From Lytechinus variegatus (lineage: Eukaryota > Echinodermata > Echinoidea > Temnopleuroida > Toxopneustidae), in the NCBI RefSeq assembly GCF_018143015.1, contig NC_054752.1, positions 5,257,216 through 5,321,215 of the forward strand: DNA of 64,000 nucleotides, written 5' to 3'. Made by a program: the position numbers and the translations under genes. The notes under the pieces were generated by a model. It was not told the origin of the DNA, did not search any database, and saw nothing but the letters and a program-made list of their open reading frames with translations. Below, piece by piece: positions 1 to 64,000 of this stretch (position 1 is its first letter; each line of letters starts with the position of its first letter).

Positions 1-827
1 CGATTGTTTCATGCAAGGAGTTTTTAATGATTTCAGATAATTATTTTTTTGCATCAAATTATACCCTCGTTGCAGAATAATAATCCAGTTTTACAATTTT
101 ATGTCAGTCACGACACTATTATGACAATTATGCCAATGTTCACTTCGAAACCTTATAGAGTTGCACCAAAAGGTTTTTAAGATCTTAATTGTCATGCCTT
201 CCATACCGTCAGCTCAGAACATTACACCAGCTTCTTCGTAAGACCCCACATGATTAACCCTATAATAGTGAATAGACTTTCTCTGATATTATACAACAAC
301 GAGTGTAGGTAATGGTAAGCGAGCTTAAACTAAAAGTCTTATTTGGTCTAACAGTTCTTGGCACTAGTTCACTCATCATGCTCATCCAAACTCCAGGGCC
401 AAACTCTCTCATTTTTTGTTTTCTCCTTTGCGCCTCGGAATGGGATATTTCTAGATTGATGTCGATATATAAAGGCATGTTATCATTATCACTGTAATAT
501 CAACTACAATTATTCTAAATTCTAATAACGTATACACTTTACCCTTTTTTAATGTAAATCCAATCTGAAATTGCCGGTAGTTAGTCCTTCCAACGCCTTT
601 TGAAATGGCCAAGGCTGACGACACCCCCAGATACTATCACGATGACATGATCATACAGCTCAACCTTATATTGCACTTTGACGTCTGTTTAATCTTAATT
701 TGCATACAATTTATTTCGTTATGCATAATCTTATTAACTATTAATGTCAAAGGTGTGTACTAGCTCTTCACGTATAAATATAACATATAAAAAATAAAAT
801 AAATATTAATATCATCGAACATGATTT

Positions 828-1037
828 AGACGCAATAAACAAGCCCTTTGGACATTGTCGTAATCTTGGTAGGACATGTAGAGGTAAATTAGTGGGCTGA
901 GGGTAGAGTGTGTAAATATTAGAGATAGAAATATAAATATTTACATGACATAAATGCAATAAACAAGCCCTTTGGGTAGAGTCGTTATCTCGGAAAAGGG
1001 AGGTAAATTAGTGGGCTAAGGGTAGAATGTAAAAATC
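828..1037. repeat. Two-copy tandem repeat, ~124 bp period
   Basis: The word GCAATAAACAAGCCCTTTGG occurs at 832 and 956. It is followed each time by a segment containing AGGTAAATTAGTGGGCT and AGGGTAGA. The same pair is present in the partner block at 43,053 and 43,182, so this tandem duplication is older than the block duplication. Confidence 0.75.
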
Positions 1038-1384
1038 CGTCTGGGGGAGGGGGTTAGTCGTCATGGCAATTAAATGGTGGGAGAAAGGCGGGCAACAGCA
1101 CCCAAGAGCTGACGATATTTTGAAATTATTTTTCTTATCAAGCAATTAGGGTTTTAGATGTCCAGCCATTTATGCTTTAATAAAAATATTTCATTTCCCC
1201 TTTTGTCTTCCCCCTTCTTGTCCAGTCATCTATCTTTAATTAAATCTTTCTTATTTTCCCCTTTCTATATTTCCTCCTTCTTGCCCTGTTCTATTTTCAT
1301 ATCACATAAAGAAATCTTAGAGACGTTGCCCCAACCCTCTTTGCATGGTTCCTCTTCCTCTTTTTCTCTGGGAGGGAGGGATGG

Positions 1385-1460
1385 GGGTGGTCTAGTGGTT
1401 ACCACTCTCGTCTTTCAATTAGAGGGACGTGGGTTCAAAACCCAGCCATGATGTTTTTTT
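1385..1460 (+). mobile_element. tRNA-derived SINE head (A and B boxes)
   Basis: A polymerase III A-box-like TGGTCTAGTGG is followed about 40 bases later by a B-box-like GGTTCAAAACCC, the layout of a tRNA-derived SINE head. The acceptor stem does not close and the same sequence recurs at 43,600, so a functional tRNA gene is unlikely. The body downstream is short and its end is not clear. Confidence 0.55.
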
Positions 1461-1916
1461 CCTTCAGCAATGACAAAATAAATGCCTCTATATGTTATTT
1501 TCATGCTGAAGGATCATAAAAGTAAGAAATTAGTTGGGGGGGGGGGTTGTCTTGTATTACCTTTTTTGTATCTCCTCCTTCTTTTAGAGAGTAAACTATC
1601 GATGAGCAGAGCACTTCTATAAACTAATGTACACGAAGACGATATAGCTCTCGTGCAAGCAAAAACAAGATAATAATAATTATTTTATATCATGCTTCAA
1701 AGTTCAGGACGCCGCGGCGTTACGATTTATTTGTATAATATTAGAGCAACATAAAATTGAGAGGCGATGGAATGGGTTATGAAATGAATTGAAAGTTTAA
1801 ACGTTTCGATTTACTTGGTGATCCTCAAATGGCTAATAGGGAGTTTACAAACGTTTGAATTACCTATCCATTTAGTTTTTTTCATGCATTCATGTACCAG
1901 TGATAATGTATTTATT

Positions 1917-2571
1917 TTTAGTTTTTTTTCCATGTTTATTAGAAATAACGATAAATTTAGTCAGTGACGTGCCTGACGCAGTTCGTACAAAAATTACAAA
2001 CAGTAAAGGGCATCACGATTATATCAAGGGACACCCCCTCCTCCTCAGCGACGCTGGTACTATTGACATGATTGAAGTCCGCTGTCGTGTCGGCTCGATG
2101 CTTGTAAATATACGCCCTCTATAGGGGGTTCATCCTGATAATTTGCCTGAGTGATTTCCAACCACACTATTTTCATGATTTTCCTTCGTTCTCGAACTTG
2201 TGATTTTTCAGATCGGTGAATATGTATTTGGAGTTTAGTTTAGTTTAGTTTTTTTTCCATGTTTATTAGAAATAACGATAAATTTAGTCAGTGACGTGCC
2301 TGACGCAGTTCGTACAAAAATTACAAACAGTAAAGGGCATCACGATTATATCAAGGGACACCCCCTCCTCCTCAGCGACGCTGGTACTATTGACATGATT
2401 GAAGTCCGCTGTCGTGTCGGCTCGATGCTTGTAAATATACGCCCTCTATAGGGGGTTCATCCTGATAATTTGCCAGAGTGATTTCCAACCACACTATTTT
2501 CATGATTTTCCTTCGTTCTCGAACTTGTGATTTTTCAGATCGGTGAATATGTATTTGGAGTTTAGCCTGTC
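1917..2571. repeat. Near-perfect 327-bp tandem duplication
   Basis: Two adjacent copies have a 327-bp period (GTGACGTGCC at 1,964 and 2,291). By eye I find one substitution between them (TGCCTGAGTG near 2,146 versus TGCCAGAGTG near 2,473). The junction holds repeated TTTAG words (2,233-2,250), suggesting slippage or microhomology-mediated duplication. The related block at 44,635-44,990 has only one copy, so the event is young and local to this site. The open frames inside it are not evidence of a gene. Confidence 0.9.
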
Positions 2572-2640
2572 TTTTTTTACACAATCGGTAAGGAACATGT
2601 CAACTTCACAACCCCCTCTCTCCCTCAATCTCTTTTTATC

Positions 2641-3160
2641 TCTAGTTTATCTCCCCCCCTCCCCTATGCACTCATTCTCTCTTTCTTACATACACTCATG
2701 GGGACTGGAAATATAATTATTCATAATAAAACCTTTTAATAACTTTAACGGGATAAAGTAAAGGACGGGGTAAAACAGCCCATTGTTTTGGAGAAATATT
2801 TCTACACCTTTATCAAATGGTTTTTAGTAAGGATTTTTTATGAAGATTGCAAAGGTTCCATCTCAGTGAAGAACTAGCTGTCGAAAATCTAATCTTCATT
2901 TTACCGTAAGAGCGTAACACATGAAATTGAATCACATTCTTGGACTCTTCTAAATTGACCATCATCTGTTTAATGATATATCATGTTCAGATCCGAACCC
3001 CAATTCTTCAAATCTTAGTGTCTTTGATATTGACTGATCTCGCCGGATGTTACATGTACATCATTGATACAACATCGCCTCTTATATTAAGCGATGACCA
3101 CGTCGACAGCCGTTTCTGATTGTTACTCACTCTTCATCAACGTCAATCACACGGGCATAA
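2641..3160. other. Intergenic, no feature recognised
   Basis: Mixed C/T-rich then AT-rich sequence with no long open frame, no tRNA boxes and no terminal repeats that I can see. Confidence 0.5.
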
Positions 3161-3164
3161 CTCA

Positions 3165-3256
3165 GGGGGGGGGGTGTTGCTTTTCACATAAATGTGAATA
3201 TAACGCACTTTTGGTACCCACAAATGTAAACGATTGTAATCACCCACAAGTAGTGT
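3165..3256. repeat. Possible relic of the ACAAATGTAA foldback repeat
   Basis: After a G-run, this stretch contains TACCCACAAATGTAA, a second ACCCACAAGTAG and AACGCACTTTTGG. These resemble the outer repeat unit of the foldback at 46,407-48,677 (ACCCACAAATGTAATAA with GCACTTTACCCAC between units). It is degenerate and short, so homology is only suggested. Confidence 0.35.
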
Positions 3257-3544
3257 AAGCCCCTTTTACACCTTCACGGATGCAACACGGATCATCACGG
3301 ATCTCAGTCCGTGATGATCCGGGGTGCCAAATTTGTATTTTCCTAGCATTCCCGGAGTGAGTACGGAGTTAACTGGTTATTAACACGGATATGTACGGAA
3401 AAGTACGGAGTCTACAAGGATAGGCAAGGTAGCAATAGGGATCCTGTTTGATATGCTCCCGGAGCCAACACGGAATACCCGGATGATCACGGATGTGACT
3501 GGGTCTTTACACGGACCTTCACGGTTGCTCACATTCTGTACTGG

Positions 3545-4475
3545 GATATATTACTTTGTATTTACTTTGTATTTACGACCACTTGGGGACATTCTGAGGA
3601 ACAATGGTGTTGAATTTCATTTATATGCTGATGATGTTCAGTTATACTATTCTTTTGATCCCAAATCTCAAACTAGTTTTCGCAATGCCATTTCCTTGAT
3701 TGAGAAATGTGTTCAGGAAATTAATGAATGGATGATAAGAAATAAGTTACTATTGAATGAACAAAAAACAGAGTCTCTTTTGATAATTTCTCCGAAACTT
3801 AGGCACTATTTATCTGACCGTGTTCATTTGTTAATTGGTGATGCTATCATTGAACCTGCCGAATCTGTCAGAACTTTAGGTGTTCAATTTGATTCGTCAC
3901 TGACGATGACTCATCAAATAAATTCCCTATGTAAAACACTTAATTTTCATTTATACAATATATCTAGGGTCAGGAAAATGTTGACGTATGAGGCTTGCCA
4001 TCATGCAGTTCGCTCACTGGTTTTAAGCCGTCTGGATAATGCAAATTCTCTTTTGATTAATATTAATGTTTCCGACTTAGATAGACTACAACGAATTCAG
4101 AATCGTGCAGCTCATATTATTTCAATGGCTAGAAAATATGATCACGTGTCTCCTTTGTTCAAAGAACTTCATTGGTTACCGGTAAGAAAGAGAATTACAT
4201 AGAAGATTGCATTGCTTGTTTACATGTCCATGAATAACCTTACACCACAATACATATCATGTCTGTTTTCTCCAGTTCAACAAAGTCAATATTCATTACG
4301 TTCTAGAACAGACCCTTTTCTTTTACAAGTCCCAAGAATGAACTCCAAGAAATGTCAACAATGCATAGGTTTCACAGGTCCCAATATTTGGAATAATCTC
4401 CATATCAACATCCGCTCATGTCCTTCACTGCAATTATTCAAAAACAAACTAAAGACCTATTTATTTTCTTTGTAA
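3545..4475 (+). pseudogene. 5'-truncated non-LTR (CR1/L2-like) reverse transcriptase fragment
   Basis: This is the C-terminal part of a LINE reverse transcriptase. The translation contains the catalytic box YADD (context HLYADDVQLY, about residue 58 of the frame opening at 3,453), followed by QEINEWM..NKLLLN, then LHWLPVRKRIT and, after a stop, KIALLVYMSMN, and finally WNNLHINIRSCPSLQLFKNKL. This motif order matches CR1/L2-group elements of animals. The first ~31 codons of that frame belong to the interrupted GGA element, so the real homology begins near 3,546. An in-frame TAG at 4,200-4,202 replaces the residue between T and K (usually Y), so the copy is dead. The endonuclease domain and upstream reverse-transcriptase motifs are absent, as expected for 5' truncation on insertion. 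Confidence 0.85.
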
Positions 4476-4617
4476 TATCCATTTGATTAATATTGTTAGC
4501 ACTTGGAGAGCAGAATATTCAACATAATTATAATATGATACTGTAAAGCGCTTTGAGCATGTTTACATGGAAAAGCGCGATATAAATATTAAATGTATGT
4601 ATGTATGTATATATCAA
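4476..4617 (+). mobile_element. LINE 3' UTR and ATGT-repeat tail
   Basis: Downstream of the reverse transcriptase stop is a short 3' UTR with AAAGCGCTTTGAGCATG, then AAAAGCGCGATATAAAT, ending in an ATGT microsatellite (4,593-4,611). A GCGCTTTG..AAAGCGC stem followed by ATATAAAT and a microsatellite is typical of CR1/L2-group 3' ends. A SINE at 25,005-25,280 carries a similar tail. Confidence 0.8.
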
Positions 4618-5087
4618 GTGCATTAGGCAAGTATTCTGACGATAAAATACATAGAAAATTGACCTAAATAAGGGCCAAACAATTATCATAATGATACAAA
4701 TGCTATTTGTACCCAAAATGATAAACTTTTTAGGTGTAATTATCAAATTATACATAATATTGCAAAATATGCATAAATTTGCATAATTAATTAGCCGCAA
4801 ACAGAAATAACAAATTTTCCCGAATGGTACAGTATGCAGGATTTTGCAGTATCCATGTCGATGAAAGCGAGTATTATAAAAGAATATTGTAGAAATAAGA
4901 TTTTAAATGGTCAATTTGGCAGCCATTTTGTTTATGCAAATTAGGTGGTCAAGACATTAAAAAATTGGCTCGGGAACCGGTCTTATTAGATTCAGCACCT
5001 TCAAATTAGGTGAAATAGACCGGTTCCCAACTTTTACCCCAAAATGCTCCTTGAATTCAAATTCTCCCAATATTGGTCTTGTCTAGA
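4618..5087. repeat. AT-rich repeat with inverted pair
   Basis: This segment sits between the LINE tail and the resumed GGA element. It has a strong inverted pair, CGGGAACCGGTC at 4,971 and GACCGGTTCCC at 5,018, with an inner CACCT/AGGTG stem. It is probably part of another mobile insertion. No open frame is supported. Confidence 0.45.
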
Positions 5088-5473
5088 TATGAATACGGAC
5101 TATTGTTCATGTACGCAAACAATACAAACATTTGACCCCGGATAAAGCCGGTATCAACAAGGATCACCCGGTTCTTACAAGGAGCCTCCCGGATGCATTC
5201 GGTAGCTACACGGATGTACAAGGATGAACACGGATGATTATCAGTCCGTGTACTCCGGGATGAAAAATTGAACATGTTCAATTTTTCTCCCGGACATGCC
5301 GGTACATCAAGGATGGCGCCGGATGAGTAGCCGGAGTGTACACGGTAGTCCCGGACTGTACACGGATGACCCCGGATTGACAATCCGGGATGATCCGTGT
5401 TGCTTCCGTGAAGGTGTATTTTGCCAAAGTGCGGAGTCTTTCCATCAGTTTCGGTTATTAAACAATTAAATCT

Positions 5474-6161
5474 AAAGCCCCTTTTACACCTTCACGGATG
5501 CAACACGGATCATCAGTCCGTGATGATCCGGGGTGCCAAATGTGTATTTTCCTAGCATTCCCGGAGTGAGTACGGAGTTAACTGGTTATTAACACGGATA
5601 TGTACGGAAAAGTACGGAGTCTACAAGGATAGGCAAGGTAGCAATAGGGATCCTGTTGGATATGCTCCCGGAGCCAACACGGAATACCCGGATGATCACG
5701 GATATTACTGGGTCTTTACACGGACCTTCACGGTTGCTCACATTCTGTACTGGCTAGAATGAAGTTTCGTCCCTTTTTTGCAGCATCTGGAGCATGCTCG
5801 TGTTTGGTTATGAATACGGACTATTATTCATATACCCAAACAATACAAACATTTGACCCGGATAAAGCCGGTATCAACAAGGATCACCCGGTTCTTACAA
5901 GGAGCCTCCCTGATGCATTCGGTAGCTACACGGATGTACAAGGAGGCTACAAGGATGAACACGGATGATTATCAGTCCGTGTACTCCGGGTTGAAAAATT
6001 GAACATGTTCAATTTTTCTCCCGAACATGCCGGTACATCAAGGATGGCGCCGGATGAGTTAGCCGGAGTGTACACGGTAGTCCCGGACTGTACACGGATG
6101 ACCCCGGATTTACAATCCGGGATGATCCGTGTTGCTTCCGTGAAGGTGTAAAAGGGGCTTT
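5474..6161. mobile_element. Phased-GGA DNA element, copy 2 (complete, 688 bp)
   Basis: Near-perfect terminal inverted repeats of about 40 bp begin AAAGCCCCTTTTACACC at left and end GGTGTAAAAGGGGCTTT at right; GCAACACGGATCAT is matched by ATGATCCGTGTTGC. Between them GG dinucleotides, mostly in GGA or GGT words, recur at 5,563, 5,574, 5,584, 5,596, 5,606, 5,616, 5,627, 5,637, 5,647, 5,658, 5,670, 5,681, 5,690, 5,700, 5,710, 5,722 and 5,732, and again from 5,860 to 5,963. The element contains no credible transposase. I see no clear target-site duplication. It is a non-autonomous DNA transposon by structure; its superfamily is unknown. Confidence 0.8.
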
Positions 6162-6227
6162 GGACCCAACAACCAAGACCCTGTATGAAGCATAAGTTTA
6201 GAGCGTTGGGTGAAGGTTTAACAGGGC

Positions 6228-6440
6228 ATGTTGGTTCAGTGGTAGAGCGACGTTAAGTCGTGGGTTCGATCCCCGGCAGAGTCAAACGAAAGACTTACAA
6301 AAATGGGACGTTTTGCCTTTTTTGCTTAGCGCTCAGCAATTAGATTGGAGAAGGGTAATAATAACTACCTTATGCAGGGACTGCTTGTGAAGCGGTTTTA
6401 TAACTGAAATGGCTTCCATGGGCAAATAAAATGTCATTGT
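6228..6440 (+). mobile_element. tRNA-derived SINE
   Basis: An A-box-like TGGTTCAGTGGTAGAGCG (6,232) and a B-box GGTTCGATCCC (6,263-6,273) sit about 31 bases apart, followed by a non-tRNA body ending near AATAAAATGTCATTG. The spacing and body fit a SINE. A true tRNA gene is rejected because the 3' acceptor half is missing. Confidence 0.75.
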
Positions 6441-6904
6441 TATGATGATTACTATTTCATTATTGTTGTGTTAACTTTATACAAGTTATAAAAAAATAGG
6501 CCCTCCGTTTTAAAATGATTATATCTAAATTAATAGAGTAATTCATTGAAGAAAATATTGAAGCTGTCATCTAATTCTGAAAAAAAATAATAACGAAATT
6601 ATTGAATTTTAAGGTGTAGTAAAATTTTAAGTAAACAGTTTCATCCATGCTGTCATAAATATTCCTTAAGTAGGCTAATGCATATTGTTATGCATTTTAT
6701 CTGTTATTACTTAATATCATGATAATATGTTAAATCAATATATAATTCATTTAATCAAATACATACTATAAAATACACACAATAACAAATAATGAGTAAA
6801 TCGGAATATGTCATTGTCAGCTTGCTTTGTGTACTATATTGATGATGAAGACATAACCTTTTTGCCAAAATAATAACGTTTAAAATGTCGTAACCATGAC
6901 AACT
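6441..6904. other. AT-rich intergenic, nothing recognised
   Basis: AT-rich with A/T homopolymers. I see no open frame, terminal repeat or RNA gene. Confidence 0.5.
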
Positions 6905-6912
6905 GTGCTATT

Positions 6913-7153
6913 CAATAGCGTATGGGGGGGGGGGGGCTGACGAACAACAACCCATGCAAAGGACGTATCCCTGCCCCCTCTGAAGACCCCCCCCCTGACG
7001 AGCTTGAAGACCTGTTTTTTTTTTTGCTTGCCAATTTCTTATCTGGTACGAAATTCTTTATTTGTGATTAAAGAACCTTTCTTTTGCTTGTCAAATTTGT
7101 TTGGCTAATGTTTTGCCCCCCCCCCCCTGTGGAGAATCCTAGGTACGCCACTG
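6913..7153. mobile_element. hAT-like MITE, 241 bp, 8-bp TSD
   Basis: The left end CAATAGCGTATGGGGG and right end TACGCCACTG form an imperfect terminal inverted repeat of the CAGTGGCGTACC type. The element is flanked by an exact 8-bp duplication GTGCTATT at 6,905-6,912 and 7,154-7,161, the length produced by hAT transposases. The interior has G and C runs and no coding capacity. Confidence 0.8.
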
Positions 7154-7161
7154 GTGCTATT

Positions 7162-7480
7162 CATTTTCCAACTTTGATTAATGTTCACAAGGAGAGGTCA
7201 AGGTAATTCCTGTATAACTTGTAAAGGCCACTTGATCTCCAACCACTCGGTCTATATCAGTTTTATTTCATTTACTGATTTATTGACTAATATTTAATCA
7301 TATTAAAGTGATTTCTTGTTCTAATTTGTAAATAAATTTAAATCAATCAAACCATTCTTCCGATCCAAGTTCAGATATAACAAGACTATTACACCTAAAC
7401 CTAGTAAGAATGAGATTTAGATAATGGCCTTTGGAGCAATTCGACAGTAGACTATAGGTCCATGGTTAACAAGTGCCTCC
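7162..7480. other. Intergenic, nothing recognised
   Basis: AT-rich spacer between the hAT-like MITE and the C/T tract. No open frame or repeat structure stands out. Confidence 0.4.
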
Positions 7481-8405
7481 TACCATGCCCCTTCACCCTC
7501 TCCTAGCAATCCCTCTCTCCTCCTCACCCTTCCATTCCATATTGTCAATTTCCATCACTGTCTTTCTCTGTATTTCTGTCTCTCTCTATCCCACTCTCGG
7601 TCTAAAATTTCTCTTTTCCCCTTTCACTCTCACTGTCATATTCTTTCCTTTTCTCCCCCTCCTCCCTCTCTCTCTGGTGTTTCTTCTCCGTATCTGAATG
7701 TTCATCTCTCGGCCTCTCTTGCCCTTTTCCTTCCTTTCAGTCCCTTTCATTCAATTTTTTACATCAATTTGTCGTCTCCCCCTCCCCTCCCTCTTTCCCT
7801 TCCTTTCTGTCTCTTTCATTAAAAAAATTCGTCAAATTTTTCATCTACCCTCTCCATTCATGTTTCTCTGTTTCTGTCTCTCCCTCTTTCCCATTGTTTC
7901 TCTTCCTTTCTGTCTTTTTCACTCCTTGTGTCTCTGCGTCCCCTTTAATTCCGTCTCTCCTCCATAATGCTATCTCATGTTTCTCTGTTTCTGTCTCTCT
8001 CTCTCTCCAATTCTTTTCCTTCATTTCTGTCTTTTTTACTTCTTGTGTCTCTGATCCCCTTTGATCCCATCTCCTCTCTATAATTGCATTTAATGTTTCT
8101 CTGTTTCTGTCTCTCCCTCTCCCCCACTGTTTATCTTCCTTTCTGTCTCTTTCACTTCTTGTGTCTTTGTGTCCCCTTTAATCCCCTCTCCCCTCTATAA
8201 ATTTATCCCATGTTTCTCTGTTTCTTTTCCTCCCCTTCGTTTCTGTCTCTTTCACTTCTTGTGTCTTTGTGTCCCCTTTAATCCTCACTCCCCTCTATAA
8301 TGTTATCTCATGTTTCTGTCTCTCCCCTTCTTTTCCTTCGTTTCTGTCTCTTTCACTTCTTGTGTCTCTGTTTCCCCGTCTCTCTCTCCCTCTCTCTTTC
8401 TATTC
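7481..8405. repeat. C/T-rich minisatellite, unit 1
   Basis: A pyrimidine-rich tract with tandem copies of about 115-120 bp. The word ATGTTTCTCTGTTTCTGTCTC recurs in full or part near 7,860, 7,978, 8,092, 8,211 and 8,308. Equivalent tracts start the other units (23,160; 33,760; 50,300; 62,030). Open frames at 7,473-7,967 are low-complexity products of this tract and not genes. Confidence 0.8.
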
Positions 8406-8543
8406 TCATTGGTCACGTGATAACTCTGAAATAATTAGTCTTACATGATTCTCTGAGAAGCGATGGAATATAATGTAAGCGGAAAACTCTTCATGACAAA
8501 TACAAACACCAATTTTCATTTCATTTTCTTAAATATTTTTTAA

Positions 8544-8880
8544 AGGTCTAGCCCAACACCCCCAATCAATGGAGAAAAGCCAAGCAAGCAAAGCGCTAAA
8601 ATGTTATTAATACCGGATTAAAATAAGAAAGTTATATCACATATTACAGTTTCGTTATTTTTCCCGCATAACAGTCATAATGCTTAACTCGGTGATATGC
8701 AAATGAGAGAGTCAATATGTCCCTAACTCACTATTTCTCTTTTATATTGCCTGACTTTATAAAATTTGCAATATCTAGAGATTTGCCAACAATTATCATA
8801 ACAATAACCTTGACTGAACTTGACTAGTGTGATTTTTCTCATTTTATGTAAATCTACTTTTTTGAGGATGGACTTGTCCT
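8544..8880. mobile_element. TTAA-flanked MITE, unit 1 copy
   Basis: The element begins AGGTCTAGCCCA and ends GGACTTGTCCT, an inverted pair, with TTAA on both sides (8,540-8,543 and 8,881-8,884). That is the target site used by piggyBac-type elements. Orthologous copies sit at the same place in units 3, 4 and 5 (34,475; 50,843; 62,991), so insertion preceded duplication of those units. Confidence 0.75.
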
Positions 8881-8884
8881 TTAA

Positions 8885-11800
8885 GCAAATTTAGATATTT
8901 TAATTATCTAGTGTAACGTATTATCTAGTATATATACAAGCGATACATTAAAAAAGCTTTGAAAATGGATAATACGTTCGAAAAACCTATTTTCATACCC
9001 CTGCTAATATTTGAACTTTAATTTGAAAATCGTTTGGAAGCAGATTAAATAGATATTGAAATGATTTAGTGTAAAAATATGCTAATGATCAGTCACCGGG
9101 TTAACTCCGGGTTAATAGTAAAGAAAATGTATGAAAATAATTTTAACAATACTTGGACTTGCGTTTGAAAAAAAGAAGTTACAATATATCTATCGCTATA
9201 CATGTAGATATTGGAATGATTTATTGAAACGTCTATGTGCAAATGTTTTGCTAACTAATATGATACATGGAAACATTAAAAAGATGAACGCAGAAACCAT
9301 CTACAACACTTTTTCGGACTATTGCGGTCGCGTTCTATTTTTGTTTTACAATACAATATCATTTTAGGTAGCATGAAAACTGACACGAATCTAATCGATT
9401 TCAGACGAAACTGGTCAAGACCCCCTTGTGATTACATGTATGTTCATCATATTTATAATACTAAATCATTGTCTTATAGTGGTTCACACATTTTTGAAAA
9501 CTTAGATTTGGGTGGTCCTTTTCAGGACCAACATTTGCCAAAGAAACATACATGGTGTACCGTGAAATCTACTACACTATTTTTCTTCGCCATGGAAACC
9601 TTCAGAAGTTATAACTTAGAATTTATAACAATATTCCATGTTATCATTATGTATAAAACAAAATATTCTTGTCAAGTGAAACTCATTAATTTAAACTAGA
9701 AATTTAATTAGGCACGATAAAGATTATTAGGCGGTATCTTGAAAAGAAAAAAAATATTTACATCAGTTTGTTCAAAAAAATGCAGCAGAATAATTTTTTC
9801 ACGCAAATACATCTACTATATAGGTTATGTGTAAAAAAGTTTATACCAGCAATCCCCTGATATTTTGTTTACAATAGCAGAATCATTTATGAATGTAGTA
9901 AGTTATAGAGTAAATAGAAAAGAAAAGCATTATCCTTGTAAAGTACCAAACAATACTTATCTCAAACATGTTTCCATGTTTTTTTAGATATAGATATTCA
10001 AATGATGTAGCTGTAGTATATACAAATAATCTTACATAACTTTTTGTTAATAGTAAACTATGATACATAAAACATCAAAAGATGATCGGATAAACCGTTT
10101 AAAAAACAACAACTATCGCATACATCCCACATTCCCAATTAAGTGTTTATCATATTTCCCAATCAAGTTCATTTACGTTACTCAGATGAAAAGATGTCGT
10201 CAAAACAATTTTGAATGAACAAAGAATTGATAAAAAATAATTTGTTTAAGCTTGGAAAACGATACAAATCTAAACGATATCAGTTCTTTAGGTGATCATA
10301 ATAATGCGCCTGCCAACATATAATTTCCCTTGTCATTCATACATAATGATTGAACATAAATTTACAGCAACACAGTCACTGCCCGATATAGTATTGAAAT
10401 AAACGTATTTACATCAGCCTACCACAAACATCTATCTGATCTTGTTTATTAAAGCGAATGAATCAATTATGTATCTGGATGTCTTATTATAAAAACCGAC
10501 CTGCAATCAGCGACAAATTTCTGTTCAACTCTTGCAGATATTCATTTAATTCTTAAGAAGAAATAATGTAGTCAAAATACTCTCGATTACACAAAGCATT
10601 ATCAAAACCATTTCCGTTCGGATGAAAATTTAAAAAATCCAACAAATTGCAGTTATCGTCTTATTGCACCTGCAACTAAATCGTAATTGAACATAAATTT
10701 AATAAACATTCCAGCAAGCAAAACAGTCATTGATGCAGGCCTACTTGAATGGAACATGTCAAACAAATATTATAAATATGCAGCTGTTCATTAAAAGCAA
10801 TTTAATCTTTATACACATGGACATTCAAAATAAAATTTAAAAATCCTGTTTGACTCTTGCAGAAGCACATATTCATATAGTAATTAGATCAAAAAGCAAT
10901 AAGCAAAGCATTTCCCTTTCATGAACCCAAAACCAAAAACAAACATAGCTACACATGACCAAAATGGAATAAATCACTATCAAATGTGCATTCTCGTAAC
11001 AGCAGATCCCGTTTAGTAAATAAACACTATACTGGTACATTTTGGTTACCAAGTCCTAATGGTGAAGTTATACACTACTGCTTATATTTGCATGTTATGT
11101 ACAATGTAGGCCCCCTGATTTTTTTTTTTTGCAAGAGCAAAAATAATCATTGTAACAGCCCCCTCTCTCGGTAAATCCAGGTAATTTTAATCATGTCAAG
11201 GGGTTGTTTCGTATGTAGCCACATCAAAACTCTTTGTTGGTTTATGTTGATCTGATGTTGGAAGCGAAAATATACAAACAAGCAAGCAATGTTTAGATGT
11301 AATGCGCATCGAGATACAGCGAACGTCACCACGATCCTTTCTAAAATCGCAACATTATTCTCAGATCAATTATAATTTGAACGTTTAACGTGTTTTCAAA
11401 GGAGTCAAAAGAACACAATTTCAATGTATAAAGGAGTATAGCGCTTCGTGTAATTTCAATTTTCATTACTGAATCAAGATATCACTGAGCATTCATTTTA
11501 AGTAACAACTACTGATTCACTAGCATGATAAGACATTAGTTGCTAAAATACACGTGATGGACTATTAGAAGGATATTTTTAAAGGCATGATTACATAAAA
11601 TTAGGGAACATTTTAAGTGCTAAGTATTACAATTAGCATAAATGAAACTAAACTCAAATAAATATTAATTAATCCAAGAAAGCAACGGCGTAGTCTTTTA
11701 TAAAATATTCTGACACAACGTGTACAATATAAGAGCATATCCCCGATTGGTTTCCAATTATGACTATGAAGCTGACCCATTAACAAACCATGAATTTACG

Positions 11801-11901
11801 ATGAATCATGCGTTGTTGTTTTTTTAAGAAGCATATAATGGTAAGATGTAGCAATATTCCCAATATCATTTGTTTCTTTGGTATTATCATCTGTCATGGA
11901 T
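8885..11901. other. 3' flank of TRIM-like gene A
   Basis: AT-rich, no supported gene. The right part (about 10,080-11,350) is almost identical to 36,250-37,580 and similar to 52,680-53,480, while the left part (8,900-9,700) is much more diverged from the equivalents near 35,000 and 51,300. At 9,364-9,366 a single TTA marks the empty site where units 3-5 carry a Harbinger-like MITE. Open frames at 9,131-9,699 are not kept in the paralogous units. Confidence 0.65.
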
Positions 11902-13710
11902 CTAGACGATGAATTGCTTTTTGAATATGAGAATATTATCTCCATCACATGCAATTATATTCCCTGATGACATCATCATCACTCGAGATACGGTAAGGTG
12001 ATATCTATTCCCCATTGTAGTTGATAAAGGGAATAATGCTACTCTTCTCTTCTTCATATCACCCTCACTCATCACCTGATCAATCACACGCGTCTTTCTC
12101 TCATCATCTGATGTCACGACGTAGAGGTCGTCTGTCATACGATCAACACACACATTCAAGATGACATCACTGTGGGGGATTTCCCTATGATCACCCTCTC
12201 TGTCAATGATGAGTGCTCTGCGATCAGATGGTGAAGGTCGAGCGATGATGTGACCTGATGACAGCACATCGTACATTACTATCTTCTCTTTACACGTGAT
12301 GGTATTGATAATCTCATCATTAGCTGGGTTGATGACGTATATCATAGACTGACCCGATTCAGCAGCGATGATCATCCCATCCTGATCGATTGCAACGCGC
12401 ACCGCTACATCAGTACGCGTCGTGTTTCTTGGTATTGTGACGTCATTGATGTGATTCCACTGTCTGTCGTATACACTGATGCACCCAGGTAGACTGTCTC
12501 CTCTACAACCTGTGATGTATCTACCACATACTATCTTGTCATCATTCACTGCTGCACATGATGTTATATATGTATCACTACCTTTGATCACGCTCTGTGT
12601 GGTTTTACTGTTCAAATGTAACATGTAGGTGTGTGTTCCACCAAAGTTCCTATCTGTGATCATCACCTTATCTTCATCTATACATCCAACAATGTACGGG
12701 AATGTGATTTTATCTCTGACATTGATTGTATCAATGAGCTTCCACTCTCCATCATACCCATCAATTCTTCCATCATACTTCTCTCTCCCAACACCCTTCA
12801 CAAACCTCACACCTGATACAACACGATTTATTTCTTTCACCTCACCCTCATTCAGTTGCTTCTTTAGTTCCTCACTCACTGATGCATGCACACGATGTCC
12901 ATCTATGACAATATTTTTATCGTCTTCAAGAATTCTGTCCAGTGTCTCTTTTGCTTTCTCTGCTGATTTGATGTCGTCTTGCCATGATTTCTCAAGCTCT
13001 CCAATCTTTCTCTCGATCTCTTGAGCGATCTTCTGAATGTCACCATGAAGAATGCGTTGTTTATCAGTAATCGGCTTTCGTCTTTTCTCTGCAATTGAAC
13101 GATTTTCTTCATGCCGCTTCTCTCTCTTCTCATTGTTCTTTTCAATTTTATCCTTGAGCTTTCGAATCTCCTTCTGAAGTTGTTCATTTTCCCCATCAAT
13201 TTCCTTGTCGATTTTATCAGCATCTTCCTTTTCCCTGGCTGTGTCTCTTTCGATCGCGATTTCGATTTCGGAATCAACACCACGCTGAATAGTTTGTAAA
13301 TGTTCGTCTTTGGCTTGTCTGGTCTTATGAATCTCATTCCCATAGATGCGACATAACTCTGATTTATCACTCGCTCTATTCTTTAGGATGCTGAGATCTT
13401 CTCTATTTTTCTTCAGTGCGATCATGATATCCTCTTGAACGCACTGTTGTTGGCGATGATCTATCGATGCACATGAATAACATAATGCTACGTTATGTGT
13501 TCTGCAATACAAACGTATTAATTCGTCATGTTCCTTACATAAGAGATTAGGTACACCTCTTCGTACTATTCCAATGCATTCTTTTTTCAAGGCGCAGTCA
13601 TGACAGAGCTTCTTCTTCTCCTTCACATAGAACGTGACGTCAGTAACTGATTTACATTCAGCTTCTTCACAAACAGCGCCCTCTACTAACGAGCTAAATT
13701 CAGACGCCAT
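11902..13710 (-). CDS. TRIM-like B-box/coiled-coil/propeller protein, copy A (intact)
   Basis: This is a 602-residue single-exon reading frame starting at MASEF. The frame stays open 35 codons further upstream, but MASEF/MASEL/MASKF is the start kept in all four copies, and a splice acceptor lies just upstream at 13,745. Residues 14-45 hold a divergent first zinc module (C14, C19, C36, C39, C45). Residues 58-90 form a B-box 2: C58-x2-H61-x7-C69-x2-H72-x4-C77-x2-C80-x4-H85-x4-C90. Residues ~95-265 are a charged coiled coil rich in K/E/R. Residues ~225-330 are the most conserved part across copies. Residues ~322-602 show repeated short beta-rich units such as GCIDEDKVMITD and AIDQDGMIIAA, resembling an NHL/six-bladed propeller. 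There is no RING finger, so E3 ligase activity is not supported; the role is more likely scaffold or ligand recognition. It is probably cytoplasmic: I see no signal peptide or membrane helix. Echinoderms are known for expanded TRIM-like families, some considered immune. Function here is inferred. Confidence 0.87.
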   Translation of the reverse strand: MASEFSSLVEGAVCEEAECKSVTDVTFYVKEKKKLCHDCALKKECIGIVRRGVPNLLCKEHDELIRLYCRTHNVALCYSCASIDHRQQQCVQEDIMIALKKNREDLSILKNRASDKSELCRIYGNEIHKTRQAKDEHLQTIQRGVDSEIEIAIERDTAREKEDADKIDKEIDGENEQLQKEIRKLKDKIEKNNEKREKRHEENRSIAEKRRKPITDKQRILHGDIQKIAQEIERKIGELEKSWQDDIKSAEKAKETLDRILEDDKNIVIDGHRVHASVSEELKKQLNEGEVKEINRVVSGVRFVKGVGREKYDGRIDGYDGEWKLIDTINVRDKITFPYIVGCIDEDKVMITDRNFGGTHTYMLHLNSKTTQSVIKGSDTYITSCAAVNDDKIVCGRYITGCRGDSLPGCISVYDRQWNHINDVTIPRNTTRTDVAVRVAIDQDGMIIAAESGQSMIYVINPANDEIINTITCKEKIVMYDVLSSGHIIARPSPSDRRALIIDREGDHREIPHSDVILNVCVDRMTDDLYVVTSDDERKTRVIDQVMSEGDMKKRRVALFPLSTTMGNRYHLTVSRVMMMSSGNIIACDGDNILIFKKQFIV

Positions 13711-14862
13711 CCTAATAAAAGTCAAAGGAAGATCTGGGTGAAAGCTGTACAGAAAGTTTTGAGAGAGAAAGAAAGGAATACAAGGAAATGACAATCTAAT
13801 TAAATTTAGATACATGTGTGTAAACCGTTATAAAAAAGAAAAACTCGTGCGAGAAAAGGGAGAGAAAAAGAGGTAGGACCGAGCGAGTGGGGGAGAAAGA
13901 GGGGGAAGGGGGGGGGGGGGGCAGTTTTAGCGTTACAATGCTTATGTTTGAAACCCTGTGTATATTTATTTGACCCCAAGTCGACCCCATGACAACATTG
14001 ATTTTTCATTTTTATCTTTCTCATTGACATTGAAATAAAGCAGCAACAATCATACATAAGTATTAAATTATAAACAACCAAGAAGTATGCAATAACATAA
14101 TATTCTGTTAAAGATACAATCAGTCGAGTTATAAGGTAAAAGCTTAATTTAAGTCAAAGAAATATGATTGGACCTACATAAAAGCAAGCTTGTAAAATTG
14201 CAGGCCTCTTTTGGTTCGAATCATTAAAGAAAGCAAAATTAAACAAGCAGAACGATGAAAATTTCATCAAAATCGGATCATCTAAAATCAGAAAGATATG
14301 TATTTCTCACAAAAGAGTTATACGCACAACCCAGTGATATGCAAATGAGAGTCAATTACAACTCACCATTTCCTTTGTTTTTTAATGTTCGAGTGATAAT
14401 ATTTTTCAGTTGTATATATATTTTATAATGAAGACCATTTTGATAGAACCATGCAAATGTTAGGAAATGGTTATTCCACATGTTTATGGATGAATAAATG
14501 TTTGTTTCACATGACGGGGAAAAAATAATAATGTTTCATACAGTAATTAATGTAATACAAAGGCAATGGCGAGTTGGTGATGTCACTAGTCGCCTCATTT
14601 GTGACCGACCTGGATGTGCATATCATAATTATTTTTGTCATAATCGTTATCATAATCATTACTACCATCATCAATATGAGTAGTATTATTATCATTATCA
14701 TAATTATTATTCTCTCCCGAAAGCGCCATGTATTCGATTACTATCCTAAAATTGTTTTATTAATTTAAAAAGATCCGTGTTGAAATAAAAAAAAACTCTA
14801 ATATATCAATCGCATGCAGCAAAAATCAATAATACCATTACACAAAAATGTGAAGTCCTTAC
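13711..14862 (-). other. Gene A 5' UTR end and predicted intron (13,745-14,862)
   Basis: On the minus strand a pyrimidine-rich stretch leads to TTTCTGTACAG with the AG ending at 13,745, giving an acceptor 35 bases before the ATG. A matching donor GACGAAG|GTAAGGA lies with its exon ending at 14,863. The intron contains a G-run with GA-rich flanks (13,860-13,925) also found in units 2 and 4, and a dispersed repeat. Transcript data would be needed to confirm. Confidence 0.6.
14205..14640. repeat. Dispersed repeat of echinoid type inside the intron
   Basis: Words such as TTTCATCAAAATCGG, GATATGCAAATGAGAG and GGTGATGTCACTAGTC occur here in an order I associate with abundant sea-urchin repeats, and relatives occur in the TTAA-flanked MITEs of the gene units. 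The exact ends are unclear. Confidence 0.5.
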
Positions 14863-15060
14863 CTTCGTCAGCCGAAATTATAGCTCACCTGAAGATTAAA
14901 CAAGAAAATGATTGAGAGGTAAATAAAAAGACTTGAAAATTGAAAGCAGATCATGATACCAGTAAAATGGCGACTTGTTGTGCCAATGATCTTCGAGGGA
15001 TGTTTCGACTATGGACTTAACATTCACGAATGATTCGCTTCGCAAGTCTATTTGATAAAG
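14863..15060 (-). other. Predicted non-coding first exon and promoter side, gene A
   Basis: The exon end (donor at 14,863) matches in position and context the donors at 28,808 and 56,227 upstream of B and D. Upstream, GTTGTGCCAATGA (14,976-14,988) is shared with 28,934 and 56,355. The transcription start cannot be placed from sequence alone. Right limit is approximate. Confidence 0.45.
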
Positions 15061-15175
15061 GAGAAAAAAGGTGAAAGTTATGACTGCACTTACTGACTCT
15101 AGTCTGCAGGCACAGACCCTGATTTGAACTTTGATCAGCAAGTGTGCCTCCACGCGAGAGCCTTTAGTACACAAG

Positions 15176-15795
15176 TGTAACAGTACATTTTGCTGTACTC
15201 TTACATTTGGCTTTCCATACTTTATTGTTTACATTCAACTTGTTTATTTCCATTCCAACTCCTCTCATCCTTCTTTCCATCCTCACAATCCATACATTGT
15301 CATTATCTCATCTTTCATTCCATCTCCACAATACATCTCACATAGCAACACAGGTTCATTGCATTTCATTCTTTCATTCAGTTTCCCCTCAGTCATGCTT
15401 CCTGGTTTTCCTTTAGCTTTCCACTCCACATGGTCTTATTGTTTAATTCTCATTAGGATTCAGTTTAACTCATGATCACCCTTCTCTATTCTCTGATTGG
15501 TCCTTATTTTTAAATAGGGTGAGTTCATTTTACAGTTCATACCATTTTCCTTGTATTTGATTGGTTGATTTCTATGATTATCCAATGTGGGTACATTGGC
15601 AGAAGATAAGATTGGAAAGTAAAGTCAGTGCTGATCTGGACTTCATCTTGTTAACTTCTGATTTATTCTGTGTTCACCCTATCTTCAGTTTAATAATTTT
15701 AGTTTAATTAAAGGAGAGCTTAGGAGATTGATTGTACAGGAGAGCGTAGGAGACTGATTTTATGATTTTACAAGAGTACAAACGGTCATGTTACA
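15176..15795. mobile_element. Solo LTR, 620 bp
   Basis: It begins TGTAACAG and ends GGTCATGTTACA, the TG...CA with inverted TGTAAC/GTTACA ends expected for an LTR. CAAG flanks it on both sides (15,172-15,175 and 15,796-15,799). A TATA-like TTTTTAAATAGGG lies at 15,508, followed by sequence that could be an R region. No gag, pol or second LTR is nearby, so it is probably a recombined solo LTR. Confidence 0.7.
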
Positions 15796-15799
15796 CAAG

Positions 15800-18081
15800 G
15801 ATTGAGTAGGCTGCACATTCAGACCCTTATCTTGAGTGAAGGGTTTGCCCTGACTCCGTGATGTCGCAATGATATGCATTACAGGAGCACACACTACTAA
15901 AGGTATTTATCCATAGGCTCGTGTGTTAAACGTGAGATTTGTTTAAATATAAAATTGTCCGCGGTTTTTTTCTCGAAAGGGGGTCTGAAACCCAAAATAC
16001 TTAAATACTTTGCCGAATGTGTTTAAAGGTATTCATGGGCAACTAATAAAATAGCCCCAAAACATACTCAAAGGATCAAATAATACTACTTCATTTCATT
16101 TAATAATACATCATATCTAAAGAAGTGATATTCTCAATTCATGCCCATGTGATGAAAATGCAATAACATGCCCATCATTGATTATATTATGAATATATTT
16201 TCTAAGTGTGACGTCAACGGGTCAGGGGCACTTCCCAATAAAACCGGAACGTATTCATAGTGTGCAGCTTTCGAAACTTTCACCGATTAATTCGACTGAG
16301 GACTATGTTTTCAAGACGGCCATGACTTCCCTTTGTCTATTATGTATAAGGCCTTTTGTTTTGAATATTCGACTCAACCAAAATTACAAAACGATTTTTA
16401 ATTTCCAATGTATTATTAAGAGTTATTAGTTAGAGCATAAAAATAAGGACGGGAGACGATCCATGTTGCGGAATGGAGGAGGGGGGGAAAAAAATAACAG
16501 ATTTTTTTGTCCGCTTTTTGCAACAAATCGCAATACAAATTGCTTGCCGAAAAATTACAATTTCGAATATTTAATCAAAACGTTTAATATATACATTTCA
16601 TTTAAACATTAATTTTCAACAGTATTGTTGTGCCAAGGTGATTGATTTCATAGTGCTTTCTTAAAACAAGAAAAAAAATAATTAGAAAAAGTAATCACAT
16701 ATTAGCATTGCGCATCATACATTGTTTTAAGTAGTCAAAAGCATGCCGACGAATCGATATGTTTGCCTTCCAACAATTTATTACAGTAGGGGAGGGAAAG
16801 GGCGGTCGACTCCATCCCTTTCCCCTCCCATGATCCACATGTATATCTCTGATCTGATTTATGAATTACAAAACTGTATACATCCTCAAAATGGCAATCG
16901 TGTTACAATTGTCAGACTGAACAAAAATTACCAAGAAAAAAAGGGAAAGAAAATTAAGAGAAGATTCTTCATTGTCTTTCTTGAATATTACATCCAAATA
17001 AACATGTATCACGAAATTAGATTTTTGTCATGAATATGTCAAAATTTAGCCACTCGTTTCGCTCACTCGCGTCACTTTTCATAAATTTCAGCCAATACGC
17101 CTTATATAAAAATAAAAATATTATGGTTGGACTTCTTGCTAATCAGCAGACTTCCTCTTAACCTTTTTATTACTTTCGCCATAGTTTCCGAATTACGCAG
17201 TCAAAATTTATTTCCAAATCTACTTATTGGCTTGAATTGTTCTGCAGTTCCTTTAATATGTTATGTTTTAGAATTAAAAATTCCTTCTTTAGGCAAGAAC
17301 AATTTTTTTCAAAACCGAAGTATGGGAAAACGTGTTTTTTTTTCAAATCCTTTGATTGTGTGCTACAAAGGTTATGGTTCCTTTGAACAGTGGCATACTG
17401 ATGGGTTGGGGCTTGGGGTGTCCCCCCCCCACCATAAAAAAAATGACTCAATACACCATTGCCGTTAAAAGAAATGAATCCTTTGCTGTTTGTCCTGTCA
17501 AGCACATAAACTTGGTGAAATATTCAATAACCCCTTGAAAATAGGATTCATGTCTTTTACAGGTACCATAACATAATATGTTTCACATAATAAAAGGATT
17601 TGAATAATTACAAATTCTACCAATTGAAAATTCAAATCTTCTTTCTTGGGTTGACAAAAAGTCTTCTTTTTTACTTAATCTGGAACCCAAATCACAGCAT
17701 GAAACATGTATACTTTTCTAGGTTTGTTTATGTTTTCGTACCGGAAGATTAAATAAGTTGCATACTTTTTCGTTAATACAACAGCATTGACTTTGAATAT
17801 TCAAGGAAATTTGTACAAAAGCTTTGCATCGTGTAATTTCCCTTTTCCTTGTGACTTTGGACTTGACCCGGATGCTTGGGCCATACTGTAGCTGAAATGA
17901 AGGCAATGGCGGAAGTGCCAGTATCAACATTTCTAATGTATATAGCTGAGGGCAGAGTCCAATTCTCCAAATTAATAGCCAGTACATGCATTGGCCTTTA
18001 CATAAATGTAAACATGATGCACATAACGCATGCGAATAAATAAAATATGTTTTTCATGACTGTGAAGACATGAAATATGTA
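15800..18081. other. Intergenic, no gene supported
   Basis: AT-rich, with short open frames (16,208-16,429; 16,743-17,033; 17,127-17,468) lacking domains, splice logic or paralogs. A G/C-run patch at 17,390-17,445 with CAGTGGCATACTGATGGG resembles a hAT-type terminus, but I cannot find its partner end. Confidence 0.5.
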
Positions 18082-18905
18082 CAGCGCGTCCCACAAAAAA
18101 CGAAACCGAGATTTATCGATGATTTATCATAACTTAATCACAAATACAATAGACAAATGACCTACCATTGTAAAGCTTAGAATCTCCTCTTTTATCTAAA
18201 ATTACTTAGATTCTTACTCATTAACGCATGAGTGAGCGCGGGGAAAAAACAATTTGAAAAGGGGACACCAAAAAGTAACTTGGCGGGCCCTATCTGGGTT
18301 TTAAAAAGAAAACCACATTTTCAAAAAGTGATATATCTGTTCTTTAATTTGACACGTCAATTACAGAAAATGGTCAAGAAATAACAAAGTTCTAGTTATT
18401 TGAAATAGGGCTTGAATTTCAATAATTTCATAAAATGAAGAGGTTTTACAGGCTAGTCAAACTCACTCGATACTCCGTTTTGTTGACGATCAGCCACGCA
18501 TCAAGACTTTTGTTACCGTGCGATAGCTTCTGTGGGAAACCGGTAAAAAACACCTTTATTTAACAAAATTATGGAAATACAAGCATTGTTTCGAGGGATC
18601 ACAGCTTTTTTACTTCTTGACCATTTTCTGTGATTAAGGTATTAAAGAAAAGATATTGATATTTTTAGTCATGTGATTTTCTTTTTGAAATACAGATATA
18701 TACCCCCGCCAAATGAGTTTTTGACATTCTTTTTCGCATTGTTTTGCTCACTTATGCGTGAATGAGGAATAATCTAAGTAATACCAGATGAATGAGGTGA
18801 TTCTACGCTTTACATTGGTAGGTAATTTGTCTATTTTATTTATATATGATTAAGTTATGATAAATCATCGTTAAATCTCGGTTTCGTTTTTTCTGGGACG
18901 CACTG
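18082..18905. mobile_element. Mariner-type foldback MITE, 824 bp
   Basis: Terminal inverted repeats start CAGCGCGTCCCACAAAAAAC at left, and the right-end complement reads CAGTGCGTCCCAGAAAAAAC; TA flanks both ends (18,080-18,081 and 18,906-18,907). This is the target site and TIR style of Tc1/mariner. The arms are unusually long: homology continues for about 250-300 bp inward, around a unique centre near 18,430-18,590. There is no transposase. Confidence 0.88.
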
Positions 18906-19564
18906 TATATTTCGATCAACTAGAAAATGCGTCATGAGATTTCGAAATTCTTTAAATCTAACGAGAAGAAATGAAGGTAATTCTGCGACCTTGTTTCCCT
19001 TTTATTGTTTCCTGAATCTAGTAGAAGATCAAAGAATATTCAGAAAGGGGAAATTCATCTTTATGCACATGGGCTAATATCCCATGTTGGAAAGAACACA
19101 GATGACTTATTCTGACGTCGTTTTTTTTAAAGTTGTGGCTAAACTCTGGATAGCCAGTAATCCTTAACTGTCTAACAGTATAGACCAATTTCACGGCCGG
19201 TTTATGTATTTGGCCCTCTATCGGCGACGCCATTGCTGCGGTGTGCAAGTGCGCTGACCGCGACTGGCTCTGTGTACAAATTCAATGAAAGATTACAGAT
19301 AAGCTCTGATATTGTGTCATTAACTTCATCATAAATCAATAAAATAACGCATGGACACCTGGGTAGACGATGTAAGACAATGGCCATATCTGACCGATGA
19401 AGGTATGATGAATTTTTGCACTTTGGCTACTTTTTCCCCTTAGTTTTGTCAGTAAAAGTGAGTTGATGATGACCAAGAATCGCTGTTGGTTTTCATCAGG
19501 GAGCTCACTTCTTGTTGCTAGTAAATTGTGTTAGAGTAGTGGGAGAGTGAACGAGACATAGAGT

Positions 19565-19680
19565 GAGAGAGAGAGAGAGAGGATGAGAGAGAGGATGAGA
19601 GTATGTGTGAGAGGAGGGGGATAGGGAGAGGGGAATAGTGAGAAGGGGGGGGGGTAGTGAGAGAGAGAGAGGGGGACTGA
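19565..19680. repeat. GA-rich microsatellite
   Basis: GA/GAGGAT repeats with a G9 run. Open frames on the complement (19,518-19,922) are low-complexity translations of this and the palindrome. Confidence 0.8.
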
Positions 19681-19814
19681 TATTTCCATCTAAGCATGAT
19701 CAAATAAACCCCCCTCCCTCCCCCCACAAAAAACCACCACCACCACATTTTATGCAGGCCTATAAGTATCCAAAAGGAGGGGGCAAGGCAAGAGAATAAA
19801 ACAGAGAGGAAGGA

Positions 19815-20100
19815 GAAAGGAGGAAGGGGAAGAGAGGGCCAGGGCCCTGATTCATAAAAAGTTGTTATGATAGCAACTCCTGCTGGAACGTTAACTACCA
19901 TGGTAACAGTGAGAATGCCCATTTCATAAAAAAGTTATGATAGCAACTCTTGCTGGAATGGCAATTTTTATTATAAAAGTCAATCAGGAAGCAGAATTCT
20001 CACTTTTGCCATGGTAGTTACCGTTCCAGCAGGAGTTGCTATCATAGCAACTTTTTATGAAACAGGGCCCTGGCCCTCTCTTCCCCTTCCTCCCTCTTTT
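19815..20100. mobile_element. Palindromic MITE-like element with mirrored flanks
   Basis: The arms begin CAGGGCCCTG and run through ATAAAAAGTTG, TATGATAGCAACTCCTGC and CTACCATGG, then return inverted. The symmetry continues into the flanks: AGGAAGGGGAAGAGAGGGCC at left is complemented exactly by GGCCCTCTCTTCCCCTTCCT at right. Arms are roughly 110 bp. Confidence 0.8.
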
Positions 20101-20469
20101 TTATCTACTGGCGACGCATTCCTTCATCACGGCCTGGAAACCTATGCAGGGAGTACGGCTTCACACACAAACTGGCTTCATGAGTCCAAGGCGAGTGAAT
20201 TTCACATTCACTTTGCTTCCAATCCTGAAGCTTTCTCCAATTGTTGTGGCAATTGAACACAGCACAGCTGCGACCTGAACTTCTCCGATTAATGCTCATT
20301 GTGAATCTTACAAGAAATCTGCTCAATTGTTACAAAATAAAAAAAAATCGAACGAATGTACCAAATGCCCTATTGACTTGTGTACTATAAAAGTTGATTC
20401 GCCCACCGCAGCATGGCGACCAGTCTGCTGCCCTCTCACGTTGTGAAATTGGTCTATAGAGGTTCAATC

Positions 20470-21010
20470 ATCAACTCACTTGACTCTCAAATCATGCTTC
20501 CTCCGTCGGAATGATAAATAAGATAACTGTATCCATCACGTATATAATCGAATCTAGTTTAATTTATGCCTTGTTATACCGAAGTAAGAACTTAGCATTT
20601 TTTTCATGTCAAGTATTTACAGGGTCGTTTTCGTTGTGCACTTTGGATGATTGTATTCAAAGTTAATTTTCTACAGGTACCCCATTTGGGATGCCTGGAT
20701 ATATATTTATCCTTGCCGAAATTACGTGCACTGCGACAGTGACCCCTTAATTTTAATTTAAATTCCTATGCTAATACTTTATATTGCTTATTGTCTTGTA
20801 ATTGTTTTAATCTGTAATTCATGTTCATTTCAGTTTGTACTGCGAGACATGATGTTTTAATAAAATCCATTTATCTATCCGAAAGAGCATACTAAATGTA
20901 AGAAACTCAAAAGAAAATCAAAATTGTGATATGTTTGGAGTTGGACTGTAGTCAAAGTAAAACGCGGCAAGCAAAATACGGGTCATTGTCCCAGTGTCTT
21001 ACTGTGTGCT
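20470..21010. other. Intergenic; possible retroelement 3' tail
   Basis: The stretch ending GATGTTTTAATAAAATCCA (20,850-20,870) looks like a transcript 3' end with a polyadenylation signal, perhaps of a retroelement. No coding sequence precedes it. Otherwise nothing recognised. Confidence 0.35.
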
Positions 21011-21013
21011 CAC

Positions 21014-21230
21014 CAATGGTGTACCCTGTGTCACGGCATCAGGGCAAAAAAAACGAGTCGCTTAGTGGGCGCGCGAAGCCAGGTATACTGACCTAACAGA
21101 TACATATTAAGGATAATTCCATTAAAATGGATATGTATCTCACTGATCAAATAATGTGTGCGCGAAGCGCGAGCAAAAAAACCCTTGATATTCAGACCTA
21201 AAAAGTGACAGTATAATCAGCGTTATGCTA
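21014..21230. repeat. GCGCGAAGCGCG-type repeat fragment
   Basis: AATGGTGTACCCTGTGTCACG begins a segment with GCGCGCGAAGCC and GTGCGCGAAGCGCGAGC. It is co-linear with the start of the array at 31,925-32,130 (GTGAGCGCGCAAAGCGTG, then GCGAGCGCGAAGCGCGAGC), so both derive from one element family. Confidence 0.65.
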
Positions 21231-21239
21231 GTTATTATT

Positions 21240-21880
21240 AATTGTTATTATTCTATTATTTGTATTTATTATTATCTTTTCTTGGTGGGGTGGGGGAGGG
21301 GTGGGTAAACTTTTAAAAATTGTTGAATGAAATGGTAATGTTCAAATATAAAATCAACAATGAAGAAATGGTCTCTTCCTATTTATTTATTATATTTATT
21401 TATTTATTTTGTTTTATTTATTTTATACTGCAGGGTAGGCCTCTCTTTCTGTAATGATAAAATCCATTTCAGTGAGCCGAGATGGAAATGAGGCATTTCG
21501 TGGTCAACGCTGTGTAGATCAGTTGTTCTAATAACCTTTAGCGCCCTTGAATTAACCAATCAAAGCAATAAATACCAATCCCGAGTGAAAGATTTATGTC
21601 ACTATAATCATGGACATGCGCAGAAGAGTAGTGCCATCATCCCAATGGTTAAGTCAAGAACTAACACTAAACGGATGGCTTTTTTCGCGCTGCCTTCAAC
21701 TGGTGGATGCTGCCTTCGCTTCAACCACTTGGTCCACTTTCCTCTTTATCTTATTTTCTTTTTTTATTGTTAGATAGTTGGTCCTTGTCAAGTAATTATG
21801 TGAATGAAATAAATTCATTCAAATCAACGAAATAAATTAATCCTCATCATAATAACATGAAATCCTAGTTTATCTACAGA
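21240..21880. other. AT-rich intergenic, nothing recognised
   Basis: ATT/TTTA-rich sequence and a G-run near 21,285-21,305. The 62-codon open frame at 21,585 has no supporting feature. Confidence 0.45.
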
Positions 21881-22110
21881 CAGGGCCCCGTCTTACAAAG
21901 AGTTTTGATCTGGGGCCCGTTGCAGAAAGAGTTGCAATCAATCGCAACTCTAAAAATCATGCGCAAGTCCCGAATGCGCGTTGTTGATTGGTCGAAATCA
22001 AATTGCGCGTGATTTTTAGAGTTGCGATTGATTGCAACTCTTTCTGCAACGGGACCCTGATCCGACCAACTACAACGATGGAAAGTCAGCAATATTAACA
22101 CCTAAAACCC
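21881..22110. mobile_element. Repeat with a 147-bp palindromic MITE nested inside
   Basis: An outer repeat starts CAGGGCCCCGTCTTACAAAG and resumes at CGACCAACTACAACGATGG. Inserted into it is a foldback at 21,911-22,057 with arms of about 55 bp (TTGCAATCAATCGCAACTC and its complement) and outer ends GGGGCCCGTTGCAG / CTGCAACGGGACCC. TGATC flanks the inner element on both sides (21,906-21,910; 22,058-22,062). Confidence 0.8.
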
Positions 22111-22561
22111 ACGTCTCTTCAAAATATTTATTTAATATGTCTGATATATCTTGTGTTGACAATCCAGTTCGCTCCTATTTGTTTACAAACTCAAGAGACA
22201 ATTTTCCTGTATGTAACTAATGACATTAATGGACTTCAATAGGTGATATCAATCACAACTCTTTCTAAGTCGAGACTCGGAATATCAATAACCATTCTGG
22301 GCTAAGTTAACATTTACCTCATTTACCACTTTTTGTCTAATCTCACGGGAGGCTATTCCCATAATCGTTTAATATTCCCTTGGTCCACATCATTGAGGGT
22401 ACATAACTAAATCAAATAATTATGAATCAAATATTCATTTGGCAATTAAATGGAAATTACAACCAGTATGGACATTAGACTAAATAGCATTTAAGAATAT
22501 GTGATGATTGGACCAAACAACCATTAGAGCAATTTGAATGTAGTCTAAGTGGGTTAAACCT
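22111..22561. other. Unit 2 left flank
   Basis: From about 22,250 this resembles 49,990-50,280 and 61,680-61,975: CCATTCTGGGCTRAGTTA, GACATTAGACTAAAT and AGTGGGTT are in the same order. It marks the beginning of the gene-B unit. No gene. Confidence 0.55.
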
Positions 22562-22565
22562 TTGA

Positions 22566-23147
22566 GGGGAATGAAACCTTTGGAACAAATAGGCTTGTGT
22601 AGAAGCAGAAAAATCAAAGAATAAGAATAAAGAAAGTTTGAGAAAAATCGGACAAATAATGAGAAAGTTATGAACATTTGAATATTGCAATCACTAATGC
22701 TATGGAGATCCTCCAATCAGCAATGCGACAATGATGTGTAATGTCACTGATGAACAAATTTCCCTTTGGTGGACTATGAAATACCCTCAAAATGTCTCTT
22801 TTTGCTTTTTCTTGTGATGATACAAACTCTTTATCCATGATGTATTCTTTAAAAATATGTATTGCATGCCCTCCTATAGAAAAACACATGATCTACTAAT
22901 AGACGTGATAAAAGAGGCAGTTTAAGTGAAATATATACTAAAGTAATGGGGAGAGTTGTTCACAAGTGACATCACACATCTTTGTCGCATTGCCAATTTG
23001 CTATCTCCATAGCATTAGTGATTGCAATATTCAAATGCTCAAAACTTTCTCATTATTTGTCCGATTTTTCTCAAACTTTTGTTGATCTGTTTGTTTGATT
23101 TTTCTTTTTTCACACAAGCTATCTTGTTCCAATGGTTTCATTCTCCT
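22566..23147. mobile_element. TTAA-type foldback MITE, copy 1 (582 bp)
   Basis: The ends are AGGGGAATGAAACC and its complement GTTTCATTCTCCT, flanked by TTGA/TTAA. Arms are about 190 bp and include AAAAATCGGACAAATAATGAG and GCTATGGAGAT in both orientations. Copy 2 at 40,861-41,443 is one base longer with perfect TTAA at both ends. In units 4 and 5 the matching place (AGTGGGTTTGATGATGATCGG) lacks the element. Confidence 0.85.
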
Positions 23148-23159
23148 TTAAACGTGGTG

Positions 23160-23512
23160 ATCGGATAATAACCGTCAACTACCCACCTCCTTTCACTAAA
23201 CTCTATTTCTGTCTCTCTCTTTCACTTTCGTTCATTCATCCCGTCCCCTCCCCTTTCTGTCCATTCCTCTATTCCTCTGATGTTTCTTCTCTGTTTCTGT
23301 CTTTCTCCTAAAATTCTTCTCTTGGCATCTCTTGGCGTCTTTTGCCATTTCCCTTCCTTTCTGTCTCTTTCACTCTATTTTTTCATAAATTCTTCATTTT
23401 TCCCTGTTTTCCCTTTCCATCTCTCCTTTGTATCGTTTTTTGTGTCTCTGTTTCCCTGTTTACCCCCCCCCCCCCCCTCTCTCTCTGCATGTCTCTCTTC
23501 CTGACGATTTGT
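23160..23512. repeat. C/T-rich tract, unit 2
   Basis: This is the pyrimidine tract equivalent to 7,481-8,405 but shorter, with C-runs at 23,463-23,478. It is followed by TATTGGTCACGTG as in the other units (8,407; 50,705; 62,838). Open frames here are low-complexity. Confidence 0.7.
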
Positions 23513-25004
23513 ATTGGTCACGTGTTTACTCCTGAAAAAAAATTGTCTACCAGGAATCTATGATGCGTGAAAATTTTTTATTTAAACATAAATCTTCACA
23601 TGACAATGATAAACGCCAAGATGATTTTTCTTATTAGTATCAAAGCAGATATATGCCAATAATATGTTAACTCCCGTTAAATTGTAATACATTGTGTATA
23701 ATTTATTAAACAGCCAAAAAAAACGATGATCGGATAATGCGTTTGAAAGAAAAGAAAAACATTCCAAACTATCACCAACATCTCAACTTTATTTTGAACA
23801 TCTTGTTTCCAAACCAAGTTCATTCACGTTCTCAAATAAAATATTTGTAATCAAATCAACTTTGAATAACTAAACAATTAATGAAAAGGATTCGAGTTGG
23901 CATAAAACAATGTTTCAACCATAACCAATGATTACAAACAAAGCTTTAAGACCCCTTAGTAGAAATGCTCATCAAATTCCTGCAACTGAATCATATTTCA
24001 ATCGTTCGTACAATCATAATTAGAAATGAATGTGTTATGAACTAAGAAAGCTAAACTGATATGAAAGTTCATATGTATTAATAAACGTATTTACAGCATT
24101 TTGTATCAACTTCGGAATTAAACAATTTAATGAAAGCAAAATTGTGAATTCATATATGTTTCACAGAATAAACATACTAGCAATCGATTGTAAGTCTTAC
24201 ATTCACAGAAACACTTATGGATAGAGTAACTTACAGCAAAGCATTGCCCCTAGAAAGAATCGATTACATTATAAAAATGAATTCATGGTCTCAAACAATG
24301 CAATGAGCAATTTCCCAAAATGAATCTTAATAGCTTCCCCTCTCGGTAAAATCCGGTGAATTCTTTGTCAATTTCAGAATGCAACGTAGCAAACGTCCTA
24401 TCATGCCTATTGAGCAATGTCTAGCACGACAGGTTACTGGAACTGGTAGGGTCCATGGTATCATTATTCTTTGTTTTGTGAAAATGTTTCCATATGGTAT
24501 TTGAAATTAAAACGTATGAAGAAACTGAAATTACATGCTGAAGGCAATGCACATTTAGATACATAAAACGTGACCGATATCCTTAATCGAATCAGAACGA
24601 ATGAAAGTAATGTATGACATGAAATAATTTGTGTCTTCTCGTACATGTCGTAAGGCCGTCAAGTGTGCACAGGCTTAGTCTATATTGTATACACACTTTT
24701 ACATAATATCCAAACTTTCCACGAAAGAATGCGTTTCACTGATGGTAATAAGAGTTTTGTTGTTGTTGTTCATATAAGAGTCAGGAAAAAAGTAAACTGC
24801 AACTCAGAGTATGAAGCCGTCGATTTTTAGAATAGTTTTTCTTCTTCCTCTCATTAGAGAAAAACACTTCATGTACATGGAACTATACAGGAATAACAAT
24901 TAATGTAAATTCATCTCAAGTAACAAAAGTAACAAAATCTGATTAATTATTTTACCATAGCTATAATACACGTGGTGCAGAATACATGATATAATGATGA
25001 CGAC

Positions 25005-25280
25005 TAATAGTAATAATAGTAACTGGATTTATATACATGTAGCACTTTTTGCCTGAGGATACAAAGCGCTTTTACCCCGGCCTTAGCTCGAGCTACCATC
25101 TCTGGCGCTCCGTGCATTCAAGGAATCAATCCTGCCGGCACGCTTTCACCTCACCTGGATCGAGTGCAGCACAGAGTGTATAACATTCATGCTGAAGGAA
25201 AACGTGCGTGGATAAGATTCGAACCCACAACCCTCTGTTTAAAGAGCGAGAATCACAACCACTAGACCACGACGGGCCCA
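25005..25280 (-). mobile_element. tRNA-derived SINE with LINE-like 3' tail
   Basis: Read on the minus strand: GTGGTCTAGTGGTTGTG (A box, 25,256-25,272), then GGGTTCGAATC (B box, 25,216-25,226), a body, and a 3' end with AAAAGCGCTTTGTATC and GCTACATGTATATAAAT. That tail resembles the 3' end of the LINE at 4,530-4,590, suggesting mobilisation by such a LINE. The tail ends in an imperfect ATT-rich run near 25,005-25,020. Confidence 0.8.
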
Positions 25281-25849
25281 AACCTGGCGATATATCAAAA
25301 CATTACTTATTCAAGATAGCGCGCATTTAGATACATGGAAAATGACCATTATCAACGGTTATTCTCTCTCTGTCAAATTAATCACAAGATATGAAAATTG
25401 TTATTATTTAAGACAGTATATGCACGTTCTTTTCAAAGGCGTTAAATGTACACAATAGCAGGCTATTTACATACGGATATATAATCATATGCAAGAAGTA
25501 TGATTTCAAGGACAGTGATAAATGACATTATTTTGTGACGTATAAAATCGCAACATATAAAAGCAACATGATTTGAAATATCGTTATGCATTCGCTCGTA
25601 TCCACAGATTCAGTCTGTATACAGTGCACATGTGATTCCAAATAATTTGAATGCGCATGACCGTTTAAGTCTTGACTGGTTCAGTCTTTTGGCCCATATG
25701 TGTTCATCTGTGATGTATAAATTCTAAAAACTGAATTTTAGTGTTATTGATGAGAAATATATAATTTTGATATTCATAAAAGTAAATTTGAAGTGCTAAA
25801 ATATGTTCCAGAGTAAAGGTAACCCTTCTATAATAGTTTACCTATTTAC

Positions 25850-26108
25850 AGCCTGGCATAAGAGAAAAAACAGTCCTGTGTAAATACATTTTTTTGCATT
25901 TTATGATTGGTGGTGATTTTACCTGATTGCTAAGAAAGAATGAATGCTTGTAAGCAAGCAACCAGAGGACCGACGGCTTAATGTCCTCTCCGAAGGACCT
26001 GGTACTGAGGATTAATGCCTTACCAAAGGGCACTAGCGCACCTACAGTGTAGTGGGAATCGAACCCGGGTCACCGGAATACGAATCCCCCGCTCTACCAA
26101 CTGAGCTA
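25850..26108 (-). mobile_element. tRNA-derived SINE
   Basis: On the minus strand: TTTTAGCTCAGTTGGTAGAG (A-box region near 26,092-26,111), then CCCGGGTTCGATTCCCAC (B box, 26,054-26,071), then a body ending in an A-rich ATGCAAAAAAATG. The tRNA-like half is well preserved, but the body and A-rich tail identify a SINE. Confidence 0.75.
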
Positions 26109-26586
26109 AAATACATTTTAGTGATGAATAAGAACAAAACGCTGAATATTGATGTGAAGTAACAAGAACTGATTCAAAAAAGGTTACGATTATACACACA
26201 TCTAATACAAAATACATGATATAAGGATGTTTTAAAATAGCTTTATTTATAATGTAATATCATGCAGGGCGTATACAAGATATAACATTGAAACAAGAAA
26301 GGGTGAAATAGAGTATATAAGAGCTGCTGTCAATATATATATAACAATGTTCACTCAAACAACTGAAATAAAGTAATCTAGTGTAAAGTATCTTCATATA
26401 ATAATAAGGGGAGGATGATAGGTTTCTTGTTATGGAGCATACCCATAACCAAGGGGAATAATAAAAAGCGTCCGTTTTTCTACTACTTTTTTTCAAATTT
26501 ATGAATTGAAAATATGAAATTGTGGGATGTAACAATATTTCTAATATCATTTGCTTGTTCGGTATGATGATTCGTCTGTTATGAAT

Positions 26587-28406
26587 CTAGAGGATGAATC
26601 GCTTTTTTAATATTAGAATATTATCTGCATCACATGCAATCATATTCCCTGATGATGTTATCATCACTCGAGATAAGACAAGATGGTCGAATCTATTATT
26701 TTTATTCAGTCTAGTTGATAAAGGGAATGATGCTACTCTTCTCTTCTTCATATCACCCTCACTCATCACCTGATCAATCACACACGTCTTGTACTCATCA
26801 TTTGATGTCACGACGTAGTGGTCGTCTGTCATACGATCAACGCACACATTCCAGATGACATCACTGTGGGGGATTTCCTTATGATCACCCTCTCTGTCAA
26901 TAATGAGTGCTCTGCGATCTCTTGTAAAGGGTAGAGCGATGATGTGACCTGATGACAGCACATCGCGCATTACTTTCTTTTCTTTACACGTAATGGTATT
27001 GATAATCTCATTATTAACCGGCTTAATGACGTATATCATAGACTGACCCACTTCAGCAGCGATGATCATACAATCCTGATCGATTGCAACGTACACCCCT
27101 GCATCAGTATACGTCGTGTTTCTTGGTATTGTGACGTCATTGATGTGATTCCACTGTCTGTCGTATACACTGATGCACCCAGGTAGACTGTCTCCTGTAC
27201 AACCTTTGATGTATCTACCACATACTACCTTGTCATCATTCAGTACTGCACATGAGATTATATATGATGTATCACTACTGTTGATCACTCTCTGTGTGGT
27301 TTTACTGTTCAAATCTAACATGTAGGTATGTCCTTCACCAATCAGTGCATCTCTGATCATCACCTTATCTTCATCTATACATCCAACAATGCACGGGTAT
27401 TTGATTTTATCTCTGACATTGATTGTATCAATGAGCTTCCACTCTCCATCATACCCATCAATTCTTCCATCATACTTCTCTCTCCCAACACCCTTCACAA
27501 ACCTCACACCTGATACAACACGATTTATTTCTTTCACCTCACCCTCATTCAGTTGCTTCTTTAGTTCCTCACTCACTGATGCATGCACACGATGTCCATC
27601 TATGACAATATTTTTATCGTCGTCAAGAATTCTGTCCAGTGTCTCTTTTGCTTTCTCTGCTGATTTGGTGTCGTCTTGCCATGATTTCTCAAGCTCTCCA
27701 ATCTTTCTTTCGATCTCTTGAGCGATCTTCTGAATGTCAGCATGAAGAATGCACTGTTTATCTTTTATCGGTTTTCGTCTTTTCTCTGCAATTGAACGAT
27801 TTTCTTCATGCCGCTTCTCTCGCTTCTCATTGTTTTCGTGAATCTTATCCTGGAGCTTTCGAATCTCCTTTTGAATTTCTTCATTTTCCCCATCAATCTC
27901 CTTGTCGATCTTATCAGCATCTTTCCTTTCTCTGGCTCTGTCTCTTTCGATCGCGATTTCGATTATGGAATCAACATCGTTCTGAATTGTATGCAAACGA
28001 TCGTCTTTGGCTTGTCTGGTCTGACGAATCTCAATGCCTTTGATTCCATGCATCTCTATTCTGTCGATCACCTTTTTGCTGAGGATGCCGAGAGAGGCCT
28101 TGATTTCCGGAGTGCGTCCTCTACGTCTTGTTTCAAACATTGCTGTTGCCCATGATCTATTAGAGTGCAAGAGACACATAAAGGGATGCCATGTATCTTA
28201 CAATATAGATCAATTAATTTATCATGTTTCTCGCAGTACATGTTAAGCCTACCTCTTCTTTCTATTCCGATGCATTCTTTTTTCAAGGCGCAGTCATGAC
28301 AGAGTTTTTTCTTTTCCTTCACGTAGAACGTGACGTCAGTAATCGATTCGCAGTCGGCTTCTTCACAAACAGCGCCCTCTTGTACAGAGCTTAATTCAGA
28401 CGCCAT
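26587..28406 (-). pseudogene. TRIM-like protein, copy B (one frameshift)
   Basis: This is a full-length relative of copy A, with start MASELSS at 28,406. Both zinc modules are complete: first C14/C19/C36/C39/C45, and B-box 2 from YCEKH through CVSC to DHGQQQC. Shortly after B-box 2, near 28,094-28,100, one base is missing relative to A. The first frame then ends at 28,068, while the coiled coil, linker and propeller continue open in the other frame from before 28,040 to the stop at 26,587. The segment just after B-box 2 (DVEDALRKSR then GILSKKVIDRIE) is quite unlike A, C and D, whereas the coiled coil and linker are nearly identical to A. Without the shift it would make about 606 residues. 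It may be a decayed gene, a real allele or a sequencing error. A splice acceptor lies at 28,441. Confidence 0.82.
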
Positions 28407-28808
28407 TGTGAAAAAAACTAAAGGAAGGTGAGGATGTGAGCTGTAAAGAAAAGGAAGAGAGAGAGATTGGATATCGCAAAAAGCAAGAGGCCTAATAGAA
28501 TATACAATATCTTTTTATCAGAAAAAACTCCCTTGTCGTAATAAATAGTATGCAAGAGAGAGAGAGAGAAAGCCAAGGGGAGAGGGGGGGGGGGGGGGGG
28601 GCGGGGTTAGTGTTCACTTACATTTAAAGTTCCAAGTACGCGTACCTTTTTTTTAAACTCATACATTATTTTCTAATATTCGTTTTTTACAAAAAATGTG
28701 CTTCTTTTTGTGACCAAAATCACGCACTCTTTACAATTACAATTATCATTCTATCAAATAAAAAACACGATAACACTATCAAACCAACACAAAAGTGATG
28801 GTCTTACC
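28407..28808 (-). other. Gene B 5' UTR, predicted intron (28,441-28,807) and donor
   Basis: The minus strand shows a strong pyrimidine tract, then TTCTTTACAG with AG ending at 28,441, 34 bases before the ATG. The donor ACTTACAAAG|GTAAGAC has its exon ending at 28,808. The intron is 367 bp and includes a GA tract and long G-run (28,553-28,603). Gene D has the same acceptor and donor. Confidence 0.65.
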
Positions 28809-29524
28809 TTTGTAAGTCACAGGTTTAGCCGAGTCGGTTAAATCTCCGATAATAAACAATTTGTAGAAACAAAATATCAGTTCAACTTGGATGTACCTAA
28901 TTCTTGTAACAAACATGGAGTCTATTATGATAGTTGTGCCAATGAACTTATCTAGTGACGTGGCATGTAGAACCATTGCACGCTCACAACTGACATGACT
29001 GAATCATTTGACATGCTTGAATACATAGTTTGATAAAGTAATGCCATGAGCAAAGAAATAAATGAATAGCACTGATGCACTTCATGAATATAATAATAAT
29101 GAAATGAAAACTAGATTACAACATGCAAGGTTCGTTGTTCATCAGTAAAGAAATATATGAAATATTTTGACGATTTTTCTTTAGCAGTAGCCTCACCACC
29201 ATGCCCACCATACATGTCTGGTTTGTTTTCTTGTCTATTTTGATATCTTTTTAGACCATCTCTCGTCATGCTCGTTGGGTCATTCGGCTCATACAATGAG
29301 TATAGATTTCTTTTGAAGACAGTCCTTAACTGTTTGCAAAATTTTGAATAATGTTGATACATAACGGACATAATCATATCAAGTATCATTTTAGTGACAG
29401 TGAGGTAAAATGACTGAGTTGACTTGAAATGATATATCCAAACCTACAAAATTATATAGAAAGTTAGAATGACATGTAAGGAGAAGCCGAGTGACTCAAC
29501 ATTCCCCTTTAAGCCCTTCTAAAT

Positions 29525-29775
29525 CAAATAGTACAAGAAGAAAAATAAAAATAAAAGAAGTAGTACAAGAAGAAGATGAAGAAGAAAAACAAAAACTAGA
29601 AGAATAAAAAGAAGAAAATGAAGAAAATGATAATGGTAATAATAGTAATACTTAATAAGAAGAAGAAGAAAAAGAAAAAGAAGAAGAAGAGAAGTGAAGA
29701 AGTACTTCTGCTACTGCTACTACTACTACTACTTCTACTACTACTATTACTACTACAAGTAGTAGTAGGTGTAGA
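29525..29775. repeat. AAG and TAC/ACT trinucleotide microsatellites
   Basis: A/G-rich AAG-type repeats (to 29,700) run into TAC/TTC repeats (29,702-29,757) and an inverted AAGTAGTAGTAGG at the end. The homologous tract at 56,960-57,290 is longer and reshuffled. Poly-K, poly-L and poly-S open frames here are artefacts of this tract. Confidence 0.85.
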
Positions 29776-30129
29776 AAAGAAGAGAAGAAAATTTATATAC
29801 AAGGATATATATGATGGTAGATAGTCGTTGCACCTCAAAAGGTTAAATGGTTTAATAATCACACAAGGAATTAATAATTACTGTATCAAGCTTATAATAT
29901 GTAGCATAATTATTCAAACTGAAATAAAAGATAATATGCAGCAATCATTGGCAATGGGGGGGGTAATGGTGGTAGGTCTTGATCATGCTATGCCTCGAAA
30001 GAGAAGGGTGGATCCATTATAAGAAATTAGATAGCAATCAAATCATTCTAACATCTAAATATCCATCTATCGCTTTTTGAAAGGGTCAATAATTTGAATC
30101 TCATTACTCGGGTATCAGAAGTGTCGGGA

Positions 30130-30440
30130 AGAGCCGTGGTGTAGTGGTTCTGACTCTAGCCTTGAAAATAGAGGGTCGTGTGTTCGAATCCCACCGTGGT
30201 CCAGTGTCCTCGGGCAAGGCGTTAATCCACACTTTGCCACTCTTGACCCAGATGCTGTCATGAATATCGTTAGGGGCCATTGCATCCTTATCCCATTGTT
30301 AGAATTTGAATTTGGAATCGTTTCATTTATCGGTCCCTCTCATGGAGATGTTTATCATTTTTCTAAAGAAAGAAAAAAGAAATCCAGTCTTTGTCCGAAT
30401 GGAAAATGCCAATTAGTCTTGTCTCAATAAAATAAAAGTA
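30130..30440 (+). mobile_element. tRNA-derived SINE
   Basis: A box GTGGTGTAGTGGTTCTG at 30,136 and B box GTGTTCGAATCCCAC at 30,179, followed by GGCAAGGCGTTAATCC and a body ending near AAATAAAAGTAG. The 3' half is repeated at 30,515-30,680 (GCCATTGTATCC, TTATCGGGCCCTCTCACGG). The D-side partner is 57,636-57,930. Confidence 0.75.
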
Positions 30441-31504
30441 GGGCTAATTACCAACTACATCAGTTCTTCGGTTCATTTTATCCATTGATATTCTTAATAT
30501 TATATTAACATAGGTGTAGGTGCCATTGTATCCTTGTCCAATTGTTAGAATTTGAATTTGATATCGTTTTTTTTATCGGGCCCTCTCACGGTGCTTTTTC
30601 AATAAGAAAAGAACTCTAAAGCCTCTTGTCCAAAAACATATTGGTCTTGTTTCGATAGAAATAGTGCTTAATACCAAATACGTCAATTACTCAGTTCATC
30701 CTGTTCATTGATTTATTAGTAGCAAGATGAAATTCTCAATATTATATTAATGGGATATTAACGAACTAGTACCTTCAACTAGTAAAGAGGAAAACGAGAT
30801 TTCATAAATAGTTATGCCGTTTATGTAATTTTGTACTCTTATTGTCGGAGATACGTGTTATATGGTTAGTCGCGCGGTAACACTTTAACGATCAAATAAC
30901 AAATAGGTCTTGGATCTTGCTTCAAGCCTAGCACGAGTAACAAAATCATGTCAACGGTGTGTCAAGGCACGCAATGGAATAGTCAAAGGTACTATGCTAG
31001 GCTCATAATTCAGACCACTTTAATCCTTCTGAAAAACACCCCCCCCCCTAAAAAGAACCAAAAAACAAGAAAAATATGAGATTGCGCCTGACGTTAGATG
31101 TTATGTGACTACACCATGTACACGTTAGTAATTTGGCTGCTGTGGCACCAACAACTGATCCCCAATGAATAATGTTCTTGACAAAAGGACACTATTTGGT
31201 ATGTTTTGGATTGGGGGTGTATTCGGAAGGTCTCTTTTATTCTTAATTAAATGTAAAAAAAAATCAGGTATTATACAACCCAGCTTTCTCTCTTCCATAA
31301 CTTTTTTTCTTCCCTCCCCTCACCTATTACTGATCATTGGCTCAGATTGCCAATGAATGTATGTTATAACAATGTACAAATCTGAAATCAAATATTTTTT
31401 TCCAAAATAACACCACACATGATCGAACACGATAAATTGAGCTGGCAAACGTGGCCTTTTTATGTTTATACCATGAGTGACAAGTGCGTTTTGTTGAATT
31501 CATT

Positions 31505-31640
31505 TTGATATATATTTGAACCCCGGGGGCCACTTACAATGACGAGTGGATACCAGGCGCGATCAAAGTAACGCGTAAAAAGGATCTCGTTCTCAAAATT
31601 AGGCACGTCACGTACAGGAAGCATTTTGTTGCATTTTGTT
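31505..31640. repeat. Dispersed repeat fragment (CCCCGGGGGCCACTT type)
   Basis: TTTGAACCCCGGGGGCCACTT followed by GACGAGTGGATACC and AGTAACGCGTAAAAAGG. The same fragment begins the longer segment at 59,830. I associate this with dispersed sea-urchin repeats; class unknown. Confidence 0.55.
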
Positions 31641-33215
31641 GGGGGGTGTACCAGCTAAAATTTGCCAACTAAATTTGGTGTGACAGCGCCAACGTGAGCA
31701 CAGGGGGAGTCTGATGGGTATGTGCCCCCCCCCCCTACAATAATAACATGTAAAAAGAGTGAATTTTTAGAATTGACTTAGTGGCATTTGGTGAATACTT
31801 TAAGGTAAATTATACAAAGATAAACAAAGATATTTGCACTGTAAAAATAAACATTTTGGATCAAAATAGAAAGGCTATAGTGTGCCGTAGTTGCTAACTC
31901 GCAGTATAATGATTTACCCTAATGTGGCTACCGTGGGTCACGCCATGGGGGGGGGGCACTGGCAAAAATGTTGAGTCACTCGGTGAGCGCGCAAAGCGTG
32001 CTTAATTGCCACGTATAGACCTATTGACCTTACAGAGACATTTTAAGGACTGTGCCACTAAACGAATATGTAATGTACCCCCACTGAGGAAATGATGCGA
32101 GCGCGAAGCGCGAGCTGAAAATTTTTTATATTTAGACCTAAAAAGGGACATAATAGCAATTCTTAAAAAAATAAAAATACTTATCTTTCTCGCTAAACGA
32201 ACAATGCAAGTGCGAAGTGCGAGATGAAATTTTTGTATTTATTGACCCCAAACAGAGAAAGCTTAAAGACCATTTTTAGGAATCAAATGAAAGAATACTA
32301 ATCTCACCATACTCATCTAATTTGAGTGCCGAGTGCTTGCTGATTTTGTCATTAAACATCAAACACTTTTTGTAGTCATTGTAATCATGATTAAAATACG
32401 CATCTGACTAACGAGATATTGCGAGCACGAAGTGCGAGCTGAAAATTTAGGTAATTCAGACCTGAAGAGAAGCATTTTAAGTCTTTTTTGTAGGAATTTA
32501 CGAAGATCTTATCTATTTCGATAACAAAATGATGCGAGCGCCAAATACGAGCTGAAAATTATGTATATATTGACCCTAAACAGGGACATTTTCAGGACTA
32601 TTTCTTTTTTTTTAGAATCCATTAAAAGTATACATATCTCACCATAGTCATCTAATGAATGCGAGTGCTAAGCGATTGCTGATTTTGTTAGAATCACATC
32701 CAAACACATGAAGAGTTTTTGTAGTCATAGTCATAGTATCCAAGTCCTTTGGAAGTGCATATAGAGACATTATTCATAATTGTGATATGCGCTATACAAG
32801 TACTGTTTTTTATTATTATTATTATTACTAATCTCAGTTTGGAGAAGCTATCATGATTATCATACGCATCTCACTAGCGCAAAGTGCGAGCTGAAGATAT
32901 AAGAAATTCAGATCTGAAGAGGGGCATTCTTAGGCTTGTTTGCGGGAATCTACTAAGACTATACGTTTTTCACTAATCAAATGATGCGAGCGCGAAGCGC
33001 GAGCTGAAAATTTTTGATATTTAGATTAGAAAAAGAGACATTTTAAGGCTGATTTTAGGAATTCATGAAGTTATAGGGTTAGGGTCAAATTATGAAAAAA
33101 ATAATGTAATATAACATAACATAATATAACATTATAATGTACAATAATTTCTTCTTTCCCACTACGTTTCTTTCTTCTCCCTCTTTTTCTCCGTTTTTTT
33201 TTTTTTTTTTGGGGG
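31641..33215. repeat. Degenerate array of GCGCGAAGCGCGAGC words
   Basis: Variants of ATGATGCGAGCGCGAAGCGCG, each followed by AGCTGAAAATTTT, occur near 32,093, 32,201, 32,412, 32,525, 32,868 and 32,977, with a second variant (GAGTGCCGAGTGCTTGCTGA; GCGAGTGCTAAGCGATTGC) at 32,323 and 32,658. Spacing is about 110-120 bp, in a higher-order pattern. The left end GTGGCTACCGTGGGTCACGC (31,925) matches 21,014, suggesting internal repeats of a DNA transposon. Poly-T then poly-G closes it at 33,190-33,213. Confidence 0.7.
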
Positions 33216-33710
33216 GGGGGGGGACCAGCCGATGGGGAGAGAAGTAGACAAGTCTACAAGTTGTAGACTTGTCTTCATGAATTTGCCAACTGCAGAGTTA
33301 CTAGATTTTTAAGTCTTGTGTTCGGTTCTTTTCAGATCTGAAACGGGGCAGTATTTGTACATCACTTTGCTGACTGGTAGTTTGCAAAGTGTTCTGTCAC
33401 TTTAATAGGCCCCCTTTATAATTTGCCAACTATACTTTGGCTTTGATTATTCAAATGAAACCTTGAAAATTCATCCCATCCCATATTTCTTTAACTAGTC
33501 TTGCCTCTAATTTTACAAAACTAATGTGTTCGTTAAATCGTCAATAATTGTGGTATAATTTGCAAACTTACAAGCTTGTTTATATTGGGCGAGGACCGGG
33601 GGCTTACTTTGTGTGTTATTATAGCTCCATCTGATTTTGTCCTTTGTATTTGGCTGACTAGCAGGGCTCTAAGCCTGGCTACATGGACTTGGCCATGGAC
33701 TTGCCAACTG
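33216..33710. repeat. Segment with recurring TTGCCAACTG words
   Basis: TTTGCCAACTG or close variants appear near 33,282, 33,365, 33,421, 33,650 and 33,699, continuing at 33,897 and 33,916. A short hairpin ACAAGTCTACAAGTTGTAGACTTGT lies at 33,249-33,273 (arms of 11 bases). No gene. Confidence 0.5.
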
Positions 33711-34350
33711 GTTGTCTTTATTCTATAAGTCGCAACCTTCTTCGAAGTTAGTATCCCTATTTTTCTTTCCTTTTTCTTTCTTTCTTTCTTTCATTTTTTC
33801 TTTCTTTCTTTTTTTTTCTTTCTTTCTTTCTTTTTCTCCCCTCTCTCCTTTCTCTTCCTTTCTTTCCCTCTTTCTTTTTCTCCCCTTTCCTCAATTTTGC
33901 CGACTGGTACATGATTTTGCCGACTGCGATGAATGTTGGGGGGGGAGGGGGGGGTGTCACACCCCCCATACCCCCTCTAGCTACGGCCCTGCTTGTCCCT
34001 ATTCTCTCACTATCCCCACTCCTCCTCTCTTTCTATCTATCTGTCTGGTGTTCCTTCTCTGTCTCTCAATGTTCATTTGCCGTCTCTCCTCTCCCTATTT
34101 TTTTCTTTCTGTCTCGTTCCTTGAATAATTTTCGTCCGATTCTCCATCTCTTTCTCTCTGTCTCCCCTTCACTCTCCCCTCTATTTTGTTTCCTGTGTCT
34201 CTATTTCTGTATCTCCCTCTCGTCCCCTCCTGCCCTGTTTCCTTCCTTTCCTGTCTCTTTAACTGCAATGTGTCTTTGTTTCCCTGTCTCTCTACCCCCC
34301 CTCTCTTTACCTCTCTCTGCAAGTCTCTCTTTTGCTGATTCTTATTAGTC
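33711..34350. repeat. C/T-rich tract, unit 3
   Basis: TTTC and CT repeats equivalent to the other units' tracts, interrupted at 33,937-33,993 by G/C runs ending CTAGCTACGGCCCTG, whose complement CAGGGCCGTAGCTAG resembles a hAT-type terminus. It is followed by the unit marker TTATTAGTCACATATTAAC. Open frames are low-complexity. Confidence 0.7.
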
Positions 34351-34474
34351 ACATATTAACTCCTGAAATAATTAGTCTTACAGGATTCCTTGAGGAGCGA
34401 TGAAATTTATTAAAGCGGAAACCCAAGCATAGCAATGATAGACACCCAATTTTATTTTATCAATTGTTGTTTAA

Positions 34475-34782
34475 AGCCCAAGCCCACCCAAAATAATAAT
34501 TTGAATCAATATAGAAAAGTCAAGCAAGCATAACGCTTACAAATTTTATAAAAATCTGATTGAAATTTAAAAAAAAGGTACGACATGCTTACAGTTTCTC
34601 AGTTTTTACCGAAAACAGTCATATACTTACATGTAAATAATAACAAACGAGAGAGTCGATGATATCCCTCACCCACTTTTTCTCTTTTATTATTTATATT
34701 TGACCAGCTTGAACGAAATTGACTTGTTCGCTTTTTCTCATTTTACGTAAATCTACTTTATTTGTTGGGGTGGACTTTTCCT
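34475..34782. mobile_element. TTAA-flanked MITE, unit 3 copy
   Basis: Starts AGCCCAAGCCCA and ends GGTGGACTTTTCCT, with TTAA at 34,471-34,474 and 34,783-34,786. Same position in the unit as the copies at 8,544, 50,843 and 62,991. Confidence 0.7.
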
Positions 34783-35331
34783 TTAACATGTTTAAGCAGA
34801 TTTAGATATTATCTAATATAAAGTATATGAAAAAGATACATTCAAAACAGCCAAAAAAGAAAGAACACCGGATAATACGTTCAAAAGACGTATTTTCCAA
34901 CTTTCACTAATATTCTAACTTTATTTAGAAAATCTTTTGAAAGCAGATTAAAAAGATGTAAAAGTTAAGTAGTGTGAAGCATAATGCTAATGATCAGTAA
35001 ATCGGTTACCTCCCGGTTAATAGTAAAGATAATGTGTGAAAATAATAATTAAAAAGGGGTTTGGATTGTGTTTGAAAAAATATATTCCAATTATAGCTAA
35101 CATCCAAAATTACTTTAAAAATCTCCTTTGGTAATACAAATATACAGGTTTGTATTGAAATGATTTAGTGTAATGTATATGCAAATATTTTGCTAACTCA
35201 TGGTTAATAGTAAAATATAATTCATAAAAACAATAGACGGTCTCAGAAAGCGTTTACAACCCCTTTTGCAGACTATAGCGCTAACATCCTATTTTCATTT
35301 TATACTCCTAAGTATTAATACAAAGTCATTT

Positions 35332-35517
35332 CAGGGGCCGTTTCATAAAGCTGTTCGTATGTATGGTAAGTTAAGAGTGACTCTAAGAACGACTGGTGAA
35401 CCTTTCTTACGCGCTAGACCATCGCCAATGGTGCATAACATTTACCAAAAGAAAGGATCACCAGTCGTTCTTAAAGTCGCTCTTAACTTACGAACATGTT
35501 TATGAAACACCCACCTG
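35332..35517. mobile_element. Harbinger-like MITE, unit 3 copy (186 bp)
   Basis: Left arm CAGGGGCCGTTTCATAAAGC and right arm TATGAAACACCCACCTG, with inner arms around AGTTAAGAGTGACT and AGTCGCTCTTAACTT. The right flank is TTA; the left has mutated to TTT. Units 4 and 5 carry it with TTA on both sides, and unit 1 has an empty single TTA at 9,364. Confidence 0.8.
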
Positions 35518-35520
35518 TTA

Positions 35521-38187
35521 GTACGAAACATGAAACGAATTAAATCGATTACAAACCAAACTTATCAGGACCTCTATGTGATTACATGTAGGATCATCAT
35601 AGTCACAGTATAAAAATACTCCATCATTTTCTTACTGTTTATACATATTTGAAAATTGAAATTTCGTACATAATGTTTCATACTGTCATGTTTTGGCGAT
35701 CCAGCCATACAGGTTTTTTCATAACCTCATGGAAAGCCACGGAATAGATTTTGTATCTACTCACATTTGATGTTTCTTTGTATTCTTATTTTATTTGCGA
35801 TTTAAAGATTGAATTGAATTGAATGTATTATAAAAACAAAATATTCTTGTCAAATGAATGAAGTTTATAAATTTGAATTATATGTTCAGTTAGACAAGAT
35901 AAAGAGTCTGAGGCGGTATTTAGAAAACAAAAACCATATTTATAGCAGATACACCAATTGCGGCAGAATAATCTCCTTCAAGCAAATGCATCTACAATAT
36001 AGGCCCTGTGTTTCAAAAAATTATACCAGCAATCAATAAAAATATTTTAGACGATAGCAGAATCACCTTTTAAATGCACTAAGTGAGAGGAAATAGAAGT
36101 ATAAGTAAAGCATTATCCTTGTAAATAAACAAATAATACAAAGCTCTAAAAATGTTTCCATAGTGTTTTTTTACAGTAGATTTAGATATTCAAATGATTT
36201 AGTTGTAGTCCAAATGATCTTTCTTCTATAATTTTGGTTAATATTAAAATATGATACATGAAATCATCAAAAGATGATTTGATTAACCGTTTAAAAAACA
36301 ACAACTATCGCACACATCCCACATTCCCAATTAAGTTTTGATTATCTTTCCCAATCAAGTTCATTTACGTTATTCAGATGAAAAGATGTCGTCAAGCAAT
36401 TTTGAATGAACAAAGAATTGATAAAAAATAATTTGTTTAAGCGTGGAAAACGATACAAATCTAACCGATTTCAGTTCTTTATAGGTGATCATAATAATGC
36501 GCCTGCGAATATATGATTTTCTTCATCATTCATACGTAATTGAACATAAATTTCCAGCAACACAGTCACTGCCCGATATAGTATTGAAATAAACGTATTT
36601 ACATCAGCCTACCACAAACATCTAACTGATCATGTTTATTAAAGCGAATGAATCAATCTTTATGTATCTGGATGTTTTGATATAAAAACCGACCTGCAAT
36701 CAGCGACAATTTTCTGTTCAACTCTTGCAGATATTCATTTAATTCTTAAGAAGAAATAATGTAGTCAAAATACTCTCGATTACACAAAGCATTATCAAAA
36801 CCATTTCCGTTCGGATGAAAATTTAAAAAATCCAACAAATTGCAGTTATCGTCTTATTGCACCTGCAACTAAATCGTAATTGAACATAAATTTAATAAAC
36901 ATTCCAGCAAGCAAAACAGTCATTGATGCAGGCCTACTTGTATGGAACACGTCAAACAAATATTATAAATATGCAGCTGTTCATTAAAAGCAATTTACTC
37001 TTTATACACATGGACATCCAAATTAAAATTTAAATATCCTGTTTGAATTTTGCAGAAGCACATATTCATATAGTAATTAGATCAAAAAGCATTAAGCAAA
37101 ACATTTTCCTGTAATGAACCCCCCAAAAAACAAAAACAAACATAGGTACAATGTATACGTGACCAAAATGTAATAAATCACCATCAAATGCGCATTCTGT
37201 TAACAACAGACCCCGTTTAGTAAATGTACACTATACTGGTATATTTTAATTACCAATTACCAATTGTGAAGTTATACACTACTGCTTATATGTTATGTAC
37301 AATGTAGGCCCCCTATTTTTGTGCAAGACACAAAGTGTAATTTACCAAAATGTATCGTAATCATTGTAACAGCCCCCTCTCTCGGTAAATCCAGGTGATT
37401 ATAATCATGTCATGATCGAGATCATTCCAGGGGCTGTTTCGTATGTAGCCACATCAAAACAATTCGTTGGTTTATGTTGATCTGATGTTGGAAGTGAAAA
37501 TATACAAACAAGCAAGCAATGCTTAGATGTAATGCGCATCGAGGTATAGCGAACGTGACCACGCAATCCTCTCTAAAATCGCAACATTATTATGAGAACA
37601 ATATTATAATTTAATATAACGCGTTGAAAGGAATCAAATGTACAATTTCAATCTATAAATGGGTATAGCGTTTCATGGAATGTAATTTTCATTACTGAAT
37701 CAAGATATTACTGAACAATTATTTAGAGTAACAAATACTGTTTCATTAGCAGGATAAGACCGTGGCAGCTATAAAACACGCGATGGACTATTAAAAGGAT
37801 ATGTTTTTAACCGGCATGATGGTATAAATGAGGAATATTTTAACTGTTCAGTTTTACATATGGAACTGAACTCAAATGAAATATGCACGGGTACAGTAAT
37901 AAAGAGCTGCTATGCAGACATAATAAATATTAATGTTTACTCACGCCAACAAAGCGACGGCGTAGTCTGGTATATGATATTCTGAGACAACGTGCACAAT
38001 AAAAGAGCATGATCCTGACATGTTTTCAATATGAATATGAAGCTTACCCATAAAGAAACCATGAATTACAATGAATCATGCATTTTCATTTGGTTTTTTT
38101 TCTTTTCAGTTTGAAAGCATATAATGGTAAGATGTAGCAACATTCAAAATATCATTTGTTTGCTCGGTATTATTATCTGTCATGGAT
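35521..38187. other. 3' flank of TRIM-like gene C
   Basis: AT-rich. 36,250-37,580 is almost identical to 10,090-11,350. GCCCCCTCTCTCGGTAAATC (37,371) and related words are shared with A. No gene supported. Confidence 0.65.
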
Positions 38188-40027
38188 CTAGAGGATGAAT
38201 CGCTTTTTGAATATGAGAACATTATCTCCATCAGATGCAATCATATTCCCTGATGACGTCATCATCATTCGAGATATGACAAGGTGATTGAATCTATTAT
38301 TTCTATCCAGTCTAGTTGATAAAGGGAATGATGCTACTCTTCTCTTCTTCATATCACCCTCACCCATCACCATCAAACACGTCTTGTACTCATCATCTAA
38401 TGTCACGACGTAGAGGTCGTCTGTCATACAATCAACACACACATTCAAGATGACATCACTGTGGGGGATTTCCCTATGATCACCCTCTCTGTCAATGATG
38501 AGTGCTCTGCGATCTCTTTTAAAGGGTTGAGCGATGATGTGACCTGATGACAGCACATCGTACATTACTATCTTCTCTTTACACGTGATGGTATTGATAA
38601 TCTCATCATTAGCTGGGTTGATGACGTATATCACAGACTGACCATTTTCAGCAGCGATGATCATCCCATCCTGATCGATTGCAACGCGCACCCATGCATA
38701 ATTATTACGCGTCGTGTTTCTTGGTATTGTGACGTCATTGATGTGATTCCACTGTCTGTCGTATACACTGATGCACCCAGGTAGACTGTCTCCTGTACAA
38801 CCTTTGATGCATCTACCACATACTATCTTGTCATCATTCAGCGCTGCACATGAGATTATCCATGATGTATCACTACCGTTGATCACTCTCTGTGTGCTTT
38901 TACTGTTCAAATCTAACATGTAGGTATGTGTTCCACCAATAATAAAATCTGTGATCATCACCTTATCTTCATCTATACATCCAGCAATACGCGGGAATGT
39001 GATTTTATCTGTGACGTTGATTGTATCAATGAGCTTCCACTCTCCATCATACCCATCAATTCTTCCATCATACTTCTCTCTCCCAACACCCTTCACAAAC
39101 CTCACACCCAATACAACGCGATTTATTTCTTTCACATCACCCTCATTCAGTTGCTTCTTTAGTTCCTCACTCACTGATGCATGCACACGATGTCCATCTA
39201 TGACAATATTTTTATCGTCTTCAAGAATTCTGTCCAGTGTCTCTTTTGCTTTCTCTGCTGATTTGATGTCGTCTTGCCATGATTTCTCAAGCTCTCCAAT
39301 CTTTCTCTCGATCATTTGAGCGATGTTCTGAATGTCTCCATGAAGAATGCGTTGTTTATCAATTATCGGCTTTCGTCTTTTCTCTGCAATCGAACGATTT
39401 TCTTCATGCCGCTTCCCCCTCTTCTCATTGTTCTTTTCAATGTTATCTTCGAGCTTTCGAATCTCCTCCTGGAGCTTTCGAATCTCATCTTGAAAATCTT
39501 CATTTTCCCCATCAATCTCGCTATTGATTTTATCAGCATCTTCCTTTTCCCTGGCTCTGTCTCTTTCGATTGCGTTTTCGATTTCGGAATCAACATCATT
39601 CTGAATATTTTGTAGATGTTCATCTTTGGCTTGTCTGGTCTTATGAATCTCATTCCCATAGATGCGACATAACTCTGATCTATCAATCGCCCCTATTCTT
39701 TAGGATGCTGAGATCTTCTCTATTTTTCTTCAGTGCGATCATAATATCCTCTTGAACGCACTGTTCTCGGCGATGATCTGTCAATGCACATGAATAACAT
39801 AATGCTACGTTATGTGTTCTGCAGTACAAGTCCATGATTTTCTCGTGTTTTTCACAGAAGAGATTAGGTGCACCTCTTCGTACAATTCCGATGCATTCTT
39901 TTTTCAAGGCGCAGTCATGACAGAGCTTCTTCTTTTCCTTCACGTAGAACGTGACGTCAGTAATCGATTCACAGTCGGCTTCTTCACAAACAGCGCCCTT
40001 TTCTACTGAGCTGAACTTAGACGCCAT
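38188..40027 (-). pseudogene. TRIM-like protein, copy C (one frameshift)
   Basis: Starts MASKFSS at 40,027 (an in-frame ATG also sits three codons upstream). Both zinc modules are intact: C14/C19/C36/C39/C45 and B-box 2 from FCEKH to DHRREQC. Around residue 112, in a CCCC run at 39,690-39,693, one extra base relative to A shifts the frame, and the first frame stops at 39,683. The coiled coil, linker and propeller are then open in the second frame from about 39,698 to the stop at 38,188. The coiled coil has an extra near-repeat (RKLQEEIRKLED) absent from A and B but shared with D. The propeller differs from A mostly in short loop patches (DFIIGG, NNYAW, QPFKR). As the only defect is in a short homopolymer, a sequencing error or a very recent mutation is plausible. 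Confidence 0.82.
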
Positions 40028-40060
40028 AGTGATCAATGTTTTACCTACAGAAGGGATAAG
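40028..40060 (-). other. Gene C splice acceptor (AG at 40,045)
   Basis: The minus strand reads TTTTCCTTATCCCTTCTGTAG, then GTAAAACATTGATCACT before the ATG: a good acceptor 18 bases upstream. No donor like those of A, B and D is visible in the next 2 kb, so the first exon of C is lost, different or farther away. Confidence 0.55.
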
Positions 40061-40856
40061 GAAAAGGATAAGCTAAACTGGAAAACAAAAACTGTGTTTC
40101 ATGAAAAAAAATATAAAGAGCGTATAAGCAAAAACGGTAAAAGGAAAGAAAATGAATTAAGAAGGGAATGATAACGTGTCTTATTTCCTCGTTATTGATT
40201 ACTCTCCGCCCCTCCCTATTTTACATTCTGCAGATAAAACTGTATATTCAGATTTGATTAGATTGATTTATTTCCTTTTCACAATTGTTCATAATATGAT
40301 AAACATAACATAACAAGGTTGGAAATGCTACAAGCAAAAATATAATATGTATTATTATAGAATTAATGAACACAATTCATTAAATAAAGATATCTCAAAT
40401 GACATTTGTATTAAAAGTAAGACGGAGGGACTTGCTGAAAAATGGAAAGCTTGTATAAGAGGCAAGCACCTTACTTCAATTAAAAATTTATTTCAATCAG
40501 TCAATCGATCATAAAAATACAGGTATATACAAATTAGATACAAACATGGGATTGGCAGCCCCTATAAATTTTCATTAAAAAACTGTGGGTGGGGCAACAC
40601 CAGGTACAATTAAATACAAATTAATATAATACATACATAAAGAGTGAACAAGAAATAACATTGAAATACAATATACAAAAAAAGAAAGAAATAAACGAAA
40701 CAATGGGCTAATATAGGGGAAATAAACAAACAAGTAAACTAGAAGTAATAATTATAAATCAAAATGACCTACAGTGTGCTATTGGCAGGAGTTTTATACT
40801 GAGCGGAAAATTCAACTTTTAAGAGTTTTTTAAAGTCATGCAAAGTTTTACTTTGT
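40061..40856. other. Intergenic upstream of gene C
   Basis: AT-rich, unlike the upstream blocks of B and D. I see no exon, RNA gene or terminal repeat. Confidence 0.45.
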
Positions 40857-40860
40857 TTAA

Positions 40861-41443
40861 AGGGGAATGAAACCTTTAAAATAAGTAGGCTTGTGTCGAA
40901 ACAGAAAAATGAAAGAATAAGAACAAAGAAAGTTTGAGAAAAATCGGACAAATAATGAGATAGTTATGAACATTTGAGTATTGCATTCATTAACGCTATG
41001 GAGATCCTCCCATTGGCAATGTGACAAGGATGTGTAATGTCACATGTGATCAACTTTCCCTTTGATGGACTATAAAATACCCTCAAAATGTCTCTTCCTG
41101 CTTTTTCTATGGTGATACAAACTCTTTATCCATGATGTATTCTTTAAAAATATGTATTACACGCCCTTCTATATAGAAAGAACACATGAGCAACTGATAT
41201 ATGTGATAAAAGGGGCAATTTAAGGGAAATATATACTAAAGTAATGGGGAGAGTTGTTCACGAATGATATCACACATCTTTGTCGCATTGCCAATTTGAG
41301 GATCTCCATAGCATAAGTGATCGCAATATTCAAATGCGCATAACTTTCTCATTATTATTTTATTTCTCAAACTTTCGTTGATCTGTTTCTTTGATTTTTC
41401 TGTTTTCACACAAGCTGTCTTGTTCCAAAAGTTTCATTCTCCT
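40861..41443. mobile_element. TTAA-type foldback MITE, copy 2 (583 bp)
   Basis: Perfect TTAA at 40,857-40,860 and 41,444-41,447. Ends AGGGGAATGAAACC and GTTTCATTCTCCT. Long arms share AAAAATCGGACAAATAATGAG and GCATTGCCAATTTG-type words with copy 1 at 22,566-23,147. No coding sequence. Confidence 0.88.
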
Positions 41444-41447
41444 TTAA

Positions 41448-42099
41448 TATCACTATTCAAATGATTCCACAGCTTAATAATTCCTCTACAACGTAAAGAA
41501 TTTTGGGTGATTTCAGTTTTTGGAAGATATTGGTGAAGATCTGCTGAATGACGCATAAAGTATGAATGGAAAGAGGCATTTGTGTTGAAGAGATTTCTCA
41601 GTGCATTACAAAATTTACAACAAATAAATATTGGGTCTTAATGATAATTTTGTTTAAAAATAAATACAAAAAAATGTCGTGCACTTGAGAAAAACGTAAC
41701 TGATGGATCGTGTGAGAAAATATTACTTTTACGATATTATAAGAGAGGTGAAGGTGAGACAGGAGGGACAGAGGAGTGCAGTACACTAAGTGGAAAGAAA
41801 GAAGAAAGAAGGCGGGTAGCAGGAGCATATTGGCTAATTGCAATTTTAAGAAGAAAAAATAATCAAACAAATAATATACATGACTATGTATATGAATGTA
41901 ACGTCTTCTTCCTTTCGGATGTGCGAGATCTTGCAGTACTTTTAAGAGGGGGAGAGGTGTGTGTGCGTGAGAGAGAGAGGTGGGTGTAATACCTACATTG
42001 CCATCACTACATTCTATTTAGTTGTTTCGGATATTTTGGATAATTATTTTGATATTTTTCATATCGATAAAACTTGCACCGAAATATAGTTTCATTACA
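41448..42099. other. Intergenic, nothing recognised
   Basis: AT-rich spacer with a short GA repeat at 41,968-41,980. The 90-codon open frame at 41,598-41,870 lacks support. Confidence 0.45.
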
Positions 42100-42237
42100 G
42101 TATAACAGTCGAGTTTATTAGCACGGTAGTATATGCCCATGTTCATGATGTTCACTTGAAAAGCTTTGTAGATGGAGTTGCATCAACATGTTTCAAGATC
42201 TGCCTAATACACATCATCAGCTCAGACCATGACACCA

Positions 42238-42393
42238 GGGCCTATTGCATAAAACTTTTAACCTGAGAAAAATCTGGTAAAAACTGAAAACTAAGGTTAG
42301 TCTGATTTCTGCCATTGAGTTTAACACAGGCCAAAAACTCCGGTAAAAACAACCTGAGTTTTCTCTGGTAAAAAGTTTTATGCAACGGGCCCC
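42238..42393. mobile_element. Short MITE with empty paralogous site
   Basis: Ends GGGCCTATTGCATAAAAC and GTTTTATGCAACGGGCCC are an inverted pair. Copy 1 of the block reads straight through (TTACACCAGCTTCTTCG, near 223-239), giving the empty site. Flanking duplication is at most 2-3 bp (CA). Confidence 0.8.
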
Positions 42394-43599
42394 AGCTTCT
42401 TCGTAAGACCCCACATGATTAGCCCTTAACAGTGAATAGACATTCTATTACACAACAACAAGAGTATGTTAGGGTGAGTGAGCTTTCTTTGCAGGAGCAC
42501 CTTCTCTTACTAAACATTAAATTCAAGAATCATTTCATCAAAAGGAATGCTCAAATTATACTTAAGTCTTATCTTTACTACCAGTTATTGACACTGAGAC
42601 ACTCGTCCAAAAACTCTCGCATTCTTTATTTTCTCGTCTGCGCCTCGAAATGGTACATTTCTAGATGGATCGCGATATACAAAGGCACGTTATCGTTATT
42701 ACTGCAATCTCGAATATAATTATTCTAAATGCTAATAACGCATACACTTAAGATTTATTCTTACCCTTTTCTTATGTAAATCCGATCTGAAATTGCGGAT
42801 AGTTGGTTCTTCCAACGCCTGTTGAAATAGCAAAGGCTGACAACACCCCGAGATACTTTCACGATGACATGATCATACCGCTCAACCTTATATTGCACTT
42901 TGACGTCTGTTTAATCTTAATTTGCATACAATTTATTTCGTAATGCACAATCTTATTAACTATCAATGTCAAAGGTGCGCATACTCTTCACGTATAAATA
43001 TAATATATCAAAACTTATAATAAATATTAGTATCGTCGAACATGATTTAGATGCAATAAACAAGCCCTTTGGACATTGTCATAATCTTGGTAGGACATGT
43101 AGGAGGTAAATTAGTGGGCTGAGGGTAGAGTGTGTAAATATTAGAGATAACAATATTCATATATATTTACATGACATAAATGCAATAAACAAGCCCTTTT
43201 GATAGTGTCGTTATCTCAGAAAAGAGAGGTAAATTAGTGGGCTAAGGGTAGAATGTAAAAAAAAAACCGTATAGGGGATGGGGTGGGGTCGTCATGGCAA
43301 TTAAATGGTAGGAGAAAGACGTTCAACAGCCCCCAAGAGCTGATGATATTTTTGAAATTATTTTTTTTCAAGCAATTTGGGTTATAGATGTCCAGCCATT
43401 TATGTTTTAATTACCTTTTTGTCTCCCCCCCTTCTTGTCCAGTCACCTATCTTTAAAAACAATCTTGCTTCTTCCTTTTCCCCTTTTTATTTCCTCCTTC
43501 TTGTCCTGTTTTATTTTCATATCACATAAAGAAATCTTAGAGACGTTGCCCCAAACCCTCTTTCCATGGTTCCTCTTCCTCTTTTTCTCTGGGGGGGGG

Positions 43600-43670
43600 G
43601 TGGTCTAGTGGTTTCCACTCTCGTCTTTCAATTAGAGGGACGTGGGTTCAAACCCAGTCATGACGTATTT
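43600..43670 (+). mobile_element. tRNA-derived SINE head, block copy 2
   Basis: TGGTCTAGTGG then GGTTCAAACCC, the partner of 1,385-1,460. Its B box is closer to consensus than in copy 1. Confidence 0.55.
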
Positions 43671-46406
43671 TCCTCCAGCAAGAACTAAAATATTGTGTTG
43701 CACTCAACCAAATTTTGGGTGCGGGGGCAGCTCGAGCTAAACCGGTGTAATAACACAACTAACAATGCAACTCGGTATCGATTATTTCTAGATAGATGGC
43801 GCTATCATCTTTATTTCATATCAGTGATTAACCTACATACATGTGTGCCATTAACGAAATTGCTCCTAAATCATTGGTAAAGAGCATAAATGGTTTATGT
43901 ACGTGCAACGTTGTCATCGTTGTGTGAAGATATTAACGAGGTTTTGAAATAATGCCCGAATTTAAATAATGAAGATACATGCTGGAAAAAAAGCTCCCGT
44001 GTATGAAGAGAGTCGAATTTATATCAAGTGCCTCCTCTTTGATTTTCTTATCTTTTGTTAGGCCTGTACGTCAGAGAATGGTTTGGAAGCTGATAGTAAA
44101 GACAATGTATGCACACGTTCATATGAAACTAATCGAAAAAAAATACCTCTGTATGGTATTTTCATGCTGAAGGATCATAAAAGTTACAGATTGGTTTGGG
44201 GGGGGGGGGTTGTCCTGTATTACCTTTTTTGTTTCTCCTCCTCCTTTTAGAGATTAAAATATATATGAGCAGAACACTTATGTAAACCAAAGTACGCGAA
44301 GAAGATAAGACAAAATTCTTGTGCAAGCAAGAATATAAGACAATAATAAACAAATAAAATGATTTTATATCATGCTTCAAAGTTCAGGACGCTACGGCGT
44401 TACGATTTGTTATTTATAATATTAAAGCAAAATGAGATTGGATGATGATGAGGTTAATTCTAATGAAAGAGGGGATGGAATGGGTACGAAATGAATAAGT
44501 GTGGAAAGTTCGAACGTTTTTATTACTCTCCATGGTGATTCTCTAATGGTCAATAGGGAGTTTACAATTATCTATCCGATTATTTTTTTCATGTATTCAT
44601 CTACTTTTTATCTATTTATTTCATATTTTTATTCCATGTTTATTAGAAATAACGATAAATTCAGTCAGTGGCGAACCTGACACAGTTCGTACAGAAATTA
44701 CAAACGGAGAAAGGCCATCACGATTATGTCAGGGTACACCCTCCCACCACCTCCTCCGTCAGCTACGCTAGTACTTTGACATGATTGAAGTCTACTGTCG
44801 TGTCGGTTAATGATCATTATAATAATATCCATGTTTCATGATGCTTGTGAATATAGTTAGTACGTCCTCTATAGGATTCATCCCGATAATTTGCCAGAGT
44901 GATTTCCAACCACACTTTTTTCACTCGTTCTCAAACTGATGATTTTTTTTCAGTTCAGTGATTACATTTTTAAAATATGTATTTGTAGTGTCGCTTTCAA
45001 GCGAACATGTTTATCTTTTCACAATCGGTTAGGAACATTTTAACGGCAACTTTACAACCCCTCTGCCCCCCCCCCTCTCCCCTCGGTTCACCTCTGTCTC
45101 TACATTTCTCTTTCTTTCCCTCTCTTTCTCTTTCAAATGGCTTCCTACAATCATGAATTATATTATTATGAATCACAATTAAAATAAAATAAAAAATAGA
45201 AAAAAAGAAGAACATTTTCTTGTTTGACAATTCCCTTCCCTCTTTTCTATGTCGCTTCCATCCACCCTTTCTTTCTCATCGTCCAAGGGCACCGGAAGCG
45301 GGGGGGGGGGGGGCAGGGGGGGGGGGCACTTGCCCCCCCCCAAAAAAAAAAATTGGGGGGGGCAAAAGGAGATTTTGCCCCCCTGAAATTAGAAAATTGA
45401 TAAATTATTTAAGGACAAAAGCAAACGAAGGCACTTTCTGACTGAAAATTGTCATTTCCATTGTCAAAAATGAAAAATACCAAGGTCATTTCAACTCAAT
45501 ATAGACATGTTATCAGAAAATTACACGCAGAATAATCATGTGTAGAGGATTATAATTTATAATTTGTGAAAATGGTGAATCCCACTCGAAAGCAACTTGA
45601 GATAATGTTTAGACATGAAAAAAAATAAAATCATTTGTGAAAGTGTTTTCTTGACCGGACTCATATCATCCGAGATATGAATAAAAATGCAAATAAAGAA
45701 TATAAAAGAAAAACATAAGCGTTACAGTACTGCTCTACTATAAAAAAATCTTAAGAAAATTTTTTACAGCCTGTATTTTCCTCTATTCCTTTCATTGGCA
45801 TGATTGGAAGGCGTTTTGTCTGATACTATTTCAGCTCCTATGATATAGCACTTATGTATTTTAGAATCCAAAACTTCTTCCCAATACCTGTTACTAATCA
45901 CATCGAGATGGCAGCTATGTTCTCTGGTTCATCCCAGCTTTTGTTATTCATGGACGTTTGAAAAAGAAAAAAAATAAAAATCCGGAGTGGGTGGGGCTGC
46001 AAGACCTAAATTTTCGAAGAAACTTAAGAGCAAGGGGGTTTGTAATGGGGAGCTTGAAAATTTTCTAGAATAAAATTGAAGGATTTTGTGCACACTTTTG
46101 GTGAATTTTGCCTCTCGATCGCGGCCCCCGCTGCGTACGGTCATGTTTGTCATCTTAAAGTCTTTAAAAGCCTATATTACTTGGTTTTGAAAAATTGTGA
46201 ACAATTTCGTTGCAATAAGGCTCGAATTTGCTGGAACTGCGACCCTGATCATGAAACACCAGACTGGTTCAGAAGGGAGGAAACAGGAGCAAAAGAACTC
46301 CAAGACTGTTTAATTCTCAAGAAATTTATTTTTGAATGCTCTTAGAAACCCAACTTATATACTCCATTTTTAAACAAATCCTTACCGTGGGGGGGGGGGG
46401 GGGGGT

Positions 46407-47856
46407 TGTTACACCCACAAATGTAATAATCGCCCACAAATGTAATAACGCCCACAAATGTAATAACACTTTACCACAAATGTAATAACGCCCACAAATG
46501 TAATAACACTTTACCCACAAATGTAATAATTTTTGATCGCCCACAAATGTAATAACACTTTACCCACAAATGTAATAACGCCCACAAATGTAATAACACT
46601 TTACCCACAAATGTAATAATGCACTTTACCCACAATGTAATAATGACTTTACCTACAAATGTAATAAATTTGAAGTGATTTTTGGCGAATTCGTTCTAAA
46701 CTAATATCCCATAGTAATGCGTTCATATAGCACAAAAGTTCAAAGTCTTTTTTCCAGACCCGGTTAATGAAATATTACAGTACAAGTCCAAGTCTTTTTC
46801 CAGACCCGGTTTTTCAAAATTATAATATACGTCCAAAGTCTTTTTTCCAGACCCGGTTATATTCAAAATTATAATGCAAGTCCAAAGTCTTTTTTCAGAC
46901 CCGGTCGTTTCAAAAGTTATAATATACGTCGGTGAGGGGTAAAGACAACACTCTAAGCCCAAGCATTTTAAGTGGGTTTAATTTTGAAGATTGGTCTCAG
47001 CTGTCATTTTTTTTCAATATCTCTTTATCTTTTAAATAACCGGGTCCAGACGAAAGACTAAGCATAATACTCGTGTTATTCCACAAGAATAAGAATATGA
47101 GTCTTTTGTTTTTAGGATAGTTTAAATCATTTTTAAATCACCGGGTCTGGAATAAAGACAACGCTCTAAACGTGTGCTTTTCTACATGCATGGTCTTAAT
47201 TTGAAGGATTGTTGGTTCTTAGATTCGTTGTTGGGGTTGAGTTTTATTGATTTTTTATTCCTGAAATAATTGTGTCTGGAGGAAAGTCGATCTTCGACAA
47301 TCGGTCTTCATGTTGTTCCACAGTAATTAGATTATTGGGTATTCGTTTTAGAATATTTGTAAAAACTATTTTATTTTTCAAATAGTAACCAAGTCTGGAG
47401 AAAGGATGTCTGCTTTACCCACGCGTTATTACAATGTTTTGTAGGAGTAGTAGTATTATTTTTAAAAGACGTATTTTTACTGGGTGAAACTTTGGAAATT
47501 TGGTCTTAGATTCGAAGTTTTTCAGTTATTTTTTTAATAGCCGGGTCTGGAGGAAAGAGTACGTTTTAAAACTCGTGTTATTCCACGAGAATAAGAATAT
47601 AAGGTCTTATGTTAGAAGATTTTTTTTCGTAACTGTTAGGTCTGGAATAAAGACAACACTCTAAGCCTCTTTTAAAACAGGTTCTTAGGTTGAAGGTTTG
47701 TTTGGTCTTAAACTTTGATTTTTTTTAATTCTTACTATTAGCGTTTTTTTTTGTTGAAGAAAAAAATGGTCGGGCTGAAAGACTACGCTATATATCCAGC
47801 ATTAATAAGATTATGGGGTCTTTATACTTGTTTTAAACTGTTATTCATAATGTTTA

Positions 47857-47890
<34 letters not shown>

Positions 47891-48677
47891 TTAAATAACA
47901 GGTAACCGGGTCTGGAGAAAAGACTAAGCTCGATTCCCATTTTTTCCACAGGAATATCATTATCGTATCTTAGTTTGGACTTATATTATAAATTTTGAAA
48001 TAACAGGGTCAGGAAAAAGACTTTGGACTTATTAAAATTCTTGAAACAACCGGGTCTGGAAAAAAAGACTTTGGACTTTTATTATATTTTTTAAACAACC
48101 GGGTCTGGAAAAAAGACTTTGGATTTATATTATAAATTTTTGAAACAACCGGGTCTGGAAAAAAGATTTGGACTTTTTATTATATTTTTTGAAACAACCG
48201 GGTCTGGAAAAAAGACTTGGATTTATATTATAATTTTTGAAACAAACGGGTCTGGAAAAAAAGACTTTGGACTTTTATTATATTTTTTCAAACAACCGGG
48301 TCTGGAAAAAAGACTTTGGATTTATATTATAATTTTTGAAACAACCGGGTCTGGAAGAAAGACTTGGACTTGTACTTTGATGTTTTATTAACCCGGTCTG
48401 AAAGAAAGACTTTGCACTTTTGTGCTATATGAACGTATTACTTTAGGATTTTAGTTTAGAACGGATTCGCCAAAAATCCCTTCAAATTTATTACATTTGT
48501 GGGTAAAGTCATTATTACATTTGTGGGCGATCAAAATTATTACATTTGTGGGTAAAGTGTTATTACATTTGTGGGCGTTATTACATTTGTGGGTAAAGTG
48601 TTATTACATTTGTGGGCGTTATTACATTTGTGGGCGTTATTACATTTGTGGGCGTTATTACATTTGTGGGTGCAACA
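46407..48677. mobile_element. Foldback element built of inverted tandem-repeat arrays
   Basis: Ends TGTTACACCCACAAATG and CATTTGTGGGTGCAACA are inverted. The outer arrays (46,414-46,665 and 48,485-48,670) repeat CCCACAAATGTAATAA with 18-22-bp periods in opposite orientations. Inside these, a second repeat about CCAGACCCGGTT/AACCGGGTCTGG plus AAAGACTTTGGAC occurs at 46,740-46,930 and, inverted with more copies, at 47,990-48,410. Degenerate GGGTCTGGA..AAAGAC units continue through the centre (47,040-47,930). GGGGT may be a 5-bp flanking duplication. It resembles Foldback-type transposons. No protein is encoded. Confidence 0.85.
47860..47895. repeat. ATT microsatellite
   Basis: A run of TATTATTATTATT within the foldback centre. 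Confidence 0.9.
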
Positions 48678-48814
48678 GGGGTTCCACAGCCTCTCCCGCT
48701 CGATCGCTTCGGTATCTCACACTGTCAAAAATATTGTGCCCCCTTCGGGATTTTGCCCCCCCCCCAAAAAAAAAAAAAAAAAAGAAATGTGATTCCGGCG
48801 CGCCTGTCATCGTC

Positions 48815-50300
48815 ATTCAAATCACTCGCAGTATTTATCTCATGAAATCACAAGACTGTGTCGCTTCTTTTGTAAATTAATGAATGAATATTGAATAAAT
48901 CAAAAGCTTCTAAGCATGAATAGAATAAACACCATGAAATTATGTGATGTAATTTTCGTATACAAATATTAATCACGTCACAGACTATCCTATTCAGATT
49001 TTACTAAAAGAAGACAAAATAGGTTTTTACCTAGCTTTTCCAAAATGTATAGATGTTTGGGGTTTCTGCTACTGTTTACGAAATTCATGAAAGCAAAACA
49101 TAAGCAATGGATTTTGCTATCTTTTTAGCACATAATTAAGTGGCAAAGCGTTTTAGACTTTTATCACTAGTCAGTATCCGGTCGAGGGCAGGCATAGGGG
49201 AACGTGGATCAAAATCGAAATTTGTTACATTTCAGAGAGAAGACACTGATTACGTTTTTTCAACATGCAGATATAAAAATGCATACATAAATAGTAGCCC
49301 ACATATACGCTATTAAACTTCTCTCCTCACTGCCCCCCCCCCCCCTCTCTCTCCTTTACACACACGCCCACCCACGTATTCACTCACACCCAATCGTGCA
49401 TGCGCACCAACTCCAGCACACCTGACTTTTTATCACTCTCTATCGTCATCTTGCAATAATGCAATTGCTTTCATACTTTAAAGATAGGGTGTCTTCGTAT
49501 TATTGTCATGGGAATTGTAATGAAAATCCACCTATCTCACTTCCGACATCATTCTTTCCCCGCTATCTCTCTCTTCACTGATCTCTCTCCCCTTCTCTCC
49601 TTCTCTCATCGTCTCTCAAATCATTCACAGTATTTTTACTCTTGAAATCACGAGATTGTGCGGCTTCTATTGTGAAAGATGATTGCTTTATTGAAACATG
49701 AAAATCATCTAGCATGAAGAGAATGAATACCTTTGAATATGTGATCTAATTTTTCTTATACATATTACTCACGTCACAGACTATCCTCTTCAGGTTAGAC
49801 TTTGTCACAATACAGAATGAAGAATCATGGGGTTTTACCTTGCTTTCCCAAAATGTATTCTTGTTTGGGGTTTCCGCTACTGTTTACGAAATTCATGAAA
49901 GAAAAAAAAGCAATGGGTTTCGCTATCATTTTAGCACATAATCAAGTTGCAAGGCGTTTCATACTTCAATGTGTTATTACTAGTCCTATAAATAACCATT
50001 CTGGGCTGAGTTATTATTTAGAAAATCGAGCACTTTGTGTAATGTCGAGTTTGACCATTCCCATATCGTCTTATATATCCACTAGATCTAACAGCATTTA
50101 TGGCATATCATTATATGAATTAATTATGGATCACATTTCCATTATGTAAGTACAATAGACTTAATGAAAGCTATACCCAATCTGGGCATTAGACTAAATG
50201 ACATTTAAGACCAAGGGATGGTTGTACCAAACTAATACTAGACCACATTGATGGTAGACCAAGTGGGTTTGATGATGATCGGAGAATAGAAATACGTCAA
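48815..50300. repeat. Unit 4 left part with internal duplication
   Basis: 48,815-49,160 repeats 49,614-49,960 (AAATCACTCGCAGTATTT versus AAATCATTCACAGTATTT; both with CACGTCACAGACTATCCT). 49,200-50,280 aligns with 60,620-61,980 of unit 5. No gene; the frame at 49,802-50,149 is not kept in the copies. Confidence 0.75.
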
Positions 50301-50485
50301 CTTCACTACAACCCCCCTCTCCTGTCTCTCTCCCCTTTCTGCTTGTCACATTCTCTCACTACCCCCCCCCTCTCTCTCTCTCTGGTGTTCCTTCTCTGTC
50401 TCTGAATGTTCATTTGCCATCTCCCCTTTCCCTATTTTACTTTATTTCTGTCTCGTTCTTTGAATTAATTTCGTCCGATTCTTCA

Positions 50486-50532
<47 letters not shown>

Positions 50533-50700
50533 TCCGTCTCCCCTCTATTTTGCTTCATATGTCTCTATTTCTGTATCTCCCTCTCGTCCCCTCCTGCCCT
50601 GTTTCCCTTCCTTTCCTGTCTCTTTCACTGCTTGTGTCTTTGTTTCCCCGTCTCTCTCTCCCTCACTTTAGCTCTCTCTGCACATCTCTTTTCTTGCTGA
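50301..50700. repeat. C/T-rich tract with (CT)n, unit 4
   Basis: One copy of the segment that is amplified in unit 5, plus a long CT dinucleotide run at 50,487-50,530. It is followed by ATTGGTCACATATTAAC. Confidence 0.85.
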
Positions 50701-50842
50701 TTCTTATTGGTCACATATTAACTTCTGAAATAATTAGTCTTACAGCAGTACAGGATTCTTTGAGAGCGATGAAATTTATTAAGGCGGAAACCCAAGCATG
50801 GCAATGATAGACACCCATTTTCATTTTATCAATTGTTTTTAA

Positions 50843-51194
50843 AGGTCAAGCCCACCCAAAATAATAATTTGAATCATTATAAAAAAGTCAAGCAAGCATG
50901 ACGCTTACAAATTTCATCAAAATCGGATAAAAAATTAAAAAAAGGTATGACATGTTACAGTTTCTCAGTTTTTCCGAAGACAGTCATATGCTTACATGTA
51001 AAACAATAACTCAGTGATATGCAAGCGAGAGAGTCAATGATACCCCTCACCCACTTTTTCTCTTTTATTATTGTTTGACATTTTACAACTTTCAATGTTT
51101 ACAGATTTGACAATAACCAGCTTAAACGAAATTGACTTGTTTGCTTTTTCTTATTTTACGTAAATCTACTTTTTTGTTCGGGTGGACTTTTCCT
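50843..51194. mobile_element. TTAA-flanked MITE, unit 4 copy
   Basis: AGGTCAAGCCCA to GGTGGACTTTTCCT, with TTAA at 50,839-50,842 and 51,195-51,198. Same unit position as the other copies. Confidence 0.72.
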
Positions 51195-51748
51195 TTAACA
51201 TGATTAAGCAGATTAAGATATTAAAATCATCTAATATAAAGTCTATGAAAAAGAAACATTTAAAACAGCTGCAAAAAGAAAGAATGCCGGATAATACGTT
51301 CAATAAACTTTTCCAACCTTCACTAATATTTTAACTTTATTTAGAAAATCTTTGGAAGTAGATAAAAAAGATGTTAAACTTAAATAGAGTGAAGAATATA
51401 CTTATGATCAGTAACTCGGTTACATCACGGTTAATAGTAAATATAATGTATGAAAATAAAAATAAAAAAGGTGTTTGGACTTGTGTTTGAGTAAAATGTA
51501 TTCTAACTATCGCTAATCCCAAATTTACTTTTAAAATTCCTTTGGTAATACAAATATACAGGTTTGTATTGAAATGATTTAGTGTAACGTATATGCAGAC
51601 ATTTTGCTAACTCATGGTTAATAGAAAAATATAATTCATAAAAACAACAATAGACGATCTCAGAAAGCGTTTACAACCCCTTTCGCAGACTATAGCGCTA
51701 ACATCCTATTTTCATTTTATACTCCTAAGTATTAATACAAAATCATTA

Positions 51749-51924
51749 CAGGGGGCCGTTTCATAAAGGCGTTCGTATGTATGGTGACTATATGAACGAC
51801 TGGTGAACCGTTTTTAAGCGCTACACCATCGCCAATGATGTTTACCATTTACCAAAAGAAAGGATCACCAGTCGTTCTTAAAGTCGCTCTTAACTTTCGA
51901 ACATGCTTATGAAACACCCCCCTG
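51749..51924. mobile_element. Harbinger-like MITE, unit 4 copy
   Basis: CAGGGGGCCGTTTCATAAAG to GAAACACCCCCCTG, flanked by TTA at 51,746-51,748 and 51,925-51,927. A short internal deletion removes the AGTTAAGAG portion of the left arm. Confidence 0.8.
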
Positions 51925-51927
51925 TTA

Positions 51928-53978
51928 GTACGAAACATGAAACGAATTTCATCGATTACAAACGAAACTTTTCAGGACCCCTATGTGATTACATGTATAG
52001 ATCTTCATAATCACAGTATAAAATATTCCATCATTTTCTTACTGCTTTATACATATTTGAAAATTGAAATTTCATACATAATGTTTCATACTGTCATGTT
52101 TTGGCGATCCAGCCTTACAGGTTTTTTATAACCTCATGGAAAGCCACGCAATAGATTTTGTACCTACTTACATTTGATGTTTCTTTGTATTCTTATTTTA
52201 TTTGCGATTTGAAGATTGAATTGAATTGAATGTATTATAAAAACAAAATATTATTGTCAAATGAATGAAGTTATAAATTTAAATTATAATTCAGTTAGAC
52301 AAGATAGAGAGTCTGAGGCGGTATTAGAAAACAAAAACCATATTTACAGCAGTTTATCCACCATTTGAGGCAGAATAATCTCCTTCAATCAAATGCATCT
52401 AAAATATAAGCCTTGTGTTTAAAAAAATTATACCAGCAATCAATAAATTCTAGACTATAGCAGAATCACCTTTTAATGCACTAAGTGAGAGTAAATAGAA
52501 GTATAAGTAAAGCATTATCCTTGAAAAGAACCAAATGATACATAGCTCTAAAAATGTTTCCATGGTGTTTTTTTTTATTACAGTAGATTCAGATATTCAA
52601 ATGATTAGTTGTAGTATGTACAAATGATCTTATACATGTTATATAACTTTTTGTGAAAAGTAAAATATGATACATGAAAACATCAAAGGATGATTGGATA
52701 GACCGTTTAAAAAAATAACAACTATCGCATACATCCCATATTCCCAATTAAGTGTTTATTATCTTTCCAATCAAGTTCATTTACGTTATTCAGATGAAAA
52801 GATGTCGTCAAACAATTTTGAATGAACAAAGACTTGATAAAAATAATTTGTTTAAGCTTGGAAAACGATACAAATCTAACCGACTTCAGTTCTTTAGGTG
52901 ATCATAATAATGCGCCTGCGAATATATGATTTTCTGCATCATTAATACGCAATTGAACATAAATTTCCAGCAACACAGTCACTGCACGATACAGTATGGA
53001 AATAAACGTATTTACATCAGTCTGCCACAAACATCTAACTGATCATGTTTTCTAAAGCAAATGAATCAATTATGTATCTGGATGTTTTTGATATAAAAAC
53101 CGACCTGCAATCAGCGACAATTTTCTGTTCAACTCTTGCAGATATTCATTTAATTCTTAAGAAGAAATAATGTATCAAGATACTCTCGATTACACAAAGC
53201 ATTATCAAAACCATTTCCGTTCGGATGAAAATTTAAAAAAATCCACAAATTGCAGTTATCGTTTTATTGCACCTGCAACTAAATCGTAATTAAACAAAAA
53301 TTTAATAAACATTTCAGCAAGTCATTGATGCAGGCCTACTTGAATGGAACATGTCAAACAAATAATAAATATGCAGCTGTTCATTAAAAGCAATTTACTC
53401 TTTATACACAAGGACATTCAAATTATAATTTAAATATCCTGCTTGAATTTTGCAGAAGCACATATTCACATGGTAATTAGATAAAAAAGCTGAATATCAC
53501 TGAACAATTATTTGGAGTAACAACTACTGTTTCATTAGCAGGATAAGACCGTGGTAGCTATAAAACACACGATGACTATTATGAAAAGGACAATTTTTTT
53601 AACCGCATGATTACATAATGTGGAACATTCTAACTGTTCAATTTAACATATGGAACTGAACTCAATGAAATATGCACGGGTTTAGTAATAAAGAGCTGCT
53701 ATGCAGACATAATTAATATTAATGTTTACTTTAATACGCCAACAAAGCGACGGCGTAGTCTGGTATAAGATATTCTGACACAATGAGTAAAATAAAAGAG
53801 CATAACCCTGATAGGTTTTCAATATGACTATGAAGCTTACCCACAAAGAAACCATGGATTACAATGAATCATGCGTTTTCATTGTTTTTTTTCTTTTCAA
53901 TTTGAAAGCATATAATGGTAAGATGTAGCAACATTCTCAATATCATTTGTTTGTTCGGTATTATTATCTGTCATGGAT
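51928..53978. other. 3' flank of TRIM-like gene D
   Basis: Closely related to the gene C flank, but about 590 bp corresponding to 37,092-37,692 are missing at 53,490. Many single-base gaps relative to C are visible. No gene. Confidence 0.65.
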
Positions 53979-55794
53979 CTAGAGGATGAATCGCTTTTTG
54001 AATATGAGAATATTATCTCCATCACATGCAATCATATTCCCTGATGACGTCATCATCACTCGAGAAAAGACAAGGTGACTTAATCTAGTATCCAGTCTAG
54101 TTGATAAAGGGAATGATGCTACTCTTCTCTTCTTCATATCACCCTCACTCATCACCTGATCAATCACACACGTCTTGTACTCATCATCTGATGTCACGAC
54201 GAAGATGTCGTCTGTCATACAATCAACACACACATTCAAGATGACATCACTGTGGGGGATTTCCCTATGATCACCCTCTCTGTCAATGATGAGCGCTCTG
54301 CGATCTCTTCTCCGGGTAGAGCGATGATGTGACCTGATGACAGCATATCGTACATTACTATTTCTCTTTACACGTGATGGTAATCTTATCATTAACTGGT
54401 TGATGACGTATATCATAGACTGACCCACTTCATCAGCGATGATCATCCCATCCTGATCGATTGCAATGTACACCCCTACATCAGTACGCGTGGTGTTTCT
54501 TGGGATTGTGACGTCATTGATATGATTCCACTGTCTGTCGTATACACTGATGCACCCAGGTAGACTGTCTCTGTACAACCTTTGATGTATCTACCACATA
54601 CTATCTGTCATCATTCAGTACCTGCACATGAGATTATACATGATGTAACACTACCGTTGATCACTCTCTGTGTGGTTTTGCTGTTCAAATCTAACATGTA
54701 GGTATGTGTTCCACAATATTAAAATCTGTGATCATCACCTTATCTTCATCTATACATCCAGCAATGCGCGGTATTTGATTTTATCTCTGACGTGATTGTA
54801 TCAATGAGCTTCCACTCTCCATCATACCCATCAATTCTTCCATCATACTTCTCTCTCCCAACACCCTTCACAAACCTCACACCTGATACAACACGATTTA
54901 TTTCTTTCACCTCACCCTCATTCAGTTGCTTCTTTAGTTCCTCACTCACTGATGCATGCACACGATGTCCATCTATGACAATATTTTTATCGTCTTCAAG
55001 AATTCTGTCCAGTGTCTCTTTCGCTTTCTCTGCTGATTTGATGTCGTCTTGCCATGATTTCTCAAGCTCTCCAATCTTTCTCTCGATCATTTGAGCGATG
55101 TTCTGAATGTCTCCATGAAGAATGCGTTGTTTATCAATTATCGGTTTTCGTCTTTTCTCTGCAATCGAACGATTTTCTTCATGCCGCTTCCCCCTCTTCT
55201 CATTGTTTATTTCAATTTATCCTCGAGCTTTCGAATCTCCTCCTGGAGCTTCGAATCTCATCTTGAAAATCTTCATTTTCCCCATCAATCTCGCTATTGA
55301 TTTTATCAGCATCTTCCTTTTCCCTGGCTCTGTCCCTTTCGATCGCGTTTTCGATTTCGGAATCAACATCATTCTGAATAGTTTGTAGATGTTCGTCTTT
55401 GGTTGTCTGGTCTTATGAATCTCATTCCCATAGATGCGACATAACTCTGATTTATCATTTGCCATATTCTTTAGGATGCTGAGATCTCTATTGTTCTTCA
55501 GTGCGATCATGATATCCTCTTGAACGCAATGTTGTTGGCGATGATTTATCGATGCACACGAATAACATAATGCTACGTTATGTGTTCTGCAGTACAAACA
55601 AATAATTCGTCATGATCCTTACATAAGAAATTAGGTACACCTCTTCGTACTATTCCGATGCATTCTTTTTTCAGGCGCAGTACATGACAGAGCTTCTTCT
55701 TCTCATTCACGTAGAACATAACATCAGTAATCGATTCACAGTCGGCTTCTTCACAAACAGCGCCCTCTACTACTGAGCTGAATTCAGACGCCAT
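53979..55794 (-). pseudogene. TRIM-like protein, copy D (multiple frameshifts)
   Basis: Starts MASEFSS at 55,794. Compared with A and C, an insertion then a deletion near 55,675-55,690 turn DCA into VLR, removing zinc ligand C39. A one-base loss near 55,602 shifts the frame before B-box 2 is finished, and that frame ends at 55,573. Further small gaps lie at about 55,485, 55,404, 55,250, 55,217, 54,795, 54,775, 54,715, 54,605, 54,571 and in 54,300-54,400. The stretch 54,800-55,195, coding for the second half of the coiled coil and the linker, has none. The last propeller part (53,979-54,300) is open and ends in KKRFIL like C. Splice acceptor and donor are well preserved. Either a decayed gene or a poorly polished assembly segment. 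Confidence 0.82.
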
Positions 55795-56227
55795 CGTGAA
55801 AATAATTAAAGGAAGATAAAGGATGGGGAGCTGTAAAGAAAAGGAAGAGAGAGAGATTGGATATCGCAAAAAGCAAGAGGCATAATAGATAGCACAATAT
55901 TTTTTAATCAGAAAAAACTCCCTTGCAGAAATAAATAGAATGCGAAAGAGAGAGAGAGGGAGAGAATCAGGCGAAGAGCGGGGGGCGGGGGGGAGCAGGG
56001 TTACTGTTCGCAGGGTTACTGTTCACTTACATTTAAAGTTCCAAGTACGCGTACCTTTTTTTAAACTCACACATTATTTTCTGATATTCGTTTTTTACAA
56101 AACATGTGCTTCTTACAAAACACGTAAAGTGACCAAAATCACGCACTCTTTACAAATACAATTATCATTACATCACATCAAAAACATGGAAACGCTATCA
56201 AACTAACACAAAAGAGATGTTCTTACC
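55795..56227 (-). other. Gene D 5' UTR, predicted intron (55,831-56,226) and donor
   Basis: The acceptor TTCTTTACAG ends at 55,831 and the donor ACTTACAAAG|GTAAGAA has its exon ending at 56,227. Both match gene B. The intron has a GA tract and G-runs (55,945-56,000). Confidence 0.62.
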
Positions 56228-57009
56228 TTTGTAAGTCACAGGTTCAGCCGAGTCGGTTAAATCTCCGATGGTTGACAATTTGTAGAAACAAAAAAATAAG
56301 TTCAAAGGTACAACTTGTAAGTAAGTCTTGCAACAAACATGGAGTCTATTATGATAGTTGTGCCAATAAACTTATCTAGTGACGTGGCATGTAGAATCAC
56401 AGCACGCTCACAACAGATTCATTTGACTGCTTGAATACATATTTTGAAAAAAGAAATGCCATGAGCAAAGAAATAAATGAATAGCACTGATGCACTTCAT
56501 GAATATAATAAAAATGAAATGCAACTAGATTACAACATGCAAGGTACGGTGTTTATCAGGAAAGAAATGTATGACATATTTTGGACTATTTCTTTAGCAG
56601 TAGCCTCACCACCATGCCAGCCATACACGTTTGGTTGTTTTTGTTTGTCTGTTTTGATCTTTTCTTTAGACCATCTCTCTTTGGATCATTCGGCTCATTC
56701 AACGAGTTTAGATTTCTCTTGAAGACAGTCCTTAACTGTTTACAAAATGTTGAATAATGTTTATACATAACGGCCATAATTATATCAAGTATCATTTTAG
56801 TGATAGTGGGGTAAATGACTGAGTTGACTTGAAATTATATTTCAAACCTACAAAAGTGTATAAAAAGTTAATACTATTAAGTTACTAGCTGAAGGTTAGA
56901 ATGACATGTAAGTATAAGCCTAGAATTTCAACATTCAACTTTAAGCCCTTCTAAATTAAATAGTAGAAGAAGAAAAATAAAAATACAGAAGTAACTACAG
57001 AACATGAAA

Positions 57010-57295
57010 AAGAAGAAAAAAAATAACAAGAAGAAAAATGAAGAAAATGATAGTAGTAATATTAGTAATACTAATGAGAAGAAAGAGAAAAGGAAAAATA
57101 AGAAGAAGAAGGAAAAGAGAAGTAAAGAGGTACTTCTACTACTACTACCACTACACTACTACTACAAGTACTAATACTACTACTACTTCTACTACTACTA
57201 CTACTACACTACTACTACAACTACAACTACTACTACTACTAGTGTACTACTATTACTACTACTAGTACTACTACTAGTAGTAGGTGTAGAAAAGA
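57010..57295. repeat. ACT/CTA trinucleotide microsatellite
   Basis: AAG-rich then TAC/ACT repeats with self-complementary CTAGTAGTAGG at the end. Longer than the B partner. Confidence 0.85.
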
Positions 57296-57635
57296 AAGAG
57301 AAGAGAATTGATATACAAGGATATATATAGTAGATGGTCGTGGCACCTCAAAAGGTTAAATGGTTTACTAATCACACCAAGGAATTAATAATTACTGTAT
57401 CAAGCTTATAATATGTAGCATAATTATTCAAACTGAAATAAAAGATTTATGCAGCAATGGGGAGGGGGGGGGAATTGGTCTTGATCCTGCTATGCCTCTG
57501 AAGAGAAGGGGTGGATCCATCATCAAGGTAAGAAATTAGATAGCAATCAAATCATTCTAACGTCTAAATATCCGTCTATCGCTTTTTGAAAGGGTCAATA
57601 ATTTGAATCTCATAACTCGGGTATCAGAAGTGTCG

Positions 57636-57930
57636 GGAAGAGCCGTGGTGTAGTGGTTCTGACTCTCACCTTTAAAACAGAGGGTCGTTTATTCGAATCC
57701 CACCGTGGTCTAGTGTCCTTAGGCAAGGCGTTAATCCACACTTTGCCACTCTCGACCCAGATGCTGTCATGATTATTATTAGGGGGGGCATTGCATCCTT
57801 GTCCAATCGTTAGAATTTGAACTTGGAATCGTTTCATTTATCGGGCCCTCTCATGGTGATGTTTATCATTTTTCTAAAGAAAAAAGAACTCTCCAGCCTT
57901 TGTCCGAATGAAAAAATGCCAATTAGTCTT
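57636..57930 (+). mobile_element. tRNA-derived SINE
   Basis: A box GTGGTGTAGTGGTTCTG (57,646) and a weakened B box TTTATTCGAATCCCAC (57,690). Partner of 30,130-30,440; the body continues to AATAAAAGTAGTGC. Confidence 0.7.
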
Positions 57931-58780
57931 GTCTCAATAAAAGTAGTGCTAATTACCAACTACATTAATTCTTCGGTTCAATCTGTTCCTTGATATTCTA
58001 TTATATTAGCATAGGTGTAGGTGCCATTGTATCCTTGTCCAACCGTTAGAATTTGATATCGTTTCTTTTATCGGGCCCTCTCACGGTGCTCTTTTTATAA
58101 GAAAAGAACTCTCAAGCCTCTCGTCCAAAAACCTATTGGTCTTGTTTCAATAGAAATAGTGCTTAATACCAAATACGTCAATTACTCAGTTCATTCTGTT
58201 CATTGATTTAATAGTAGCAAGATGAAATTCTCAATATTTCATTAATGGGATATTAACGAACTAGTACCTTCAACTAGTAAAGAGGAAAACGAGATTTCAT
58301 AAATAGTTATGCCGTTTATGTAATTTTGTACTCTCATTGGCGGAGATACGTGTTATATGGTTAGTCGCACGGTATATAGAGTGACACTTAAACGATCAAA
58401 TAACAAATAGGTCTTGGATTTTGCTTCAAGTCTAGCACGAGTTACAAAATCATGTCAACGGTGTGTCAAGGCACGCAATGGAAAAGTCCAAGGTACAATG
58501 ATTGGCTCGTAATTCAGACCACTTTAATCCTTCTGAAACAAGTTACCCCCCCCAAAAAAAAAAAAAAACACAAACACGAGATTGCGCCTGACGTTAGATG
58601 TTATGTGACTACACCATGTACACGTTAGTAATTTGGCTGCTGTGGCACCAGCAACTGATCCCCCTTGAATAATGTTCTTAACAAAAGGACACAATTTAGT
58701 ATGTTTTGGATTGGGGGTGTATTCGGAAGGTCTCTTTTATTCTTAATTACATGTAAAAAGAAATCAGGTATTACACAACC

Positions 58781-59586
58781 TAGACAGGAATAACCGTCGT
58801 TTCTGGGGATTTATTCAACCATTTCTGACATTTTACTGTAATCCCCATTTACCGACGGTAAAGTGTCCGTGTGGGCTCCCATTCGTTATAACACCAGCAC
58901 CTTTGTCCGACCAGAGTCCAAACTTTGGTGTAATATTTCACATCGAAGTTACAATCTAAGGATGTGAAAACTAAATATGGAAAATATTTGATTCTTCTAT
59001 TTTCAGATTATTTAAACGATATAGATGAAAATGCATGAAAATGATACTTTACCGATGTTTAGTTGAGTACGACCCAGGAAAACAGGTCGAAATGGCAGCC
59101 AAACTATGAAATATTTACAAACGAACGGAGAGGGCGTCAACAATGTACGAATGTGATATCGATATTGCATTCCACCAGCAAGGCAATAATACGATAAGAT
59201 ACACTCACGAAGACAAACGATAATAGTTATAATCGCGATATATCGAGACATTAGCGATAATGACGTCATTCAAGATGGCAACTTGTAAGATAAACCGTCA
59301 GGTCAGGAGAAAATGGCTTAGATGAAGATTTCTCAATCATCCAGTGGATTTTTTTATATCTCGGTCCAAGGTATGCAATTACTTAAATTGTTTGTATTTC
59401 CCTGATAATGTATGTCATAATTTTCACTCAAAAAACAGTTTTAAATCGCGATCTATAAAACGCTAGTTCACTATACGTTGTCTGTAGCCACGGACCCCGC
59501 AGCTTTTCAGTCTATGTATGGTGAGTGGAGCCAACGCAGTTCAGCGGAACAACCAAAATACAGAGACTGAAGCTTTTGGTCTACTG
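58781..59586. mobile_element. 806-bp insertion with 7-bp TSD, class unknown
   Basis: CACAACC occurs exactly at 58,774-58,780 and 59,587-59,593. The paralogous B block is uninterrupted at 31,270-31,290 (TATTATACAACCCAGC). The insert starts TAGACAGGAATAACCG and ends CTTTTGGTCTACTG. Only a weak TAGAC inverted match joins the ends. It contains ATCGCGATATATCGAG (59,232), AATGACGTCATTC (59,258) and CAGTCTATGTATGG..AGAGACTG near its right end. No protein-coding frame of note. Confidence 0.8.
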
Positions 59587-59593
59587 CACAACC

Positions 59594-60240
59594 CAGCTTT
59601 CTCTCTTCCATTACTCTTTTTTCTTCCCTCCCCTCACCTATTACAGATCATTGGCTCAGATTGCCCATGAATGTATTTGATAACAATGTATGAATCTGAA
59701 ATAAAATATTTTTTTTTAAATGACATCACACATGATCGAACGAAATAAAATGAGCTGGCAAACGTTGCCTTATTATGTTGATACCATGAATGACAGAATG
59801 CATTTTGTTAAATTCATGTTGATATATATTTGAACCCCGGGGCCACTTCCAATGACGAGTGGATACCGGGCGCGACCAAAGTAACGCGTAAAAAGGATCT
59901 CGTTCTCAAAATTTGGCACGTTACGTATGCAGTAAGCATGATAAGGGTGTCAAAAACTCTTAAATACTCAAAAAGGGGTAAGTGTTTCGCTAAACAAGCT
60001 ACGTGTTTAAAGACAAATTTGGGAAGGTAACTGAAGCAAGACTAAAATTCTCTATGAAGAAAGTCCTGTGTGCCCCAACACTACGTGTTTACGGTCCGAT
60101 TTGCTTGAGGTATCGGAGATGTGACGGTACGAAACCCAATGTAAGTAAAGGTAAAGCCGATGTCCGTGACAAATATTGCTGTACATGTCTAGGAGGTCAT
60201 TTCAGGGAATATTTGTTGAGGGTATCGTTTTGCTTATTAA
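59594..60240. repeat. Upstream-block remainder and dispersed repeat
   Basis: To about 59,830 it continues the B-block homology (31,277-31,510). From 59,830 the CCCCGGGGCCACTT repeat runs longer than at 31,505, through AGTAACGCGTAAAAAGG. Open frames at 59,830-60,266 span repeat sequence and I do not call them genes. Confidence 0.5.
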
Positions 60241-60327
60241 GGCCCGAATTCTCGAAGGGTGGCTAACTTAGCCCAGTGGGCTTAGTTACCACGGGCTAAG
60301 TTAGCAACCCTTCGAGAATTCGGGCCT
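60241..60327. repeat. 34-bp-arm hairpin
   Basis: The left arm 60,241-60,274 starts GGCCCGAATTCTCGAAGGGT. The right arm 60,294-60,327 is its complement with one mismatch. The ~19-base loop includes GGGCTTAGTTACC. Probably a tiny MITE. Confidence 0.9.
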
Positions 60328-62029
60328 CAAAGGGCAGGCTTTCATATGCCAAAACTTGTTAAGGAGGACATTTTCAGAAAATTGAAAATACCTGTGGAGG
60401 GTGCTTTTGGAAACTCGCGATCGCGCCTAGTACCCACTCGACAATGAAAGTGCCCCGCGCAATTTTAGCACAAAAAACAGTTATGTGTGTCTCTTTGTAT
60501 CGGTGCAGAAGGGGGGAGGGGGGATGATTATCGATGCTAAACCTTTCTCTCTTTCGAGACAGAGAAAACCGACCCCAAAATTGTATTGGCGTCTTGAAGC
60601 AAAAAAAAAAAAAAAAAAAGATGGACCAAAATCGAAATTTGTTACATTTCAGAGAGAAGATACTGATTACGCTTTTTTCGACATGCATATATAAAAATGC
60701 ATACATAAAAAGTAGCCCACATATCTACGCTATCAAACTTCTCTCCTCACTGCCCCCCCCCCCCCTCTCCTTTACACACACGCCCACCCACGTATTCACT
60801 CACACCCAATCGTGCATGCGCAACAACTCCAGCACACCTGACTTTTTATCACTCTCTATCGTCATCTTGCAATAATGCAGTTGCTTTGCATACTTTAAAA
60901 ATAGGGTGTCTTCGTATTATTGTCATGGGAATTGTAATGAAAATCCACCTATCTCACTTCCGACATCATTATTTCCCGCGCTATCTCCCTCTTCACTGAT
61001 CTCTCTTCCCTTCTCTCTCTCTTTCTCCCTCTCAATTATCCTCTTTCAATCATTTATTATCTAGGACTTATAATTCAATGAATGCATTTCTCGCTTTCTA
61101 GTTCCCTCCCCTCTTCTCTCAGTCACCTCGACCTCCCATCTCTCCCACCCTCTCTCTCTCTCACTCTTCATCTCTCTCCCCTTCTCTCTATTTCAATTAT
61201 CCTCTTTCAATCACTTATTATCTAGTACTTATAATTCAATGAATGCATTTCTCGCTTTCTAGTTCCCTCCCCTCTTCTCTCAGTCACCTCGACCTCCCAT
61301 CTCTCCCACCCTCTCTCTCTCATCGTCTCTCAAATCATTCACAGTATTTTTACTCTTGAAATCACGAGATTGTGTGGCTTCTATTGTGAACAATAAATGC
61401 TTTTACTGAAACATGAAAATCATCTAGCGTGAAGAGAATAGAAACCTTGGAATAAAATGATCTAATTTTTCTTATACAAACATTACTCATGAGTATCCTA
61501 TTCAGGTTTGACTAAAAGAAGAATCATGTGGTTTTACCTAGCTTTTTCAAAATGTATTCTTGTTTTGGGTTTCCGCTACTGTTTACGAAATTCATGAAAG
61601 CAAAAAAAAAAAAATAAGAAATGGATTTTGCTATCATTTTAGCACATAGTCAAGTTACTTCAATGTTTTATCACCATTCCGTATAATTACCATTCTGGGC
61701 TGAGTTATTATTTAGCCAATTGAGCACTTTATGTAATGTCGAGTTTGGCCATTCCCATATCGTCTTATATATCCACTTAATCTAACAGCATTTATGGTAT
61801 ATCATTATATGAATTAATTATGGATCACATTTCCATTAGGCAAGTACAACAGATAATAGACTTAATGAAAGCTATACCCAATCCGGGCATTAGACTAGAT
61901 GACATTTCAGACCAAGGGATGCTTGTAACAAACTAATACTAGACCACATTGATGGTAGACCAAGAGGGTTTGATGATGATCGGAGAATAAAATACGTCAA
62001 CTTCACTACAACCCCCCTCTCCTGTCTCT
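60328..62029. repeat. Unit 5 left part
   Basis: 60,620-61,980 aligns with 49,200-50,285. It carries an extra two-copy 161-bp tandem repeat (61,033-61,320; TTATCCTCTTTCAATCA twice) absent from unit 4. 60,330-60,615 has a poly-A run and no recognised feature. No gene. Confidence 0.7.
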
Positions 62030-62830
62030 CTTTCTCCTTTCTGCTTGTCACATTTTCTCACTATCCCCCTCCCCCTCTCTCCCTCTCTCTGGTCATGCTG
62101 GTGTTCCTTTTCTGTCTCTGAATGTTCATTTGCCATCTCCCCCGTCTCTCTCCCCTTTCTGCTTGTCACATTCTCTCACTACCCCCCCCCCCTCTCTATC
62201 TATCTATCTCTCTGCTGTTCTTTTTCTGTCTCTGAATGTTCATTTGCCCTCTCCCCCGTCTCTCTCTCCTTTCTGCTTGTCACATTCTCTCACTACCCCC
62301 CCCCCTCTCTATCTATCTATCTCTCTGGTGTTCTTTTTCTGTCTCTGAATGTTCATTTGCCATCTCCCCTGTCTCTCTCTCCTTTCTGCTTGTCACATTC
62401 TCTCACTACCCCCCCCCCCTCTCTATCTATCTATCTCTCTGGTGTTCCTTTTCTGTCTCTGAATGTTCATTTGCCATCTCCCCCGTCTCTCTCCCCTTTC
62501 TGCTTGTCACATTCTCTCACTACCCCCTCTCTATCTATCTCTCTGGTGTTCCTTCTCTGTCTCTGAGTGTTCATTTGCCATCTCCCCTCTCCCTATTTTA
62601 CTCTCTTTCTGTCTCGTTCTTTGAATTAATTTCGTCCGATTATTCATCTCTCTCTCTGTGTCTCCCTTCCGTCTCCCCTCTATTTTGTTTCATATGTCTA
62701 TATTTCTGTATCTCCCTCTCGTCCCCTCCTGCCCTGTTTCCCTTCCTTTCTGTCTCTTTCACTGCTTGTGTCTTTGTTTCCCCGTCTCTCTCTCCCTCAC
62801 TTTAGCTCTCTCTGCACATCTCTTTTCTTG
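62030..62830. repeat. C/T-rich minisatellite, unit 5 (five ~114-bp copies)
   Basis: TTTCTGCTTGTCACATT recurs at 62,038, 62,156, 62,270, 62,383 and 62,497, with C-runs and TCTATC stretches between. Unit 4 has a single copy. The long open frames here (to 189 codons) are repeats of CSFSVSECSF in a tract without third-base signal and are not genes. Confidence 0.9.
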
Positions 62831-62990
62831 CTGATTCTTATTGGTCACATATTAACTTCTGAAATAATTAGTCTTACAGCAGTACAGGATTCTTTGAGGA
62901 GCGATGAAATTTATTAAGGCGGAAACCCAAGCATGGCAATGATAGACACCCATTTTCATTTTCCATTTTCATTTTATCAATTGTTTTTAA

Positions 62991-63299
62991 AGGTCAAGCC
63001 CACCCAAAATAATAAATTGAATCATTATAAAAAAAGTCAAGCAAGCATGACGCTTACAAATTTTATCAAAATCGGATAAAAAATAAAAAAAAGGTATGAC
63101 ATGTTACAGTTTCTCAGTTTTTCCGAAGACAGTCATATGCTTACATGTAAAATAATAACTCAGTGATGTAAATGAGAGAGTCAATAATATCCCTCACCCA
63201 CTTTTCTCTTTTGTTATTGTTTGACATTTTACAACTTTCAATGTTTACAGATTTGACAATAACCAGCTTAAACAAAATTGATTTGTTTTTTCTTAAGTT
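62991..63299. mobile_element. TTAA-flanked MITE, unit 5 copy (right end deleted)
   Basis: AGGTCAAGCCCA with TTAA at 62,987-62,990. The right end present in units 1, 3 and 4 (GGACTTTTCCTTTAA) is missing; homology jumps to the downstream unit sequence near 63,299. Confidence 0.65.
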
Positions 63300-63664
63300 A
63301 AGTAGTATGAAGAATATGCTAATGATCAGTAACTCGGTTACCTTAATAGTAAAGATAATGTATGAAAATAATAATAAAAAAAGGTGTTTGTATTTATGTT
63401 TGAAAAAAAAAATATTCTAATTATCACTAACATCCCAACTTTTCATAGAAAATATCCTTTGGTAATACAAATATACAGGTTTGTATTGAAATGATTTAGT
63501 GTAACGTATATGCAGACATTTGCTAACTCATGGTTAATAGTAAAATATAATTCATAAAAACAACAATAGACAATCTCAGAAAGCGTTTACAACCTCTTTT
63601 GCAGACTAATGCGCTAACATCCTATTTTCATTTAATACTCATAAGTATTAATACAAAGTCATTA

Positions 63665-63845
63665 CAGGGGGGCCGTTTCATAAAGCTGTTCGTAAGTATG
63701 GTAAGTGACTCTAAGAACGAATGGTGAACCTTTCTTACGCGCTAAACCATCGCCAATGGTGTTTACCATTTACCAAAAGAAAGGATCACCAGTCGTTCTT
63801 AAAGTCGCTCTTAACTTACGAACATGTTTATGAAACACCCACCTG
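63665..63845. mobile_element. Harbinger-like MITE, unit 5 copy
   Basis: CAGGGGGGCCGTTTCATAAA to ATGAAACACCCACCTG, flanked by TTA at 63,662-63,664 and 63,846-63,848. Confidence 0.8.
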
Positions 63846-63848
63846 TTA

Positions 63849-64000
63849 GTACGAAACACGAAACGAATTTGATCGATTACAAACCAAACTTTTCAGGACC
63901 CATATGTGATTACATGTATAATCATCATAGTCACAGTATAAAAATACTACATCATTTTCTTACTGGTTTATACATATTGGAAAATTCAAATTTCATACAC
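63849..64000. other. Start of unit 5 gene 3' flank (runs off window)
   Basis: Matches 35,521-35,670 and 51,928-52,075 (GTACGAAACACGAAACGAAT; GTGATTACATGTATAATC). In those units the gene stop codon follows 2-2.7 kb later. Confidence 0.65.

Follow-up and report, generated by a model that had tools for sequence, protein, structure and literature searches.

The window, by which the whole 64-kb stretch of DNA analysed here is meant, carries two copies of one transposon, a long interrupted form (copy 1) and a short complete form (copy 2), whose features are collected in Table 1. The terminal arms of copy 2 (5471-5514 against 6121-6164) were found to be 95% complementary. Copy 1 was identified as a long form spanning 3258-5418, minus its outermost right end and plus an insertion in which the reverse-transcriptase fragment was recognised by RVT_1 with an E value of 5.9e-6, under the Pfam cut-off. 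Elsewhere in the window, four related gene copies encoding coiled-coil and B-box-like sequence (11902-13827, 26587-28514, 38188-40072 and 53979-56022 (-)), which we take to be TRIM-like, were observed, the first of them scoring 1.7e-4 for zf-B_box, under the Pfam cut-off. The segment 46414-48670 resembles a foldback element, its long inverted arms being built from tandem repeats of 18-23 bp and 49 bp (CCCACAAATGTAATAACG type), and CT-rich minisatellites occupy 62027-62588 (units of about 114 bp) and 7858-8377 (units of 100-117 bp).

Table 1. Position, strand and description of the features of the two transposon copies in the 64-kb window.
Feature	Position	Strand	Description
Copy 1 (long form), left part	3258..3551	+	carries the same array as copy 2
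Insertion inside copy 1	~3552..4608	+	includes the reverse-transcriptase fragment 3564-4199
Long-form centre in copy 1	4609..5073	+	also in L054 and L072, there without the insertion
Copy 1, right part	5074..5418	+	arrays retained; outermost terminus lost past 5418
Left target-site 3-mer TAA	5473..5475	.	beside copy 2
Short-form MITE, complete copy (copy 2)	5476..6159	+	684 bp, AGCCCC...GGGGCT
Left terminal inverted repeat	5476..5514	+	contains two CGGA words
Left phased array	5563..5733	+	C[AC]CGG[AT] words, pitch ~10.56 bp
Right phased array A	5860..5964	+	pitch ~10.3 bp
Perfect palindrome, 26 bp, between arrays A and B	5993..6018	.	its own reverse matches at 100%
Right phased array B	6032..6107	+	pitch ~10.6 bp
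Right terminal inverted repeat	6121..6159	-	pairs with 5476..5514
Right target-site 3-mer TTG	6160..6162	.	TWA in most copies; the pair TAA/TTG is an imperfect TWA duplication

Further copies were sought in the genome assembly (33 contigs, 869.6 Mb in total). Since the genome searches scored 40 of 373, 558 and 355 candidates, the copy numbers are minimum values: at least 44 near-full-length places were found (40 of the 373 candidates scored), and at least 66 distinct full-length copies were collected, with a mean divergence of 1.8% from a family consensus of 694 bp. Target-site duplications were counted in the 60 copies with clean ends, the six of 66 with frayed ends being excluded, and TWA was present on both sides in 45 of these 60 and identical flanking 3-mers in 34. 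The terminal tips throughout the family are AGCCCC...GGGGCT; together with the TWA duplications they bear out the description of the terminal repeats as ordinary in a first-pass annotation of this DNA. The element was classed as a MITE because it contains no transposase gene, a DDE_Tnp_4 gene being absent from the 684-bp copy as expected for a MITE moved in trans, and as PIF/Harbinger type because TWA target duplications flank the copies. It is thus a non-autonomous PIF/Harbinger-type MITE and a new member of that group. The AGCCC terminal repeat has 12 of 15 tip bases in common with the DDE_Tnp_4 element L110. Among the 45 TWA-flanked copies, 14 combine TAA at one flank with TTA at the opposite one, a frequency far above the per-base divergence of about 2%, and it seems that the central base of the duplication is switched either in the course of insertion or later. 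Two copies (L012 and L023) are nested in other copies at nearly the same central point (query position ~373-375) and face opposite ways with respect to the copy that harbours them, L012 being flanked by AAA at both ends; a self-targeting spot at this position is possible.

Phasing was assessed as the Fourier power of GG start positions compared with that of dinucleotide-preserving shuffles. The GG starts of the left array, counted at one word per turn with the surplus GG at 5632, 5647 and 5710 (the last two overlapping, in GGG) skipped, run from 5563 to 5732 in 16 intervals of 9-12 bp with a mean of 10.56 bp, as the first-pass annotation had read from 17 GG positions, one of which, at 5658, is a private mutation of copy 2 that is missing in copy 1 and in the family consensus. 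The power of this array was 13.9-14.0 at T = 10.55-10.65, a value reached by 0 of 1000 shuffles at any period from 4 to 60 bp, and the left half of copy 1, the interrupted copy for which the same phasing had been claimed, gave a power of 16.1, likewise matched by 0 of 1000 shuffles. When 1594 GG- or CC-rich windows of 240 bp from the 64 kb were ranked, the strongest 25 all overlapped copies 1 and 2. The right run, for which a pitch near 10.3 bp from 5860 onwards had been noted, was upheld: for GG between 5860 and 5966, 0 of 1000 shuffles were as high within 9.5-11.5 bp and 14 of 1000 over all periods, one turn at 5911 reading TG in copy 2 and GG in the consensus. The third run (6032-6106), to which the first-pass annotation had not referred, was weak for GG when taken by itself (52 of 1000 shuffles in band), as was GG over the whole right half (32 of 1000 in band and 287 of 1000 over all periods); CGG over the whole right half was clear (0 of 1000). 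Within a run the phase is coherent (r 0.83-0.96 at T = 10.4 for the three main ones), but it does not carry over from one run to the next. A strict helical clock is not claimed: the order of intervals was somewhat anticorrelated, suggestively so in single runs, and the pooled permutation P was only 0.05-0.12. Counting 4-mer repeats at lags of 10-12 bp against the mean of 300 shuffles gave 30 against 2.9 for the left side of the MITE and 26 against 3.8 for the right side, with 0 of 300 shuffles as high in both cases. Excess power at 10-11 bp, whose absence across many copies would by the first-pass annotation have refuted the idea, was also present beyond the window copies, in the family consensus and in an old subfamily, and the helical phasing of the GG words is confirmed as real.

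A profile of the 38 units of copy 2 defined the unit as C[A/C]CGG[A/T], the other spacer bases carrying little information. The consensus contains 38 [CA]GG[AT] words on the plus strand and 11 on the minus strand, seven of the latter lying either in the inward portions of the terminal repeats or next to the 26-bp perfect palindrome. Both halves of the body keep the plus orientation, so that the two ends lack mirror-image arrays: the termini mirror each other and the body does not. The pattern of alternating CAC and CCC words gave 0 matches when searched for in the genome.

Coding elements with DDE_Tnp_4 genes, of which the genome holds at least 150 (150 of 458 candidates were scored, all 150 matching), were examined for comparable arrays. 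The loci L082-L091 were top hits and L092, L093 and L110-L115 were chosen for their differing transposase lengths, so that they do not form a random sample. Element ends were set independently of any array, from the terminal repeat and the target 3-mers, for L110 (3325 bp, TAA/TAA, 446-aa ORF), L112 (4013 bp, TTA/TTA, 449 aa) and L092 (~2.9 kb, TTA/TAA read by eye, 340 aa), and other words (TTGTACGAC, AACGA/GCGCA and CGGCCGATG) were found at the non-coding ends of L110, L112 and L092. The lag test at 10-12 bp yielded 28 against 6.0 on the left (0 of 300 shuffles as high) and 24 against 4.0 on the right (0 of 300) for L092, 34 against 6.2 (0 of 300) and 16 against 5.1 (1 of 300) for L112, and 16 against 4.5 (0 of 300) and 13 against 6.1 (14 of 300) for L110, whose ORF stretch showed no excess (117 of 300 shuffles as high). 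Stretches of the flanks of L111, L113, L115 and L082, chosen after the excess was seen, peaked at lags of 10, 10-11, 11-12 and 11, respectively. A search of L082-L093 and L110-L115 for TIR-like ends, aimed at a coding partner of the MITE, recovered elements related to it by terminal repeat, but none of them had the full repeat or the word. Beside the DDE_Tnp_4 gene of L115, about 1.2 kb (L115:900-2100) is composed of ACTATGTG-like words that recur every 11-12 bp and are embedded in a larger tandem repeat.

With a first window score, 38 of 533 flank windows, at 11 of 16 loci, were selected; windows inside ORFs gave 0 of 65, and the 617 control windows taken from the 64 kb gave about 0.8%. A second score, covering lags 5-30, placed 25 of 326 flank windows, nine of them supplied by L115, above threshold at lags 10-12, representing nine of 17 transposase entries (16 places, since L090 and L093 are the same place) and leaving eight entries, L110 among them, with no such window. 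Flanks of MITE copies used as a control gave 2 of 192 windows and 2 of 24 loci (Fisher 0.0007 for windows and 0.003 for loci, which serve as guides because windows overlap and some loci are related), and a hAT control gave 2 of 102 windows and 2 of 6 loci, the two loci being twins that carry a dinucleotide repeat. The excess lay at lags 10-13 and, to a smaller extent, 21-24, with one window at lags 14-18; lags 6-8 were raised too, in Harbinger flanks and controls, as from simple repeats. L085, the twin of L084, was excluded from both window scores and L093 from the first only, while L110 and L114 belong to one family, as perhaps L086 and L087 also do. Six of 30 loci (L052, L053, L054, L063, L072 and L081) were excluded from the control flanks, namely the window's own locus, two long forms, a nested copy and two already present, and other duplicates were kept. 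Different words at the same pitch in several transposons suggest that the spacing itself is the conserved part of the arrays.

Two origins had been offered for the body in the first-pass annotation, a degenerate satellite or selected phasing, and each retains some support. Under the first, slippage of a 10-11-bp unit followed by decay would have left a functionless, neutral tandem repeat whose pitch is simply the length of the unit, and turnover by whole units is indeed satellite-like. Indels between the window copies comprise one of 9 bp and one of 11 bp; among the 66 copies, eight of 63 distinct indel events are 9-11 bp long, seven of them losses in word-bearing DNA, a count in which the 10-bp losses at positions 27 and 30 could represent a single event. 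Four events of 18-21 bp (at the centre, at an array edge and between arrays) were not used as array evidence. One old copy has gaps of 19 and 21 bp, and the sole array indel common to the old copies, judged by eye in a second alignment, is one 10-bp unit, fixed between subfamilies. Coding elements add to this side, the L115 flank being a plain higher-order repeat and the left end of L092 peaking at lags of 11, 22, 33 and 44. Against it, units next to each other resembled one another no more than units far apart did (mean match for immediate neighbours 3.0 out of 8 in the left array, and 2.5-4.8 further off), and Tandem Repeats Finder reported just one row for copy 2, with two copies of 21 bp. 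In this respect the body departs from a simple 10-11-bp satellite, whose adjacent units should be the more alike.

The conservation of words and spacers bears on the same question. Old copies, which are 73-81% identical to the consensus, were compared with it, and a site was scored as differing between subfamilies when most old copies departed from the young consensus. Five old copies gave changes at 0 of 70 GG sites, 8 of 140 other word positions and 24 of 162 spacer sites; six old copies in the second alignment, which include the nearly identical L101 and L102, gave 2 of 69 for GG, 8 of 136 for the word, 28 of 161 for spacers and 9 of 33 for spacer G. Leaving out a block shifted by one base reduced the last two to 18 of 145 and 6 of 30, for which Fisher tests versus GG gave 0.025 and 0.009; over the different spacer sets p for GG versus spacers ranged from 0.0003 to 0.025, a modest level based on few lineages. 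The GG words are therefore more conserved than spacers between subfamilies (2/69 versus 28/161). GG was not better kept within the young family (0.0216 at body GG and 0.0183 at other body positions), and private changes, acquired after insertion, affected 45 of 371 GG and 82 of 860 spacer cells (p 0.18), with 16 of 236 for non-CpG GG. Since GG is largely retained between subfamilies and both classes decay about alike in dead copies, the words appear to have been kept while the master elements evolved. A neutral repeat would have to accommodate this retention of GG beside changing spacers, as well as several families in which different words share one pitch, and is considered unlikely. The lack of special likeness between neighbouring units, the kept GG and the coding elements with other words at the same pitch together favour phased protein sites, one of the variants of selected phasing that had been put forward.

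The nucleosome variant fared less well, its spacers contributing nothing. Nucleosome positioning or intrinsic bending as the selected property would be in keeping with the alternation of GG and AT steps at 10.5 bp and with the strong bends predicted by a wedge model (134 and 163 degrees per 120 bp, with 0 and 1 of 300 shuffles as high). However, when spacers were shuffled between fixed words, AT power was as high or higher in 1056, 1946 and 1995 of 2000 trials; because the alternation stays as strong or becomes stronger, there is no separate nucleosome-like AT signal, and AT phasing of the nucleosome type is not supported. The words are moreover oriented (38 plus versus 11 minus), which bending does not need, and differ by family, so that the predicted bend may be a by-product of the words and this explanation is judged very improbable. 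The least probable of the explanations weighed is that the words are sites for a host transcription factor driving the transposase gene in coding relatives and inherited by the MITE, as the short, oriented words found ahead of the transposase genes of other elements might suggest, given that each family has its own word, that L092 and L112 bear arrays at both ends and that the MITE has no gene to express.

The reading preferred here, to which a probability of roughly 0.6 is assigned, is that each turn of the helix in an array offers a single binding site to a DNA-binding protein specific to the family. Counting against it are the one-way orientation of the words through the body, the pooled clock P of 0.05-0.12, the transposase entries that lack a window above threshold, the large share of such windows due to L115, the few old lineages behind the conservation comparison, the equal change of GG and other positions within the young family, and the negative outcome of the search for a coding partner with this word. 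The MITE body would be the remnant of both subterminal regions of a larger PIF/Harbinger element that lost its gene, and in such subterminal arrays a short recognition word would recur at roughly every turn of the helix, for the most part pointing the same way. The words are putative binding sites for the DNA-binding protein of the mobilising family, and the pitch would align all sites within a run along the same side of the helix, allowing subunits to stack and thereby to bring the catalytic transposase to the AGCCC ends. Protein binding, its cooperativity, the identity of the protein and mobility driven by the array are what we infer. Candidates for the protein are a Myb-like partner or the N-terminal part of the transposase, the latter because no ORF was recognised as Myb-like when a second gene of this kind was looked for by eye in L092, L110 and L112. 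To our knowledge, how a Harbinger-type transposase finds its own ends genome-wide with a short motif is poorly known, and a helix-phased array, if the reading is true, would be a direct answer. Harbinger Myb-like proteins are described as binding the element ends and as diverging much more between families than the transposase (PMC9179366), and this divergence would fit words that change at constant pitch.

A more far-reaching proposal, held tentatively and at somewhat less than even odds, is that the arrays embody a geometric code, in which each family may alter its word in step with the protein that binds it, every turn still presenting one site on the same face; whole-unit turnover would change words with the phase retained, and the MITE would be a minimal and almost entirely geometric substrate, a scaffold for a cooperative protein filament. 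If true, the arrays would explain the spread of MITEs that keep only subterminal DNA, and changing words at constant pitch would amount to a natural experiment on protein-DNA co-evolution; the pitch could also help to annotate elements that have no sequence match. A description of helix-phased word arrays, whether nearly whole-body or word-swapped, was not found in searches of an open-access library.

Comparison with other sequence collections gave no match to the element or to two of its stretches in viral and phage collections, and a search of papers with the terminal sequence matched just unrelated ones. A loose form of the pattern occurred at three bacterial loci in prokaryote genomes, which was taken as chance. 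Ac/Ds and En/Spm, which belong to other superfamilies, repeat short transposase-binding words near their ends; we know of no regular 10.5-bp pitch in them. Foldback ends in Drosophila contain repeats of 10, 20 and 31 bp. Several transposase sites within repetitive ends are described for Galileo of Drosophila (PMC3688188, PMC3573991), which to that extent is a precedent for the arrays, although Galileo and Foldback differ in belonging to superfamily P and in having long inverted arms and, as described in these papers, the Galileo sites sit in repeats of hundreds of bp and not one per turn. Copy 2 resembles Spy transposons in that it happens to sit between AAA and TTT; Spy elements are described as making no target duplication (PMC11304231, PMC4482050), and the membership suggested by copy 2 alone was ruled out by the identical 3-mers in 34 of 60 copies. 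The closest likeness is to PIF/Harbinger MITEs, with which the element shares the TWA duplication, given as the PIF/Harbinger target in PMC4482050, a terminal repeat starting with A and a tip similar to that of the DDE_Tnp_4 elements of this genome, and it differs from the described PIF/Harbinger MITEs in that nearly its whole body is a helix-phased array of words.
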